NCBI RefSeq assembly: GCF_014863545.1
Contig: NZ_CP062260.1
Span: forward strand, 5,667,501-5,731,500
DNA length: 64,000 nucleotides
Source of the DNA: Paenibacillus sp. JNUCC32
GTDB lineage: Bacteria; Bacillota; Bacilli; Paenibacillales; Paenibacillaceae
Direction: 5' to 3'
Position numbers and translations under genes: made by a program. Shown piece by piece: positions 1 to 64,000 of this stretch; the first letter of the stretch is position 1, and each line of letters begins with the position of its first letter. Under the pieces are notes generated by a model that did not search any database, was not told the DNA's origin, and saw only the letters and a list, made by a program, of their open reading frames with translations.

Positions 1-25
1 TGTTCAGTTTTCAAAGATCAACTTC
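1..25 (-). other. rRNA operon leader (antitermination-type segment), operon continues left of window
   Basis: Read on the minus strand, positions 1-21 give TTGATCTTTGAAAACTGAACA in two parts (TTGATCTTTG then AAAACTGAACA). This is the conserved leader found just upstream of 16S rRNA in Bacillales. The two promoters at 66-195 point into it. The 16S gene itself is not in the window, so its presence to the left is an inference from this motif and the promoters. Confidence 0.7.
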
Positions 26-65
26 TTCGTCGTTAGCGAATCTCGTTCGCATCAGCAACTCTTAT

Positions 66-94
66 AATATATCACATTCTCAGTTACTTAGCAA
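66..94 (-). promoter_or_regulatory. rRNA operon promoter P2
   Basis: On the minus strand a -35 TTGCTA (89-94) and a -10 TATATT (66-71) are separated by 17 bp. It is the second of two promoters in tandem and lies closest to the leader motif at 1-25. Tandem sigma-A promoters are typical of Bacillus-type rRNA operons. Confidence 0.7.
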
Positions 95-165
95 GCTTTT
101 TTTTGAAAAACTTTTAATTCATTGAAAGCTGCGATATATATTCCCGCTCAGAAGCGGCAAAAAAT

Positions 166-195
166 AATATACCACAGCATTTCTATGTAGGTCAA
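166..195 (-). promoter_or_regulatory. rRNA operon promoter P1
   Basis: On the minus strand a -35 TTGACC (190-195) and a -10 TATATT (166-171) are separated by 18 bp. The -35 lies only 17 bp beyond the stop codon of the HD-GYP gene, so no room is left for a terminator between that gene and the rRNA promoter region. Confidence 0.7.
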
Positions 196-211
196 CCCTT
201 TTTTAAATAAA

Positions 212-1324
212 TCAGTAAATGACTTCTTCTATATAGAGCTGCCGCTGTTGCATCAGGTTAATGATCTCTCCCTGAACGGATACCATCGGTCTGGTTGGAT
301 GCTGGCTATCGGTAAAAACAATCTCTCCCGAAGTCCCATTGCTCAGGCGCACGCAAGTGCCTGAATGGAGGGCCGTTACCTTTTGAATAAACGTCTGGAC
401 GATCTTGGGGTCCAGCTTGCCGAAGGCTTCCAGCTGGATTTGTTCCAGCACAACATAGGGCGACTGGGCATTCCGATAGAACTTATCCAATGTCATTGCA
501 TGAAAGATATCCGTAACGGCGACGATCTTGGCATAGATATGAATCTTGTTCCCCTCAAGGCGGAGCGGATATCCAGAGCCATCCACTTTTTCATGATGCT
601 GAAGAGCTGCGAGCCGTACTCCTTCATTCACTGCCGCCACATTCTTGAGAATCTGATAACCATAGGTCGTATGCTGACGTACTTCCTCGTTCTCTTCTTC
701 GGTTAGCTTGGAAGGTTTATTCAACACAATGGGATCAATCTTGGCATTTCCGATATCATGCAGCAACCCTGCAAAAGCGACCTGCATCCAATCTTTCTGC
801 GGAAGCCCCACCCATTGTGCCAGCTTATAGGAGGAAAGGGCGCAAAGCACAGCACTGTGATACCGGTAATCATGGCGATTCGTCATGCGTGGAATAAATT
901 TAAGAATGTGATACTCATGCTGGTGCTTCAATAAGTTTTCCATCTGATTACGAACTTCATACATTCGAAGCTCGCCTGTTATTGCGGATTGATAACAGTT
1001 TTTGACCAAGGTCATGGTCTTGTCATATTCCTCATGCAAGGCCAGATCTTTTCGGGCAGGCGCTTCTTCGTTCCCATTGCCCTGTTGATTCCCCGTAAAG
1101 ATCAGCGAAGGCTTTTGCCCTGCGGATTTTACGGTCGGTATTCTTGTGCTCTCCGCTTCAACGGACTCTACGGTAACATGGTCCACCATGAAGGCCTTCA
1201 ACACTTCCAGATCCCGGGGAAGCAATACCTTGCCTTTTTGAAGCAACAGTCCCCCCAGAGGCGTATGTACATCTTTAGCCAGCTTTACTCCGGCCACTAC
1301 TTCATTTACGGCTTTGATCGTCAT
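212..1324 (-). CDS. HD-GYP domain protein (probable cyclic-di-GMP phosphodiesterase)
   Basis: 370 aa. The N-terminal ~60 residues resemble the small domain that often precedes HD-GYP units; the C-terminal half carries HDIGNAKI and, further on, HHEKVDGSGYP, the HD and GYP signatures. HD-GYP enzymes hydrolyse cyclic di-GMP with a two- or three-metal centre; the metal-binding His/Asp residues are present. No membrane segment is seen, so it should be cytosolic. The start at 1324 (MTIKAV) is chosen because GGAGAGGG lies just upstream; the frame stays open 16 codons further but without a ribosome site. It lies downstream of gyrA in the same direction, 172 bp away. Substrate specificity is inferred from family only. 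Confidence 0.85.
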   Translation of the reverse strand: MTIKAVNEVVAGVKLAKDVHTPLGGLLLQKGKVLLPRDLEVLKAFMVDHVTVESVEAESTRIPTVKSAGQKPSLIFTGNQQGNGNEEAPARKDLALHEEYDKTMTLVKNCYQSAITGELRMYEVRNQMENLLKHQHEYHILKFIPRMTNRHDYRYHSAVLCALSSYKLAQWVGLPQKDWMQVAFAGLLHDIGNAKIDPIVLNKPSKLTEEENEEVRQHTTYGYQILKNVAAVNEGVRLAALQHHEKVDGSGYPLRLEGNKIHIYAKIVAVTDIFHAMTLDKFYRNAQSPYVVLEQIQLEAFGKLDPKIVQTFIQKVTALHSGTCVRLSNGTSGEIVFTDSQHPTRPMVSVQGEIINLMQQRQLYIEEVIY

Positions 1325-1496
1325 GATCAACCCTCTCCATCTAATAAGCTGCGTCATGGCAGCTAACTTCACCTTATAATATACATATTATAGTTCGTCT
1401 TCCGCAGCCTGTACAATACCAATTCCCTGAATTTGTAATCCGATAAAACAAAAAAAGAGCATGGATGCAAATCTGCATCCATGCCAAGCTTCTTCG

Positions 1497-4001
1497 TTAT
1501 TCTTCGGTCGGCTCGGCCGGCTCGATTGGTTCTGCGCCGTCTTGGCCTACTTCTCCCTCTTCGTCGGCATCCGGCTCATCGCTCTTATCCGCACGGCAGA
1601 CGGTACCTACGGCATCGTCCTCGCGGATGTTGATCAGCTTCACGCCTTGAGCATAGCGGCCCATGGTGGAGATGCCCTCCATGCTCGTACGGATGATGGT
1701 GCCGCTTGCCGTAATGATCATGAGGTCTTCTTCCGATTTCACGACCTTCAGTGCCACAACCGGTCCATTCTTCTCCGTAATATTGATGGTCTTGATCCCT
1801 TTACCGCCACGGGTCTGGCTGCGGTAGTCGCTTGCAGGCGTCCGCTTGCCGTAACCTTTGGTCGTTACAATGAGGATATCAAGCTCCTGGTCTACTACGT
1901 CCATGCCAATGACTTCATCATTGTCGTCCAGCGTGATCCCTTTCACCCCGGTCGCGCTTCTTCCCATCGAGCGAACATCGCTCTCCTTGAAGCGGATGGA
2001 CATTCCTTGCGCCGTTCCCATAATGATTTCTTGCTGACCGTCCGTCAGCTTCACCTCGATTAGGGAATCGTCCTCGCGCAGATTAATCGCAATCAGACCG
2101 CCCTTGCGGATATTCACATAATCCTCAAGCGGGGTTTTCTTAACGACACCCTGGCGCGTTGCAAAGAACAGGTAATTATCGCTGTCAAAGTTCTCCACCG
2201 GAATCACGGCATTGATCGATTCGCCCTGTTCAATTTGAATCAGGTTGATGATCGGCGTTCCGCGGGCGGTACGGCTCAGCTCTGGAATTTCATAGGCTTT
2301 TAACCGGTACGCCTTCCCTTTGTCCGTAAAGAACATCAGGTAATGGTGGGAATTCGTGACGAAGAGATGCTCGACAAAGTCCTCGCTCTTCGTATCCATC
2401 CCCACAACGCCGCGTCCGCCCCGCTTCTGGCTGCGATAGGTGTTCGCAGGCAGACGCTTGATGTAACCCGTATGCGTAATGGTGATGATCACTTCTTCGC
2501 GCGGAATCAGATCCTCGTCCAGGATGCTGTCTTCCCCGACCGTAATTTCGGTGCGGCGTTCATCCGCGAAGCGTTCCTTAATCTCTTGCAGCTCATCATT
2601 GATGATCTGAAGCACAAGATGCTCATTAGCCAAGATTTCACGGAGTTCCGCGATTCTGGCAAGCAATTCCTGATATTCGTTCTCGATCTTCTCCCGTTCG
2701 AGTCCGGTCAAGCGCTGCAGGCGCATATCCAGAATGGCCTGTGCCTGCTCATGACTGAGACCGAAACGCTCCATCAAGCCCTCGCGGGCAGCCTCTGTGG
2801 TTTGGGAAGCGCGAATGAGGGCAATGACCTCATCGAGATGATCCAGTGCGACACGCAAACCTTCGAGAATATGAGCGCGGGCCTCCGCCTTCTTAAGTTC
2901 GAACTCCGTCCGGCGGCGGATAACGGTGACCTGATGCTCCAAATAGTGGAACAGCACGTCGCGCAGGTTCAAGATCTTCGGTTCGTTGTTCACGATGGCC
3001 AGCATATTAATGCCGAAATTCGACTGCATGGCCGTATGCTTGTACAGGTTATTCAAAACGACATTCGGGTTGACGTCCCGGCGCAGCTCAATAACAATCC
3101 GCATGCCGTTACGATCCGATTCATCGCGCAGATCCGTAATGCCGTCAATTCGTTTTTCGCGAACCAATTCCGCAATTTTCTCAACCAGACGGGCCTTGTT
3201 CACTTGATAAGGAATCTCATGAACGACAATGCGCGCCTTGTTATTATTCTCTTCGATCGTCGCCTTCGCCCGCATCGTAACGGAACCGCGGCCCGTACGA
3301 TAAGCCTGGCGAATGCCTTCGCGTCCCAGAATATAACCCGCTGTCGGGAAATCCGGTCCTTGAATGTATTCCATCAGCTCCATCGGCGTGATGTCAGGGT
3401 TACGAATCATCGCCTGTACACCATCGATGACTTCTCCAAGATTGTGAGGCGGAATATTGGTAGCCATCCCTACCGCGATCCCCGACACGCCGTTTACCAG
3501 CAAGTTAGGATAACGCGCAGGAAGAACCACCGGCTCCTGCTCCTCGCCGTCATAGTTCGGAGCAAAGTCTATCGTCTCTTTATTAATATCACGCAGCATT
3601 TCCATGGCAATCTTCGATAAACGAGCCTCGGTATACCGCATAGCCGCTGCCATATCGCCGTCGATGGAACCGAAGTTCCCGTGCCCATCAACAAGCATGT
3701 AACGCATGGAGAAGTCCTGCGCCATCCGGACCATGGATTCATAAACTGCGGAATCACCATGAGGATGGTACTTACCAATAACTTCGCCTACGATTCTTGC
3801 CGATTTCTTATGCGGTTTATCCGGAGCCATTCCAAGTTCGGACATCGCATACAGAATACGACGGTGTACTGGCTTCATTCCGTCCCGTACATCCGGCAAA
3901 GCCCGGCTGACAATGATGCTCATCGCGTAATCCATAAAGGACTCGCGCATCTCGGTACCAATGTCCCGATCTTTGATTTGGGAGAAATTTTCTTCCGCCA
4001 T
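1497..4001 (-). CDS. gyrA: DNA gyrase subunit A
   Basis: 834 aa. GyrA breaks and rejoins DNA as part of the A2B2 gyrase that introduces negative supercoils. The catalytic tyrosine is Tyr123 in RYTEARLS. The quinolone-determining segment [14 protein letters not shown] has Ser84 and Glu88, the usual drug-sensitive residues. The GyrA-box [10 protein letters not shown], needed for DNA wrapping, is in the C-terminal beta-pinwheel region. The tail (last ~30 residues) is strongly acidic, as in many gyrases. A ribosome site AGGAGG precedes the ATG. Unlike in B. subtilis it is separated from gyrB by a gene on the opposite strand, so it needs its own promoter (4094-4122). Confidence 0.98.
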
Positions 4002-4093
4002 GCTGGACCTCCTTCATTTTCCTATCAACCATGCCTTGATCTATGTGAAAAAAGCAGAATAGTGATCAGAAACCTAGAAACGCACTAACCTTT

Positions 4094-4122
4094 ATTATAT
4101 TACTTTCACAAACATCGCACAA
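4094..4122 (-). promoter_or_regulatory. gyrA promoter
   Basis: Minus strand: -35 TTGTGC (4117-4122), 17-bp spacer, -10 TATAAT (4094-4099). About 90 bp upstream of the gyrA start, which gives a short leader. Fits a sigma-A promoter; not tested. Confidence 0.6.
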
Positions 4123-4410
4123 TTAAACACGGGATGGATCAAGTGAAAGCATGATTTTTGCCCGGAAACCGGGATATACGCCCTGTCCTCCGTGCCCCTT
4201 TTCACATACAATGCATTGCAAAGGACTTTTCGAATCATCACATCTTTATATTATACCACTGTTTGTCATACTTGTCCTATGTTTTCCGGGCATCCCCTCT
4301 CTTGTCAGAGGCAGCCACACTCTTTTAAATCAACCGATCACACGAGTTTGTTTACGAGACAGGCAAAATCCTGTCACTCCAATCATACAGCTAAGAAAGG
4401 ATGAAGATGT

Positions 4411-5223
4411 TTGACTATCCAACGCGTTGCAAGCAAGTGGGCGAAAACGAAAATACTGTTGAAAAACAAAGGCCTCGCCTCTTATGTTCCGGCTACCCGC
4501 CTATATTCATTGGAGACGCTTGAAGACATGCTGAATACGCATGCGCTTGTGTATATCAAGCCTGACCGGGGGACCTACGGCATCGGCGTGATGTCGGTCG
4601 AACAGCTCCATTCCCAAACCGCGGATACTGATGAAACAACGGATGCTTCCTACATGCTTCGTTACGACCATAAAACCGAAGTATTTACCTCTCTGGAGAG
4701 TCTCCATAAAACATTAAGCGCCTTGTTTCAAGGCAAGGATTATCTGGTTCAGCAAGGCATCCACCTGCTCCGTCATAAGGACCGTCCCTTTGATCTTCGT
4801 GTACTTACCCAGAAGAGTCCTTCCGGTCAGTGGGTGAGCACAGGAATAATTGGCCGGGTCGCGGCCAAAAATAAAATCATTACCAACCATCACAGCGGCG
4901 GCGTGGTTCATCACTACAAACCGCTAATGCTCGAGCATATGACGGCTGAAGAAGCAGGGAATATCCGCAGAGAACTGAATACGCTTGGAGTGAACGTCGC
5001 TTCGCAGCTGCAAAAAACGTATCCGAACCTGAAAGAAATCGGCCTGGATGTTGCGATTGACGATCGCTGGAACATTTGGATCCTGGAGGTTAATACCAAA
5101 CCTGCCCTGTTCCCGTTCAAGAAATTCTTCAAGGATCCCAGCATCTACAAACAGGTAGAAAAATACGCCAATGCCTACGGACGCAACTTATCCAGCAAGA
5201 AGAAAACCAAAAAAACCGGTTAG
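4411..5223 (+). CDS. YheC/YheD family ATP-grasp protein (spore coat-associated family)
   Basis: 270 aa. It matches the YheC/YheD family, ATP-grasp-like proteins linked in Bacillus to the spore coat. The N-terminal part has the family's lysine-rich opening (KTKILLKNK), then YIKPDRGTYGIGV, a glycine-rich nucleotide-binding loop; later come FDLRVL and WILEVNTKPA, the acidic metal-binding strand of ATP-grasp enzymes. The reaction is unknown. The start is TTG at 4411, preceded by AAGAAAGG at 10 bp spacing. It is the only plus-strand gene between gyrB and gyrA and is read head-on to replication. It shares a two-way terminator with gyrB. Confidence 0.8.
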   Translation: MTIQRVASKWAKTKILLKNKGLASYVPATRLYSLETLEDMLNTHALVYIKPDRGTYGIGVMSVEQLHSQTADTDETTDASYMLRYDHKTEVFTSLESLHKTLSALFQGKDYLVQQGIHLLRHKDRPFDLRVLTQKSPSGQWVSTGIIGRVAAKNKIITNHHSGGVVHHYKPLMLEHMTAEEAGNIRRELNTLGVNVASQLQKTYPNLKEIGLDVAIDDRWNIWILEVNTKPALFPFKKFFKDPSIYKQVEKYANAYGRNLSSKKKTKKTG

Positions 5224-5292
5224 CAAGTCTCTCTGAATCGGTTGGGTCCTGTTATGCAACGACTCGCGGCCTGTGCCCGTTATTAACGAAAA

Positions 5293-5341
5293 AAGGGGTA
5301 TTCCCCTGAGGCCTTTACAGACCTTGGGGATACCCCTCTTT
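5293..5341. terminator. two-way terminator between yheC/D-like gene and gyrB
   Basis: Arms AGGGGTATTCCCC and GGGGATACCCCT pair with one bulge; runs of A on the left and T on the right allow termination from both converging genes. Confidence 0.75.
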
Positions 5342-5354
5342 AGCTTGCAGTACT

Positions 5355-7543
<2,189 letters not shown>

Positions 7544-7556
7544 ATGGAATCACTCC

Positions 7557-8669
7557 TTAAGAGCCCACCTGTCCGTCATGGACATGAAAAATGCTGGCAC
7601 CCTTCAATTTGTCGGTATTCAAACTCTCAATGCCCGTCGCCGTGATGAATGTCTGCACTTTGCTCTGGAATGTCTCGATCAATTGTGTCTGCCGGTACGG
7701 ATCCAATTCAGAAAGCACATCATCCAGAAGCAGCACCGGATATTCACCGATCTCTTCCTGTATCAGCTCGATTTCAGCCAGTTTCAAAGATAGCGCCGTC
7801 GTCCGCTGCTGACCTTGAGATCCATACGTTTGGACTTCTTTGCCATTAATATAAAAAGCCAGATCATCTCGATGAGGACCTGCCAATGTCATACCGCGCC
7901 GTATTTCTTGCTCTTTCATTTGTGATAATTTTATCATAAATGTCTCAAATAAGACAGCTTCATCTTCTTCCTCCGCGTCAGCAAAGGATGGAAGGTAGTG
8001 CAAAGAGAGGTCTTCCAGGCCGTTGGTGATCCCCTGATGGATGCTTTCCGCCCACTTTTGCAGCTTTTTTATAAATTGTTTCCTCTTCTTGACGATTTTA
8101 ACACCATGTTCTGCCAATTGGCTGTTCCAAATTTCAAGCATCGCCTGCTCGGCGCTGCCCTTCCCCCACAATTGCTTCAGCAGATTGTTGCGCTGCACGA
8201 GCACCTTCTGGTATTGCTGCAGATGAAACAGGTAGCTGGGGGCCACCTGCCCGATTTCCATGTCAAGAAACCGGCGGCGGACCCCCGGCGTGCCTTTGAC
8301 AATCTCCAGATCCTCGGGCGCAAACATCACGACATTGAGCGAGCCAATGAAATCGCTAAGCTTCCGCTGCTCAAGCCCGTTGATTTTTGCCTTCTTCCCC
8401 TGCTGAGACAAGCTCAGCTCCAGCCTCAAAGTGCCGTACTTGCGGTCAATCTCGGCAGATATATGGGCACTGGACTGCTCGAACCCGATCAATTCGCGAT
8501 CCTTGGAGGTACGATGGCTCTTCGTTAAAGCAAGCACGAAGAGCGCCTCCATCAAATTCGTCTTTCCTTGGGCATTGCGTCCGATGATCAAATTGACATC
8601 GCCAAATGCCTCAAGCTGCAGCTTCTCGTAATTTCGGTAATGCTGCAAGCTGACATTTTTGACAAACAA
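7557..8669 (-). CDS. recF: DNA replication and repair protein RecF
   Basis: 370 aa, the family's normal length. RecF is an SMC-like ATPase that helps load RecA at single-strand gaps with RecO and RecR. Walker A is GRNAQGKTN (~30-38), the ABC-type signature is GSQGQQRT (~285), and Walker B is LLLDDVLSELD (~315-325). The start follows a short gap after yaaA. It lies in the conserved dnaA-dnaN-yaaA-recF-yaaB-gyrB order. Confidence 0.97.
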   Translation of the reverse strand: MFVKNVSLQHYRNYEKLQLEAFGDVNLIIGRNAQGKTNLMEALFVLALTKSHRTSKDRELIGFEQSSAHISAEIDRKYGTLRLELSLSQQGKKAKINGLEQRKLSDFIGSLNVVMFAPEDLEIVKGTPGVRRRFLDMEIGQVAPSYLFHLQQYQKVLVQRNNLLKQLWGKGSAEQAMLEIWNSQLAEHGVKIVKKRKQFIKKLQKWAESIHQGITNGLEDLSLHYLPSFADAEEEDEAVLFETFMIKLSQMKEQEIRRGMTLAGPHRDDLAFYINGKEVQTYGSQGQQRTTALSLKLAEIELIQEEIGEYPVLLLDDVLSELDPYRQTQLIETFQSKVQTFITATGIESLNTDKLKGASIFHVHDGQVGS

Positions 8670-8725
8670 GCTAATCCTCTCCCTCGTCTTCCGCGCTTAG
8701 CGCCAAAGCGGCTGCGGGAGGCTAT

Positions 8726-8941
8726 CTATTGTGCTGCCACCTGAAACGTCCCGCAATCCTCTACCTTGACGATGTCGCCGGGAACCAGTTTGCGTCCGCG
8801 CCGCTCTTCCTTCTCGTCGTTGACCAGAACTGCCCCTTCCGCGAGCAGCGCCTTCGCCATCCCACCTGTGGATACGCAATCGGATAGCTTCAAGAACTGA
8901 TCCAGCTTGATATATTCACTGTGGATAAATATTTGTTTCAT
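8726..8941 (-). CDS. yaaA: S4-domain RNA-binding protein YaaA
   Basis: 71 aa. A single S4 RNA-binding fold: YIKLDQFLKLSDCVSTGG, then EGAVLVNDEKEERRGRKL and GDIVKV. Orthologues lie between dnaN and recF throughout Bacilli; some work links them to ribosome assembly, but the role is not settled. The ATG at 8941 has GGACGAAG upstream and lies 38 bp after the dnaN stop. Confidence 0.88.
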   Translation of the reverse strand: MKQIFIHSEYIKLDQFLKLSDCVSTGGMAKALLAEGAVLVNDEKEERRGRKLVPGDIVKVEDCGTFQVAAQ

Positions 8942-8979
8942 GACTTCGTCCTTTCATCCCTATCAACATGGGGATAACT

Positions 8980-10122
8980 TTAATTGGCCGTACGGTATGG
9001 CAGAATAATATATTGGCTCTTGCTGTCGTCGAGCGGCTTCAGGATGATCGGGCTCATGACGCCCATGAAAGCAATCATCAGCTGTTCGCTTTCAACCACC
9101 TTGAGCACGTCCAGCATGTATTTCGAGTTGAACGAGATGCGCAGCGGCTCCCCTTTGAAATCGATAAGGTCCAATTCTTCGCGAACTTTACCAAGCTCGG
9201 AGGAGCTGGAAGAGATTTCGATGCCGCCATGCTCCATCGTTTGGAGAAGAACAATGTTCGTTTTCTCCTCTTTGGAGAGCAGGTAGGCACGGTCGATCGA
9301 CTCGCTTAATTTTTTTGTGTCCAAAACCAGTTCTGTTTTATGCGAGGTTGGAATAATTCTAGAAGTATCGGGATAAATGCCGTCCAATATACGGGAATAG
9401 AACAGAACACGGTCAATTTTAAATAATACCTGATTATCCGCGACAACGATATCAACCAGCGTATTTTGGTCCGGAATGATTTTGCTCAGCTCATTCAGCG
9501 TTTTGCCCGCAATCACGACATTGTTGAACGAAATGCCGTCAGCTCCCTCAAGATGGGCGGAGCGAGTAGCCAGTCTGTGACGGTCCGTGGCCGTAAATTT
9601 CAGCTCATTGTCGTTCAGACTCCATAATACACCCGTCAAAATAGGCGTGGTTTCATGTGTGGAAATGGAGAATACCGTTTGTTTGATCATGTTTTTCAAC
9701 AGATCCCCTGGCAAAGAAACGGTTTGGCTGCCCTCGATATTAGGCAATACCGGGAATTCCTCCGGATCCAAGCCGACCATCTGGATTTCCGTGGCCCCCG
9801 AAGAAATAAAGGTCTGGAAGTTTTCTTTGACCTCCATCTGAATTTCCTGGGAAGGCAGTTTCTTGATGATTTCAACGAAGAATTTGGCTGGCAGCACAAC
9901 GCTGCCAGGCTGCTCTACCTGAACGATGGTATGCTTCTCATCCTCCGCAGGAATAAACGATTGAATGGAAATATCCGTATCGCTGGCTGTTAGCGTGACG
10001 CCCGAATACGTGACATCCAGTTTAATGCCGCTGAGGATCGGGATCGTGGTTCGGCTGGAGATCGCCTTCGATACGTGTTGAATGGATTCGTTTAATACAT
10101 TTTTTAATATGCTGATTTTCAT
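8980..10122 (-). CDS. dnaN: DNA polymerase III sliding clamp (beta subunit)
   Basis: 380 aa. The clamp forms a ring-shaped dimer that tethers the replicative polymerase to DNA. The three similar clamp domains follow one another; the C-terminus ends QYIILPYRTAN, close to the usual MPMR/LPYR-type end that forms the protein-binding pocket. The start is ATG 10122 (MKISIL), with AAGGAG 8 bp upstream; an in-frame GTG three codons earlier overlaps that site and is less likely. It follows dnaA after a 202-bp gap that holds the origin unwinding module and a hairpin. Confidence 0.97.
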   Translation of the reverse strand: MKISILKNVLNESIQHVSKAISSRTTIPILSGIKLDVTYSGVTLTASDTDISIQSFIPAEDEKHTIVQVEQPGSVVLPAKFFVEIIKKLPSQEIQMEVKENFQTFISSGATEIQMVGLDPEEFPVLPNIEGSQTVSLPGDLLKNMIKQTVFSISTHETTPILTGVLWSLNDNELKFTATDRHRLATRSAHLEGADGISFNNVVIAGKTLNELSKIIPDQNTLVDIVVADNQVLFKIDRVLFYSRILDGIYPDTSRIIPTSHKTELVLDTKKLSESIDRAYLLSKEEKTNIVLLQTMEHGGIEISSSSSELGKVREELDLIDFKGEPLRISFNSKYMLDVLKVVESEQLMIAFMGVMSPIILKPLDDSKSQYIILPYRTAN

Positions 10123-10146
10123 CAAGTTCACTCCTTACGGAAAAAT

Positions 10147-10193
10147 GAGAGGGGGTTTTTCTCTTGGCGAAAGCCAAAGGGATTCCCCTCTTT
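10147..10193 (-). terminator. hairpin between dnaA and dnaN (possible attenuator)
   Basis: On the minus strand AGAGGGG ... CCCCCTCTC enclose an inner stem TTGGC-TTTC-GCCAA, followed by a short T run. It would lie in the dnaA-dnaN transcript about 25 bp before the dnaN start, so it may set the dnaN level rather than end the operon. Function is inferred. Confidence 0.45.
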
Positions 10194-10220
10194 ATGGTTA
10201 ATTTATTTATTAATTATTAT

Positions 10221-10291
10221 TAGTAATAGTAATAGGGACACTGAATATGTGGATAAGCCTCGTAAAAGGCATAAAATTAAGCCTATCCACA
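10221..10291. other. oriC unwinding module: DnaA-trios plus two DnaA boxes (incC-like)
   Basis: Positions 10221-10235 read TAGTAATAGTAATAG, five trios of the TAG/TAA type. A 12-bp spacer beginning GGGAC follows, then the DnaA box TGTGGATAA (10248-10256) and CTATCCACA (10283-10291, one mismatch). This order (trios, GC-richer spacer, box) is the basal unwinding module known from B. subtilis, and the place between dnaA and dnaN is the same. Just left (10198-10220) is AT-rich. Confidence 0.75.
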
Positions 10292-10324
10292 TGTGTATAG
10301 ATTGTGCATAGGCTTTGAACTTGT

Positions 10325-11671
10325 TCAGGTTGGATTTTTGATTTTCTCCGTAATGTTATTGACCACTTTGAAAAGCTCCTGGTCCGTTTTCAGAGATTGG
10401 GTAATCTTCTCATGGGCATGAATGACAGTGGTATGATCCCGGCCTCCGAATGCCTCTCCGATCTTGGGAAGGGAATAGTCGGTTAATTCGCGGGACAAGT
10501 ACATGGCAATTTGCCGCGGAAACGCGACGGCTTTGGTCCGTTTGCGGGCTTTGAAGTCTTCCAGTCTCAGGTTGTAATACTCGCCGACCTTTTGTTGGAT
10601 ATCCTGAATCGTAATCATTCTCGGCCGGCTGGACGGGATGATATCCTTCAGGGCTTCGGCTGCCAGATGCGTTGTAACGTCCTGATTGGTCAGGGAGGAA
10701 TAAGCGACGACACGGATAAGGGCACCTTCAAGCTCACGAATGTTCGTATCGATCTGATTGGCGATATACATCATGGCTTCGTTCGGAATATCCAGATTCT
10801 CGGCCTTGGCCTTCTTGCGAAGGATGGCGATCCGCGTCTCCAGATCCGGCGGTTGAATGTCGGTGATCAATCCCCATTCGAAGCGGGAACGGAGCCGTTC
10901 TTCCAGCGTCGGGATCTCCTTGGGGGGACGGTCACTGGATATGATAATCTGCTTCCGCTCTTCATGCAGGGCGTTAAACGTATGGAAAAATTCCTCCTGC
11001 GTCGATTCTTTCCCGGCCAAGAACTGGATATCGTCAATGAGCAGAATATCAACGTTGCGGTACTTGTTGCGGAAGCTTTCTGCGCGGTTGTCCCGAATGG
11101 AGTTGATGAACTCGTTGGTGAATTTCTCGGAGGAAATGTACACGACTTTGCTGCTGGGATTGTGCTCCAAAATGTAGTGGCCGATGGCATGCATCAAGTG
11201 CGTTTTTCCAAGACCTACTCCACCATATAGGAATAACGGGTTATACGCCTTAGCCGGAGCTTCGGCAACGGCGAGCGAGGCAGCATGTGCGAACCGGTTG
11301 CCCGAACCGATGACAAACGTGTCAAACGTGTACTTCGGATTCAGCATATGGGACTGAATTTCTTCACCGGATATTTCAAGCGGCGGCGAGGGCTGCTGCG
11401 GAGCAGGTTCGTGTGCCTTCGTCTCTTCGATCACGAAGCGAACGTCGACCTGCTTGCCCACCACCTCCAGCACGGTTGCACTAACCAGCTTGGTGTATCG
11501 GCTCTCCAGCCATTCCACAGCAAACGTTGTCGGCGCGGAAATGACGACGGAGTGATCGTTAATGGTCAATGCTTTGGTAGCTTTAAACCAAGTGTCAAAA
11601 CTCGGTTTGCTCAGCTTGGTTTGTATGATCGATAATATTTCTTGCCATAATTCGGAAGTATGGCTTTCCAA
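10325..11671 (-). CDS. dnaA: Chromosomal replication initiator protein DnaA
   Basis: 448 aa (446 in B. subtilis). DnaA-ATP binds oriC boxes, opens the DNA and recruits helicase. Domain I begins with [11 protein letters not shown]; the AAA+ domain has Walker [10 protein letters not shown] (~150) and Walker [11 protein letters not shown] (~210); domain IV ends with the box-recognition signature [16 protein letters not shown]. The start is TTG at 11671 (MESHTSELW) because AAAGGAG lies 8 bp upstream and the length then fits the family; the frame continues upstream but those residues match no DnaA. Confidence 0.97.
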
Positions 11672-11785
11672 AACTGTCACTCCTTTAAATCTTCCAAATG
11701 TGGCTAGAGCCATGTGTGGAATTGTCGAAAGAAAATGAATGATGTCTAATTATCCCCAGAACTAACTCCTGTGGAAACAAAAAAA

Positions 11786-12144
11786 TATGGATAAATTGAA
11801 ATTGTTCACAACTTTATCCACAGCCTGTTGATAATATTATAGCTTCATTCACATATTCACAACCAAAAGTAATATCATCATAGCAAAAGAAGGCCTTATT
11901 TTCAATGTATGTCGCTAATTTATCCACAAATTCAATACGTTGTGCATAATTATTATTCACACCACTATATATTGTTTATAATCTGTTCGGCATTCGACAT
12001 CATTGGCCTCAAAGCGCGAAAAATTATTCACAGCTTGTCCGATTGGCAAGCAGAATTTTCTTCTCTCACCATCTGTTCATAACTTCTGGTTGAATGTTCT
12101 AGCAGTCGCACAATCGACCAAAGGTGAAAAATGGCTGTGGATAG
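11786..12144. other. oriC, dnaA-upstream DnaA-box cluster
   Basis: Two perfect boxes TTATCCACA (11814-11822, 11920-11928) and near matches: TATGGATAA (11786-11794), TTGTTCACA (11802-11810), TTATTCACA (11953-11961 and 12024-12032) and TGTGGATAG (12136-12144). The stretch is AT-rich and has no convincing gene. Together with the module at 10221 it makes a bipartite origin around dnaA, as in B. subtilis. Confidence 0.9.
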
Positions 12145-12152
12145 TCATCCAA

Positions 12153-12196
12153 AGTCCTCAAACGGAATCTCCGAGTTTCCTTCGAGGGCTTTTTTT
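12153..12196 (+). terminator. terminator-like hairpin at the edge of oriC
   Basis: AGTCCTC pairs with GAGGGCT, with an inner CGGA/TCCG stem, followed by seven T. It faces plus-strand transcription, yet no plus-strand gene precedes it. From 12197 to 12430 I see nothing beyond the leader of the next gene. Confidence 0.5.
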
Positions 12197-12430
12197 GTGA
12201 CTCAACTTAATAATGGCTCTCTAGTCGATCTCAAATGATAGATTCAGAACGCTTATGGCGTCGAATGGTCGGCGACCGTCCATGAATGGCTCGGACCGCA
12301 CCCGCGCAGTGTGCGCAGAAGTCTAAAAGCATCTGTTTATTGGCTGTTCCAGTGCAACCTTCTTTGCGAACGACCGTACTATAAGGAAAAATGGACGGGG
12401 GAACCATGGATGCGGACCGAAGGGAAGGGC

Positions 12431-13144
12431 ATGAGCTGGAGAAAAATAGGGGTGCTGCTTGCACTGGCGGCCCTATTGGTTCTGATGGCAGTATGGGCTC
12501 AGAGCTATTATTCGAAGAAAGTGTTTCATATGGAAGACATAAAGTACGCGAAATATGCCGATTCGGGGAACGGGACCGTCGAGTATAGAGGATCATTTGG
12601 CCGCGGGGAGCCAATCTATGTCCATGCCGATGAAGAGGGGAAAAGGGTCGAGATTGCCGGCGAAATATATGAAATACGGGCATATGGTAACGGATCGGGA
12701 CATTCGGCGTCCTATGAAGTGATCTATCCTGACGGGAAAGTCTACCGAGTGGAACCGTTTGGAGACCGGAGCTTTCTTGCATACGACGAGAAGGGGGAGA
12801 TGGTGATACCCGGCATGAGGTTCATGGACGGCAGCGGCCAAGTTTATCGATCCGATCCGGATGAGCCCCGCTATTTCCCCACGGAGCTGGCCAAGGCTGC
12901 TGACGAGCGGTTTCATGACCCGAATGGCAGCATAGGATTCTTTTTGTTGGCGCTCGGGTTAGGGATCATGAACTGGTGCTTCTTCAAATATGAGCCTTTC
13001 CAGCGGTTTATGTTTCATATTTCGCCATCAAATTGGCTGTATGATAATCCGGAGCCCAGCGATTTCTACTTCTTTATGTGCAAGGCAGGGGGGATTTTCG
13101 GTATGGGATTCTCGCTGTGGATATTTTTTGCGCATGCATTATGA
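12431..13144 (+). CDS. Membrane protein of unknown function
   Basis: 237 aa from ATG 12431 (MSWRKIG), chosen because AGGGAAGGG precedes it and it puts a hydrophobic segment (residues ~6-24) right at the N-terminus; the frame is open for 40 more codons and ATG 12410 is an alternative. The middle (~25-170) is soluble and rich in charged and aromatic residues, with GGRG- and YPDGKVYRVEPFGD-like beta-strand repeats; two more hydrophobic segments (~172-192 and ~215-236) follow. I recognise no family. It is the only plus-strand gene between oriC and rpmH and ends in a strong terminator. Confidence 0.65.
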   Translation: MSWRKIGVLLALAALLVLMAVWAQSYYSKKVFHMEDIKYAKYADSGNGTVEYRGSFGRGEPIYVHADEEGKRVEIAGEIYEIRAYGNGSGHSASYEVIYPDGKVYRVEPFGDRSFLAYDEKGEMVIPGMRFMDGSGQVYRSDPDEPRYFPTELAKAADERFHDPNGSIGFFLLALGLGIMNWCFFKYEPFQRFMFHISPSNWLYDNPEPSDFYFFMCKAGGIFGMGFSLWIFFAHAL

Positions 13145-13146
13145 CA

Positions 13147-13197
13147 AAAAAAGCCCGTTTTCGTCATGGATCGGATCCAGCGAAAACGGGCTTTTCT
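13147..13197. terminator. terminator after the 12431 membrane protein gene
   Basis: A 15-bp perfect stem, AAAAGCCCGTTTTCG with CGAAAACGGGCTTTT, flanked by A and T runs. Works in both directions, so it may also stop gntK transcription 130 bp away. Confidence 0.85.
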
Positions 13198-13324
13198 TTA
13201 AGATATACGAATGTTTAGAACTTCGAAGCATCGCCTACCTGACTATTACCGAAGAAAACAACATCGGATGCCTGCTGTTTTAGGAGAAGGTACGTCGAAC
13301 GGTGTTTTTCTTACTATAGTAAGC

Positions 13325-14872
13325 TTACGCGTTCTCGAATCTGCGCTGGAATTCGGTAATCGCTTCATAATCTTCCTCCAGCTTCCGGGAAATGCGGATG
13401 AAAATCGGCAGCAGCGCTTTATAAATATCGGCGCTTTCTTTTACTGGCTGGTGTTCATGGGTGCCGCCGACCATCGTCTCGACGATATCGAGCGACTCCA
13501 CTCTGCCTGTCGCGTACAGTCCAAGGACCACTGCGCCAAGGCAAGAGCTCTCGTAGCTTTCCGGAACGATCACCTGCTGGTCAAAAATATCCGCCATCAT
13601 CTGACGCCAGATCGGTGAACGGGCGAAACCGCCGGTGGCATGAATTTTGGCCAGCCGGCCGATTTGTTCCTCCATCGCCAGCAGAACGGTATACATATTA
13701 AAGATCACGCCCTCCAGCACGGAGCGGATCATATGCTCTTTTTTATGATTGAGCGTTAAGCCAAAGAACGAGCCGCGGGCATTCGGATCCCATAACGGCG
13801 CGCGTTCTCCCGTCAGGTACGGGTGAAACAGGAGTCCGTTCGAGCCGGGCGGAATACGGTCCGCGATTTTGGTCAGCACATCATAGGGATTGATCCCCAG
13901 ACGCTTGGCCGTTTCGATCTCGGAGGCGGCAAATTCATCGCGAACCCAGCGGAAAATCATGCCCCCGTTATTGACCGCCCCGCCGATGACCCAATGCTTC
14001 TCCGTCAATGCATAGCAGAAAATACGTCCTTTCGGATCGGTCATCGGCTTGTCGACGACCGTACGGATGGCGCCGCTCGTACCGATCGTGGCTGCAACGA
14101 CGCCCGGCTGGATGGCGTTCACGCCCAGGTTCGACAGAACTCCGTCGGCAGCGCCGAGCACGAACGGCGTGGAGACGGAGAGCCCCATGGCTGCGGCATA
14201 CTCGCTTTTTAAGCCCTCCATGATATGAGTAGTAGGGACGATGGTCGACAAATGGTCCTCGGTGATGCCGGCGAGCTCCAGCGCCTGCGGATCCCATGCC
14301 AACGCCTCGAGGTTCATCATCCCGGTGCTGGAAGCAATGGAATGGTCAACGACATATTGGCCGAACAGCTTGAAATAAACGTATTCTTTGATCGAAATGA
14401 ATTTGGCTGCTTGCGAAAAGAGGGAGGGCAGCTCATGCCGCATCCACATCAGCTTGGTTACGGGTGACATGGGATGTATCGGAGTTCCGGTTCTAAGGTA
14501 TAGCTCCATGCCGCCAAGTTCCTTTTTGAGCTTCGCCGACCAGGCTGCACTGCGGTTATCCGCCCAGGTAATGCAGCGGGTCAGCGGGGTGCCTTGGCTG
14601 TCCACGGCAATGACGCTGTGCATGGCTGCGCTAAAGGATACGAACAGCACTTGAGCCGGATCGATCCCGCTCTGCGTCATGACGCCTTGAACCGAGGCGA
14701 TGACGGTTTGAAAGATTTGTTCCGGGTCTTGTTCGGCCGTAGAGGGAGTCGGTGTAAGCAGCGGATATTCGCCGCCGGCCTTGGCAACGACCTCACCGTT
14801 CTCCTTGAAAAGGACCGCTTTGGTGCTTGTTGTTCCGATATCGACGCCGATCATATAGTTATGTGTACTCAA
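13325..14872 (-). CDS. gntK: Gluconate kinase (FGGY family)
   Basis: 515 aa (B. subtilis GntK 513). Phosphorylates gluconate to 6-phosphogluconate with ATP. The N-terminal FGGY sugar-kinase motif is GVDIGTTSTKAVLFKENGE; further on are TWADNRSA and the C-terminal ATP-binding stretch IHATGGFARSPIWRQMMADI. The start is TTG 14872 (STHNYMIGVD), with AGAAGG 8 bp upstream; the frame's more distant ATG has no ribosome site and would overlap gntP. It is the last gene of the gntP-gntK unit; 85 bp separate them. Confidence 0.92.
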   Translation of the reverse strand: MSTHNYMIGVDIGTTSTKAVLFKENGEVVAKAGGEYPLLTPTPSTAEQDPEQIFQTVIASVQGVMTQSGIDPAQVLFVSFSAAMHSVIAVDSQGTPLTRCITWADNRSAAWSAKLKKELGGMELYLRTGTPIHPMSPVTKLMWMRHELPSLFSQAAKFISIKEYVYFKLFGQYVVDHSIASSTGMMNLEALAWDPQALELAGITEDHLSTIVPTTHIMEGLKSEYAAAMGLSVSTPFVLGAADGVLSNLGVNAIQPGVVAATIGTSGAIRTVVDKPMTDPKGRIFCYALTEKHWVIGGAVNNGGMIFRWVRDEFAASEIETAKRLGINPYDVLTKIADRIPPGSNGLLFHPYLTGERAPLWDPNARGSFFGLTLNHKKEHMIRSVLEGVIFNMYTVLLAMEEQIGRLAKIHATGGFARSPIWRQMMADIFDQQVIVPESYESSCLGAVVLGLYATGRVESLDIVETMVGGTHEHQPVKESADIYKALLPIFIRISRKLEEDYEAITEFQRRFENA

Positions 14873-14957
14873 GAGACCTACCTTCTTTCTACGTAAGGGC
14901 ACCCGGCAGCTGCTTAAAAACAGCGCTTCGGGAGCCCTCATGTGTCTTATTGCTTCA

Positions 14958-16319
14958 TTATACAATTACATTCAGAACAAGAGCCAACACGAGCCCGGTC
15001 ACGGAGAGAATCGTTTCCAGCACGGTCCAGGATTTTAGCGTCTGGGCTACCGTCATATTAAAGAATTCTTTTACCATCCAGAAGCCGGCATCGTTAACGT
15101 GGGACAGTACGATGGAGCCTGCTCCGGTAGCGAGCACGACTAGCTCCACATTGGCGCCCGGCGTCATCGCAAGCACGGGAGCAACGATTCCAGCGGCGGT
15201 TGTCATGGCTACGGTTGCAGAACCGGTTGCGATGCGAATGAGCGCCGCGACAAGCCATGCGAACAGAATCACGTTGATATTGGCGCCAGTTGCAATTTCG
15301 GCGATGGCATTGCCGACGCCGCTGTTGATCAGAACCTGCTTGAAAGCGCCGCCTGCACCGATGATCAGAATAATCGTGGCGATCGGAGCGAGACATTCGC
15401 TGGTGAAGCGGGAAAGATCATGTTTATTAAAGCCGCGGGCGAATCCAAGCGAGAAGAAGGAGAAGACCGCAGCAATGAGCAGGGCAATGATTTCATGACC
15501 GATAAATTTGCAGAACACGGAAATGAAGCTGGTGGACTCCGGATCGATAATATCGGCCGCGGACCCGATAAGCATCAGAATGACCGGCAGCAGGATCGTA
15601 AACAAGGTGATGCCGAAGCCTGGCAAACCTCGTTCCGCTTTGCTTGAAAACTGCTCGGCCAGCTCTTCGGGCGGTTCGGTTCGAATCCGTTTGCCGATAA
15701 ATTTACCGAACACCGGACCGGCGAGTATCGCTGCAGGAATTCCGACCAGGAACGAATAGAGAATGGTCATGCCAAGGTCTGCATCATAAGCTTCAATGGC
15801 AATCATCGGTGCGGGATGCGGAGGCACCAGCCCGTGAACGGTAGACAATCCGGCCAGAATCGGAATGCCGATGTGCAGCAGGGACATTTTCGTTTTGCGT
15901 GCAACCGTGAACACAATAGGAATCAGCAGGATGACGCCAACCTCGAAAAATACGGGAATACCGACAATAAAGCCGACGATCATCATCGCCCAGTGGACGC
16001 GCTTCTCGCCGAAGCGATCCACGAGGGTGGTGGCGATTTGTTCGGCACCGCCGGATTCGGCCATCATTTTACCCAGCATGGTACCGAGGGCGATAACGAT
16101 CGCAATCGTTCCGAGCGTTCCGCCAAGACCGCCGGTTATCGAAGTAATCACATCCGCAGGCTGCATGCCCGTCAATAGACCGAGGATCAGCGCGGAGATC
16201 AGTAAGGTAACGAAAGGATTCCATTTATATTTGGAAATCAGCACGATCAGGAAGACGATCGTCAGCAGTGTCCAGATCATTAAGGTAGCGTTATGACTGA
16301 GACCGAATAGTGAATTCAT
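14958..16319 (-). CDS. gntP: Gluconate permease (GntP family)
   Basis: 453 aa. A gluconate:H+ symporter of the GntP family with about 12-14 hydrophobic segments. Family features include GTLGTIAIVIALGTMLGKMM, the stretch GLVPPHPAPM and ATGSATVAMTTAAGI. The start is ATG 16319 (MNSLFGLS), preceded by AGGAGG; residues upstream in the open frame are not hydrophobic and lack a ribosome site. A GntR-type operator lies 100 bp upstream. Confidence 0.93.
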   Translation of the reverse strand: MNSLFGLSHNATLMIWTLLTIVFLIVLISKYKWNPFVTLLISALILGLLTGMQPADVITSITGGLGGTLGTIAIVIALGTMLGKMMAESGGAEQIATTLVDRFGEKRVHWAMMIVGFIVGIPVFFEVGVILLIPIVFTVARKTKMSLLHIGIPILAGLSTVHGLVPPHPAPMIAIEAYDADLGMTILYSFLVGIPAAILAGPVFGKFIGKRIRTEPPEELAEQFSSKAERGLPGFGITLFTILLPVILMLIGSAADIIDPESTSFISVFCKFIGHEIIALLIAAVFSFFSLGFARGFNKHDLSRFTSECLAPIATIILIIGAGGAFKQVLINSGVGNAIAEIATGANINVILFAWLVAALIRIATGSATVAMTTAAGIVAPVLAMTPGANVELVVLATGAGSIVLSHVNDAGFWMVKEFFNMTVAQTLKSWTVLETILSVTGLVLALVLNVIV

Positions 16320-16418
16320 ATCTTGCTTCCTCCTATAGATTACCCATTTGAATTGGGAAATGGTTAGTATCATCGGGCTGTTCTGCGGTAGTATACCCAA
16401 AACAAAAGCGAATTCTAT

Positions 16419-16440
16419 TGTATACTTGTCGACAACTTAG
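16419..16440 (-). promoter_or_regulatory. GntR-type operator and -10 upstream of gntP
   Basis: On the minus strand AAGTTGTCGACAAG is directly followed by a -10 TATACA (16419-16424). The palindrome core TTGTCGACAA is 16426-16435. The same AAGTTGTnnACAAGTATACA layout occurs upstream of gnd, and TTGTATACAA is the core of the B. subtilis gnt operator. No good -35 is seen. Confidence 0.7.
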
Positions 16441-16483
16441 AGCGTACACATTTAATGTCAGTGCGGAGGAAGGGAGGATTATA

Positions 16484-17161
16484 TTAACCCTCCGGAAAAC
16501 TAAGATGAAGCGTCTGACGGGAATCATCGAAGTAATGCTGAACCGCCGTTTGGATCCGTGCCGGATCCAGGGATTCCATCTCCGCAATAAGCTGAAGATG
16601 CTTGTCCATGACATAGCGAACCTTGGCGCCCCCGCCACCGAATACCTGCCGCGTCGTAATGAGCATCACCGTGATCACGATGGGGCGAATGCTCTTCCAC
16701 AGATGAAGAATTCGTTTATGGTTCGCTTCCGTTATAATCCGTTCATGAAAAGCCAAATCCTGATAGGAGAATTCCACCGGATCCTGATGTTTGGCGGCAA
16801 GCTCCATCCGATCGACGATTTGCTTTAAATGCTGGATCAGTTCCGGCTGCGGATTCGCAAACACATGTCCTTGCACAAAGCTCTCGATAAGAAAACGGAC
16901 ATCGTATAATTCCTCGACTTCCTTGAGCGATAAGCCCATGACGACGGCTCCCATGCGCTCCAATTGAATCAAACCTTCGCTGGACAGCGTTTTCATTGCT
17001 TCCCGCACAGGGGATCGGCTCGTGCCGAATTCACCCGCGATCCGGTTCTCGGATAGGATTTCTCCGCGCTTGATGGTGCCGCTGATAATCTGCAATCTCA
17101 GTTCGCTGGCAATGGCCTCTCCGAGAGAGGCTCCCTGAAGCCACGTTGAGGGAAATTTCAT
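16484..17161 (-). CDS. gntR: GntR-family transcriptional repressor of the gluconate genes
   Basis: 225 aa. An N-terminal winged helix (residues ~10-75, with ILSENRIAGEFGTSRSPVREAM) is followed by an all-helical FCD effector domain in which the metal-ligand histidines are present (FHERII, then later H residues). Likely binds gluconate or 6-phosphogluconate and releases the operators at 16426 and 18244. The start is ATG 17161 (MKFPSTW), with TTGGAG upstream. It lies between gnd and gntP, all in the same direction. The effector is inferred from the neighbours and from B. subtilis GntR. Confidence 0.9.
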   Translation of the reverse strand: MKFPSTWLQGASLGEAIASELRLQIISGTIKRGEILSENRIAGEFGTSRSPVREAMKTLSSEGLIQLERMGAVVMGLSLKEVEELYDVRFLIESFVQGHVFANPQPELIQHLKQIVDRMELAAKHQDPVEFSYQDLAFHERIITEANHKRILHLWKSIRPIVITVMLITTRQVFGGGGAKVRYVMDKHLQLIAEMESLDPARIQTAVQHYFDDSRQTLHLSFPEG

Positions 17162-17312
17162 AGCATAATTCTCCAATCCAGTACTGATTCTTGAAGTTCT
17201 CCAGTGATAATCATACCACAAGGAATGAAAAGGGGACCATGCCCAGCCTGGTCATAATGCCTGCAGGGAACATGCCCTGAAGAAACAGCAGGGTGCATGA
17301 AGAGAATATATG

Positions 17313-18212
17313 TTATTCCGATTTCTCAACGGCATGGCCGCCGAATTCATTGCGAAGCGCGGCAACGACTTTGCCGTGGAACGTATCTTGACCAAGGGAG
17401 CGATAGCGCATGAACAGCGACATGGCGATGACCGGCGCGCTGGCTTGAACCTCGAGTGCGGTTTCCACCGTCCATTTGCCTTCCCCGGATGATTTCATCA
17501 CGCCTTTAATGCCTTCGAGCTTCGGATCCTTGGAAAAAGCGTTTTGCGTCAGTTCCATGAGCCAGCTGCGAATGACGGAGCCGTTCGACCATACCCGCGC
17601 AACATCCTCATAGTTAAAATCAAACGCGCTCTTTTCCAACACTTCAAAACCTTCCGCAATGGACTGCATCATGCCGTATTCGATGCCGTTATGGACCATC
17701 TTCAGAAAATGGCCGCTGCCGCTTTCACCGGCATACAAGTAACCGTTCTCGACAGCCATATCCTTAAACAGGGGCTCGATGCCGCTAAATACGTCGCGGT
17801 TGCCCCCAATCATGAAGCAGCCTCCATTATGCGCGCCTTCCATGCCGCCGGAAGTGCCGGCATCGAAATAATGAATGCCTTGCTCCGCCAGTCGTGCTGC
17901 ACGGGCGATGGAATCTTTATAATGCGAATTGCCGCCGTCAATCAAAATGTCGCCGGACTCGAGCAGGGGCGTAAGCGATTCGATGACCGAATCCACGATC
18001 TTACCGGCCGGCACCATCATCCAAACGATGCGTGGTTTATCCAGTTTGGCTACGAGCAATTCGGTGGATGCCGCAGCTTCCGCGCCGCACTCGGCGGCTT
18101 GAGCGACCAGTTCCGTATTTAAGTCGTAAGCTACGACCTGATGCTGATGGTGAATCAGATTCTGAACCAGGTTGAGGCCCATTTTCCCCAGACCGATCAT
18201 GCCTATTTTCAT
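17313..18212 (-). CDS. gnd: 6-Phosphogluconate dehydrogenase, decarboxylating (short form)
   Basis: 299 aa, the short (YqeC-like) form rather than the ~470-aa form. Converts 6-phosphogluconate to ribulose 5-phosphate and CO2. Rossmann motif MIGLGKMGLNL at the N-terminus, substrate motif DAGTSGGMEGAHNG, and catalytic lysine in GHFLKMVHNGIEYGM. With GntK it completes gluconate use down to the pentose phosphate pathway. The first gene of the locus, under the operator at 18244. Confidence 0.92.
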   Translation of the reverse strand: MKIGMIGLGKMGLNLVQNLIHHQHQVVAYDLNTELVAQAAECGAEAAASTELLVAKLDKPRIVWMMVPAGKIVDSVIESLTPLLESGDILIDGGNSHYKDSIARAARLAEQGIHYFDAGTSGGMEGAHNGGCFMIGGNRDVFSGIEPLFKDMAVENGYLYAGESGSGHFLKMVHNGIEYGMMQSIAEGFEVLEKSAFDFNYEDVARVWSNGSVIRSWLMELTQNAFSKDPKLEGIKGVMKSSGEGKWTVETALEVQASAPVIAMSLFMRYRSLGQDTFHGKVVAALRNEFGGHAVEKSE

Positions 18213-18236
18213 AAAACAATGCAGCTCCTTCTTAGA

Positions 18237-18264
18237 TGTATACTTGTATACAACTTAAATTCAA
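18237..18264 (-). promoter_or_regulatory. gnd promoter with overlapping GntR operator
   Basis: Minus strand: -35 TTGAAT (18259-18264), 16-bp spacer, -10 TATACA (18237-18242). The palindrome TTGTATACAA (18244-18253) sits inside the spacer, so a bound repressor would block RNA polymerase. The core equals the B. subtilis gnt operator core. Confidence 0.75.
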
Positions 18265-18346
18265 TTTTTATACTACTCTTTTATGGCTCTGGTGTAAACA
18301 TGGGGGATTAAGAGGGCTGGAGGGCGTCATGTTGACCTAAAAGGGA

Positions 18347-18422
18347 CCATCCACAACGTGTTCAAATAGGTTATCCCCATGTGGATAATTCAAAACTAGC
18401 AATAATGACTACTTGTGGAAAA
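18347..18422. other. DnaA-box cluster upstream of rpmH (separated from oriC by ~6 kb)
   Basis: TGTGGATAA (18380-18388, perfect), TTATCCCCA (18371-18379, one mismatch), TGTGGAAAA (18414-18422, one mismatch) and CCATCCACA (18347-18355, two mismatches). In B. subtilis the dnaA-rpmH spacer is one block of such boxes; here the two ends of that block are separated by the gluconate locus. Whether this part still acts in initiation is unknown. Confidence 0.7.
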
Positions 18423-18451
18423 CTTATGAGCGGGTCGAAGTCAAGTTTGGT

Positions 18452-18480
18452 TTGACTTTTAGGCCTGAACGTGATTAAAT
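18452..18480 (+). promoter_or_regulatory. candidate rpmH promoter
   Basis: -35 TTGACT (18452-18457), 17-bp spacer, -10 TTAAAT (18475-18480, 4 of 6). It gives a leader of about 180 nt before rpmH. Confidence 0.45.
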
Positions 18481-18667
18481 GTATAAAGGCATTTTCTGTG
18501 AAGATGAGAACATTATCCGCTAGCAAGTAGCGGTCTGTTTACAAGAGATACGTCCATAGACGTCGGTTCAACAAATCGCGGTCTATTCTTCCGTGAAAGT
18601 GCGTCGATTGACGTTTTGATCTTAAAATATGGGTAAGCGATATTCCTGTAAGGGGGTGCATTAATTC

Positions 18668-18802
18668 ATGAGACCGACTTTCAAACCGAATGTAAGCAAA
18701 CGCAAAAAGGTACACGGCTTCCGTAAAAGAATGAGCACGAAGAACGGACGCAAAGTATTGGCTAACCGCCGTCAAAAAGGCAGAAAAGTACTGAGCGCTT
18801 AA
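18668..18802 (+). CDS. rpmH: 50S ribosomal protein L34
   Basis: 44 aa, the normal length; almost every second residue is Arg, Lys or Gly. Begins [19 protein letters not shown] and ends GRKVLSA, diagnostic for L34. AAGGGGGTG lies upstream at a somewhat long spacing. It opens the conserved rpmH-rnpA-yidC-jag-mnmE-mnmG order and is followed by its own terminator, so rnpA needs a further promoter or readthrough. Confidence 0.98.
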
Positions 18803-18814
18803 TATTGTGCCACG

Positions 18815-18839
18815 AAGACCACCGAGGTGGTCTTTTTTT
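18815..18839 (+). terminator. rpmH terminator
   Basis: AAGACCAC pairs with GTGGTCTT around a short CGAG loop, followed by seven T. Confidence 0.85.
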
Positions 18840-19025
18840 CGTAATATCTGCTGCGGTGTGAGGAGTTTCCTTTGAAACCGGCAGAATATAAGCTACATTG
18901 AGTGGTAAAGGTTCGCAATCGGGTGTTTAGCGCGGTTTTGGCATGCCTATACTATTATAATAGTAGGGATGTCACAGCAGCGCAGGATGTAATGAACTTG
19001 ATTAACGGCAGGGCGGTAGAAACTT

Positions 19026-19376
19026 GTGCATAGAAAACTTCGTTTACGGAACCGCGCTGATTTCAGCCGGGTATATCGACACGGAAAGTCCTTCGCCAAT
19101 CATCAATTTGTTGTCTATTGGTCGCGCAAAAAAGAGGTAGAGCAGTTTCGCGTCGGCGTTTCGTGCAGCAAAAAGATCGGCAATGCGGTTGTCCGCAACC
19201 GGATGAGACGGCTGGTTAAAGAGATTGTCAGGCACCATCAGCACCAGATTATCGAGCATATCGACCTGATCTTTATCGTTCGAAAGGGAGCGCTCGACAA
19301 GTCCTATCAGGAGCTGGAGAAAAGCGTGCTTCATGTATTGAGGAAATCGTCCCTTTTGAAAGCGAAGAGGGGCTGA
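19026..19376 (+). CDS. rnpA: Ribonuclease P protein component
   Basis: 116 aa (same as B. subtilis). Binds the RNase P RNA and helps it trim tRNA 5' ends. The RNR motif region GNAVVRNRMRRLVKE is clear, with the N-terminal LRNRADFSRVYRHGKS. The start is GTG 19026; the ribosome site (GGGCGG) is weak. yidC follows after 75 bp. Confidence 0.95.
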   Translation: MHRKLRLRNRADFSRVYRHGKSFANHQFVVYWSRKKEVEQFRVGVSCSKKIGNAVVRNRMRRLVKEIVRHHQHQIIEHIDLIFIVRKGALDKSYQELEKSVLHVLRKSSLLKAKRG

Positions 19377-19451
19377 ACCATGTGTTTATTTGTCCATATA
19401 AATATGTTATGATTTACCGTGGAATGGAATGGCGAAGAGAGGGGTTTTGAA

Positions 19452-20342
19452 GTGTCGTTCATGAAGACAAGACGAGGAAAATGGTTCCTCCTCACCGCTG
19501 TAATACTCGCAGTGGCCGTTATATCAGGTTGTGCGCCTGGAGCTGACCAAACGCGTACCATTGAAGACTTGAAAAATGGAGGCTTTTGGCAGAGCAACGT
19601 TGTTTATTACTTTACATGGGCACTTGATACGTTTGCGACATGGTTTAACGGCGAATACGGATTGTCCGTACTCGTGATGGTGCTTATCGTCCGTACCTTG
19701 ATTTTACCGCTGACTCTGAAACAGGTCAGAAGCTCGAAGGCAATGCAGGCCATCCAGCCTGAAATTCAGAAAATTCGCGAGAAATATAAAGATCAGCCTG
19801 AAAAAGTCCAAATGGAAACCATGAAGCTTTTCCAGGAGAATAAGGTTAATCCGATGGCGGGATGTTTGCCGCTGATCGTACAAATGCCGATATTTATCGC
19901 ACTCTATCATTCGATTTACTATAACAATCTCCTTCGTGATCACGAATTCCTGTGGCTGCAATTAGGTCAACCGGACAAGCTGTTTATTTTGCCGGTGCTT
20001 GCCGCTGCAACCACTTATTTCCAAACGAAAATGATGATGAAGATGAACCCGTCTCCGCAAATGGGGATGATGCAGTTCATGCTGTTCGTTTATCCGATTC
20101 TGATCTTTGTAATGTCCTTCCAGTTCCCATCCGCACTTCCGTTGTACTGGTTCTACAGTAACCTCTACACGATCGTGCAGAACTACTTCTTGTACCGCAA
20201 CAATGACAAGGCTGCAGTCGTGGCAAGCGTTGCCAGCGCAACCGAAGGTCATAAGAGCAACAAGAGCGGTAACAAGGGCGGGAAGAAGAGTGGCAGCAAA
20301 GGCGGGAAAAAAGGTTCGAAGGGAGCCAAGAAGTCGAGATGA
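19452..20342 (+). CDS. yidC: Membrane protein insertase YidC/SpoIIIJ (lipoprotein)
   Basis: 296 aa. Inserts proteins in the membrane with or without SecYEG; the Bacillus SpoIIIJ form is also needed in sporulation. The signal peptide ends in a lipobox (VAVISGC), as in Gram-positive YidC. A conserved core follows, including MQAIQPEIQKIREKYKDQ, then MAGCLPLIVQMPIF, and about five membrane segments; the tail is Lys/Gly/Ser rich. The start is GTG 19452 with GAGAGGGG 7 bp upstream; ATG 19461 is possible. The stop overlaps the jag start by four bases. Confidence 0.95.
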   Translation: MSFMKTRRGKWFLLTAVILAVAVISGCAPGADQTRTIEDLKNGGFWQSNVVYYFTWALDTFATWFNGEYGLSVLVMVLIVRTLILPLTLKQVRSSKAMQAIQPEIQKIREKYKDQPEKVQMETMKLFQENKVNPMAGCLPLIVQMPIFIALYHSIYYNNLLRDHEFLWLQLGQPDKLFILPVLAAATTYFQTKMMMKMNPSPQMGMMQFMLFVYPILIFVMSFQFPSALPLYWFYSNLYTIVQNYFLYRNNDKAAVVASVASATEGHKSNKSGNKGGKKSGSKGGKKGSKGAKKSR

Positions 20343-21127
20343 GTAAAATCGTCGCAACAGGAAAAACCATTGAAGATGCTGTCGCACAAGGGCTGGCCCG
20401 CTTGGGTGTAAGTCAAGACCGTGTATCGGTTGAAGTATTGAGTCAGCCATCAAGAGGATTCCTGGGCCTGTTCGGGGTCAAGGAAGCGAAAGTCGAACTA
20501 ACGCTCCTGCCTGACGGTGCCGGCGGCGAACCATCTGTGAAGGAAGTTTCTCCTTCGGGTACGCAAGCTGTTCCGGCCAAAACGGTTCAGGTCTCTCATG
20601 CCTCCGTGGCGACGCAGGCAGCGCCTGCGGGCACCGCGATTGCCGAGAGCCCCGGAACAGCTTCCCTTGAAGGCAAGGACCCTTACCAGGAAGCCATCGC
20701 CTTTCTTATCGAAACTGGACAAGCCATGGGGCTTGATATCTCGGTTGAGATGGAGAAGGGAAAAGACTTTACGACGCTTCAAATTTCCGGAGCCGGACTC
20801 GGACTGATGATCGGCCGCCGGGGCCAGACGTTGGATGCACTTCAGTATTTGGCGAATATCGTAGCGAATCGGTACTCCGATAGTTATCTGCGCATCGTAC
20901 TGGATGCCGAGAACTTCCGCGACCGCCGCAAGAAGACGCTGGAGGATCTGGCCGATCGATTGGCGGGGCGGGTCCTGAAGACCCGCAAAGAGATTGTGCT
21001 TGAGCCTATGCCTGCTGCGGAACGGAAGGTAATTCACGCCAAACTCCAGTCCCATGGAGCCGTGAAGACGTACAGCAAGGGCGAAGAGCCGAACCGGCGG
21101 GTTGTCATCACGCCCAAGTCGTCCTAA
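20339..21127 (+). CDS. jag: RNA-binding protein Jag/KhpB
   Basis: 262 aa. Three parts: a Jag-N domain (~1-50, VATGKTIEDAVAQGLARLGV), a Ala/Pro/Thr-rich linker (~60-115), a KH domain (~125-190, GLMIGRRGQTLDALQYL) and an R3H domain (~195-258, AERKVIHAKLQ with the Arg and His). It binds RNA and is linked to cell elongation and sporulation with KhpA in other Firmicutes. Translationally coupled to yidC by the ATGA overlap. Confidence 0.93.
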   Translation: MSKIVATGKTIEDAVAQGLARLGVSQDRVSVEVLSQPSRGFLGLFGVKEAKVELTLLPDGAGGEPSVKEVSPSGTQAVPAKTVQVSHASVATQAAPAGTAIAESPGTASLEGKDPYQEAIAFLIETGQAMGLDISVEMEKGKDFTTLQISGAGLGLMIGRRGQTLDALQYLANIVANRYSDSYLRIVLDAENFRDRRKKTLEDLADRLAGRVLKTRKEIVLEPMPAAERKVIHAKLQSHGAVKTYSKGEEPNRRVVITPKSS

Positions 21128-21147
21128 ATGAGTTGAAGAGCCTATAT

Positions 21148-21190
21148 AAACAATGACTCCTTAAGCTTCAAGAGGGAGTCATTGTTTTTT
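21148..21190 (+). terminator. jag terminator
   Basis: AACAATGACTCC pairs with GGAGTCATTGTT and is followed by a T run. Confidence 0.85.
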
Positions 21191-21317
21191 AGAGAGACCT
21201 ATACGCAAAGACTTCCGCAGGAGGTTTTTGTTTAAGATGATAGATCAAGCAGCGGGGGAGTACACCGTTTGGGGTGTAATCCCGAGGTTTTTTAAATAGA
21301 AAGAGGTGAAGGAAACG

Positions 21318-22694
21318 ATGTTTAGCGATACGATTGCAGCCATTTCTACGGCAGTCGGTGAAGGCGGCATCGCGATTATTCGCGTCAGCGGGCCGGACTC
21401 CGTTCGGGAAGTGGAGCGTATATTCAAAAGTAAAAACAAGCTAACGCAGGTGGAATCCCATACCGTTCATTATGGTCATATTGTGGATCCGAATACGGGG
21501 GAAAACCTGGAAGAGGTGCTCGTGACCGTAATGCGTGCCCCTCGTTCGTTCACGACCGAGGATGTCGTGGAGATCAGCGCCCATGGCGGCGTCATCTCCG
21601 TGAAGCGGGTCATGGACCTGCTGCTTCAATTAAACATCCGTTTGGCGGAGCCCGGAGAATTTACGAAACGGGCCTTCTTAAATGGCCGGATAGATTTGTC
21701 TCAGGCCGAGGCCGTCATGGACCTGATCCGTTCGAAATCGGACCGTGCCTTCTCCGTTGCCCTCAAGCAGGTCGAAGGTACGTTATCCCGCAAAATCAAC
21801 GAGCTGCGCCATACCCTGGTCGAAACGCTGGCCCATATCGAAGTGAATATCGATTATCCCGAGCATGACGTGGAGTCGCTCACCTCGGAATTCATTAAAG
21901 AGAAAAGCAAACTGGTGATGGGGGAAATCGATAAACTGCTCAAGACCGCGCAAGAAGGGAAAATTCTGCGGGAAGGGATTACGACTGCCATTGTCGGACG
22001 TCCTAACGTGGGCAAATCCTCGCTTCTGAACACGCTGGCCCAGGATAATCGGGCGATTGTCACGGATATACCGGGCACGACTCGCGATGTGATCGAGGAA
22101 TTTGTCACCATTAACAATATTCCGTTGAAGCTGCTGGATACCGCAGGCATTCGGGAGACGATGGATGTGGTGGAGCAGATCGGCGTGGAACGATCCAAGC
22201 ATGCGGTAAACGAGGCGGATCTCATTCTGCTCGTGCTGAATGCCAGCGAGCCGCTTCATCAGGATGAATTGGAATTGATGGAACAAATACGCGGTAGACA
22301 ATGCATTGTCATTATGAATAAAATGGACTTACCGTCTAATCTCGATCTGGACATTCTCCATCGGTATTATCCCGATGAATTGATCGTTCCGATGTCGGTG
22401 AAGGCGCAGGAGGGGATTGACCGGCTGGAAGAGGCGATATCGAACCTGTTCTTCAGCGGCCAGATTGAAGGCGGGGATTTGACTTATGTGAGCAACGTGC
22501 GGCATATCGCCTTGTTGAAGAAATCCAAGCAGTCCCTGCAGGATGCCTACGACGCGGCCGAACAGCTCATACCGATCGACATGATTCAAATCGATGTGAG
22601 AATGGCCTGGGAACAGTTAAGCGAGATCCTGGGCGAGGCGGTTGGCGATTCGCTCATCGATCAAATTTTTTCACAGTTTTGCTTGGGTAAATAA
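21318..22694 (+). CDS. mnmE: tRNA modification GTPase MnmE
   Basis: 458 aa (459 in B. subtilis). Works with MnmG to make the 5-carboxymethylaminomethyl group on wobble uridine 34 of some tRNAs. The N-terminal folate-binding domain starts [20 protein letters not shown]; the G domain (~220-375) has [20 protein letters not shown] and NKMD; the protein ends FCLGK, with the catalytic cysteine. The start is ATG 21318 since AGAGGTGA is at good spacing; an in-frame GTG four codons earlier overlaps that site. Confidence 0.97.
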
Positions 22695-22803
22695 GCTTCA
22701 GGGCTTACTATATATAGTAGGAACAGTTCAACAATTTCAGGGATATCCGAGGTGGATGCCCCTTGATAACGTATATAACACAATAAGAACAGGAGGGTGA
22801 GCT

Positions 22804-24690
22804 ATGAGTTATATGGGTGGCACTTATGACGTGATTGTAGTCGGTGCGGGCCATGCCGGTTGCGAGGCTGCACTGGCGTCCGCGCGTATGGGTGCTGAAA
22901 CGTTGATGGTTACCATCAACCTGGATATGGTTGCTTTTATGCCTTGTAACCCGTCCATTGGAGGTCCTGCCAAAGGACATGTCGTACGCGAAATCGACGC
23001 GCTGGGCGGAGAAATGGGCCGCAATATCGATAAAACCTTCATTCAAATGCGCATGTTGAATACGGGTAAAGGTCCGGCCGTCCACGCGCTGCGCGCTCAA
23101 GCGGACAAGTTTTCTTATCAGCATACGATGAAAGAAACGATGGAGAAGGAAGAGAAGCTTACCCTTCGTCAGGGTATGGTGGATCAGCTCATCGTGGAGG
23201 ATGGCGTGTGCGTGGGGATCGTGACGCAGACAGGTACGGAATATCGCGCGAAAGCCGTTGTGCTGACAACCGGTACGTATTTGCGCGGTAAAGTCATTAT
23301 GGGCGAACTCATGTATGAGAGCGGTCCGAACAATCAACAGCCTTCGGTAAAACTTGCGCATAACCTGCGCGAGCTTGGATTCGATCTTGTTCGCTTCAAA
23401 ACAGGCACGCCGCCGCGGGTGCATAAGGATACGATTGATTTCTCCAAGACCGAAATTCAGCCTGGGGATGAGAAGCCTAAGTTCTTCTCTTACGAAACGA
23501 AATCCTCCGACAATGAGCAGCTTCCTTGCTGGTTGACGTATACGTCGGTGGATACGCATAAGATCATCAATGACAACCTTCATCGCGCGCCGATGTTCTC
23601 TGGCGTTATAGAAGGAACGGGTCCGCGTTATTGCCCGTCCATTGAGGACAAGATCGTTCGTTTTGCCGACAAGCCGAAACATCAGATTTTCCTGGAGCCT
23701 GAAGGTAAAAATACAAAAGAATACTACGTGCAAGGTCTATCCACCAGCATGCCTGAGGATGTTCAGCTTGCGGTGCTTCGTTCCATTCCTGGAATGGAGA
23801 AGGTAGAAATGATGCGTAACGGTTATGCGATTGAGTATGATGCCATGGTGCCGACGCAGCTGTGGCCATCTCTGGAAACCAAGAAGCTGCCGGGCCTGTT
23901 CACGGCCGGTCAGATCAATGGTACCTCGGGATATGAAGAGGCGGCAGGCCAAGGTATTATGGCTGGAATCAATGCGGCACGTAAAGTGCAGGGCAAAGAG
24001 CCAGTCATTCTGGATCGCTCCCAGGGTTATATTGGAGTGCTGATCGATGACCTGGTGACTAAAGGGACTAACGAGCCTTATCGTTTGCTCACCTCCCGTG
24101 CAGAATACCGTCTGCTGCTCCGTCATGACAATGCCGATCTGCGACTTACCGAAATCGGTCATGACATCGGACTGATCTCGGAAGAGCGTTATGCCAAATT
24201 CGTGCTGAAGAAGCAGCTCGTTGAGCAGGAGATCGAACGTCTTCGTCAAACGAAGGTGAAGCCGGTTGAGGTGAATGCGATGCTGGAAGCCGCCGGGTCA
24301 GCACCGATCGTGGACGGAAGCAATATGCTGACCATTTTGCGTCGTCCGGAGATTACGTTTGCCATGGTTGAGTCGCTCTCGCCGTCTCCTTACGAGCTGG
24401 ATGAGGAAATGAAGGAGCAAGTCGAAATTCAAATCAAATATGCGGGTTATATTGAGAAACAGCTGGGACATGTGGAAAAGCTGCAGAAGATGGAGAAGAA
24501 ACGCATTCCGGAGGATATCGTTTACGACGAGATCAACGGACTGGCCATGGAGGCTCGGCAGAAGCTGAACAAAATCCGTCCGATTTCCATCGGCCAGGCA
24601 TCGCGCATTGCCGGCGTAACGCCAGCGGATATTTCGATACTTCTCGTTTATCTGGAGCATTATAACCGTGTAACCGCAGCGAAAGGATAA
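22804..24690 (+). CDS. mnmG: tRNA uridine-5-carboxymethylaminomethyl modification enzyme MnmG
   Basis: 628 aa. FAD-binding partner of MnmE. The dinucleotide-binding motif [14 protein letters not shown] is at ~12-25, followed by [22 protein letters not shown], split here as [11 protein letters not shown] and [10 protein letters not shown]. The second signature [20 protein letters not shown] is present (~370). The start ATG has AGGAGGGTGAG upstream. The C-terminal helical domain that binds MnmE is complete. rsmG follows after 7 bp. Confidence 0.97.
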
Positions 24691-24697
24691 GGAATGA

Positions 24698-25420
24698 ATG
24701 GACGACATTCAGAAAGCTTTTGTTGACCGGCTCGGCGAGCACGGGATCACGATTGACGAGAAACAGCTTCATCAGTTTGAGATGTATTACGAAGTGCTGG
24801 TGGAATGGAATGAGAAAATGAATTTAACCGGGATAACCGAACGGGAGCAGGTTTATACGAAGCATTTTTATGATTCGATTACGCTTGCCTTTTACGTGGA
24901 TATGAACAAGATCGCCAATCTGGCGGATATCGGATCAGGTGCCGGCTTCCCGGGAATTCCGTTAAAAATCTGTTTTCCCCATCTCAAGCTGACGATTGTA
25001 GATTCGCTGAATAAACGAATTACGTTTCTGAAGCATGTTGCGGATACCCTCGGACTGTCCGGGGTTGAGCTGATCCATGGGCGCGCGGAAGAGGTTGCCC
25101 GCAAACATGGGTACCGTGACGGGTTCGACCTGGTCACGGCAAGAGCGGTAGCTCGAATGGCTGTATTGAATGAGTTCTGCCTGCCTTTCACGAAGGTAGG
25201 GGGACAATTCGCGGCGATGAAGGGCAGTGACCCTACGGAAGAAGTGAAGGAGGCGGCCCGCAGTTTGAAAGAGCTGAGAGGGGCGTTGAACAAGGTTCAT
25301 TCGTTCTCTTTGCCTGTAGAGGAATCTGGCCGGCATATTGTGGTGATCGATAAAAAGGGAGCCACGCCTTCCAAGTATCCCCGTAAGGCGGGTACGGCCA
25401 GCAAAACGCCGATCGTGTAA
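24698..25420 (+). CDS. rsmG: 16S rRNA (guanine-N7)-methyltransferase RsmG
   Basis: 240 aa (239 in B. subtilis). Methylates N7 of G527 (E. coli numbering) in 16S rRNA using S-adenosylmethionine. Motif I is LADIGSGAGFPGIPLKI (~70), and VTARAVARM marks the later family motif. Start ATG 24698 with AAGGA upstream; ATG four bases before it is out of frame. Same transcript as mnmG. Confidence 0.95.
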   Translation: MDDIQKAFVDRLGEHGITIDEKQLHQFEMYYEVLVEWNEKMNLTGITEREQVYTKHFYDSITLAFYVDMNKIANLADIGSGAGFPGIPLKICFPHLKLTIVDSLNKRITFLKHVADTLGLSGVELIHGRAEEVARKHGYRDGFDLVTARAVARMAVLNEFCLPFTKVGGQFAAMKGSDPTEEVKEAARSLKELRGALNKVHSFSLPVEESGRHIVVIDKKGATPSKYPRKAGTASKTPIV

Positions 25421-25456
25421 GCGAAAGCGACTTCGGAAATGAGATGCGAACGGATT

Positions 25457-25497
25457 AAAGAGGAGGACTCTTATAAGAGTCCTCCTCTTTTTTTATT
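25457..25497 (+). terminator. rsmG terminator
   Basis: A near-perfect long palindrome, AAAGAGGAGGACTCTTA with its reverse complement, followed by seven T. Confidence 0.9.
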
Positions 25498-26130
25498 TAC
25501 TGTATTATTGATGAAGAGAGGGCATGTTAGTGAACTTGATGCATTCATTCATCCTTATATGGAGTAATATCGTGAGGCTCTCACTTTATTTCCGGGTGTT
25601 TAGTCGGCTGAGTGTCATTCGTTGGGTAGCGAAAGGCTGAGTTCGGAAATGTGTTGTTTCTAAAACAGTTGTAACACATTGGCTACTAAGCATTTGTCCC
25701 TTGGATATATCTGTTAAGCTTTGAATGTTTCACGTGAAACATTTCAAATGTTTGAGGTGCGTTGAATAAATGATATCTATTATTATATTAGGATTATATT
25801 TCCTGTTAGAGTTGTGATCTGCGCCAAGATATTTCTTAAGGAATAAGTTAGGTGGAACTCTCTTGAATGAAAGCTTCCCATTTTATTAATCGTTTAAGAG
25901 AGAGTCGATTGCTTTCTTAGCAGATGAGGATAGAAGCGAGTTCTTGAATTGGCAAATCCCACAATTATTATTGATGCTGTGATCATAGATAAGGCTATGG
26001 AAGGGGAGATGCGGTTCAAGAGCATCATTTTGACGGATAAACTTTGGAACTGTGCACAAATCCTGTATAAAGCAAGCGAGAAATGCAGGAAAAAAGGTGA
26101 TATTGGAGAATAGAGTTATAGGACAAAAAG
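25498..26130. other. noncoding stretch between rsmG and noc containing parS
   Basis: About 630 bp with no convincing reading frame on either strand. Apart from the parS site at 25726 I see only AT-rich, low-complexity spacer. A candidate small RNA begins at the right end. Confidence 0.6.
25726..25741. promoter_or_regulatory. parS site
   Basis: TGTTTCACGTGAAACA, a perfect 16-bp palindrome that fits the Bacillus parS consensus TGTTNCACGTGAAACA. It is a nucleation site for Spo0J/ParB, encoded 3 kb to the right. Confidence 0.95.
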
Positions 26131-26282
26131 TGGTAGAATAGAATCGTAGTATCCATTTGAGCTGGCGGGCCCTATTGCCCGATCCTTGAAGGGATGAAAG
26201 AGTATAAATCCTGGTTTGGTGACTTTTCCATCCTTGCTTCGTGCAGTCAACAACCTTCGATTGTTGTGACTGCTGTTTTTTG
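26131..26282 (+). ncRNA. candidate small RNA with its own promoter and terminator
   Basis: An extended -10 (TGGTAGAAT, 26131-26139) is followed by three hairpins: CGGGC/GCCCG (26166-26181); a 12-position helix with one A-C mismatch, GGATGAAAGAGT (26192-26203) with ACTTTTCCATCC (26222-26233); and GCAGTCAACAAC with GTTGTGACTGC, followed by six T. No reading frame fits it. noc starts 390 bp further on. I do not recognise a known RNA family. Confidence 0.55.
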
Positions 26283-26675
26283 GAAGTGCCAGGTTAACCC
26301 AAGGGGGTTCTTGGCCTCATACGAAGTAGAACAAAATATATACCGCTTGTGAGATATCGATTGATAGTAAACATCATGATATTGCCTCCTGATCTATCTC
26401 TCAAGAAGCAACCGCTTCATGCAGCGGGTTCGATCAGAGAAAACACGGCTATGACACAGACGTTTTTCTCTAATCAGCATGAAATCTGTTTTTGCAGGGA
26501 AATGCCTGACATCACAATGATTGCCAGCACCGTAACAACTTAAATGACTAGTTCTACATGGTGGCTGGAACGATCCGTGTATGCTTCACATTGTGGTTGT
26601 TCAATCGTTTAACCGATTCCGGGATAAACCGGAGGCTTATCCGTGCTATCATGAAATTAGGTGGTAATATACGGA
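26283..26675. other. noncoding stretch upstream of noc with an inverted repeat
   Basis: A long imperfect inverted repeat lies at 26432-26475: GATCAGAGAAAACACG against CGTTTTTCTCTAATC. It lacks a T run. A short 64-codon frame crosses it but has no ribosome site. The noc promoter should be in this part; I cannot point to one. Confidence 0.4.
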
Positions 26676-27494
26676 ATGAAAGAACAATTTTCGAGATTGT
26701 TTGGCTTAGCGGCAGAGCGGAACCAAGGGGATGAAGTGAAACAAATCCCGGTAAACGAGGTTGTCAGCAGCCCATACCAGCCACGGACGATTTTTGATGA
26801 CGAGAAGATTGATGAGCTGCTTCAGACGATTAAAACCCATGGAGTTATTCAGCCTATCGTCGTTCGCGTTCGAAATGGCGTGTATGAGATCATTGCAGGG
26901 GAACGCCGCTGGCGTGCGGTTAAGAAGCTGGGTCTGGACACGATTCCGGCCATTGTTCGGGAGTTCAACGATTCACAAGCAGCCTCCATTGCGTTAATCG
27001 AGAATCTGCAGCGTGAAGGTCTTACCTCGATTGAAGAGGCAGTAGCTTACCAGAAGTTGATCGATCTTCACCAATTAACGCAGGAGAGCTTGGCACAGCG
27101 ACTAGGCAAAAGCCAGTCCACGATTGCAAACAAGATTCGTTTGCTGCAGCTGCCGGAAGCGGCCAAAGTGGCTTTGATGGAACGCAAGGTCACTGAGCGT
27201 CATGCGCGTGCACTGCTTTCCTTGGATAATGAAGAAACCCAGCTTAAAGTGCTGGACGAAATCATTACCAAAGAACTGAATGTGAAACAGACGGAAGCAC
27301 GTATCGCCTTTTATAAAGAAGTAACGACAATGAAGAAGGCCAAGCGCATATCGTATAGTAAGGATGTTCGCCTGGCCCTGAATACGATTCGTCAATCGAT
27401 TGATATGGTATCCGGTTCCGGGATGGCGATCAAAACAACGGAGAATGATCACGATGATCACTATGAAATCGTTATAAAAATACCTAAACGTTAA
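26676..27494 (+). CDS. noc: Nucleoid occlusion protein Noc (ParB family)
   Basis: 272 aa. A ParB-like protein that binds its own sites over the chromosome and keeps the division septum off the nucleoid. The N-terminus [11 protein letters not shown] matches the membrane-targeting amphipathic helix of Noc; [23 protein letters not shown] and a helix-turn-helix around [19 protein letters not shown] follow. Start ATG 26676; an in-frame GTG five codons earlier is less likely because it would spoil the N-terminal helix. Place between rsmG and soj is that of noc in Bacillus. Confidence 0.93.
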
Positions 27495-27505
27495 GATATG
27501 GTGTG

Positions 27506-27532
27506 AAGCGGTATGCATCGTACCGCTTTTTC
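27506..27532 (+). terminator. noc terminator
   Basis: AAGCGGTA pairs with TACCGCTT, followed by a short T run. Confidence 0.75.
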
Positions 27533-27651
27533 TGTTGATCAAGAGATCAAGATTCTCTGCAGCAGCGATATCTTTGCTTATTAGGTTTTATGCTGCAGAT
27601 GAGAAATATGTAATTTTATTACTCATTATCATCGAGCGCTATATCCAGGGC

Positions 27652-27707
27652 ATCCCGTATTTTACGGGATCGTTCACATATTACATATACAGCCTTTCGC
27701 TGTATAT
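27652..27707. repeat. two perfect small inverted repeats in the soj leader
   Basis: ATCCCGTA-TTT-TACGGGAT (27652-27670) and ATATACAGC-CTTTC-GCTGTATAT (27685-27707). They lie 50-105 bp before the soj start; either RNA hairpins or operators. Confidence 0.5.
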
Positions 27708-27756
27708 CATCTATTGCGACTACTTAGAAGAGTCTTCCTACATTGAGGTGAAATGA

Positions 27757-28518
27757 GTGTCAAAGATAATTGCCATAGCAAATCAAAAGGGCGGTGTCGG
27801 CAAAACGACGACTTCCGTCAATCTGGGAGCTGGATTGGCTTCGCTAGGCAAACGGGTGCTTTTGGTGGATATAGACCCCCAAGGTAACACAACGAGTGGG
27901 GTTGGCATTAACAAAGCCGATGTTGCAAATTGCATTTACGATATTATCATCAATGAAGTACACCCGAAGGACGCCATCTGTGGGACTAATATCGAAGGTT
28001 TGGACATCATTCCGGCCACCATTCAATTGGCTGGCGCCGAGATTGAGCTTGTTCCAACGATTTCTCGTGAAGTACGATTGAAGAAATCACTCCAATTAGT
28101 CAAACCCCAGTATGATTATATTTTGATTGATTGTCCTCCATCGCTTGGCATTTTAACGATCAATTCATTGACCGCGGCCGATTCGGTTATCATCCCGATT
28201 CAATGTGAATATTACGCATTGGAAGGTTTGAGTCAGCTGCTGAATACGGTTCGCCTCGTTCAGAAGCATCTGAATACATCACTCAAGATAGAAGGCGTAT
28301 TGCTGACGATGCTGGATGCGCGTACGAATCTGGGCATTCAGGTGATTGAAGAAGTGAAGAAGTATTTTCAGGAAAAAGTGTACAAAACGATTATCCCGAG
28401 AAATATTCGTTTGAGTGAGGCACCGTCTCATGGGCAGTCGATCATTACGTATGATCCCCGTTCAAAGGGAGCGGAAGTATACTTGGAGCTGGCAAAGGAA
28501 GTGATCTCTTATGAGTAA
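27757..28518 (+). CDS. soj: Chromosome partitioning ATPase Soj (ParA)
   Basis: 253 aa (as in B. subtilis). A ParA/MinD-type ATPase that binds DNA as an ATP dimer, works with Spo0J on origin segregation and regulates DnaA. The deviant Walker A is KGGVGKTTTSVNLG (~10-23) and the switch motif is DPQGNTTSG; LIDCPPSLG is Walker B. The start is GTG 27757 with GAGGTG 7 bp upstream. It overlaps spo0J by 8 bp, so the two are coupled. Confidence 0.97.
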   Translation: MSKIIAIANQKGGVGKTTTSVNLGAGLASLGKRVLLVDIDPQGNTTSGVGINKADVANCIYDIIINEVHPKDAICGTNIEGLDIIPATIQLAGAEIELVPTISREVRLKKSLQLVKPQYDYILIDCPPSLGILTINSLTAADSVIIPIQCEYYALEGLSQLLNTVRLVQKHLNTSLKIEGVLLTMLDARTNLGIQVIEEVKKYFQEKVYKTIIPRNIRLSEAPSHGQSIITYDPRSKGAEVYLELAKEVISYE

Positions 28519-29350
28519 ACGTTTGGGAAAAGGGCTGGATGCGCTGATTCCATCTTTGTCTATTCATGATGATGACAAGGTAGTGGAAATTCCGCTCAGT
28601 CAATTGCGAGCGAATCCGTATCAGCCGCGAAAGACTTTTAACGATGAGGCAATCCAGGAGCTGGCGGAATCGATCCGTCAGCATGGTGTGATTCAACCGA
28701 TTATTGTCCGCAGCGTGCTGAAGGGCTATGAGATTATTGCCGGGGAGCGAAGATTCCGGGCATCCCAATATTGTGGCAAAGCAACGATACCGGCGGTGGT
28801 TCGTTCCTTCAGCGACCAACAAGTAATGGAGATTGCCCTCATTGAGAACTTGCAGCGCGAGAATCTGAACGCCATGGAGATTGCGGTAGCTTATCAAGGG
28901 CTTATGGAACAATTTTCCTTAACCCAAGAAGAGTTGTCATTGAAGGTCGGTAAATCTCGTTCCCATATCGCTAACTTTTTGCGATTGCTTTCGTTACCAG
29001 AAGAAGTGAAGGAAAATGTTTCACGTGGAACATTGTCGATGGGACATGCTAGAGCGATCGTGGGAATTAAGGATCCGATTCTTGTTAAACAGCTGGCGAA
29101 ACAATGCGTGGAGCAGGAATGGAGTGTCCGCGAATTGGAGGAAGCGGTTAAGAATCTGGACCGCAAACCAGCGGATAAAGCGAAGCCTAAGGTCAAGAAT
29201 CGCGATCCTTATATCGATCATCTGGAAGAGGATCTTAGAGAACGATTTAAAACGACCGTCAAAATTAAGCACAATAAGGATAAAGGGAAGATTGAGCTTA
29301 ATTATTATAGCAAGCAGGATTTGGAACGATTGTTGGAACTTCTTCAATAA
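28511..29350 (+). CDS. spo0J: Chromosome partitioning protein Spo0J (ParB)
   Basis: 279 aa. A CTP-dependent DNA clamp that loads at parS, spreads and recruits SMC. Motifs: NPYQPRKTF, the CTP-binding GERRFRAS, and the helix-turn-helix around LSLKVGKSRSHIANFLRLL; a dimerisation domain is at the C-terminus. The gene carries a parS site inside its coding sequence (29017-29032), as in B. subtilis. Overlaps soj by 8 bp. Confidence 0.97.
   Translation: MSKRLGKGLDALIPSLSIHDDDKVVEIPLSQLRANPYQPRKTFNDEAIQELAESIRQHGVIQPIIVRSVLKGYEIIAGERRFRASQYCGKATIPAVVRSFSDQQVMEIALIENLQRENLNAMEIAVAYQGLMEQFSLTQEELSLKVGKSRSHIANFLRLLSLPEEVKENVSRGTLSMGHARAIVGIKDPILVKQLAKQCVEQEWSVRELEEAVKNLDRKPADKAKPKVKNRDPYIDHLEEDLRERFKTTVKIKHNKDKGKIELNYYSKQDLERLLELLQ
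29017..29032. promoter_or_regulatory. parS site inside spo0J
   Basis: TGTTTCACGTGGAACA; its reverse complement TGTTCCACGTGAAACA is exactly the B. subtilis parS sequence in the same gene. Confidence 0.95.
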
Positions 29351-29417
29351 GAGCAGGCTTGGTATCTGAAGACTCCGTTGATGAGTGGCTGGTTAAAGAG
29401 TGAGTTTGATTAAAACC

Positions 29418-29464
29418 AAAGACATGTCGACGTTCCTGAAAGGGAATGAGATATGTCTTTATTT
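29418..29464 (+). terminator. spo0J terminator
   Basis: AAAGACATGTC pairs with GATATGTCTTT with one mismatch, with an inner TTCC/GGAA stem, followed by ATTT. Confidence 0.65.
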
Positions 29465-29562
29465 AACTAAACGTGAGGCGTCTCATTTGGCGGCGGAAGT
29501 TGAAGATGCTTGAATGTGTATTGTAAAGGGAAAATACTACGGAAAAATGAAGGGGAAACATC

Positions 29563-30711
29563 ATGGACCCGATCGTTTATCTGGATCATGCCGCCACTTC
29601 GTGGCCCAAGCCTCCTGAAGTGTTTGAGGCGATGAAGAGGGCCATGGAAGAGGCGGCTGCAAACCCGGGACGAGGCAGTCACCGAATGGCGGTGAAGGCA
29701 TCCCGAGTCCTTTATGGGACTCGGAAGACGCTGGCAGATTTGTTTGGGGTGAAGAACCCCAACGATATTGCGTTGACATCGAATACGACCGAAGCACTTA
29801 ATTTAGCCATCAAAGGGTGTTTGCGTGAAGGCGATCATGTCATTGCGACGATGATTGAGCATAATTCTGTGCGTAGGCCGCTTGAATATTTGAAACGCAC
29901 CCGGGGGATACAAGTAGACTATGTTCCCGTTGATGAGGAAGGTCAGCTTGATCTGCAACTAATCGAGGGGGCCTTTCGTTCTAATACCAGGCTTGTTGTG
30001 TGCAGTCATAGTTCCAATCTGCTTGGTTCCATTATTCCACTTGTTGAGATAGGAGAACTGGCGAAGAAGAAAGGGGCTATACTGCTAGTGGATGCTGCCC
30101 AAAGTGCCGGTATGCTGGATATTCATGTGGAGAAGATGCACGTGGGTATGCTGGCGTTTCCCGGGCATAAAGGGCTTCTGGGGCCACAAGGAACAGGGGG
30201 GCTGTATATCTCGCCTGATATTGATCTGGAACCATTGCTGCATGGAGGTACCGGCAGTCAATCGGAGGCTATTGAACAGCCGACGGTGCGTCCGGATCGA
30301 TATGAGGCAGGAACGCCGAATACGATTGGATATGCGGGATTGCAAGCGGGTGTGCAGAAGGTGCTTGAATGGACACAGCAGCATATTTACCGGCATGAAT
30401 GGGAGTTAACGCAATATATGATGGAGGGCCTGCAAGAGGTGAGAGGCCTTCGTTTACTCGGTCCTGCTCTTGGAAAAGAACGGACAGGCATCGTGGCTTT
30501 TGTGTCTGAAAAATTCGACGCGTCCGAAATAGCCTTTCGACTGGACCGGGAATATGGGATTGCCGTGCGTGCCGGTTATCATTGTACACCGCTTGCCCAT
30601 ATGGCATCAGGAACGGAACATACGGGTGCAGTCAGAGCGAGCGTTGGAATTTCTACGAGCCGTGACGAAATCGAATTCATGCGAAAAGCGATCAAGGAAA
30701 TTCACAGTTAA
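29563..30711 (+). CDS. Aminotransferase class V / cysteine desulfurase family protein
   Basis: 382 aa. A PLP enzyme of the SufS/CsdB-like fold. It begins YLDHAATSWPKPPEV, has the cofactor lysine Lys203 in FPGHKGLLGPQG, and Cys341 in AGYHCTPLAHM, the position of the catalytic cysteine that takes sulfur from cysteine. No scaffold gene (sufU, iscU) is next to it, so the sulfur acceptor is unknown. Start ATG 29563 with AAGGGGAAAC upstream. It follows spo0J with its own upstream space of about 100 bp. Confidence 0.88.
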   Translation: MDPIVYLDHAATSWPKPPEVFEAMKRAMEEAAANPGRGSHRMAVKASRVLYGTRKTLADLFGVKNPNDIALTSNTTEALNLAIKGCLREGDHVIATMIEHNSVRRPLEYLKRTRGIQVDYVPVDEEGQLDLQLIEGAFRSNTRLVVCSHSSNLLGSIIPLVEIGELAKKKGAILLVDAAQSAGMLDIHVEKMHVGMLAFPGHKGLLGPQGTGGLYISPDIDLEPLLHGGTGSQSEAIEQPTVRPDRYEAGTPNTIGYAGLQAGVQKVLEWTQQHIYRHEWELTQYMMEGLQEVRGLRLLGPALGKERTGIVAFVSEKFDASEIAFRLDREYGIAVRAGYHCTPLAHMASGTEHTGAVRASVGISTSRDEIEFMRKAIKEIHS

Positions 30712-30749
30712 ACAAACAGATCAAGATGGAGAAGAGGAAGGAAGAAAGC

Positions 30750-31268
30750 ATGTCTGAATTAAATGAATTGATCATGGAGCAGCTTCATTGGTTTGTCGTC
30801 GGAATGGTCATGATCATCTTGATCTTATGGATAACCTTAATTGTTCAAGGGGCAAAATTGCGCAAGATGAAGCGCAGATACGATGCGATGATGGCAGGCA
30901 GCGGGGTAGAAGATATCGAATCGCTGCTGGTCCAATTGAAAATCCAAATGGATGAAATTGAAGAAGGGCATGCCAGTCATCAAAAAATGCTGGATTCCAT
31001 CAACGGCAGCTTGAAAGGAATGAAATCCAAAGTTGGCATCGTCAGATATAATGCATTTGGCGAGCGGGGGAACGAAATGAGCTTCTCCCTGGCTATCCTG
31101 AGTGAGGAGGAGGAAGGAATCGTTCTGACCGGTCTGCATAACCGGGAGAGCTCCTATGTGTACGCCAAACCATTGAAGGATGGGCAATCCAAATATCCAT
31201 TGTCTCCGGAAGAAAAAGAGGCCGTTACTCTTGCGCTGCAAGAAGGGAAGAACGGTTCCACTCTTTGA
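30750..31268 (+). CDS. DUF4446 family membrane-anchored protein
   Basis: 172 aa. One membrane segment (~12-32, WFVVGMVMIILILWITLIV), a coiled-coil stretch (~33-85), then a conserved soluble core with GIVRYNAFGERGNEMSFSLA, typical of DUF4446, found near spo0J in many Firmicutes. Role unknown. Start ATG 30750, with GGAAGGAAG upstream. Its 3' end overlaps the convergent yyaC gene by 44 bp. Confidence 0.8.
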   Translation: MSELNELIMEQLHWFVVGMVMIILILWITLIVQGAKLRKMKRRYDAMMAGSGVEDIESLLVQLKIQMDEIEEGHASHQKMLDSINGSLKGMKSKVGIVRYNAFGERGNEMSFSLAILSEEEEGIVLTGLHNRESSYVYAKPLKDGQSKYPLSPEEKEAVTLALQEGKNGSTL

Positions 31269-31830
31269 TCCCTGCAAACAGGCAAGTTGCGATAATATCA
31301 GATAACCGCATGACCAAGCTTAATCGAGTGTTCTGCAATACGAAGTATTCCATAAAGCCGCCGACATTGACGATTCCCGTGACGTGGATATCGCCAACCG
31401 GCGGTAATTCTTTATGTACGCCGGCTCCAGGCTTAAGAGGGCCATCGGCGATCTGAATGGAGCCTACGCTGGTTGATTGGCCTAAGCAGGCGTCAATCCC
31501 GATCACAAAAGGGTTATCGAATTTCTCATATATGGCGGTCAGCGTATCCTTTAGATTCATGGCGTGGACAGGCTCGTCCAGCGTCCCGTAAAGATGGAAC
31601 AGTGAACTGTTGTAGCGGGCAAGCGATGTGCCGACCAGTGGCCCCAAGCAGTCACCGGTGGACCGGTCGGTGCCGATGCAGACAATGACAAGCGGCCGGT
31701 GCTGAATACGGGCGTCGGAAAGATGAAAGAGCAAGCGATGTATAATAGCAGAATGGATATTAGGGTCCGTGTGTGGTATTTTTAAGCTGGAAGCCTCCGG
31801 GCGAGACGTGATTTTAGATAGACGGTTCAT
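31225..31830 (-). CDS. yyaC: Spore protease YyaC
   Basis: 201 aa. Matches YyaC, a sporulation protein related to hydrogenase-maturation/GPR-type peptidases. Key segments: CIGTDRSTGDCLGPLVG with the acidic residues of the active site, then IGIDACLGQ and GIVNVGGFMEY. Start ATG 31830 with AAAGGAAG upstream. It is convergent with and overlaps DUF4446. In Bacillus yyaC also lies close to spo0J. Confidence 0.88.
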   Translation of the reverse strand: MNRLSKITSRPEASSLKIPHTDPNIHSAIIHRLLFHLSDARIQHRPLVIVCIGTDRSTGDCLGPLVGTSLARYNSSLFHLYGTLDEPVHAMNLKDTLTAIYEKFDNPFVIGIDACLGQSTSVGSIQIADGPLKPGAGVHKELPPVGDIHVTGIVNVGGFMEYFVLQNTRLSLVMRLSDIIATCLFAGIKEWNRSSLLAAQE

Positions 31831-32090
31831 AGAATCTTCCTTTCGTCTGCATTTGGTAGTATCAGTATATGGATGAAAGACTGTTTTTATACTTTGCGTT
31901 TTGCTTAAAATGCGATTTAATCATTTCGAGCGGTGGCCGTGCTTTGAATATGTATAGGACATGGACCCGCAGAAGTTCTATGAAATGTTGATTTATTTTA
32001 AGAGTTTTATATAAAACTCTTGTTTGCCGGACATGATGATGAGAGATACATATAACTAAAATGATAGGCAGCATGAAGGAGGATTGGGCA

Positions 32091-32345
32091 GTGGAAGGTG
32101 CGATGGTGATCGCATTCGATTCCACCCAGCAGGCGCTGCGCGCGGAAATGCTGCTGGAGTATGCGGATATCGAAATAGATCTGTTCCCTACGCCGAAAGA
32201 GATCACGGCTGGCTGTGCATTATCGATTCAATTCCCCCCTGATGCGTTAAAGGATGTTCAAGAGATCATCCGGTTGGAGCATGTGGAGATCCGGGGCATT
32301 TTTGCGCTTGATGACAACGAGAGGTATATCAACATCGAAGAGTAA
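32091..32345 (+). CDS. DUF3343 family protein
   Basis: 84 aa. A short protein with the family's AMVIAFDSTQQALRAEMLL start and FPTPKEITAGCALSI middle; DUF3343 proteins resemble putative sulfur-handling or Se/S-related small proteins, but no function is proven. The start is GTG 32091, with AAGGAGG 8 bp upstream; an ATG ten codons earlier lacks a ribosome site. It may share a transcript with the MscS gene 15 bp downstream. Confidence 0.8.
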   Translation: MEGAMVIAFDSTQQALRAEMLLEYADIEIDLFPTPKEITAGCALSIQFPPDALKDVQEIIRLEHVEIRGIFALDDNERYINIEE

Positions 32346-32360
32346 GGGAGGACATCAGGG

Positions 32361-33263
32361 ATGAGGGACTTTGGTTACTTGTCTGGGGAGACTACAGAAG
32401 ATGGTGTAGACTTGCAAACAATAGCTGAGGAGGCAGAGGGCTTGAAAGATAAGATCTGGGGATGGTTAACGAATGAAGAGATGTGGATGAATATTCTGTC
32501 ATCCGGTATTCGGGTAATCATCATATTTATTCTGACGCGTCTCGTGATCCGGGTTGTGTATAAAATGATTGATCAGTTTCTGCTCCGGCAGGAGAAGAGC
32601 CGTATCCAGGTGAACTCAAGACGCTTTGTCACGGTAGGAGAATTGTTAAAAAATGTAACCTCCGTCGTATGTAATTTTGTCATGATCTTAATTATTCTAT
32701 CGGAGTTCAACTTCAAGCTAGGACCGCTGTTGGCTGGTGCCGGTGTACTGGGTCTTGCCATCGGTTTCGGTGCACAGAGTTTGGTGAAGGACGTTATTAC
32801 CGGATTCTTCATTATATTCGAGGATCAGTTCGCCGTAGGTGACGTGATTAAGAGCGGCGAGTACCGGGGAACGGTCGAAATGATCGGACTGCGCACATCG
32901 CGTGTCAGGGGTCTGAACGGGGAAACCTATATCATTCCGAACGGGATGATTACCAGCGTTACGAACTACTCTCTTTCCAATTCGCTTGCGATAGTGGATC
33001 TGCCAGTGAAAAACGATCAGCAGGTGAAGGATACGATCACATTGATTCAATCGGCTCTTACGGGAATCATGGACCGCCGGCCCGAGGTGCAGCGTACGCC
33101 GGATGTGCTTGGGATCCAGTCTTTGACAACGTCGGAATATGTGGTGCGCATCGTAGCCGAGTGTAATCCGAATGCCAGGGAAGCCGTGGAACGCCAGATT
33201 TTCACCGATATCAAACAGGCCATTGAAGCACGCGAGCTGGGGCAAGAACGCGCTCAGGGTTGA
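32361..33263 (+). CDS. Mechanosensitive channel of the MscS family
   Basis: 300 aa. Opens under membrane tension to release solutes after hypo-osmotic shock. Hydrophobic segments at about 45-70 and 95-115, and the pore-lining TM3 in GAGVLGLAIGFGAQSLVKDV (~128-147). The conserved beta domain contains FAVGDVIKSGEYRGTVEMI and IIPNGMITSVTNYS. Start ATG with AGGGAGGAC upstream. Likely one transcript with the DUF3343 gene. Confidence 0.9.
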   Translation: MRDFGYLSGETTEDGVDLQTIAEEAEGLKDKIWGWLTNEEMWMNILSSGIRVIIIFILTRLVIRVVYKMIDQFLLRQEKSRIQVNSRRFVTVGELLKNVTSVVCNFVMILIILSEFNFKLGPLLAGAGVLGLAIGFGAQSLVKDVITGFFIIFEDQFAVGDVIKSGEYRGTVEMIGLRTSRVRGLNGETYIIPNGMITSVTNYSLSNSLAIVDLPVKNDQQVKDTITLIQSALTGIMDRRPEVQRTPDVLGIQSLTTSEYVVRIVAECNPNAREAVERQIFTDIKQAIEARELGQERAQG

Positions 33264-33328
33264 TCTATTCGGTGATCCGATGTTATATAATAGATAATGA
33301 AGCGACGAAACAAAAGGGAGCGGTAACC

Positions 33329-33550
33329 ATGGAGCGCAAGGTTTTTCAGTTAGGGGATATCGTTCAGATGAAGAAGCCCCATCCTTGTGGAAATAATGAG
33401 ATGGAGATTATTCGCATGGGGATGGATATTCGGATTAAATGCACGAAGTGTCAGCACAGCGTGTTGATCCCCCGTGTAAAGTTCGAGAAGAATATGAAGA
33501 AGGTTTTACGTTCGGCGCAGGAATCGGAAGGGGCAGGGGATACACCTTAA
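33329..33550 (+). CDS. DUF951 family protein
   Basis: 73 aa. MKKPHPCGNNE and CTKCQHSVLIPRVKFEK, including paired cysteines CxxC, mark DUF951 (YyzM-like). Small, likely metal-binding; function unknown. Start ATG 33329 with AAAGGGAGCGG upstream. In Bacillus YyzM is also near rpsF. Confidence 0.85.
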   Translation: MERKVFQLGDIVQMKKPHPCGNNEMEIIRMGMDIRIKCTKCQHSVLIPRVKFEKNMKKVLRSAQESEGAGDTP

Positions 33551-33641
33551 TATTTCCTCCCCGGAAGCTTCCTAAGCCAGTATTCATGGAGCCGGTAAGG
33601 CGAATCTGATCGAGCAGCTAAAAAGATGTGGAGACAAGCTA

Positions 33642-33670
33642 TTGACCAGATAACGTTTCCATGATATAAT
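33642..33670 (+). promoter_or_regulatory. tRNA-Ser promoter
   Basis: -35 TTGACC (33642-33647), 17-bp spacer, -10 TATAAT (33665-33670). The tRNA begins 13 bp after the -10. Confidence 0.8.
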
Positions 33671-33682
33671 CAATCTTGCTGT

Positions 33683-33773
33683 GGAAAGGTACCCAAGAGG
33701 CCCAAGGGGGCTGACTCGAAATCAGCTAGGCGTCGCAAGGCGTGCGTGGGTTCGAATCCCACCCTTTCCGCCA
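33683..33773 (+). tRNA. tRNA-Ser (anticodon CGA)
   Basis: 91 nt including encoded CCA. Acceptor GGAAAGG/CCTTTCC, anticodon stem GCTGA/TCAGC with loop CTCGAAA (anticodon CGA, 33717-33719, reads UCG), a long variable arm as expected for serine, and T loop GTGGGTTCGAATCCCAC. Confidence 0.97.
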
Positions 33774-33858
33774 CCAATCGTTCTAAGTTCCGCTGTTATG
33801 GATGCAGACGATATTGTTACATAAACCGAGGCGTTAAGCTGTACGGACGCCTTTGAAT

Positions 33859-33903
33859 AAAACACCCTCATGCAGGACAGATGACCTGCCGAGGGTGTTT
33901 TTC
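33859..33903 (+). terminator. tRNA-Ser terminator
   Basis: AAAACACCCTC pairs with GAGGGTGTTTTT with an inner GCAGG/CCTGC stem. It lies 86 bp after the tRNA. Confidence 0.75.
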
Positions 33904-34347
33904 GTTGTCGAGAGGATGACTCCAGATCAGGAAGCGGACATAAAAAGAAGGGCCCTAATGGGCCCTTCCTTCTGGGTAGGCGGTGCTTGTGAATTGGAAT
34001 CATTTTATCAGCACTTCTGCGAACCTAGTCAACAGCTTCACTTGTCCTAAAGGTCAAGCACTCGGCTCATTTCCTCAGCTTGCAATTCGTGCGACGATCA
34101 GAAACCTTCTGCGTTGTTCAGTTGCAACGTTCAACGGAACCACACCTCTCTCATGCACCGCCTGATTATAATGTGCGCATAAAGGGCTGTTTGTATACAT
34201 GCTAATTTCATCGAATGGCAAATTAGAGTAAATGGTCAGCCTTCATTGCTTGTACGACACCCATATAGGCAAAGCTCGATCATGGGGCAGTGCTCAGGAT
34301 GTAATAGAACGCTGAACAATACCATGCGTCTGGAACATTCCAGGCTG
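33904..34347. other. intergenic stretch between tRNA-Ser and YjzC-like gene
   Basis: A GC-rich hairpin AGAAGGGCCC-TAAT-GGGCCCTTCCTTCT is at 33944-33972. No convincing gene; a minus-strand frame reading back through the tRNA is an artefact. The rest shows nothing I can name. Confidence 0.5.
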
Positions 34348-34542
34348 TTACTTAGGCTGCACCCGACGCTTGTTTAACCACACGCGATCATCATTTTGAG
34401 TTTCAGGAAAGGTGTCGCCCTTGCTCATTTTAATTTGACGCGGGTTCTCGATGCCCATAATATGGTCTCTAACGCCAACTTCCATATAAATGCCGTTGTT
34501 TGGCGCTTTGTCGCCTGCACGAAATTCGGTCTGTTCTCCCAT
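34348..34542 (-). CDS. YjzC family protein
   Basis: 64 aa. The pattern MGEQTEFRAGDKAPNNGIY, then IENPRQIKMSKGDTFPET and a final VWLNKRR, matches the small YjzC family of Bacillales, seen often in sporulating species; role unknown. Start ATG 34542, AGGAGG 9 bp upstream. It stands alone, divergent from the rpsF operon. Confidence 0.8.
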   Translation of the reverse strand: MGEQTEFRAGDKAPNNGIYMEVGVRDHIMGIENPRQIKMSKGDTFPETQNDDRVWLNKRRVQPK

Positions 34543-34676
34543 TATGGAATTCCTCCTCATTATGATGGATGGACTGCATGTATTATCATGCGCCAACAGA
34601 CCTTAAATCATTGCAGGGAAAGAGAGAAAGGCGCGGTAATAAAGGGAAGAGGGCATGTTTGGTTTCGAAAAGAAAC

Positions 34677-34705
34677 TTGCATCCGATCATCCGTTCTGAT
34701 ATAGT
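34677..34705 (+). promoter_or_regulatory. rpsF-ssb-rpsR promoter
   Basis: -35 TTGCAT (34677-34682), 17-bp spacer, -10 TATAGT (34700-34705). Confidence 0.75.
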
Positions 34706-34711
34706 ATTATG

Positions 34712-34780
34712 GTGCGAGTTAGACTCGCTCCTTGCTCTCAACATCGATTGAGGGCCGAAGTCCATAAGGAGGTGAAACAT
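34712..34780 (+). ncRNA. rpsF leader with possible S6:S18 autoregulatory stem
   Basis: Two hairpins: GCGAG-TTAGA-CTCGC (34714-34728) and CTCTCAA-CATCGA-TTGAGGG (34735-34754), the second followed at once by CCG. Bacterial rpsF leaders often carry an S6:S18-binding stem with a conserved CCG; the fit here is suggestive only. Confidence 0.4.
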
Positions 34781-35065
34781 ATGCGCAAATATGAAGTGAT
34801 GTACATTATTCGTCCTGACATTGAACAAGAAGCTGTTCAAGCTGCAGTCGATAAATTCCAAGGCATCATCTCCAACGGCGGAGAAATTACAAAGCATGAC
34901 GTAATGGGTAAACGCCGTCTTGCGTATGAGATCAAGAAATTCCGTGATGGCGTCTACGTTCTGGTAAACTTCAACGCAACACCTGAAGTTGTAGCTGAGC
35001 TTGAGCGTCTCATGAAGATTTCTGACGAAGTCATTCGTTATCTCATCACGAACGACGTTGCTTAA
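34781..35065 (+). CDS. rpsF: 30S ribosomal protein S6
   Basis: 94 aa. Begins MRKYEVMYIIRPDIEQE and contains GKRRLAYEIKKFRDGVYVL, diagnostic for S6, which pairs with S18 on the platform of the small subunit. Start ATG 34781 with AAGGAGGTG upstream. First gene of rpsF-ssb-rpsR. Confidence 0.97.
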   Translation: MRKYEVMYIIRPDIEQEAVQAAVDKFQGIISNGGEITKHDVMGKRRLAYEIKKFRDGVYVLVNFNATPEVVAELERLMKISDEVIRYLITNDVA

Positions 35066-35112
35066 TACGGACCAAACTTTGTAATTGATTTCGTTCTAAG
35101 GAGGGGATTGGA

Positions 35113-35607
35113 TTGTTGAACCGTGTCATTTTGATTGGCCGACTGACTAAGGATCCCGAGCTGCGATATACTCCTTCAGGTGTTGCTGTAACGCAATTTA
35201 CACTTGCTGTTGATCGTCCGTTTACCGGACAAGGCGGGGAGCGCGAAGCGGATTTCATTCCGGTCGTGACCTGGAGACAGCTTGCGGAGACTTGTGCAAA
35301 CTATCTGCGCAAAGGCCGTCTGACGGCTGTAGAAGGGCGCATTCAAGTGCGGAATTACGAGAATAACGAAGGTAAGCGTGTATACGTCACCGAAGTCATT
35401 GCCGATAATGTTCGCTTCTTGGAGTCAAACCGTGAAACAAGCGGTGGCGGAGGAAATCGTGAGGAATCATCGTTTAACGGAGGAAGCAACGGCAATAGCG
35501 GTGGCGGAAACCGGGGGAACAATAACTACTCGCGAAACAACAATCAGGATCCTTTTTCCGATGAAGGAAAACCGATCGATATTTCGGATGATGATTTGCC
35601 ATTTTAA
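35113..35607 (+). CDS. ssb: Single-stranded DNA-binding protein SSB
   Basis: 164 aa. The OB fold (~1-105) starts [19 protein letters not shown]; a Gly/Asn/Ser-rich flexible linker (~110-150) and the acidic tip DISDDDLPF that binds partner proteins follow. It covers single-stranded DNA at the fork as a tetramer. The start is TTG 35113 with AAGGAGGGG upstream. Second gene of the rpsF operon. Confidence 0.97.
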
Positions 35608-35628
35608 TACGGAAAGGACTGACAACAC

Positions 35629-35901
35629 ATGGCTTTTAAACAAAGAGAAGGCGGAGACAACGACAAAAGACCGGCACGCCGCGGCGGCCGCAACAAGCGT
35701 CGTAAAGTATGTTTCTTCACTGTGAACAAAATTACTCACATTGACTATAAAGATACAGACCTGCTCAAGAAATTCATCAGCGAGCGCGGAAAAATCCTGC
35801 CTCGTCGTGTAACAGGTACTAGCGCTAAATATCAGCGTGCCCTGACGATTGCGATCAAACGCTCCCGTCAAATCGCATTGCTTCCATACACAACGGAGTA
35901 A
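35629..35901 (+). CDS. rpsR: 30S ribosomal protein S18
   Basis: 90 aa. A basic N-terminus, then [19 protein letters not shown] and [18 protein letters not shown], diagnostic for S18. A single Cys (KVCFF), not a zinc set. Start ATG 35629 with GGAAAGGA upstream. Confidence 0.97.
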
Positions 35902-35913
35902 TCCTTTGTGTGT

Positions 35914-35953
35914 AAAGCGGTTCAGCCTAATCATAGGCTGGGCCGCTTTTTTA
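35914..35953 (+). terminator. rpsF operon terminator
   Basis: AAAGCGG-TT-CAGCCTA pairs with TAGGCTG-GG-CCGCTTT, followed by T. Confidence 0.85.
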
Positions 35954-36774
35954 TTAGGTACAAACTCAAGTGCTTACTTCAACATCTCGCAAGAGATACC
36001 TCGGCCATATGCGGTCTGTCGTCGAGTAAGCAATGTCGACAGATGCTTACAAGACCACGTCGCTGTCCATTGCGAAATCGTGAAAGCATCCATGTTGAGT
36101 GGCAGAGGTTAAATCATATATGAAACAAGAGCAGGGACAGACCACTTCGGTTTCAAACAGGCTTAACCAAATGTTGGGATATAATGTCTTCACGGAAGAA
36201 TCGTGTCTCCTCAGAGTGTACATTGTTAAAGAGTAGCAGCGATCGATAAATACAAGCCTGGTGTAAAGCTTTCCAGTTTTAAAGCCCTGAAATCATGTCT
36301 ACTTCGAAAGGACAGTGTCTATTGTAAGCAATACAACGATAAGAACAATGGATGTTCCTGCTATAAAAGAATCCATAAATGTAGGCCGATCGCAAAGTAG
36401 GCTAAAAAAATTCCTTCTATTATATATAGGTATCTGTAGCCTTTCTACATGAAGGGTGGAATGATATTTGTCTAGTATATAGAATGCGATCCTTTTCATA
36501 TATCGAAAAAAGAGATTGGTACGGGCCTATTTCTTATTCTCGTATGAAGTTTGATGTCTATCGTGTACAAACACGGTATACGAACATGGCCACGAACCGT
36601 GAGGTAAGGAAATTTTAATAATGCGATTACATTAAAATTGCAGAAATTTTTCAATCTGATGATGTCCTCTCCAGGGATACAAGCGTACATAGAGTGGAAG
36701 CTCCATGATGTTAGTCTTATTATGCATATTCCTCCTCCATTATCCAAACGATAAAGGAAAAAGGAGGTAGTCGT
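35954..36774. other. 820-bp stretch without a supported gene
   Basis: Only short frames without ribosome sites. The minus-strand frame at 36299-36499 ends in a hydrophobic stretch (SIVLIVVLLTIDTV) but has no ribosome site. I see no repeat or known RNA here; it may be decayed sequence. Confidence 0.4.
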
Positions 36775-37449
36775 ATGTGCAGAAGATTTTCGCTGTCCGC
36801 AGGGCTCGAAGAAGTGAATCAACGCTTTGGCATCCATCGGGTCATGTATTACTACAAGAGCCGATACAACATTAGTCCTACCCAAACCATGCCGGTCATT
36901 GTACAGGAACAGGGGGAGCGGGTACTCGATGAGTATCGGTGGGGCTTGGTTCCGTATTGGGGGAAAGATGCGGTCAACGCCGATATTACGACAGTTGATC
37001 AGAATCCCACTTATCGCAAAGCGATTGATACGAGACGCTGCGTTATACCTTGCAACGGACTATATTACTGGAGGACGGTCGGCAAACGGAGTTATGCCGT
37101 ACGGACCGTGATCGGAGATAATGAAATATTCGGGATGGCGGGCCTATACGAGACATGGCGGGATGCCAGAGGAAATGAAATGAGAACCTGCACAGTTCTG
37201 ATGACGGATGCTAATGAAGCGATATCGGAGTTCGAAACACGGATGCCGGCAATCTTGTCAGAAGAAAATATGGCCAAGTGGCTGGACCCGGAAATCCAGG
37301 GAAGGCATGCGGTTCATCCGCTGCTCCATACTTACCGCGGACAGATGCGCATATATCCGGTAACGCCTTTAGTGGCCGACGATACGCATGATCATCAGCA
37401 GTGCATTGAAGAAATGGATTTGAAGCTTGCTTGGGTGAAGAACCTGTAG
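36775..37449 (+). CDS. Divergent SRAP (YedK/HMCES-like) protein
   Basis: 224 aa. The SRAP family forms a crosslink between Cys2 and abasic sites in single-stranded DNA. Cys2 is present (MCRRFS, usual MCGRF), as are RWGLVPYWG, the Asn of the NARxET motif (Asn68, here NADITT), RRCVIPCNGLYYW and RMPAIL. However the usual Glu of G(F/L)YEW is Tyr98, and the usual His before RMP is Glu154. Both residues take part in crosslink formation or release in E. coli YedK. So it may bind without normal turnover. Start ATG 36775 with AAGGAGG upstream. Single gene with its own terminator. Confidence 0.85.
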   Translation: MCRRFSLSAGLEEVNQRFGIHRVMYYYKSRYNISPTQTMPVIVQEQGERVLDEYRWGLVPYWGKDAVNADITTVDQNPTYRKAIDTRRCVIPCNGLYYWRTVGKRSYAVRTVIGDNEIFGMAGLYETWRDARGNEMRTCTVLMTDANEAISEFETRMPAILSEENMAKWLDPEIQGRHAVHPLLHTYRGQMRIYPVTPLVADDTHDHQQCIEEMDLKLAWVKNL

Positions 37450-37501
37450 TTCGTAAGTATGAAAGAACGAGGTTGATTTATCTGACATAAAACAGAACAT
37501 G

Positions 37502-37537
37502 AAAGCAATCCGGAAGATGCCCCCGGATTGCTTTTTT
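37502..37537 (+). terminator. terminator after SRAP gene
   Basis: AAAGCAATCCGG pairs with CCGGATTGCTTT, followed by T. Confidence 0.85.
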
Positions 37538-37939
37538 TAGGCTTTAATGCAGTAGAGGGACGAAACCATGAAAGGCAATACCTTCAAACAGGCGTCACCT
37601 AATACGGAATTGAAGCATACGGTTAGGATGAAATATTACATAAAAATGGGCTTTATTTAGATTGAGCAGAGATAGACTAGGATGGTGTAATATAATTTAA
37701 CATAAAACTTAACTTTTAGCACTTTTAATCAAGGTTTTAAATCTGAATTCAAATTATTTGTAATATAACATTACATCATTTCAACAAAACCGAAAGTGAT
37801 TATAGTTATAAATTGTAAATAAATCTTGATATTACATACATTTTCAGTAAACTAAGGATATACAACGGAGATAAACTTAATTATTAACCTCGAAAACGAC
37901 GATAAAAACATGATTTTTGAGAAATATGAAAAAAAGTAA

Positions 37940-37968
37940 TTGACGTTACCTAAATTTACACGTATCAT
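37940..37968 (+). promoter_or_regulatory. peptide importer promoter
   Basis: -35 TTGACG (37940-37945), 17-bp spacer, -10 TATCAT (37963-37968), about 210 bp before the first gene. The region 37560-38100 is strongly AT-rich; a 13-bp palindrome GAACGTAACGTTC lies in the leader at 38083-38095. Confidence 0.65.
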
Positions 37969-38178
37969 AACATTAATTTTATAGGCAAGAAGATATTGCT
38001 AGAGACTTTGGCACTAATTGACCAATGGTATATTTTCTGTAAAACTTTCAAGTTATTTCACATCATGCAATGACATCCTAGAGAACGTAACGTTCAGTAC
38101 CGAAATTATTTAAGGATGATTTCAATATTCGTCCTGATAATTTATATTGCAACAACATTTTTTAAGAGGAGGATTCGC

Positions 38179-39948
38179 ATGAAGAAAAGAATGTCACTCC
38201 TGCTGGCAATCATGCTTCTGGCCATCACGGTATTAGCAGCTTGCGGAGGCGGAGGAACAGCAGAACAGCCACCAAGTCAAGGGGATCAAACGGAGCAAAC
38301 TCCACCAGCTGAAGGCGATGGCGAAGAAACTACAGAACCGCCAGCTGAATCTGGTGACGAAAGCCAAGGCTATTTTGAAGCTGAAGACCCATCTTTGAAT
38401 CCAGCAACTGCATTGAATCGTAAAGACACGCTTGTTGTCGGTATGACTGCACCTAAAGGGGTATTTAATCCGTTTTACTGGCAGACTGCTTATGACAAAT
38501 ATGTCGTAGACGCTATCTTTGATTCTTTCTTCGCAGTTCAAGGCGACGGAACGTACCAGAACCGTTTGGCAGAAAGCGTAGAAGTTTCCGAGGATAAATT
38601 GAAGTACACGTTCAAATTGAAGCCAGGCGTGACGTATTCCGACGGCACTCCTGTTACTGTAAAAGACTATGCTTTTGCAATGAAAGTTTACCATGATTCC
38701 AGCTATGACGGCCAATCCGATCTGTTGTCCGTTCATATCAAAGGCGGTAAAGAGTACAACGAAGGCAAAGCTACCGATATCTCCGGTATTAAAGTCATCG
38801 ACGACAATACCATTGAAATCGAAGTTACCGAAGCAAATGCAATGACCAAGGATAACCTCGGTACGGTTGCTTTTGCACCAGAAGCCTACTATGGCAAAGG
38901 TTACAAGCAAGGCAACCTGGAGTACATGAAAGATCTGCACGCTAAACCAATCGGAAGCGGTCAATATGTATTGAAGAGCTACTCCCCAGGTCAAGAGGTA
39001 GTACTCGAAGCTAACGCTAACTACTTCCTGGGCGCACCGAAAATCAAGAACGTTATTTACAAGACTACAACTGAAGAAACCAGATTGGCTATGTTCCAAT
39101 CCGGCGAAATCGATATGGACATGGTTACCGTTAACGAAGACAACGTAGAAGAATTGAAAGGCATGGGCTTCCTGGACGTCAACATCTTCCCAACCAACGG
39201 TTACGGATATGTTGCCATGAACCACAATGATCCTAAATTCCAAGACGTTAAGGTTCGTCAAGCATTGATGTACGGTTTGAACCGTGCAGAAGTAGTAGAA
39301 ATCATCTACGGTCCTTATGCGAACGTATTGAATATTCCACAATCCAGCGTTTCCTGGGCTTACACGGACGAAGGCATTGAGCCGTACGAGTTCGACATGG
39401 AAAAAGCGAAGCAGCTGCTTGATGAAGCAGGTTGGGTAGCCGGCGCAGACGGTACTCGCGAAAAAGACGGCAAAAAATTCGAAATTCATTTCTCTGCAAC
39501 AGCCGACAACCCGGTAATCGATGCTCTGATTCCGGTTATGACGCAAAACTACCAAGAACTTGGCATCAAATTGACTGCTGAAACGTTGGATTTCAACGCT
39601 ATCATGGATAAGAAGGACAAAGGCGAGTTCGAAATGTTCTTCGCAGCTTGGGGCTTGACTCCGGATCCGGATTCCACGGTTTACATTACAGATGGACAGC
39701 AGAACGATATCGGCTTCTCCAATCCAGATTACGATGCAGCTATGAAAAAAGGTCTGAACGCGTTTGATCTTGAAGAACGTAAAGCAGCTTACGCTGAAGC
39801 ATATCAAGTGCTGAACCAAAACGTTCCGGATCTCTTGATCTATCAAAGACGCGATATGTGGGGTATTAACAGCAGAATCAACGGCATGGACATCACTCCA
39901 TACAAAGACTTCACCATCGATCTCTATAAAGCCGAAATTCAACAATAA
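38179..39948 (+). CDS. Peptide ABC transporter, substrate-binding lipoprotein
   Basis: 589 aa. OppA/DppA-type (cluster C) binding protein. Signal peptide with lipobox VLAACG (Cys22 lipid-modified), then an acidic Gly/Pro/Glu-rich linker (~25-75). Family segments: DTLVVGMTAPKGVFNPFYW, YTFKLKPGVTYSDGTPVTV and DVRQALMYGLNRAEVV-like KVRQALMYGLNR. Catches oligopeptides outside the membrane and hands them to the permeases. Start ATG 38179 with AGAGGAGG upstream. First gene of a complete five-gene operon. It is not possible to tell oligo- from dipeptide specificity by eye. Confidence 0.92.
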   Translation: MKKRMSLLLAIMLLAITVLAACGGGGTAEQPPSQGDQTEQTPPAEGDGEETTEPPAESGDESQGYFEAEDPSLNPATALNRKDTLVVGMTAPKGVFNPFYWQTAYDKYVVDAIFDSFFAVQGDGTYQNRLAESVEVSEDKLKYTFKLKPGVTYSDGTPVTVKDYAFAMKVYHDSSYDGQSDLLSVHIKGGKEYNEGKATDISGIKVIDDNTIEIEVTEANAMTKDNLGTVAFAPEAYYGKGYKQGNLEYMKDLHAKPIGSGQYVLKSYSPGQEVVLEANANYFLGAPKIKNVIYKTTTEETRLAMFQSGEIDMDMVTVNEDNVEELKGMGFLDVNIFPTNGYGYVAMNHNDPKFQDVKVRQALMYGLNRAEVVEIIYGPYANVLNIPQSSVSWAYTDEGIEPYEFDMEKAKQLLDEAGWVAGADGTREKDGKKFEIHFSATADNPVIDALIPVMTQNYQELGIKLTAETLDFNAIMDKKDKGEFEMFFAAWGLTPDPDSTVYITDGQQNDIGFSNPDYDAAMKKGLNAFDLEERKAAYAEAYQVLNQNVPDLLIYQRRDMWGINSRINGMDITPYKDFTIDLYKAEIQQ

Positions 39949-40014
39949 CAGCAGGAAACATATGCTCAGCTCGCAAGAGCTGGGCATATCCACTTATAAG
40001 CCGGGAGGAATATT

Positions 40015-40977
40015 ATGAAGCAGTACATTATCCGGAGGCTGCTGCAGATTATCCCGACAATGATCGGGATTTCGATTATCATATTTGCAATATCAGCATT
40101 GGTTCCAGGTGACTATATCACTGCAGTGAATAACCCGACGATGACTGCTGAGAAGGCAGCTCAGCTTCGGGAAATTTATGGTTTAGATAAGCCGCCAGTA
40201 GAGCGTTATCTTACATGGGTCGGCAATATGCTGAAGGGTAATCTCGGAGATTCCCTTGTGCACAAACAACCTGTTACAACCGTTATGGGCAATTATGTAT
40301 GGAACTCCTTTTTCATCGCTATTTTCAGTTTGATATTGAGTTGGATTATTGCTATTTTTGCCGGCGTATTCTCGGCTAAATTCCAGTATTCTTTATTCGA
40401 TAAAATCATTACGCTATTAATCTTTTTATGTATGTCACTGCCCTCTTTCTTCATCGGACTTCTTCTCATCAAATTTTTGGCGTTGGATCTAGGGTGGTTC
40501 CCGGTTGGCGGTATGAAGACATCCGGAATGAATGGAAATACGTGGGAACAATTGGTTGATATCGCTTGGCATATGTTCTTGCCGGTTACGGTACTCACGA
40601 TGCTTAGCACAGGCAGCTTGACGCGGTATTTCCGTACAAGCATGCTGGAGGTTATTCGTCAGGATTACATCCGGACGGCTCGTGCTAAGGGGTTGAAGGA
40701 ACGTACGGTAATTTTCAAGCATGCTCTGCGTAATGCCATGCTTCCTGCGATCACCCTGATGGGCTTTGAGCTGCCAGCTTTGTTTGGCGGCGCCATCATC
40801 ATGGAGAAAATTTTCATTTGGCCAGGGGTCGGTCAAGTTTATCTGGAATCGATCAATATGCGGGACTATCCGTTCATGCTTGGTTTCACGGTGTTCATAT
40901 CCGTACTGACACTTCTGGGCAACCTGTTGTCTGACGTTCTGTATGGAACTGCAGATCCAAGAATTCGCTTAAAGTAG
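40015..40977 (+). CDS. Peptide ABC transporter permease (OppB/DppB type)
   Basis: 320 aa. Begins MKQYIIRRLLQIIPTMIGISI, the family's usual first helix, and has about six membrane segments. The EAA loop that docks the ATPase is RTARAKGLKERTVIFKHAL. Pairs with the next gene to form the channel. Start ATG with GGGAGG upstream. Confidence 0.93.
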   Translation: MKQYIIRRLLQIIPTMIGISIIIFAISALVPGDYITAVNNPTMTAEKAAQLREIYGLDKPPVERYLTWVGNMLKGNLGDSLVHKQPVTTVMGNYVWNSFFIAIFSLILSWIIAIFAGVFSAKFQYSLFDKIITLLIFLCMSLPSFFIGLLLIKFLALDLGWFPVGGMKTSGMNGNTWEQLVDIAWHMFLPVTVLTMLSTGSLTRYFRTSMLEVIRQDYIRTARAKGLKERTVIFKHALRNAMLPAITLMGFELPALFGGAIIMEKIFIWPGVGQVYLESINMRDYPFMLGFTVFISVLTLLGNLLSDVLYGTADPRIRLK

Positions 40978-40989
40978 GAGGAGATTCAT

Positions 40990-41913
40990 TTGTCCGCAGA
41001 GGCTGCACCATTAAAAACGAATCTACCAGTACCGAAGAAGCAGCCGGATTCCCCGTGGCGGATCGCTATTCGCCGTTTTTCCAGAAACCGTCTCGCTGTC
41101 ATCGGACTTATCATAATCGTATTTATGTTTTTGCTGTGTTTTATTGGTCCATTGTTCTCGCCATATTCACTGTATGACTACAGTGTAAAAGATAAAAACT
41201 TGCCTCCAAGCTCCAAATATTGGCTAGGCACGGATAAGCTCGGCCGCGATGTTCTTCTGCGTATGATGCTTGCAGGCCGGATTTCCCTGACGGTCGGTCT
41301 TGTCGCAACGGGTATCTCGGTCATCGTGGGAGCGACGCTTGGCGCGCTGGCCGGGTTCTATCGAAAATGGGTCGATACTCTGATTATGCGTATTGCCGAT
41401 ATATTTATGGCGATTCCGACGCTCCCGATCCTGATCATTTTGGGCGCGGTGCTGTCAGACTTAAAGGTTGATCCTTCTGAGCGAATCTATTTCTTGATGT
41501 TGATTATAGGTATCTTAGGCTGGAGTGGAATTTCCCGCCTTGTACGCGGACAAATATTGACGCTACGTGAACAAGAGTTTATGCAGGCAACGGAAGCGCT
41601 GGGACTTAAAGACCGACGCAAAATTTTCCGCCATCTGCTGCCGAATACAATTCCGATTATTATCGTATCCGCAACGCTTGGCGTAGCCGGAGCCATTATT
41701 TACGAATCGGCGTTAAGCTTCTTGGGAGTTGGGGTCGTTCCGCCAACACCTTCTTGGGGGAACATGATCTCGGCCGCAAACAGTTTGATTGATTTCCGTA
41801 AGCGGCCGTGGCTGTGGATACCGCCAGGCATGTGTATTCTTGTTACCGTAGTTGCAATCAACTTGATCGGTGACGGGCTTCGCGACGCACTTGACCCGAA
41901 AATGAAGAAGTAG
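40990..41913 (+). CDS. Peptide ABC transporter permease (OppC/DppC type)
   Basis: 307 aa. An N-terminal cytosolic part with RRFSRNRLAVIGL, GTDKLGRDVLLRMMLAGRIS typical of OppC/DppC, six membrane segments, and the EAA loop QATEALGLKDRRKIFRHLL. The start is TTG 40990 with AGGAGG upstream. Confidence 0.93.
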   Translation: MSAEAAPLKTNLPVPKKQPDSPWRIAIRRFSRNRLAVIGLIIIVFMFLLCFIGPLFSPYSLYDYSVKDKNLPPSSKYWLGTDKLGRDVLLRMMLAGRISLTVGLVATGISVIVGATLGALAGFYRKWVDTLIMRIADIFMAIPTLPILIILGAVLSDLKVDPSERIYFLMLIIGILGWSGISRLVRGQILTLREQEFMQATEALGLKDRRKIFRHLLPNTIPIIIVSATLGVAGAIIYESALSFLGVGVVPPTPSWGNMISAANSLIDFRKRPWLWIPPGMCILVTVVAINLIGDGLRDALDPKMKK

Positions 41914-41924
41914 GAGATGCGAAT

Positions 41925-42899
41925 ATGGCAAAAGAATTAGTAGAATTCCGCAATTTAAAAACGCATTTTCAAACCTCCGCAGGCACCGTGAAAGCCGTCG
42001 ACGATGTTAGCTTCAAAATCCGTGAAGGTGAAACACTGTGCGTGGTGGGTGAGTCGGGCTGTGGTAAGAGCGTAACAGCCATGTCTCTTATGCGTTTGAT
42101 CGATACACCTCCGGTGGGGGGAGAAATCCTGTATGAAGGCAAGGATCTGCTGAAGATGAGCAAGCGCGAGATGAGCTTGATTCGCGGCAACGATATCGCC
42201 ATGATCTTCCAGGAACCCATGACCTCGCTCAACCCGGTATTAACGATCGGGGAGCAGATTGTGGAGCCGATCCTGCTTCATCAGCTCGTTAACCGTAAAG
42301 AAGCAAAACAACGCGCCATCGATCTGATTAATTTGGTTGGAATCCCGCGTGCGGAGAAGATTTTCGACTCTTATCCGCATGAGCTCAGCGGCGGTATGCG
42401 CCAACGGATCATGATCGCGATTGCCCTTAGCTGTAATCCGAAGCTGCTGATCGCGGATGAGCCTACAACCGCTCTTGACGTAACGATTCAGGCCCAGATT
42501 TTGGATTTGATGCGTGACATTAAGGGTAAACTCAACACTTCGATTATGCTTATTACGCATGACCTAGGCGTTGTTGCCGAGATGGCGGATTATGTTGTTG
42601 TTATGTACGCAGGCAAAGTCATAGAAGAAGCGCCGGTCATCGAGCTGTTCAAACAACCGAAGCATCCATATACCAAAGGTCTTCTGAAGGCGAAGCCGGT
42701 CATTAATCAGACGCAAGAACGTCTGTATTCGATTCCGGGACAAGTGCCTAACCCGGTAGATCTTGGAGACAACTGTCATTTCCATGATCGCTGCGAATTC
42801 TGCATGCAGATCTGCAAGGAGAAAACGCCTCCGCTCGGTACGGATCCTAACGGCCATAAGGTCGCTTGCTGGCTGTATGAAGAGGAGGGGAAAGCCTAA
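41925..42899 (+). CDS. Peptide ABC transporter ATPase (OppD/DppD type)
   Basis: 324 aa. Walker [15 protein letters not shown]-loop [12 protein letters not shown], signature LSGGMRQRI, Walker [13 protein letters not shown]. The C-terminal oligopeptide-transporter extension has clustered cysteines ([10 protein letters not shown] ... C) that in relatives hold an iron-sulfur cluster. Its TAA overlaps the next ATG by one base. Confidence 0.94.
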
Positions 42900-43864
42900 T
42901 GAGTCAAGCACTGATCGAAATAGACGGTTTGAAGAAATACTTTCCCATCACTGGCGGCGTATTTCAACGAACCGTGGGCAATGTAAGGGCCGTTGACGGA
43001 GTCAGCTTTACCATCAACAAAGGGGAATCCTTCGGGCTCGTAGGTGAATCGGGCTGCGGCAAGAGCACCATTGGACGAACCATTCTTCGATTGTTGGAAA
43101 AAACGGAAGGCAAAGTCATCTTTAATGGTACCGACATCCATTCCTTGTCCAAGGAGAAGATGCGTGCCTTGCGTCCGAAGATGCAGATCGTATTCCAGGA
43201 TCCATTCAGCTCGCTGAATCCAAGAATCAAAGTGGGCGAAGCCATCGGCGAAGCACTCATTGACCATGGGTTGGTTAATCGCAAGGAACTTAAAGACCGC
43301 GTGATTGAAACGCTGGAAATTTGCGGCCTTGCCGCCTATCATTACGATCGGTATCCTCATGAGTTCTCCGGCGGACAGCGACAACGGATCGGGATTGCCC
43401 GCGCGTTGATTCTGAATCCCGACTTTATCGTCGCGGATGAGCCGGTATCTGCATTGGACGTATCGATTCAAGCACAAATCATCAACTTATTAAGTGATTT
43501 GCAGCGCGAGAAGCAGCTGACTTACTTGTTCATTTCTCATGATCTCAGTGTTGTAGAGCATTTGTGCAACCGAATTGGGGTAATGTATCTGGGATCGATG
43601 GTAGAAATGGCAAGCAAGGAAGAGCTGTTCCGCAACCCGCTGCATCCTTATACGAAAGCATTGCTGTCTGCCGTGCCGGTACCGGACCCAACGCTGAAGC
43701 GTGATCGGATCGTACTGAAAGGCGACATTCCAAGCCCGGCGAACCCGCCTTCAGGCTGCAAATTCCACACACGCTGCCCGCTGGCTTCGGATCTGTGCAA
43801 ACAGCAAGTGCCGGAATACCGCAATGTAGGAAATGATCACTTTGTTGCTTGTCACTACGCTTAA
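42899..43864 (+). CDS. Peptide ABC transporter ATPase (OppF/DppF type)
   Basis: 321 aa. Walker [15 protein letters not shown]-loop [12 protein letters not shown], signature [15 protein letters not shown], Walker [13 protein letters not shown]. The C-terminal [11 protein letters not shown] ... C carries cysteines like those of OppD. Completes the ATPase pair. Translationally coupled to the gene before it. Confidence 0.94.
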
Positions 43865-43933
43865 TAGGACTCTTCATATTCAGGTTTTCTGACAGCAATC
43901 AGCGTGATGATTAGAAGATTTACAGATTCATAG

Positions 43934-43974
43934 AAGGACTTCCTATCGTCTGCGGACGGTTGGAGGTCTTTTTC
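43934..43974 (+). terminator. possible terminator of the peptide importer operon
   Basis: AAGGACTTCC pairs imperfectly with GGAGGTCTT, with an inner CGTC/GACG stem, followed by TTTTT. Confidence 0.45.
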
Positions 43975-44083
43975 GTTTTCCTGACACATTCGTTTCATTT
44001 ACAAAAATTTCTAAACGGAAAATTCAAAAAAAAGCAGACCAAATGCCTCTTTCAACCGTCTATAACTATGGAGGGCTAATTCT

Positions 44084-45055
44084 ATGAAAAAACGGTGGCT
44101 TTGGCTGGTCATGATGTTGCTAATTATCGTCCCCATAGGGGCGGTTGTCATAGGAAATATAGAACGAGCGGGGTTTAAACCGAAGGTCGACGCGCGAGCC
44201 GTCGTCTTAATGGATTTAAACACCGGGCGTATTTTGCTCAGCGAGAATGGCGACGTACCCTTACCGCCTGCTAGCATGTCCAAGCTGATGACCGAATTGG
44301 TCATCCTGGATGACATTAAGACCGGGAAGAGATCCTGGGATGATGAAGTCAAGATAAGCGATACCGCAAGCGATGTCAGAGGCGTTAGAATCGCCTTGAA
44401 GTCCGGCGAAATTCTGACGGTTCGCGAATTGTTCCAGAGCATAACGGTTTATTCCGCCAATGATGCGTCCGTGGCGCTTGCCGAGCATTTTGCGGGCTCC
44501 GAGGAAGCGTTCGTCCGGAAGATGAATGCCAAAGCCAAAGAGATTGGCTTATCCAGCGCCACCCGTTTCGTAAACGCATCAGGCGTCGAGCAGGGCACCG
44601 CCAATGGTCACGCCTGGTCCTCGGATGGAGAAACGGTAATGACCGCAGAAGATACGGCTAAACTAGCCGCGCATCTCATTAGAAGCCATCCGGATATTCT
44701 AAGCACTTCCAGCAAAACGCAGACGAAGATAAGCGGACGCAATTTATATTTGAGCAACACCAATTGGATGCTGCCGTCGCTTGGCGGCCCATATTCCTAC
44801 GAAGGCACCGATGGATTAAAAGCAGGTTACACGGCGAACGCAGGGTACTGCTTTACGGGAACAGCCGAGAAGCAAGGCAGCCGGCTTATTGCCGTTGTCT
44901 TGGGAACCGAATCCAAAGAAGCAAGGTTTGAAGAGACGCGAAAGCTGTTCGATTACGGATTTTCCAAGACCTTGACGTGGAGAGAGCGGCTGGACGACTG
45001 GTTTCAATATTCGGAAACCGCAGCCGCTCTTCAGTATGGGAACAGACCGGTTTAA
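44084..45055 (+). CDS. D-alanyl-D-alanine carboxypeptidase (penicillin-binding, S11 family)
   Basis: 323 aa. Trims the terminal D-Ala of peptidoglycan side chains. The signal/anchor helix is ~5-24. Active-site triad: Ser64-x-x-Lys67 in ASMSKL, SxN as Ser125-Ala-Asn127 (YSAND), and the third motif, usually KTG, as Lys248-Ala-Gly250 (DGLKAGYT). The Thr-to-Ala change in the last motif is uncommon. Short for the family: it lacks a full C-terminal domain. Start ATG with GGAGGG upstream. No close operon partner. Confidence 0.88.
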   Translation: MKKRWLWLVMMLLIIVPIGAVVIGNIERAGFKPKVDARAVVLMDLNTGRILLSENGDVPLPPASMSKLMTELVILDDIKTGKRSWDDEVKISDTASDVRGVRIALKSGEILTVRELFQSITVYSANDASVALAEHFAGSEEAFVRKMNAKAKEIGLSSATRFVNASGVEQGTANGHAWSSDGETVMTAEDTAKLAAHLIRSHPDILSTSSKTQTKISGRNLYLSNTNWMLPSLGGPYSYEGTDGLKAGYTANAGYCFTGTAEKQGSRLIAVVLGTESKEARFEETRKLFDYGFSKTLTWRERLDDWFQYSETAAALQYGNRPV

Positions 45056-45108
45056 CGGATCAATGAGGATTTGGTAGATTTATAGAACTGCCCGTGAAGG
45101 GTTCACAT

Positions 45109-45136
45109 TTGACAATATTCTGGTTTACAATAGATG
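45109..45136 (+). promoter_or_regulatory. LCP gene promoter
   Basis: -35 TTGACA (45109-45114), 16-bp spacer, -10 TAGATG (45131-45136). It gives a leader of about 160 nt. Confidence 0.55.
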
Positions 45137-45295
45137 ATGTGTTGCAATGCAACTGGCCTACTAGTACGAAGTGAGTCAACGGGAGGAGTTCCCGTTTAAT
45201 AAGAGAGGAGGGTGAGCCAAGCAGCTTAGGGTGCAAGCAAAGGCCTTTAACGATCTGACTTATCCATTAATTTATTTTATAATAAAGAAGGAATT
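45137..45295 (+). ncRNA. long structured 5' leader of the LCP gene
   Basis: Hairpins GTTGC-AAT-GCAAC and AACGGGA-GGAG-TTCCCGTT, and a closing pair GGCCT/AGGCC around the latter. I do not recognise a known riboswitch. No terminator is seen before the gene. Confidence 0.35.
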
Positions 45296-45301
45296 GAACT
45301 C

Positions 45302-46288
45302 ATGAAGAGGAAATCATTATATATTACGCTCGCTGTTGTCATATTGCTGGGCTCGTCCGCATTTCTGTTCAGAACGCAGCTTGCGGTCGTGGCATTTGAC
45401 CTGTTTATGGCAAAGGACGTAGAGGAATCGTTACAGAAATCGTATAAGCCGCTCCAGAGCGACAAGACGCCTGAACCGGTCGTACTCCAGAGCAAGCCGT
45501 TCTCGGTCATGCTGTTGGGAAGCGACCAACGGGAAGACGAGCCGGCCCGTTCGGACACGTTGATCTATGCGGTTGTACGTCCCATGGAATCCAAAGTGCT
45601 CCTAATCTCGGTACCGCGGGATACGTACGTCGATATTATCGGCAAGGACAAGAAAGACAAGATCAACCATGCGTTTGCATATGGTGGTCATCAAATGGCG
45701 AAAGATACGATGGAAGCATTTTTCGATGAGGAACTTGATTATTATGCCTCCATTAATTTTCAAGGATTGAAGGATGTCGTTGACGCCCTTGGCGGCGTTG
45801 AGCTGCCGATCCGCAAGGATATCGTCAACAAAGGCAGGGATCATGAGAAGTTCACGATTGAAGCCAACAAACCGATTTACAATGGCGAGGAAGCCTTGAA
45901 TTATGTCCGTTATCGTGAAGATAGCGACTTTAATCGGGCGAAGAGACAGCAAGTATTTTTGGATGTAGCGGCTAAGCGGGTCATGAAGCTGGATCAGATC
46001 GGCAAGGTGCCTGAACTGATCGAGATTATGGGAGATAACTTCCAGACCGATATGCAGCCTAAATTCATTATTGACCTGGCGAAGCAGATGCTGACCGGGG
46101 GCAAAGTGGATATGACCAGCTATACGATCATGGGAGAAGGCATGAAAATTAACGGCATCTATTATAATGAGGCCGACATGGAGGACGTGCAGGAAGCCCG
46201 CGACCTAATCGACAACTGGATGAACCCGGATACGCCGGCAGACCAGCTGCTGCAGCCTAAAGATGCAGAGAAACAGAAATTGCAATAA
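45302..46288 (+). CDS. LytR-CpsA-Psr (LCP) family cell-wall ligase
   Basis: 328 aa. LCP enzymes transfer teichoic acids or other glycopolymers from a lipid carrier to peptidoglycan. One N-terminal membrane helix (~5-25); the LCP domain follows with VMLLGSDQRE, ARSDTLIYAVV, LISVPRDTYVDI and YVRYREDSDFNRAKRQQ, including the conserved Arg and Asp residues that hold the pyrophosphate. The C-terminus is short and hydrophilic. Start ATG with AAGAAGGAATTG upstream. A terminator follows. Confidence 0.92.
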   Translation: MKRKSLYITLAVVILLGSSAFLFRTQLAVVAFDLFMAKDVEESLQKSYKPLQSDKTPEPVVLQSKPFSVMLLGSDQREDEPARSDTLIYAVVRPMESKVLLISVPRDTYVDIIGKDKKDKINHAFAYGGHQMAKDTMEAFFDEELDYYASINFQGLKDVVDALGGVELPIRKDIVNKGRDHEKFTIEANKPIYNGEEALNYVRYREDSDFNRAKRQQVFLDVAAKRVMKLDQIGKVPELIEIMGDNFQTDMQPKFIIDLAKQMLTGGKVDMTSYTIMGEGMKINGIYYNEADMEDVQEARDLIDNWMNPDTPADQLLQPKDAEKQKLQ

Positions 46289-46337
46289 CATAAACACCGG
46301 TACATCCGGATGATGTCATAGTACGTTGCTTCATCTC

Positions 46338-46372
46338 AATCAGCAGTCCGGATTGCCTGGCTGCTGATTTTG
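46338..46372 (+). terminator. LCP gene terminator
   Basis: AATCAGCAG pairs with CTGCTGATT, extended by CC/GG, followed by TTTTG. Confidence 0.7.
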
Positions 46373-46479
46373 TGCCCTATACAAGGGAATCGAAACGACG
46401 GAGTTAACGTATGTATGAGTATGGATAGGGGAAGGAGTAACCTGCATGCCAAGCTTTTGGATCAGGAAGGTTACTTAAC

Positions 46480-46503
46480 ATGACTCCATGAAGTTGGAGT
46501 CAT
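46480..46503 (+). repeat. perfect inverted repeat at the ribosome site of the CBS gene
   Basis: ATGACTCCA-TGAAGT-TGGAGTCAT, immediately followed by AAGGAGG. A hairpin here could change access to the ribosome site. Confidence 0.55.
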
Positions 46504-46520
46504 AAGGAGGATAATGCATT

Positions 46521-46955
46521 ATGAATATCGCTTTTTTTCTATTACCGAAGCAGGAAGTGATTTGTTTAACGCTGGACTCCACGCTCAGGCAGACGCTGGA
46601 ACGGATGGAGTTTCACCGGTACACGGCGGTGCCCGTGCTGGATAAGAACGGGCAATACGCAGGCACCGTAACCGAAGGCGATCTGTTATGGCATATGAAG
46701 AACTCGGAAGGCAAAATCACTTTTGAGAACGCTTCGAAATTTTTGCTGAAGGATGTTCCGTTCCGCATGGATATCAAGCCGGTATCGATTGATGCCCGGA
46801 TGGAGGATCTGATTAATTTGGCCAAGGTACAGAACTTTGTGCCGGTGGTGGACGACATGAACCGATTTATCGGGATTGTCCGCAGAAGTCTTATCATCGA
46901 GTACTGTGAACGCTTTGTTTCTAAGGAGACGATGGAATCCCAAGGGGCAACATAA
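46521..46955 (+). CDS. CBS-domain-pair protein
   Basis: 144 aa made of two CBS motifs: LRQTLERMEFHRYTAVPVLD ... GTVTEGDLLW (~20-62) and ARMEDLINLAKVQNFVPVVDD ... GIVRRSLIIEY (~90-135). CBS pairs bind adenine nucleotides; related small proteins in Firmicutes bind cyclic di-AMP. Since the c-di-AMP phosphodiesterase gene gdpP lies 1.5 kb downstream, a link is possible but not shown. Start ATG with AAGGAGG upstream. It is followed by the structured RNA at 46975. Confidence 0.82.
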   Translation: MNIAFFLLPKQEVICLTLDSTLRQTLERMEFHRYTAVPVLDKNGQYAGTVTEGDLLWHMKNSEGKITFENASKFLLKDVPFRMDIKPVSIDARMEDLINLAKVQNFVPVVDDMNRFIGIVRRSLIIEYCERFVSKETMESQGAT

Positions 46956-46974
46956 TCATGTAGGAACGCAAACA

Positions 46975-47165
46975 ACAAAGGGCGTGGGACCACGGGGACA
47001 CCGTGGGTAACACGTCCTATTTCTATAGAGACGGGGCTGCAGCCGGCATGCAGTGGGAATAACCGGTGGCCATTTGGAGTACAAAGAGAAGGTAAGTTAT
47101 CTCCGCCATGGGGACTAAGGTTGGACAGGGTGCCCCGGGGCCTTTGTGTGGGCGGCTTTTTTTTA
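46975..47165 (+). ncRNA. structured RNA ending in a terminator, upstream of the mazG-like gene
   Basis: Hairpin GGGCGTG (46980-46986)/CACGTCC (47011-47017) with inner CCACGG/CCGTGG; CTGCA/TGCAG (47037-47053); GGTGG (47065-47069)/CCGCC (47103-47107). The terminator uses CCGCC with GGCGG (47151-47155) and ACTAAGG (47114-47120) with CCTTTGT (47141-47147), then eight T. The same CCTTTGT is perfectly complementary to ACAAAGG at 46975-46981, so terminator and antiterminator pairings exclude each other. This is attenuator or riboswitch design; the class is not one I recognise. Confidence 0.65.
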
Positions 47166-47174
47166 TGCTATAAT
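47166..47174 (+). promoter_or_regulatory. extended -10 promoter of the mazG-like gene
   Basis: TGCTATAAT (47166-47174) is a perfect extended -10. TTGTGT lies 19 bp upstream as a weak -35. It starts within the T tract of the terminator, so the next genes can be transcribed independently of it. Confidence 0.6.
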
Positions 47175-47207
47175 GGAGAATAAAGCTGTTTTCAGGGAGA
47201 GATGGAT

Positions 47208-47519
47208 ATGCCGAATATGCCGAAGGACTTGGATGTAGCGAAACGCGCCAAAGTGATTGAATGGCTTAAAACCGAAGTAATTGATCATGTATCCCGGTTA
47301 TTCAAAGCTCTATGGGAAGGCAGCACTACAAAGGTTGGAGACAGTTTGGCAAGCCTGATGATGAGCTCCTACATACTGGGCCGAAGGCTCGGCTTGACCT
47401 ATCGGGATTTGGACGATCTCTTGTTGGAGAAATTGAAAAAGCATAAGCAGGAAGGACATCAGCTGGAGGATTGGTACCAGGATATTTCCGCGCTCGAAGA
47501 ACATTTGCGTAAGAGGTGA
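47208..47519 (+). CDS. MazG-like family protein
   Basis: 103 aa, all-helical. It resembles small MazG-like nucleotide pyrophosphohydrolase relatives (SLASLMMSSYILGRRLGLTY, DLDDLLLEKLKKHKQEGHQLEDWY). The EExxE-type metal motif of active MazG is not plain, so activity is uncertain. Start ATG 47208 with AGGGAGAG 6 bp upstream; an ATG two codons before is too close to that site. The stop overlaps the ribosome site of the next gene. Confidence 0.7.
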   Translation: MPNMPKDLDVAKRAKVIEWLKTEVIDHVSRLFKALWEGSTTKVGDSLASLMMSSYILGRRLGLTYRDLDDLLLEKLKKHKQEGHQLEDWYQDISALEEHLRKR

Positions 47520-47524
47520 ACATA

Positions 47525-48442
47525 TTGAAATTGCGCTGGACTACGGCGGTATGGAGCGTTGTATATTTGCTGCTGCTGCTGTCACTACTCACACCCTTTT
47601 CGATCGTAACGGCTTTCTTGCTGGTTCTGCCGGTTGCGATTCTGTTTACGGCTTTGAATACAAAATCATTTATCATGCATGTGGTGCCGGTGTGGCTGAT
47701 TGCTCTTCTGATTCATCCCATTTATTTACTGCTTGCGATCTATTTTGCGATTCCGGGGATCGTGATGGGGTATTTATACCGGAAACGGAAGGCAGCCATG
47801 CAGGTGTTGAAGTATGGCATGGCCGTCATGCTGGTGGAACTGCTTGTCCTGCTGATGATCAGCACGGCCTTCTTCCAATTGAATCTGTCGGAATATGTGG
47901 ATGAGATCGTAAAGATGACGACCGCTCCGCTCACCGAGATGGGTGTTGAAGGCGGCCTGGGCGGCCAGTTCCTTGGCACCGAACTCGATACACAACTCAT
48001 TAAAGATCAAACGATGCGTTTGGTTCCGTTCGCGATGATTATCAGCTCGTTCCTTATGACGGTGGTCACTCATGCTTTGGCACGGCCCACCCTCAACAGC
48101 ATGGGCTTATCCGTGCCGCGGCTGAAGCCGGCCAGAGAATGGATGCTCCCGCGTTCCCTGATCTGGTACTACCTGCTCATTTTCTTCATCAACATAGCAA
48201 CCGTCAATTCGGACAATACCTTCATGAAGATGATAGTAGCCAACGCTACGCCGTTGCTGCAGATCTGCTTCATGATTCAAGCGCTGAGCTTCTTCTATTA
48301 TCTGGCACACGAGCGGAAGTGGCATCCGATCGCGCCGCTTTTGACGGCCATACCGATTGTTTTGTTCCCGCCGGCAATGATTATCGGAATCCTGGATCTG
48401 GCGTTCCCACTTCGTCAGGCATTTAGTAAAAACAAAAGATAG
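47525..48442 (+). CDS. DUF2232 membrane protein (YybS-like)
   Basis: 305 aa, with 7-8 hydrophobic segments spread along its length. Sequence and place directly before gdpP match YybS of B. subtilis (DUF2232), an integral membrane protein of unknown role. The start is TTG 47525 with AAGAGGTG 6 bp upstream; GTG 47516 would overlap that site. Confidence 0.85.
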   Translation: MKLRWTTAVWSVVYLLLLLSLLTPFSIVTAFLLVLPVAILFTALNTKSFIMHVVPVWLIALLIHPIYLLLAIYFAIPGIVMGYLYRKRKAAMQVLKYGMAVMLVELLVLLMISTAFFQLNLSEYVDEIVKMTTAPLTEMGVEGGLGGQFLGTELDTQLIKDQTMRLVPFAMIISSFLMTVVTHALARPTLNSMGLSVPRLKPAREWMLPRSLIWYYLLIFFINIATVNSDNTFMKMIVANATPLLQICFMIQALSFFYYLAHERKWHPIAPLLTAIPIVLFPPAMIIGILDLAFPLRQAFSKNKR

Positions 48443-48453
48443 GGTGATGAGTC

Positions 48454-50454
48454 ATGCCTAAATTTCTGCAGAAACGCTGGCACGGCTATCATACCGTCTG
48501 GGCGTTTGCGCTGGTGCTTCTGCTTGTTATTTTTCTGTCGTTCTACAATACGATTCTGGGGCTGGTCGGGCTGCTGCTTGCGGTGGTAGGCGGCTACGCG
48601 ATGCTGAAGGCGGAGATGAAGTTTCGCCGCGAGCTGGTCGATTATATCGGAGATCTGTCGTTTCGGATTCAGCGGGTCGAGGGCGAAGCGGTCAGCGTGC
48701 TGCCATTTGGCATTGTGCTGTACAGCGAGGATAAGACCGTGGAATGGCATAACCGATTCGTAGTCAATATGTTTCCCCAACAGCCGCTGGTGGGCGCTTC
48801 CTTGCAGGAGCTGTTCCCCGAGCTGGTGACAGCGCTAAAGGAAATCCAGGAGAAGAAGGATAGCAAAGAGAAGCCGCCGAAGGAAATTCGGCTGGAGATT
48901 TCCCATGAGGATAAGTACTATGGAGCCACGGTAATTCCGGATGAGCGACTCATTTATCTGGATGAGATCACCGAGCTGGCAGTGCTCAGGCAGCGGTACG
49001 AGGATGAGCGGCTGGCCTTGGGCATTATCATGATGGATAACATCGATGAGGCCTCGCAAGGAATGGATGATCAACAGCGGACGGCACTCATTGCAAAGGT
49101 CACCAGCGAGATTACGAATTGGGCCCGGGAGTTCAACGTCTACTTACGGAGGCTCTCCTCGGACCGCTATTTGATGATGCTGAACCACAGGTCGCTCGAT
49201 GCGCTGGAGAACAGCCGTTTTCTCATCCTGGACGAAGTCCGGGAGATGACGGCCGATCTGAAGGTACCGCTTACGCTGAGCGTCGGTCTTGCCTTCGGTT
49301 CAGACGATATCACGGAGCTGGGACAGCTAGCCCAATCCAGTCTGGATATGGCACTGGGCCGGGGCGGAGATCAGGCCGCTGTCAAAGCCGGCCAAAGGCT
49401 CTCCTTCTATGGCGGTAAATCCAACGCGGTAGAGAAACGAACGCGCGTAAGAGCGCGAGTCATTTCCCATGCGCTGCGCGATTTGATGCAGGAGAGCGAC
49501 AAAGTGATCATCATGGGCCACAAGCTGCCGGATATGGACGTGGTCGGCGCTGCGATCGGCATCCTGAAAGCAGCCCAAATGTATAAAGTCGAGGCTTATA
49601 TCGTGATGGAGGGAATGAATCCGTCCATTTCGAGGATTATGGAAGAGGTCCGCAAGGATGAAGCCTTGATGAGCCGATTCATCTCGACCGAGCAATCGAT
49701 GCAGATGATGACGGAGCACACGCTGCTCGTTGTCGTGGATACCCATAAAGCCTCCATGACGATGGAGCCGAGGCTGGTTCATCGCGCAAGCCGGGTGGTC
49801 GTGATGGATCATCACCGGCGCGGCGAAGAATTTATTAATGACGCGGTGCTGATCTATCTTGAGCCGTATGCCTCTTCAACCTGCGAGCTGGTGACGGAGG
49901 TGCTGCAGTATATTCACGACAGGGTATCCCTTACTCCGGTTGAGGCCACGGCATTGCTGGCAGGGATTACGGTGGATACCAAGCATTTTGCCCTCCACAC
50001 GGGATCGAGAACGTTCGAGGCGGCCGGGTTCCTGCGGCGTCACGGAGCGGACACCATGATGATCCAGCGGGTGCTCAAGGAAGATCTGACAGAATTTATA
50101 GCGAAGGCAGAAATCGTGAAACATGCTAAAATGGTATTTGACCATATCGCTATCGCGGTGGCGAAGAGCGGGGAGCCCATGCCGCAGCTTCTCATTGCTC
50201 AAGTGGCGGATATGCTGCTGAATATGACGGATGTGCAGGCATCCTTTGTCATTAGCGAGCGCACCGACGGCAAGATTGGCATTAGCGCCCGTTCGATGGG
50301 CAAGATGAATGTTCAGATGATTATGGAACGTCTCGGGGGAGGCGGACATTTAACGAACGCCGCAGTACAACTGGATACGACGCCTGAGAAAGCCGAGGAG
50401 AAGTTGATGGAGGTACTGAAGGACATCGAAGCGAAAGAGGGGTTATTTGAATGA
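48454..50454 (+). CDS. gdpP: Cyclic-di-AMP phosphodiesterase GdpP
   Basis: 666 aa. Cuts c-di-AMP to pApA, setting turgor, potassium and cell-wall homeostasis. Two membrane helices (~12-50), a PAS-like domain (~60-165), a degenerate GGDEF domain (~170-305) without a GGDEF loop, then DHH (~345-490) with [23 protein letters not shown] and VMDHHRRG, and DHHA1 at the end ([13 protein letters not shown]). All catalytic Asp/His residues are in place. ATGA overlap with rplI couples the two. Confidence 0.95.
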
Positions 50455-50894
50455 AAGTCATTTTCATAAAAGATATGAAGGGCCAAGGCAAGAAAGGCGA
50501 AGTGAAGGAAGTTTCGGAAGGATATGCAACAAACTTCCTGATTCCGCGGGGAGTCGCTCGTCCGGCTACCGATGGGAACATGAAAACGCTGGAGCAGCAG
50601 CAGGCCTCCGAAGAGAAGCGCAAGGCGCAGGAGAAGGAAGAGGCGCAGGCGCTCGGCAAGAAGCTGGAAGAGATGACGGTGGTCCTGAAAGCCAAAGCTG
50701 GAGAGGGCGGACGTCTGTTCGGCGCCATTACCAGCAAACAAATTGCGGAAGCATTGGCAGGACAGAAGATCAAAATCGACAAACGCAAAATTGAGCTTAG
50801 CGATCCGATCCGCAGCCTGGGCGTTACCCAGGTTCCGGTGAAGCTGCATCCTGACGTCAAGGCGACGCTCAAGGTTCAAATTACGGAGGAGTAA
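50451..50894 (+). CDS. rplI: 50S ribosomal protein L9
   Basis: 147 aa. [20 protein letters not shown] and [13 protein letters not shown], then a long central helix and a second globular domain with [16 protein letters not shown], all diagnostic for L9. It overlaps gdpP by 4 bp and precedes dnaB by one base, the usual Bacillus order. Confidence 0.97.
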
Positions 50895-50895
50895 T

Positions 50896-52260
50896 ATGGG
50901 AGGAGAACTCTATTTCGATCGGGTCCCCCCGCAGAACCTTGAGGCAGAGCAGGCCGTGCTGGGTGCCATTCTGCTGCAGAGTGAAGCGCTGATCACGGCG
51001 ATGGAGCGGGTGCAGGCTGAGGACTTCTACGATAAATCACATCAGATGATCTATGAAGTCATGGTGCAGCTCGGGGAAGGCAATCAACCGATCGATCTGG
51101 TGACCCTTACATCTCTTCTGCAAGATAAAGGACAGCTGGAAGAGATCGGTGGAGTCAGCTATTTAGCGAAGCTGGCTCATGCCGTCCCGACGGCTGCGAA
51201 CGTGGATTATTACGCCCAAATCATCGAAGAGAAATCGATGCTGCGGCGTTTGATCCGAACGGCAACGCAGATTGTCAGTGAAGGCTATACCGGAGGAGAA
51301 GATGTATCCGGTATGCTCAGCGAGGCGGAGCGCCGCATTCTCGAGATCTCCAATCGACGCACGGGCAGCGGGTTTATTGCGATCCGCGACGTGCTGATGG
51401 AAGTCTTCGAGAAGGTGGAGGTCCTTCATCAGAACCGGGGGAATACGACAGGGATTCCTTCCGGCTTTGTGGATCTGGACAAAATGACAAGCGGATTCCA
51501 GCGCAACGACTTGATTATCGTGGCTGCTCGTCCTTCCGTAGGTAAAACGGCCTTCGCACTGAATATCGCCCAGAACGTGGCCATTCGCGCCAAAGAAACG
51601 GTAGCCATCTTCAGTCTGGAGATGTCCGCGCCACAGCTCGTTCAGCGTATGATCTGTGCCGAGGCAAACCTCGATGCGGGCGTGATGCGGAATGGCGATT
51701 TCAAAGGCGACGAAGATTGGTCCAAGCTAACGATGGGCATCGCCGCTTTATCCGAGGCGGAGATTTACATTGATGATACACCTGGCGTCACGGTAGCCGA
51801 TATCCGTGCGAAATGCCGCCGTTTGAAAAAAGAGAAGGGGCTCGGCATGATTCTGATCGATTACCTCCAGCTCATTCATGGGCGTGGCAAGCCCGGAGAG
51901 AACCGGCAGCAGGAGGTATCCGAGATCTCGCGTACGCTCAAACAAATTGCCCGTGAGCTCGAAGTGCCGGTCATCGCGCTGTCACAGCTCAGCCGGGGCG
52001 TGGAGCAGCGTCAGGACAAGCGTCCGATGATGAGTGACCTGCGGGAATCCGGTTCGATCGAGCAGGATGCCGATATCGTTGCGTTCTTATACCGGGATGA
52101 TTATTACAATCAGGAAACCGAGAAGAAGAATATCATCGAGATCATCATTGCCAAACAGCGTAATGGTCCGGTAGGCACAGTGGAATTGGTCTTCCTGAAG
52201 AACTTTAATAAATTCGTCAATTACGAGCGAACGCATGCCGATGCCTTTGCCGCCGGGTAG
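50896..52260 (+). CDS. dnaB: Replicative DNA helicase DnaB
   Basis: 454 aa (gene called dnaC in B. subtilis). Hexameric 5'-3' helicase of the fork. N-terminal primase-binding domain (~1-150, PPQNLEAEQAVLGAIL), RecA-like motor (~180-450) with Walker A AARPSVGKTAFALN, Walker B MILIDYLQLIHG and SQLSRGVEQRQDKRP. Start ATG 50896 with CGGAGGAG upstream. Confidence 0.96.
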   Translation: MGGELYFDRVPPQNLEAEQAVLGAILLQSEALITAMERVQAEDFYDKSHQMIYEVMVQLGEGNQPIDLVTLTSLLQDKGQLEEIGGVSYLAKLAHAVPTAANVDYYAQIIEEKSMLRRLIRTATQIVSEGYTGGEDVSGMLSEAERRILEISNRRTGSGFIAIRDVLMEVFEKVEVLHQNRGNTTGIPSGFVDLDKMTSGFQRNDLIIVAARPSVGKTAFALNIAQNVAIRAKETVAIFSLEMSAPQLVQRMICAEANLDAGVMRNGDFKGDEDWSKLTMGIAALSEAEIYIDDTPGVTVADIRAKCRRLKKEKGLGMILIDYLQLIHGRGKPGENRQQEVSEISRTLKQIARELEVPVIALSQLSRGVEQRQDKRPMMSDLRESGSIEQDADIVAFLYRDDYYNQETEKKNIIEIIIAKQRNGPVGTVELVFLKNFNKFVNYERTHADAFAAG

Positions 52261-52426
52261 CGACGGTATTCACCCTTAGTCGGGCTTTCATGTTTGCTTA
52301 ATGAAACAGGAAGCTTCTAAACTAAAGTTCGGAGATCGGGCCAATACCTGCCGCTCGCTGTAAGTATAGGGCATTTCTTATGGCAGTTCCCCGAATAATA
52401 CGGTTATCCATCTATAATCTCGTCCT

Positions 52427-52470
52427 AATTCCGAACAATCGTACACACTGATGTGCGATTGTTCGTTTTT
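52427..52470. promoter_or_regulatory. PurBox pair (PurR operator) upstream of purA
   Basis: AATTCCGAACAAT (52427-52439) and, inverted, ATTGTTCGTTTTT (52458-52470; complement AAAAACGAACAAT). Both fit the Bacillus PurBox AWWWCCGAACWWT (second with one mismatch) and face each other with an 18-bp gap, as required by the PurR dimer. They end 5 bp before the purA -35. Confidence 0.8.
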
Positions 52471-52471
52471 G
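52430..52471 (+). terminator. dnaB terminator overlapping the PurBox pair
   Basis: CGAACAATCG pairs with CGATTGTTCG, extended by CAC/GTG, followed by five T. The same bases form the two PurBoxes. Confidence 0.7.
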
Positions 52472-52474
52472 TAT

Positions 52475-52503
52475 TTGACTTTAAAAATGGGGACTGTTAC
52501 ACT
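52475..52503 (+). promoter_or_regulatory. purA promoter
   Basis: -35 TTGACT (52475-52480), 17-bp spacer, -10 TACACT (52498-52503), 111 bp before the gene. Confidence 0.75.
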
Positions 52504-52584
52504 GGTATTGCTGCTTTAGTGCAGTGAGGTTGAACTTAATCAGCCTGCAGAGATTTATTTCATCAGTGTTACGCGAAATCATAA

Positions 52585-53904
<1,320 letters not shown>

Positions 53905-53964
53905 TCAAGCGTTGGACCAAGAATAGAGAGAGTGAAAGTTCAACTTTAAGTTATGTGAAATACA

Positions 53965-53997
53965 CCCGCCGAAGATAGGGGTCGGCGGGCTTTTTTT
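53965..53997 (+). terminator. purA terminator
   Basis: CCCGCCGA pairs with TCGGCGGG, followed by seven T. Confidence 0.88.
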
Positions 53998-54118
53998 ATG
54001 GCTGTAGAAGATCCGGGATAGGAGATGGCTTTCGAGCATACCATCGCTGGTCAATAGGTAGAAGAATTTGTCCCTTCAGCTAAAGAATATTATCCCCTAG
54101 TCATCCGCCCATCCACCC

Positions 54119-54290
54119 TATAATGGAGATAGACATAGAGGGCAGCACGCTGATCATTTGGAATTGGGGCTAAAAACAGCGGATGAATGCAGTCAGATCC
54201 ATGTAGGGGGGATAGAAGCCATACGAACCTTCGAATAGACGTATGGCCTTCTTGAGCGCTGGACAAGGTACACGGCGGTCCAGCATAGTA
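54119..54290 (+). ncRNA. hairpin-rich stretch after purA, possible small RNA
   Basis: TATAAT at 54119-54124 has no good -35. Then hairpins AGAAG-CCATACG/CGTATGG-CCTTCT (54214-54253) and GCTGGAC/GTCCAGC (54258-54284), followed by the two-way terminator. No supported reading frame. Confidence 0.35.
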
Positions 54291-54338
54291 AAAAACCGGA
54301 TTCATCGACTAGGTTGCCTAGGGATGAATCCGGTTTTT
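54291..54338. terminator. two-way terminator before the ABC exporter
   Basis: AAAAACCGGATTCATC pairs with GATGAATCCGGTTTTT, with an inner CTAGG-TTG-CCTAG. Serves the minus-strand ABC operon that ends at 54345. Confidence 0.9.
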
Positions 54339-54344
54339 GTCATG

Positions 54345-55043
54345 CTACAACACAATCGGCTGCGTCCGTTCGGACAGCTTGCCGTCCTCGATATAGACGA
54401 CCCGGTCACATAGATCCAGCATGCGCTTGTCATGCGTGACCATGATGGCAGCTTTCCGGCGCAGCTTCACTTCATCGGCGAGCATTTGAACGACCGTCCG
54501 GCCGCGCTCGGAATCCAGACTTGCCGTCGGCTCGTCTGCCAATATGAGCTCCGGATCGTTCATCCATGCCCGGGCAATGGCAACCCGCTGCCGTTCGCCG
54601 CCGGACAGGCTCTCGGGATACCGAGACTTGCGATGCGACAAGCCCAGCCGGTGAAGCAGATCATCTGCCCGCCGATGCGGCTCCTGGCCGTGCTGGTTAG
54701 CCAGCTTGGCCATCAAGAGCAGCTGATCGCGGACCGTCAGATACGGAATGAGATTGGAAGATTGAAAGACAAATCCGATATGGCGCAGCCGCAGCTGATT
54801 CATTTGTTTGGCGGGGAGCCGGGTGACCTCCTGATCGCCCATCCATATTCGTCCCCGGGTAGGGGATAGCAGTGCCCCGGCAATGGAGAGAAAGGTGCTT
54901 TTGCCCGAACCGGAAGGTCCGACCACCGCGACAAATTCCCCACCCTTGATCTCCAGTGAAATGTTGTCCAGTACTTTAGCTGAGGTGTCCCCGTCACCGA
55001 ATTCTTTGCTTACCTGATCCATCAACAGCTTGGATGATGTCAT
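54345..55043 (-). CDS. ABC transporter ATPase (MacB/LolD-like)
   Basis: 232 aa. Walker [14 protein letters not shown]-loop [14 protein letters not shown], signature [14 protein letters not shown], Walker [13 protein letters not shown]. The group works with FtsX-type permeases in export or in drug/peptide sensing rather than in import. The start is ATG 55043 (MTSSKLL); the open frame runs on upstream but that part is antisense to the permease gene. Start and permease stop overlap (TAATG), so they form one unit. Confidence 0.92.
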
Positions 55044-56143
55044 TATGCAGCCCTCCCGATAGCTTCGATTGCATCGATCTTGATGACCCGATATAGCGAT
55101 AATAGCGATCCCATCAGGGAAACCGCCAGGAACAGCAAGGAACAGAGCAGAACGACCGAAGGCGTTAACGAAAACGGCACGATCCCGGACAACAGGAGCG
55201 AAACCCCGTACGTCAAGCCGATGCTGATCGCAAGACTGACGATGGTAAGGGTCAGGACCTGAAAGATCAGACTCCTCACCAGATAGCCGGTCCCCGCGCC
55301 GATGGCTTTCAGGACCCCGAACTGATTCATTTTCTGAATCGTCATGACGTAGAAGAACACGGCCAGCACGAAGGCTGCAATCAAAAACAGGAACACAATC
55401 ATCATGATGAGAGAACCCTGCTCCTCCTGAAAACCGGGAATCCCCTGCAGGGCTTCCTCTTTCGTGATCATCTCGATGCCGGATACGTCCCGGACCAAGG
55501 CTTCCTTCTGCTCCGGAGTTCCATTCCAAGCGATGGCATTATAGATAGGCGCTGGCTTCGCCGGGTTTGGCTGAAGCGCCTTCCACCCCTCAAAGTTCAT
55601 GTGAATGACCGGGGCATGACTGAAGGATTGTCCCTCCGTAAAGGCAGCAATCGTAAACGTGGCGCCTGTAGCCTGATCCACGATCCGGTCGCCCAGCCGG
55701 TACCCGTCCTCTTTCAAGGAGCGGTCGGCCATCACAAGGTCGGCATCCGTATTGCTAATCATGGTGCCTTCAACGACTCGGGGTGCCAGCATGCTCTCCA
55801 CATCAATGGCAAAAAAAGCCGCATCGAATTTGGCTGCGGAGCCTTCCTTGGTCAAGGTGTTCATGTGTACTCCGAGCGGAGTGGCCGGGTTTCCACCCGG
55901 GCGGCTCTGCACTTCGTTCCAGATCTCGCCGGTCAGTACGGAACGGTTGATCCGATGATCGGACTCCTCCTGAAGCACCAGGTAGTCGGCTTTCATATTT
56001 TGTATGGAAGAGGCGTTATCGGAGGAAAGCCCCTGGGCCAATCCCGTGACGAACAGGACGAGCCAGGCAATCAGTACCATAATGAAGCCAATCAGCAGAT
56101 AGCGCAGCTTCGCATGTTGAAGTTCACGCAGTGCAAGAAACAT
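55043..56143 (-). CDS. ABC transporter permease (FtsX/MacB type, DevC-like)
   Basis: 366 aa. One N-terminal membrane helix (~16-38), a large extracytoplasmic domain (~40-240), then three helices (~250-275, 295-320, 335-355). This is the FtsX/MacB topology. RELQHAKLRYLLI at the start matches the DevC-like group. The start is ATG 56143 (MFLALREL), where GGAG stands 9 bp upstream; ATG 56158 and 56152 are alternatives. It follows the sensor kinase gene after 120 bp. Confidence 0.85.
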   Translation of the reverse strand: MFLALRELQHAKLRYLLIGFIMVLIAWLVLFVTGLAQGLSSDNASSIQNMKADYLVLQEESDHRINRSVLTGEIWNEVQSRPGGNPATPLGVHMNTLTKEGSAAKFDAAFFAIDVESMLAPRVVEGTMISNTDADLVMADRSLKEDGYRLGDRIVDQATGATFTIAAFTEGQSFSHAPVIHMNFEGWKALQPNPAKPAPIYNAIAWNGTPEQKEALVRDVSGIEMITKEEALQGIPGFQEEQGSLIMMIVFLFLIAAFVLAVFFYVMTIQKMNQFGVLKAIGAGTGYLVRSLIFQVLTLTIVSLAISIGLTYGVSLLLSGIVPFSLTPSVVLLCSLLFLAVSLMGSLLSLYRVIKIDAIEAIGRAA

Positions 56144-56263
56144 GTTTCTCATCTCCATTCCTGATCATTAAGCAGCACATCCCTCGGTTATTAATCTCTG
56201 CGGGATATGCCCCAAGTATAGGAATGGAATATGAACAGAGCATGAACTTGAGATTAGGCTGCA

Positions 56264-57643
56264 TTATACGTTAGGAAGGATCACGGTGAAGGTGGCTCCC
56301 TTTCCAGGCTGACTCGTGACCTCAATACGTCCGCCATGCAGTTCGACAATTTTCTGGGTAATGGATAAACCCAATCCGCTGCTGCCCTCGGAGCGGTCAC
56401 GGGCCTCATCCACGCGGTAGAACCGGTTGAAGATGTGGGGCAGATGCTCCTGCGGAATGCCAATGCCCGTATCGGAGATCTCGATGCGGCATTGTTTGTT
56501 GTGTTCGATCACACGCAGGGAGATGGCGCCCTCAGGTGCGGTGAATTTAATGCTGTTGGTGATGAGGTTCGTCCATACCTGATGCAGCAGCTGCTGATCG
56601 CCGTAAACATAGGTCGGCGGCAGCGACATATCGATGGTCAAATCTTTGCTGCGCCAGTTCCATTCGGTGTGGAGCAGCACTTGCTTGATTTGCTCGGCCA
56701 CGTCGAAGGTGGATTTATCGAGAATGTTCTCTTCCTTATCCAGGGACGCCAGCATAAGCAGCTGTTTGCTGAGCTGTGACATCCGGCGGCTCTCCGCCTC
56801 AATGATCGATAAGTAATGCTGCTGCTGTTCCTCGGACAAGCGCTTGGTTTGCAGCGTCTGCGAGAAACCCTGAATGGAGGCCAGCGGCGACTGGATTTCA
56901 TGCGAGACATTGGATACAAACTCCTGGCGCATCTGCTCTAATTGCGCTAGTCCTTTGGCCATCTGGGAAAAATGGTCCGCAAGCTGCCCCAGCTCGTCAC
57001 GCCGGGTAACGTTCAGCTTAATGTCATATTGGCCCTGCGCCACGCTCTGGGTGGCCTCGGTTAACTTCACGATCGGTTTCACGATATAGCGCGTAATAAT
57101 GCCGACAAGCAGGATGCTCAGCAGGATGGCAATGACCATAATGATGGAGAAGAAGATACGCATCTCCCCGAACTGGACGGTAATATCGGGCCTGAGGAAG
57201 AGTGCGTGAGGGCTGCCTTCTACCTGTATGGGGATGCCGATGGAGTTGCTTAGGACATTGTCGAAAAAGCCGGTAATGAACAGCTCCGACGGAAACTCCG
57301 CAATGCCATGGTACACCTTCCCGTTCAGCACTTGCCGCACCGTTTCGGGCGAGAGGTCCTGTTCACGGAACATGCCGCCGTAGAACCACTCCTTGCCTTG
57401 ATCATTCACCAAATAGAATTGATAACCGAGCTGGCCGATGTGATGGAGATAATCATGGATGTCCGTCTCCGGGTGGCTGTCATAAAAGTCCCCGATATCC
57501 TTGGCCATGGTGGTGACCTTCTGATCGTTAAAGGGCTTGAGATTGTATTGGTAGTACAGATTAGACAGCACAAAAGCAATCAAGCTGCTGATCACCATGA
57601 TGGCGATGGTGGTGAGGACGATGCGCGAATAGAGGGTTTTCAC
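56264..57643 (-). CDS. Sensor histidine kinase
   Basis: 459 aa. Two membrane helices (~10-30 and ~165-190) enclose an extracellular sensor part; then HAMP (~190-240), HisKA with VSHEIQSPLASIQGF (the phosphorylated His; QSP replaces the common RTP), and a HATPase domain with N box NLITNSIKF, DTGIGIPQ and SSGLGLSI. The start is GTG 57643, overlapping the stop of the response regulator by 4 bp. Likely senses an envelope signal and controls the ABC exporter next to it; the signal is unknown. Confidence 0.92.
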   Translation of the reverse strand: MKTLYSRIVLTTIAIMVISSLIAFVLSNLYYQYNLKPFNDQKVTTMAKDIGDFYDSHPETDIHDYLHHIGQLGYQFYLVNDQGKEWFYGGMFREQDLSPETVRQVLNGKVYHGIAEFPSELFITGFFDNVLSNSIGIPIQVEGSPHALFLRPDITVQFGEMRIFFSIIMVIAILLSILLVGIITRYIVKPIVKLTEATQSVAQGQYDIKLNVTRRDELGQLADHFSQMAKGLAQLEQMRQEFVSNVSHEIQSPLASIQGFSQTLQTKRLSEEQQQHYLSIIEAESRRMSQLSKQLLMLASLDKEENILDKSTFDVAEQIKQVLLHTEWNWRSKDLTIDMSLPPTYVYGDQQLLHQVWTNLITNSIKFTAPEGAISLRVIEHNKQCRIEISDTGIGIPQEHLPHIFNRFYRVDEARDRSEGSSGLGLSITQKIVELHGGRIEVTSQPGKGATFTVILPNV

Positions 57644-58317
57644 TGCGGCGCCGCCTCCAATTTATATCCTACGCCCCGAACGGTCCGTATTCGGAAATCG
57701 CCACTTCGGTCCGCGAAGCGTTCCCGGAGTCGTTTGATATGAACGTCCACGGTCCGGTCATCTCCGTCAAAATCCGTTCCCCAGATGAGCTGAATCAGCT
57801 CCTCGCGCGAGAACGTCCGGTCCGGATAGCTCGCAAGCTGGGAGAGCAGCTCAAACTCCTTCATCGGCAGCATCAGTACTTTTCCGTGTCCCTGAACTTC
57901 GTAGCTTTTGCGGTCGATGGTCGTTTCGTTCAGACGGATTTTGTCCGCGCTGACCATTTGATACCGCCGCAGCAGGGCTTTGATTCGAAACAGGAGCTCC
58001 CTTGGTTCAAACGGCTTGGTTAAGTAATCATCCGTGCCGACGGCAAAACCTCTCTCTTTGTCTACAAGCTGATCCTTGGCGGTCAGAAGAATGACGGGTA
58101 CATCATAATAACGCCGGATTTCTTCGCAGAGCTGATACCCGTCCTTGTTCGGCATCATGACATCCACGACAGCCAGGTGAACCTGTTCTTCCGCCAAAAG
58201 GGCAGAAGCTTCTTCCCCGTCAGCTGCAGTGAATACCGTGTATCCTTCGGTTTGAAGATGATATAGCAGGAGCTCTCGAATATGCGCGTCGTCATCTGCG
58301 ATCAATATATGAATCAT
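57640..58317 (-). CDS. OmpR-family response regulator
   Basis: 225 aa. Receiver domain with the acidic pair DDD at ~8-10, phosphorylated Asp in VVDVMMPNKDGY and Lys in LLTAKD; C-terminal winged helix with LTPKEFELL-like LPMKEFELLSQLASYPDRTF and VDVHIKRLRERF. Start ATG 58317 (MIHILIAD), AAGGAGGT upstream. First gene of the regulator-kinase-permease-ATPase run. Confidence 0.94.
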   Translation of the reverse strand: MIHILIADDDAHIRELLLYHLQTEGYTVFTAADGEEASALLAEEQVHLAVVDVMMPNKDGYQLCEEIRRYYDVPVILLTAKDQLVDKERGFAVGTDDYLTKPFEPRELLFRIKALLRRYQMVSADKIRLNETTIDRKSYEVQGHGKVLMLPMKEFELLSQLASYPDRTFSREELIQLIWGTDFDGDDRTVDVHIKRLRERFADRSGDFRIRTVRGVGYKLEAAPQ

Positions 58318-58570
58318 TGCTAGATTGACCTCCTTCATAAGCGTTCCAATGACTATATATGTATCATACATTCCCTGGTGCGGTCGATGGAGCGCTCTAT
58401 CGCATGGAAGTAGTGTGGCCTAAAAGGAACCGAATCATGAAATATATCAGATTCGAAGTAGAAAAATTGGCGATTCCCACGATTGAAGCGATACCGAGTG
58501 GTCAATACTGGAAAAAGAAAGCAATCATCGTCATGTCATTGCAGCGTGCATGAGGAAGGAGGAGATACGG

Positions 58571-59257
58571 ATGAAGTGGATGAAATGGCTGCTGAAAATC
58601 AGCTTGACCGCCATTCTGGTGAGCACGCTTACGATTGTGACCACGGGCATCGTCGTGAATGCCTATATTCAATCGGTGTTATCCAGCTTTAACATTCAAC
58701 TGGAAGCGGAGCCAATGGGGGTGGGAGGTATTATGAAGTCGATGCTGGGCGTGGGCTCCGGCACCAAGCCGGATGCAGGCAGCGTCAATGCCGCGAAGGA
58801 CAATCGCCAATTGGAAGAAGATCAGGGCGCTGCGGACGATGAACCGGAATCGGAAGCCGGCACCCAAACGAATGGAGGGGCCAAGGAGGACGAAGAGACG
58901 AGTTCAGGATCAACGGGAACGTCAGGGGAGACTTCGAACGATGAAGAGGCACCGGATAATTCCCTGCCCGTCATGGGCACGAATACGACAGAGTCTGGCG
59001 ACTCCTCCCTGGAAGATCAGGAGATTGTCATGACACCGGGGGACATCGTGGACCGGAAGGACCGTTTGCCAACGGAGGAGAAGGAAGAGATTTTCGCCAT
59101 GCTGATGAACAAGCTGCCCCAATCCGAAATGCAGAAGATCTCTGAGGCGATGGAGGACGGTCTGACCGCTGCGGAGCTTGCGGAGATCGAGCAGGGCATA
59201 TCCAAATATTTGAATCCGGATGAATTCGATAAACTGATCACCATGCTCAAAGAATAG
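58571..59257 (+). CDS. Acidic, membrane-anchored protein of unknown function
   Basis: 228 aa. A helix near the N-terminus (~8-32) anchors it; a long acidic Glu/Asp/Ser/Gly/Thr-rich region (~75-155) has low complexity, and a C-terminal helical part (~170-228) follows with LPTEEKEEIFAMLMNKLPQ and LNPDEFDKLITML. I recognise no family. Start ATG 58571 with AAGGAGGAG upstream. Divergent from the response regulator; a strong terminator follows. Confidence 0.7.
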   Translation: MKWMKWLLKISLTAILVSTLTIVTTGIVVNAYIQSVLSSFNIQLEAEPMGVGGIMKSMLGVGSGTKPDAGSVNAAKDNRQLEEDQGAADDEPESEAGTQTNGGAKEDEETSSGSTGTSGETSNDEEAPDNSLPVMGTNTTESGDSSLEDQEIVMTPGDIVDRKDRLPTEEKEEIFAMLMNKLPQSEMQKISEAMEDGLTAAELAEIEQGISKYLNPDEFDKLITMLKE

Positions 59258-59335
59258 TGGTATGACGGGTTTCAGGCAGGCTCTGTCACCGTTTTGTCAC
59301 CGACATGCAAAAGCCCCATATTGGAAAATATCAGG

Positions 59336-59361
59336 AAACCCGCGCGGGGCGCGGGTTTTTC
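59336..59361 (+). terminator. terminator after the 58571 gene
   Basis: AAACCCGCG pairs with CGCGGGTTT around CGGGG, followed by T. Confidence 0.85.
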
Positions 59362-59386
59362 GCTATTTTCGTAAACTTGAAATGAT

Positions 59387-59403
59387 TGTAAAGGCTATGT
59401 TAA
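59387..59403 (+). promoter_or_regulatory. WalR box upstream of the M23 peptidase gene
   Basis: TGTAAA-GGCTA-TGTTAA fits the WalR consensus TGTWAH-N5-TGTWAH exactly. It lies 30 bp before a promoter-like pair (TTGATA 59433-59438, 17 bp, TCATAT 59456-59461), a position typical of an activator. Confidence 0.75.
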
Positions 59404-59432
59404 AGTATACGAAGATCGAAAAGGTTAAAATT

Positions 59433-59461
59433 TTGATACCTTTTGACAGGTTGTGTCATAT
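59433..59461 (+). promoter_or_regulatory. M23 peptidase gene promoter
   Basis: -35 TTGATA, 17-bp spacer, -10 TCATAT; downstream of the WalR box. Confidence 0.5.
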
Positions 59462-59536
59462 TCAATGCTAAGTCAGCAAGTTCAGATGAACGAATAACGG
59501 ATTCTTACATATGGACAAGGCTTAAAGGAGAGAGAC

Positions 59537-61096
59537 ATGAAAGGTTCTAAGGGGAAACGGTGGATGGACAGCATCTTGCGCAAGCAAGCGGCCGATCAGT
59601 CTACCCTCAATCACAACTCAAATCAGGAGTCCCCGATGTCGTCGAATCCGCCAAAGCGGGGGTGGACATCACCGCGCAGATGGATTTGGATGTCGGCAGG
59701 GGTATTGCTCATAGCAGGATCGATATATACCGGCGGAAAAGCTTACGTGAACGCGAATACAATTCCGTTCTATCATGTGTATGTCGATGGGAAATCGATC
59801 GGTACCATTCAAGAAGATGCCCAGCTTGACCAGCTGCTGAAAGCGAAGCAAAAGGAATATCAGGAGAAGTACCCTGATGTGCCCATGGTGCTTCATACCG
59901 ACGGCATCACCACGAAGGCCGACCGTTCCTATAAACCGGTCGTGAACAGCGAGGAGACGCTTCATAAGCTGGATGGCATGCTGAAAGCATATGCCCGCGG
60001 CGTGGAGCTGAAGGTGGATGGCAAGACGGTGGCGATCGTGAAGGATCAACAGACGGCCAAGGCTGCCGTCGAAGCGGCTAAGCTGAAGTTCGCTCCGGCT
60101 GCTGCGCAGAGGGAGAAGACGCAGAGAGTCGCTTTCACGAAAACGTCCGCATCGGCGAAGAAGGATGACGCAAGCGGGCTCGAGTCCGTGGACATCAAGG
60201 AGAAGATTTCGCTTGCCAACACGAAGGCTGACCCGAACAAGGTGCTGGACGTGGAAGAAGCGGTCAAGGTGCTGACCGGCACGAAGGACAAGCCGGTGGT
60301 GTACACGGTGAAAGAGGGAGATACGATTTCCTCGATCGCACAGCATTTTGGCATGAAGTCTGCCGACGTCATGGCGCTCAATCCCGGGCTCGAAGAGAAA
60401 TACGTTCAGATCGGGGCCGAGCTGCAGGTGACGAAGCCGGAAGCGCCGCTGACGGTCAGAACGGTGGAGACGGTGTCGGTGAAGCAGCCGAGCAAACCAG
60501 AGACGATTGTTCGCAAGAGCAGCGAGCTCCCGCTGGGCAAGCGGAAGGTCGTCCGTCCCGGACGCGACGGCGTGAAGACGGTGGATTACATCGTGACCAA
60601 AGAGAACGGCAAGGTTATCTCCAAGCAGTGGACAGGCCAACAGGTGGTTCAGGAATCCCTGCCGGAAGTGGTGTACAAAGGAACCAAGGTAGCACCGAAG
60701 AAAAAAGCGGCAGCGGTGACCCAGAAGTCCAGCGGCAGCATGTTCGCTTGGCCGGTGAGCGGGGCGCGCATTACAAGCTCCTTCGGACATCGGTGGGGAA
60801 GAAGCCATGAGGGCATTGATATGGTTGGCGGAAGCACCATTATGGCAGCGGCCTCCGGAAGAGTGGTCTTCGCGGGTCAGCAGAGCGGTTACGGCAACGT
60901 CGTCATTGTCGATCACGGCAATGGATATCGCACGCTGTATGGGCATATGAGCAAGATTTCCGTCGGCAACGGCCAGTCTGTTGGACAAGGCTCCAAGCTG
61001 GGCGTCATGGGTAATACGGGCCGTTCCACCGGAACGCATCTGCATTTCGAAGTGCAAAAAAATGGAGTTGCCCAAAATCCGATGAAATATCTGTAG
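59537..61096 (+). CDS. LysM-G5-M23 peptidoglycan endopeptidase
   Basis: 519 aa. A basic N-terminus, then a membrane helix (~50-68); a repeat-like region (~75-240); LysM (~258-302, YTVKEGDTISSIAQHFG); a G5-like segment (~310-390); and the M23 metallopeptidase (~400-519) with HRWGRSHEGIDM (zinc His and Asp), YGNVVIVDHGNGYRTLYGHM and GRSTGTHLHFEV (HLH zinc ligands). It cuts peptide bridges in peptidoglycan. Start ATG with AAAGGAGAGAG upstream. The WalR box and walRK 1 kb downstream suggest WalR control. Confidence 0.92.
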   Translation: MKGSKGKRWMDSILRKQAADQSTLNHNSNQESPMSSNPPKRGWTSPRRWIWMSAGVLLIAGSIYTGGKAYVNANTIPFYHVYVDGKSIGTIQEDAQLDQLLKAKQKEYQEKYPDVPMVLHTDGITTKADRSYKPVVNSEETLHKLDGMLKAYARGVELKVDGKTVAIVKDQQTAKAAVEAAKLKFAPAAAQREKTQRVAFTKTSASAKKDDASGLESVDIKEKISLANTKADPNKVLDVEEAVKVLTGTKDKPVVYTVKEGDTISSIAQHFGMKSADVMALNPGLEEKYVQIGAELQVTKPEAPLTVRTVETVSVKQPSKPETIVRKSSELPLGKRKVVRPGRDGVKTVDYIVTKENGKVISKQWTGQQVVQESLPEVVYKGTKVAPKKKAAAVTQKSSGSMFAWPVSGARITSSFGHRWGRSHEGIDMVGGSTIMAAASGRVVFAGQQSGYGNVVIVDHGNGYRTLYGHMSKISVGNGQSVGQGSKLGVMGNTGRSTGTHLHFEVQKNGVAQNPMKYL

Positions 61097-61163
61097 TTCT
61101 GTGTTATACTAGGTAAACCAATGCGACATAAGCCATTATTGGTTCATATATCATAATAGTGAA

Positions 61164-61440
61164 GATGGCCGCTCCTTAACGGGGGCGGCCATCTTTGCGT
61201 CTTGCAGGCGGTGATTTGGGGATGTGGGGCAGAACGGGAAAATAGTCTGCAGTGGTGTCGAAAGCGGTATCCTCCTCCGTCGCTGTTGAATTCGGAAAAT
61301 AGGAATGCCGCTTATGATGAGATTTTCCGAATCCAAAGGCGATCGCTGCCGCTCTCCGAATGACACCGCATGCTGCGGTAGAGGGTATTTCCCTTATCTG
61401 TCGGATCCATCCCCGTGTACTCCAGCTAAGCTGCGAAGCG
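61164..61440. repeat. tandem structured repeat, copy 1 (also terminator of M23 gene)
   Basis: Begins with a hairpin GATGGCCGC...GCGGCCATC (61164-61193) that can end M23 transcription. Then the shared body, with inverted pairs GGGAAAATA/TATTTCCC (from 61236), GGTGTC/GACACC, AAGCGGTAT/ATGCCGCTT and ATTCGGAAAAT/ATTTTCCGAAT. It is nearly identical to copies 2 and 3. Confidence 0.85.
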
Positions 61441-61704
61441 GATGGCCGCCCCCTGAATCGGGGCGGCCGTAAGGGAGGCGGTGTGAGTGGGACAGAAAGG
61501 GAAAATAGTCTGCAGTGGTGTCGCAAGCGGCATCCTCCTCCGTCGCTGTTGAATTCGGAAAATAAGAATGCTGCTTAACTATGAGATTTTCCGAATCCAA
61601 AGGCGATCGCTGCCGCTCTCCGAATGACACCGCATGCTGCGGTAGAGGGTATTTCCCTTATCTGTCGGATCCATCCCCGTGTACTCCAGCTAAGCTGCGA
61701 AGCG
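61441..61704. repeat. tandem structured repeat, copy 2
   Basis: 264 bp. Starts with the hairpin GGCCGCCCC/GGGGCGGCC (61444-61468); body starts GGGAAAATAG at 61499. Same inner inverted pairs as copy 1; point differences fall in loops or keep G-U pairs in the stems. Confidence 0.88.
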
Positions 61705-61889
61705 GGTGGCCGCCCCCTGAATCGGGGCGGCCGTAGGGGAGGCGGTGTGAGTGGGACAGAACGGGAAAATAGTCTGCAGTGGTGTCGCAAGCGGTGTCCT
61801 CCTCCGTCGCTGTTGAATTCGGAAAATAGGAATGCCGCTTACGATGAGATTTTCCGAATCCAAAGGCGATCGCTGCCGCTCTCCGAATG
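61705..61889. repeat. tandem structured repeat, copy 3 (3'-truncated)
   Basis: Hairpin GGCCGCCCC/GGGGCGGCC at 61708-61732, body from 61763; identity to the other copies stops after CTCTCCGAATG at 61889. So it lacks the last ~80 bp of the unit. Confidence 0.85.
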
Positions 61890-61954
61890 GCGGACCAGTG
61901 GGTGTGTAGCGGCGGCAGGTGTGGTAAAATGGAAAGAAGACCGTTTAAGTGTGA

Positions 61955-61977
61955 GTTCAAAAAGGGACTTTTTGAAC
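61955..61977 (+). promoter_or_regulatory. perfect 10-bp inverted repeat in the walR leader
   Basis: GTTCAAAAAG-GGA-CTTTTTGAAC, 20 bp before the walR ribosome site. No T tract follows. Operator or RNA hairpin. Confidence 0.55.
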
Positions 61978-62011
61978 ATCCTCTTTAAGAAGGTATGAGG
62001 TGAACAGGAAG

Positions 62012-62743
62012 ATGCAGGGAACCATTCTGGTGGTGGATGACGAACAGCCCATCGCCGATATTTTAAAGTTTAACTTGGAAAAAGAGGGCTATGAGGTCAT
62101 CTGCGCCTTTGACGGCATCAGCGCCGTGGAGATTGCGCTCACGCAGCGGCCGGATTTGATGCTGCTTGATTTGATGCTGCCCGGCAAAGACGGAATGGAC
62201 GTGTGCCGCGAGGTACGTGCCGCTAACCTGCAGATCCCGATCATCATGCTGACGGCGAAGGACGGAGAGATCGACAAGGTGCTTGGGCTTGAACTCGGGG
62301 CGGATGATTACGTGACGAAGCCGTTCAGCACGAGAGAAATACTCGCACGCGTGAAGGCGCATCTGCGACGTCAGCAGAAGCCGGACAACTCGGCGGATAA
62401 CACAGGCGGCACAAGTGCAGGCGGACAAGGCCTGCGGCTGTTTGAGCTGTTTATTGATACGGACATGTACATGGTATATAAAAGCGGGGAAGCGCTCGAT
62501 CTGACGCACCGCGAATATGAATTGGTTTATTATTTGGCCCGTAATGCCGGCAAAGTGATGACTCGGGAACATTTGCTGCAGGCGGTATGGGGCTTTGAAT
62601 ACTTTGGCGATGTGCGAACCGTGGACGTGACGATCCGCCGGCTTCGCGAGAAGATTGAAGAGAATCCGAGCAAACCGGAATATATCCTGACTCGGCGCGG
62701 ACTGGGCTACCTGATGCGCAGCGCGAAAAACGGAGGCCTGTAA
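62012..62743 (+). CDS. walR: Response regulator WalR (YycF)
   Basis: 243 aa. The essential OmpR-type regulator of cell-wall hydrolases and wall growth. Receiver: [14 protein letters not shown], phosphorylated Asp in [34 protein letters not shown]; the match to WalR of B. subtilis is very close. The C-terminal DNA-binding domain has [15 protein letters not shown] and [16 protein letters not shown] 62012 is favoured (GAGGTG 9 bp upstream); in-frame GTG 62000 is possible. Its TAA overlaps the walK ATG by one base. Confidence 0.95.
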
Positions 62744-64000
62744 TGAAGTGGCTGTCCTTCTTCCGCACCATCCAGGCGAAGGTCATCATCATTTATGTCC
62801 TTCTCATTCTGATCGCGATGCAGCTGATCGGGGTGTATTTTGTGAGTGCGATGAAGAACTCGCTGACCAGCAACTTCACGAAGGACTTGCAGGAACGCGC
62901 CGAACTGATGTCGGTTTTGGCGGCCAAAACCCTTGGCGGCGAGAACGATACCGAGGAGGATCCGATCGAGAGCCTGCGCGTCATGGTGAACAATCTGTTC
63001 AACCTGAACGGCGCCGAGATCCAGGTGCTGGATTCCACCGGGCGGGTGCTGACCACCTCGCTGCCCTCCCATGCCGATTATGTGAGCACCAAGAACACGC
63101 AGACGGTTGTCAGTCGGGCCTTGCAGGGAATACAGGATAATGAAGAGTACATCATCGACGATGATAATATCCGCAAAAAAGTGGTGGCCAAGCCCGTCAT
63201 GTACAACGAGAAAATCGTCGGCGCGATATATATCGTAGCCAGCATGAGCGAGCTGTACAGCACGATGCAGCGGATCAACAATATTTTTATATCGGGCATT
63301 CTTTTGGCCCTCGGCTTGACCGCGGTGCTCGGCGTCATCCTGTCGCATACGATTACTCATCCGATCAAGGAGCTGACCAAGCACGCGCGGGCCGTCGCGG
63401 ACGGCCGGTTTACCGAGAAAACGCCGGTATTCGGCAGCGATGAGATCGGCCAGCTCAGCCAGGCGTTCAACTATATGACCAGCCGTCTGCGCGAAGCTCT
63501 CTCGCAGAACGAAGAAGAGAAGGAGAAGCTTGCTTCGATCCTGACCAATATGAGCGACGGCGTGATCGCAACCGATGAGGCAGGGCGTGTCATCCTGATG
63601 AACCGGCGCGCCGGCGAAATGCTGGGCGTGGAGGGGGAAGAACTGGCAGGACACGATATCGTGTCCCTGCTGGGCCTGGAAGAATCCGAATCCGAAGCCT
63701 TGGCGCGCGGCGAAGGCCATGATTCGAAGCTGCTTGAGATTACGCCGCGCGAGGGCGGCGAGCCGTTCATGATGCGCGTGACCTTCACGCCGATTCACCG
63801 GCGGGAGATTGGCATCACGGGTACGATTGCCGTGCTGCAGGACGTCACCGAGCAGGAGAAGCTGGAGGCATCCCGGCGGGAGTTCGTGGCGAATGTATCC
63901 CATGAGCTGCGCACGCCGCTGACCACCATCAAGAGTTATACCGAGGCGCTGGAGGATGGCGCGCTGGAGGATAAACAGATGGGGCCGAGATTCGTCGGCG
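62743..64000 (+). CDS. walK: Sensor histidine kinase WalK (YycG), cut by window end
   Basis: About 419 of ~610 residues. Helix 1 (~12-32), an extracellular Cache-like domain (~35-180, IQVLDSTGRVLTTS), helix 2 (~185-205), HAMP (~205-260), a PAS domain (~265-375, ILTNMSDGVIATDEAGRV), and the HisKA start VANVSHELRTPLTTIKSYTEAL with the phosphorylated His. The ATPase domain lies beyond the window. Domain order fits WalK. Coupled to walR. Confidence 0.95.
   Translation, partial: MKWLSFFRTIQAKVIIIYVLLILIAMQLIGVYFVSAMKNSLTSNFTKDLQERAELMSVLAAKTLGGENDTEEDPIESLRVMVNNLFNLNGAEIQVLDSTGRVLTTSLPSHADYVSTKNTQTVVSRALQGIQDNEEYIIDDDNIRKKVVAKPVMYNEKIVGAIYIVASMSELYSTMQRINNIFISGILLALGLTAVLGVILSHTITHPIKELTKHARAVADGRFTEKTPVFGSDEIGQLSQAFNYMTSRLREALSQNEEEKEKLASILTNMSDGVIATDEAGRVILMNRRAGEMLGVEGEELAGHDIVSLLGLEESESEALARGEGHDSKLLEITPREGGEPFMMRVTFTPIHRREIGITGTIAVLQDVTEQEKLEASRREFVANVSHELRTPLTTIKSYTEALEDGALEDKQMGPRFVG

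Follow-up and report, generated by a model that had tools for sequence, protein, structure and literature searches.

A dispersed family of structured intergenic elements in Paenibacillales, with a tandem array before walRK in Paenibacillus sp. JNUCC32

What is a structured tandem repeat doing directly before the genes of the essential walRK regulator, and is it peculiar to that site? The question arises from a 64,000-nucleotide stretch of the Paenibacillus sp. JNUCC32 genome (the window), for which the original prediction, made from the letters alone, had offered two readings of the repeat, a regulatory RNA of walRK and an intergenic mobile repeat. Two features extend beyond that prediction: the core of the repeat belongs to a dispersed family, and the strand that folds better is the minus strand.

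The array occupies the gap between the gene of an M23 peptidase of LysM-G5-M23 architecture (59537–61096, plus strand; ORF call, Pfam PF01551, PF07501 and PF01476) and the response regulator gene walR (62000–62743, plus strand; ORF call, Pfam PF00072 and PF00486), after which walK comes next, from 62743. TRF and a repeat finder delimit it at 61224–61889, with a period of 263–264 bp and about 2.5 copies that are 96–97% alike. Repeat analysis divides it on the plus strand into unit 1 (61224–61487, 264 bp), unit 2 (61487–61751, 264–265 bp) and a truncated unit 3 (61751–61889, 139 of 264 bp); the three near-identical tandem copies originally described are thus real, the third being partial. The spacing of 277 bp given for the first copy is an artefact of counting into it the terminator hairpin of the M23 gene, which lies outside the repeat unit (61164–61200, plus strand; GC stem at 61167–61190, then CATCTTTGCG) and is absent from the terminator-scan output. 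A GC-rich hairpin had been ascribed to every copy; it lies, with the strand unassigned and by eye free of a T-tract, at 61444–61468 and 61708–61732, and that of copy 1 is the M23 terminator. The nested inverted pairs are present as described.

Between the array and walR, a TAAAAT at 61925–61930 (plus strand, by eye; the promoter scan did not list 61925) may be the -10 promoter box of walR. This hexamer lies at most 120 bp from walR in 18 of the 21 genomes read and farther away in the remaining three, displaced by an insert in the leader (by eye). A terminator-like hairpin in the walR leader (61955–61977, plus strand), for which the terminator scan found one against 1.3 expected in shuffles, stands between the walR promoter and the start codon as a possible attenuator, and by eye is missing from G024, G028, G031 and G062. 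Elsewhere in the window, at 20262–20308, a short tandem repeat has two copies of a 24-bp unit.

Each unit of the array carries one family element on the minus strand, as recognised by the covariance model R1: 61237–61384 in unit 1 (76.0 bits, E 3.3e-22; this copy, L063, was itself among the 66 rows used to build the model), 61500–61648 in unit 2 (73.1 bits) and 61764–61913 in unit 3 (64.3 bits; positions beyond 61889 are non-repeat sequence). The corresponding cores, which on the plus strand consist of a CGCTGTTG box, a stem, a loop and a CAAAGGCG box, are at 61281–61341 (G000:C1:5728781-5728841), 61544–61605 (G000:C1:5729044-5729105) and 61808–61868 (G000:C1:5729308-5729368). The folding of unit 2 is equalled by none of 200 shuffles on the minus strand and by 4 of 200 on the plus strand, with RNA folding z values of -5.1 against -2.4, and its core folded as DNA gives -4.2 for the minus against -2.7 for the plus strand. 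For the core of unit 1, plus strand, none of 200 shuffles folds as well.

Many dispersed copies had been named as the sign that would set a wider repeat apart from a local element, and many were found: model R1 matches 44 copies in the own genome (E 0.01), 39, 51, 49 and 61 in four close relatives (E 0.01) and 85, 97, 72 and 30 in four further relatives (E 1e-6), hence 30–97 in the eight. The repeat is therefore regarded as belonging to a dispersed family. The pattern common to both of its core types, CGCTGTTG-hairpin-CAAAGGCG, gave 24 hits in the own genome (one of them, L047, stemless and inside an ORF) against 0 for reversed-pattern controls, and across the genus 932 hits, spread over 99 of 100 genomes, where the reversed pattern had 7. 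In the order, which GTDB names Paenibacillales, 58 of 99 genomes, belonging to 18 of 33 genera, carry it, some of the single hits being inside ORFs and looking like chance; other families of the order also carry many paired copies, such as G115 with 16 hits. NCBI taxonomy places Paenibacillus under Caryophanales. Across the class, with stricter filters and the best 25 candidates per genome scored, R1 matched in 11 of 121 genomes, nine in the own family and two outside it (E 6e-8 and 1e-4). Among 119 matches listed in a scan of named genomes, at least 20 keep 8 or more of 12 stem pairs; of the 20 listed, 12 are in Paenibacillus records and 2 are chance-like. Two other loci of the own genome have tandem copies, with a period of about 200 bp, and a copy between nrdA and nrdB (L060, 1501–1560) has the stem type of the type I walRK cores of relatives. 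Loci L504, L051 and L482 are one shared site that has copies in both orientations within about 1 kb.

The conserved core extends over about 140–150 nt. Folded as the strand complementary to the motif, it comprises an outer helix P1, a short P2a, a mini-hairpin of 2 bp, P2b, an internal loop with the mismatched sides CGCC-TTTG / CAAC-AGCG, and P3, a covarying helix of 12 bp. The alignment used 66 rows out of 100 non-redundant copies, chosen for exact boxes and for a P3 with 9 or more of its 12 pairs Watson-Crick, a choice by which P3 pairing is inflated and the boxes are invariant by construction. From these 66 rows RNAalifold derived a consensus of 25 pairs, in which 94.8% of cells are paired, against 74.6% in shuffled alignments and 33–53% with slid partners, and two-sided changes number 315 against 78 in shuffles. 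In an extended fold of 35 pairs, P1 was completed by inspection, and P2a (columns 42-43 with 123-124) and the mini-hairpin (45-46 with 51-52) were added in the same way, these additions replacing two RNAalifold pairs; here 89.4% of cells are paired (69.0% shuffled, 35–49% with slid partners), two-sided changes amount to 470 against 133 shuffled, and the covariation score is 0.558 against 0.190. The count of pairs with any two-sided change barely exceeds that of shuffles (17 of 25 against 16.5; 29 of 35 against 26.7), and the case for covariation is made on the cells and the score, this count being left unused. In helices outside the row selection, 76% of cells are paired in P1, 93% in P2a and 93% in the mini-hairpin, with P2a, the mini-hairpin and most of P1 defined after the same 66-row alignment had been viewed. 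P2a and the mini-hairpin vary on both sides, and the internal loop stays mismatched across the 66 aligned rows, which is partly built in, the boxes being the selection rule. The check for covariation originally proposed thus returned, in an alignment of family copies, a structure covarying far above shuffles, and a shape kept by matching mutations makes the elements look functional.

Which strand would carry that function can be approached through wobble pairs. Of 142 distinct cores, 132 have 5 or more of the 12 pairs; in these P3 shows 80 A.C against 14 G.T on the motif strand, an excess that places the wobble pairs on the complement. The bias comes mostly from stem positions 1 and 6, the figures being 31 against 13 when both are left out, and is confined to P3 (P1 44 against 59, P2a 4 against 4, mini-hairpin 2 against 2). 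P3 therefore points to the complement of the motif strand as the putative functional strand, which reads CGCCTTTG...CAACAGCG and at walRK is the minus strand, antisense to walR and walK.

The array itself proved to be a local and variable feature. A probe of 403 bp (unit 2 plus the truncated unit 3), which diverged arrays in other genomes would escape, matched in 9 of 100 genomes of the same genus; the match lies within the M23-walR gap in 8 of 100, the window's genome included, and elsewhere in G062. The gap was then inspected in 20 relatives. Exact cores in it number three in the window's genome (G000), in G070, in G031 and in G028, two in G032 and in G024, and one in G065 and in G069; G031 has a fourth core with an altered box (by eye). 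Two core types with differing stems occur at walRK, and both are present in G032 and G028. The gap of G010 has no exact core and by eye a diverged unit, that of G051 is core-less at 945 bp, and in 11 relatives a core-less gap of 191–228 bp keeps the M23 terminator hairpin (by eye) and, in 11 of 11, TAAAAT. Such a local, variable nature makes the array ill-suited as a regulator of the essential walRK, and the element that lies there, with the M23 terminator on one side and the walR promoter on the other, is probably a passenger.

Two alternative folds had also been suggested for the repeat. The pairing of AAGCGGCAT with ATGCCGCTT that would underlie the second fold exceeds chance expectation in the copies of the window (equalled by no more than 0.5% of shuffled loops) and, only when G-U is counted, in G065 (1.5% of shuffles); it was not significant in G032, G031 and G028, where 8% to 93% of shuffles were as good. 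Being at chance in three of the four testable relatives, the alternative fold is no conserved feature.

Other features were seen in the same gap. A minus-strand ORF of 98–114 codons, hydrophobic by eye, is present in the M23-walR gap of G032, G069, G070, G051 and G010 (loci L026, L027, L029, L031 and L038); by eye the window, with its truncated unit 3, lacks it. A separate insert of well over 100 bp containing GAGCGTACG..GTACGTGAGCACC is found by eye in the walR leader of L026, L027 and L029 (G032, G069 and G070). It interrupts a GTTCAAAAAG/CTTTTTGAAC hairpin that is intact, and free of the insert, in the window; the GAGCGTACG..GTACGTGAGCACC pattern occurs in 8 of 528 fetched loci, every one from the walR-leader site.

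The history of individual copies was followed at sites shared between genomes. Nine such sites gave 18 pairs, which are not independent of one another. Identity is 90.7% in the element and 81.5% in the remaining intergenic DNA, with gaps at 0.2% and 7.4%, respectively, and conservation is higher in the element in 15 of 18 pairs; the copies of relatives were found by the model and decayed ones are left out, so that the conservation figure leans upward. All three exceptions belong to the L066 site (three of four relatives), where the same intergenic DNA has a T-box-like match; there G000 and G069 differ from each other on both sides of the P3 stem. At the nine sites the element keeps one orientation to its flanks in every genome seen. 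Outside this set, at the L048 site, the element has the same orientation in G000, G069 and G070, is inverted in place as a whole in G032 and G051, has received an insertion of 39 bp in G065 and is reduced to a remnant in G062, and no recognisable copy was found at this site in G028 and G031. Among 38 distinct sites of three genomes, 25 clusters are shared, and in 24 of these the direction with respect to the replication fork is preserved. As far as these comparisons of sequence reach, the shared sites bear signs that structure has been selected for.

The surroundings of the copies are mixed. At 53 copies, tandem ones included, for which both neighbouring ORFs were called, the upstream and downstream ORFs relative to the RNA strand are oriented ++ in 18, -- in 16, +- in 13 and -+ in 6, the downstream ORF thus running in the RNA direction at 24 of 53. 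This mixed orientation argues against a leader switch, and a cis-regulatory leader or riboswitch was rejected on it and on the unrelated genes that flank the copies. With ORFs called by a simple longest-ORF rule, 15 sites of the own genome gave 30 flanking ORFs, of which 28 were scanned and 22 had a Pfam family; the families are those of housekeeping and regulatory proteins and the nrdA-nrdB pair, unrelated genes adjoining the copies at the sites scanned, and none of the 28 scanned ORFs belongs to a transposase family of Pfam. With the replication origin placed by the position of walR, the RNA strand is co-directional with the fork at 180 of 228 sites among the matches listed (seven genomes). 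A larger set, drawn from three genomes, has 152 flanking ORFs, of which 111 share the RNA strand and 125 are co-directional with the fork; the elements there are so in 64 of 76 cases. Flanking ORFs being equally fork-biased, the strand bias does not separate RNA from single-stranded DNA, and with few head-on ORFs the directions of transcription and replication are inseparable in this set; replication-bound single-stranded DNA as the sole reading was dropped, since the flanking ORFs share the strand bias.

A non-autonomous mobile element that acts as single-stranded DNA, similar to a REPIN, has to be weighed against a role as RNA. Here a transposase would recognise the hairpin of the lagging-strand template, and only folded copies would move, which would keep the structure. 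The intergenic dispersal and tandem clustering fit this, as do the stem type shared between the walRK cores of relatives and the nrdA-nrdB copy, the strand logic by which the functional strand would coincide with the lagging-strand template at the fork-co-directional sites listed, and the compensatory stem changes reported for REPINs in the available text of PMC3116915. The Y1 transposase family PF01797 nevertheless had no match in the own genome, in a search whose control was positive in E. coli and 4 others of 14. Within the genus 56 of 100 genomes have a Y1 match and 44 have none, and the mean pattern count is 9.32 in both groups (p 0.70; the exact pattern undercounts copies), an equality that speaks against REP/RAYT for the Y1 type of transposase, which the comparison covers. 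Membership of REP/RAYT was accordingly set aside, neither a cognate Y1 nor a dependence of copy number on the transposase having been found. The direction kept at shared sites and the constrained look of shared copies also tell against mobility, so that of the mobile repeat originally proposed the dispersal stands and recent jumping is unsupported. One copy used as the sole query matched none of 50,697 phage records and 3 of 72,556 plasmid records, all Paenibacillus; of 120 viral-contig hits listed, 3 have a paired stem, and two of the three look genuine. On the whole, mobility as single-stranded DNA appears unlikely, if the foremost of the competing accounts. A phage origin was rejected on the phage records for this one query copy and on the 3 stem-paired hits among 120 viral-contig hits listed. 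The AGCG motif of the element is presumably reminiscent of the single-strand origins of rolling-circle plasmids; that candidate was also put aside, the titles of the literature offering no lead to test.

Pairing could also be kept by mutation alone, if template switching at quasi-palindromes copied one arm onto the other with no selection involved. The inversion in place at the L048 site (G032 and G051), together with the remnant or absence in three other genomes, is what replication errors at a palindrome would produce. Copying of arms sits poorly with an internal loop that stays mismatched in all 66 rows (in part an effect of the box selection), with P2a and the mini-hairpin, which lie outside that selection and are both well paired and variable on two sides, and with P3 wobbles biased to one strand and substitutions and gaps rarer in the element than in neighbouring DNA; mutation bias as the whole explanation is hence considered improbable. 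Lower still stands a regulatory RNA or switch specific to walRK and strengthened by its tandem copies, which we regard as very improbable: the array is there in few genomes by the probe, varies in core type and copy number and is antisense to walR, the M23 terminator and the walR promoter are retained where it is missing (by eye), the alternative pairing is mostly at chance, and the family adjoins unrelated genes as well. In its favour are the position before walR common to several related genomes, the strong fold, and an alternative pairing that exceeds chance in the window's copies and also, if G-U is allowed, in G065. The original proposal of a walRK regulatory RNA is not supported.

Pneumococcal BOX elements are modular in structure. 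By description only, they resemble the present family as small interspersed repeats with several copies per genome, in the available text of PMC3049150. REPINs and the REP-RAYT system, as the accessible part of PMC3116915 presents them, are likewise dispersed, extragenic and hairpin-forming, with boxes around a covarying spacer stem and clustered copies, and a hairpin with conserved boxes and a covarying stem in extragenic DNA is indeed what was found here. They differ in consisting of two inverted REPs, whereas the family has about 140–150 nt with P1, a mini-hairpin and a mismatched loop, shows no tie to the presence of Y1 and bears signs of constraint at shared sites. The bcr1 repeats of the Bacillus cereus group (147 and 167 bp) and related repeats share with it a similar length, dispersal in a group of Bacilli and a conserved stem-loop, in the available text of PMC2267715; a title cited there calls bcr1 specific to the B. 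cereus group, while the present family was matched in 11 of 121 genomes of the class, nine of them of its own family, and bcr1 is set apart by this description, not by sequence. With the structured RNAs of Rfam the family has covarying structure in common, and Rfam 15 gave no match to the element at gathering score (tRNA matches lie elsewhere), on which a known RNA family was rejected. Weak matches below threshold were microRNA models on the hairpin and Thr_leader on the M23 terminator, at 28.5 of 55 bits; a T-box leader match at L066 1645–1927, with 77.4 of 93 bits and so below gathering, adjoins a family element. Within the titles and abstract openings of the literature searched, no description of the family was found, and the accessible part of an RNA-seq study of Paenibacillus riograndensis gives 27 small RNAs from intergenic regions, 3 of which have a known family (PMC5670726). 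The family is apparently uncatalogued.

Overall, and with guarded, moderate confidence, we favour an apparently uncatalogued family of structured intergenic elements across the order, the complement strand of which acts as RNA, with the walRK array as a local tandem expansion of one member. The best reading of the element is an RNA-level structural element dispersed in the manner of REPIN or bcr repeats, with a role that we infer; it most likely acts as RNA, its transcription, binding partner and effect being conjectural. In such a scheme the complement of the motif strand would work as RNA, being transcribed mostly through read-through and then folding. The internal loop would be presented to an RNA-binding protein or a nuclease of the host, the element acting as a module for processing or stability, and slippage and template switching at the palindrome may give rise to the tandem copies, the flips in place and the losses. 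REP-like repeats are thought to serve as processing or stability modules in transcripts. A bolder version is possible, with the chances leaning against it, namely that of a new class of functional RNA with a fold of about 140 nt, a mini-hairpin and an invariant mismatched loop, encoded tens of times per genome throughout the order, sometimes in tandem, protein-binding or even catalytic and untied to a particular gene.

Dispersed bacterial repeats are often taken for mobile debris. The present family seems older and more constrained, because it occurs in several families of one order, its fold is maintained by compensatory changes, its sites are conserved and its copy number does not track Y1 transposases. 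If it acts as RNA, it would represent a structured RNA class absent from Rfam with tens of copies per genome, and its abundance, invariant loop and usable covariance model would make the host role of REP-like repeats directly testable.
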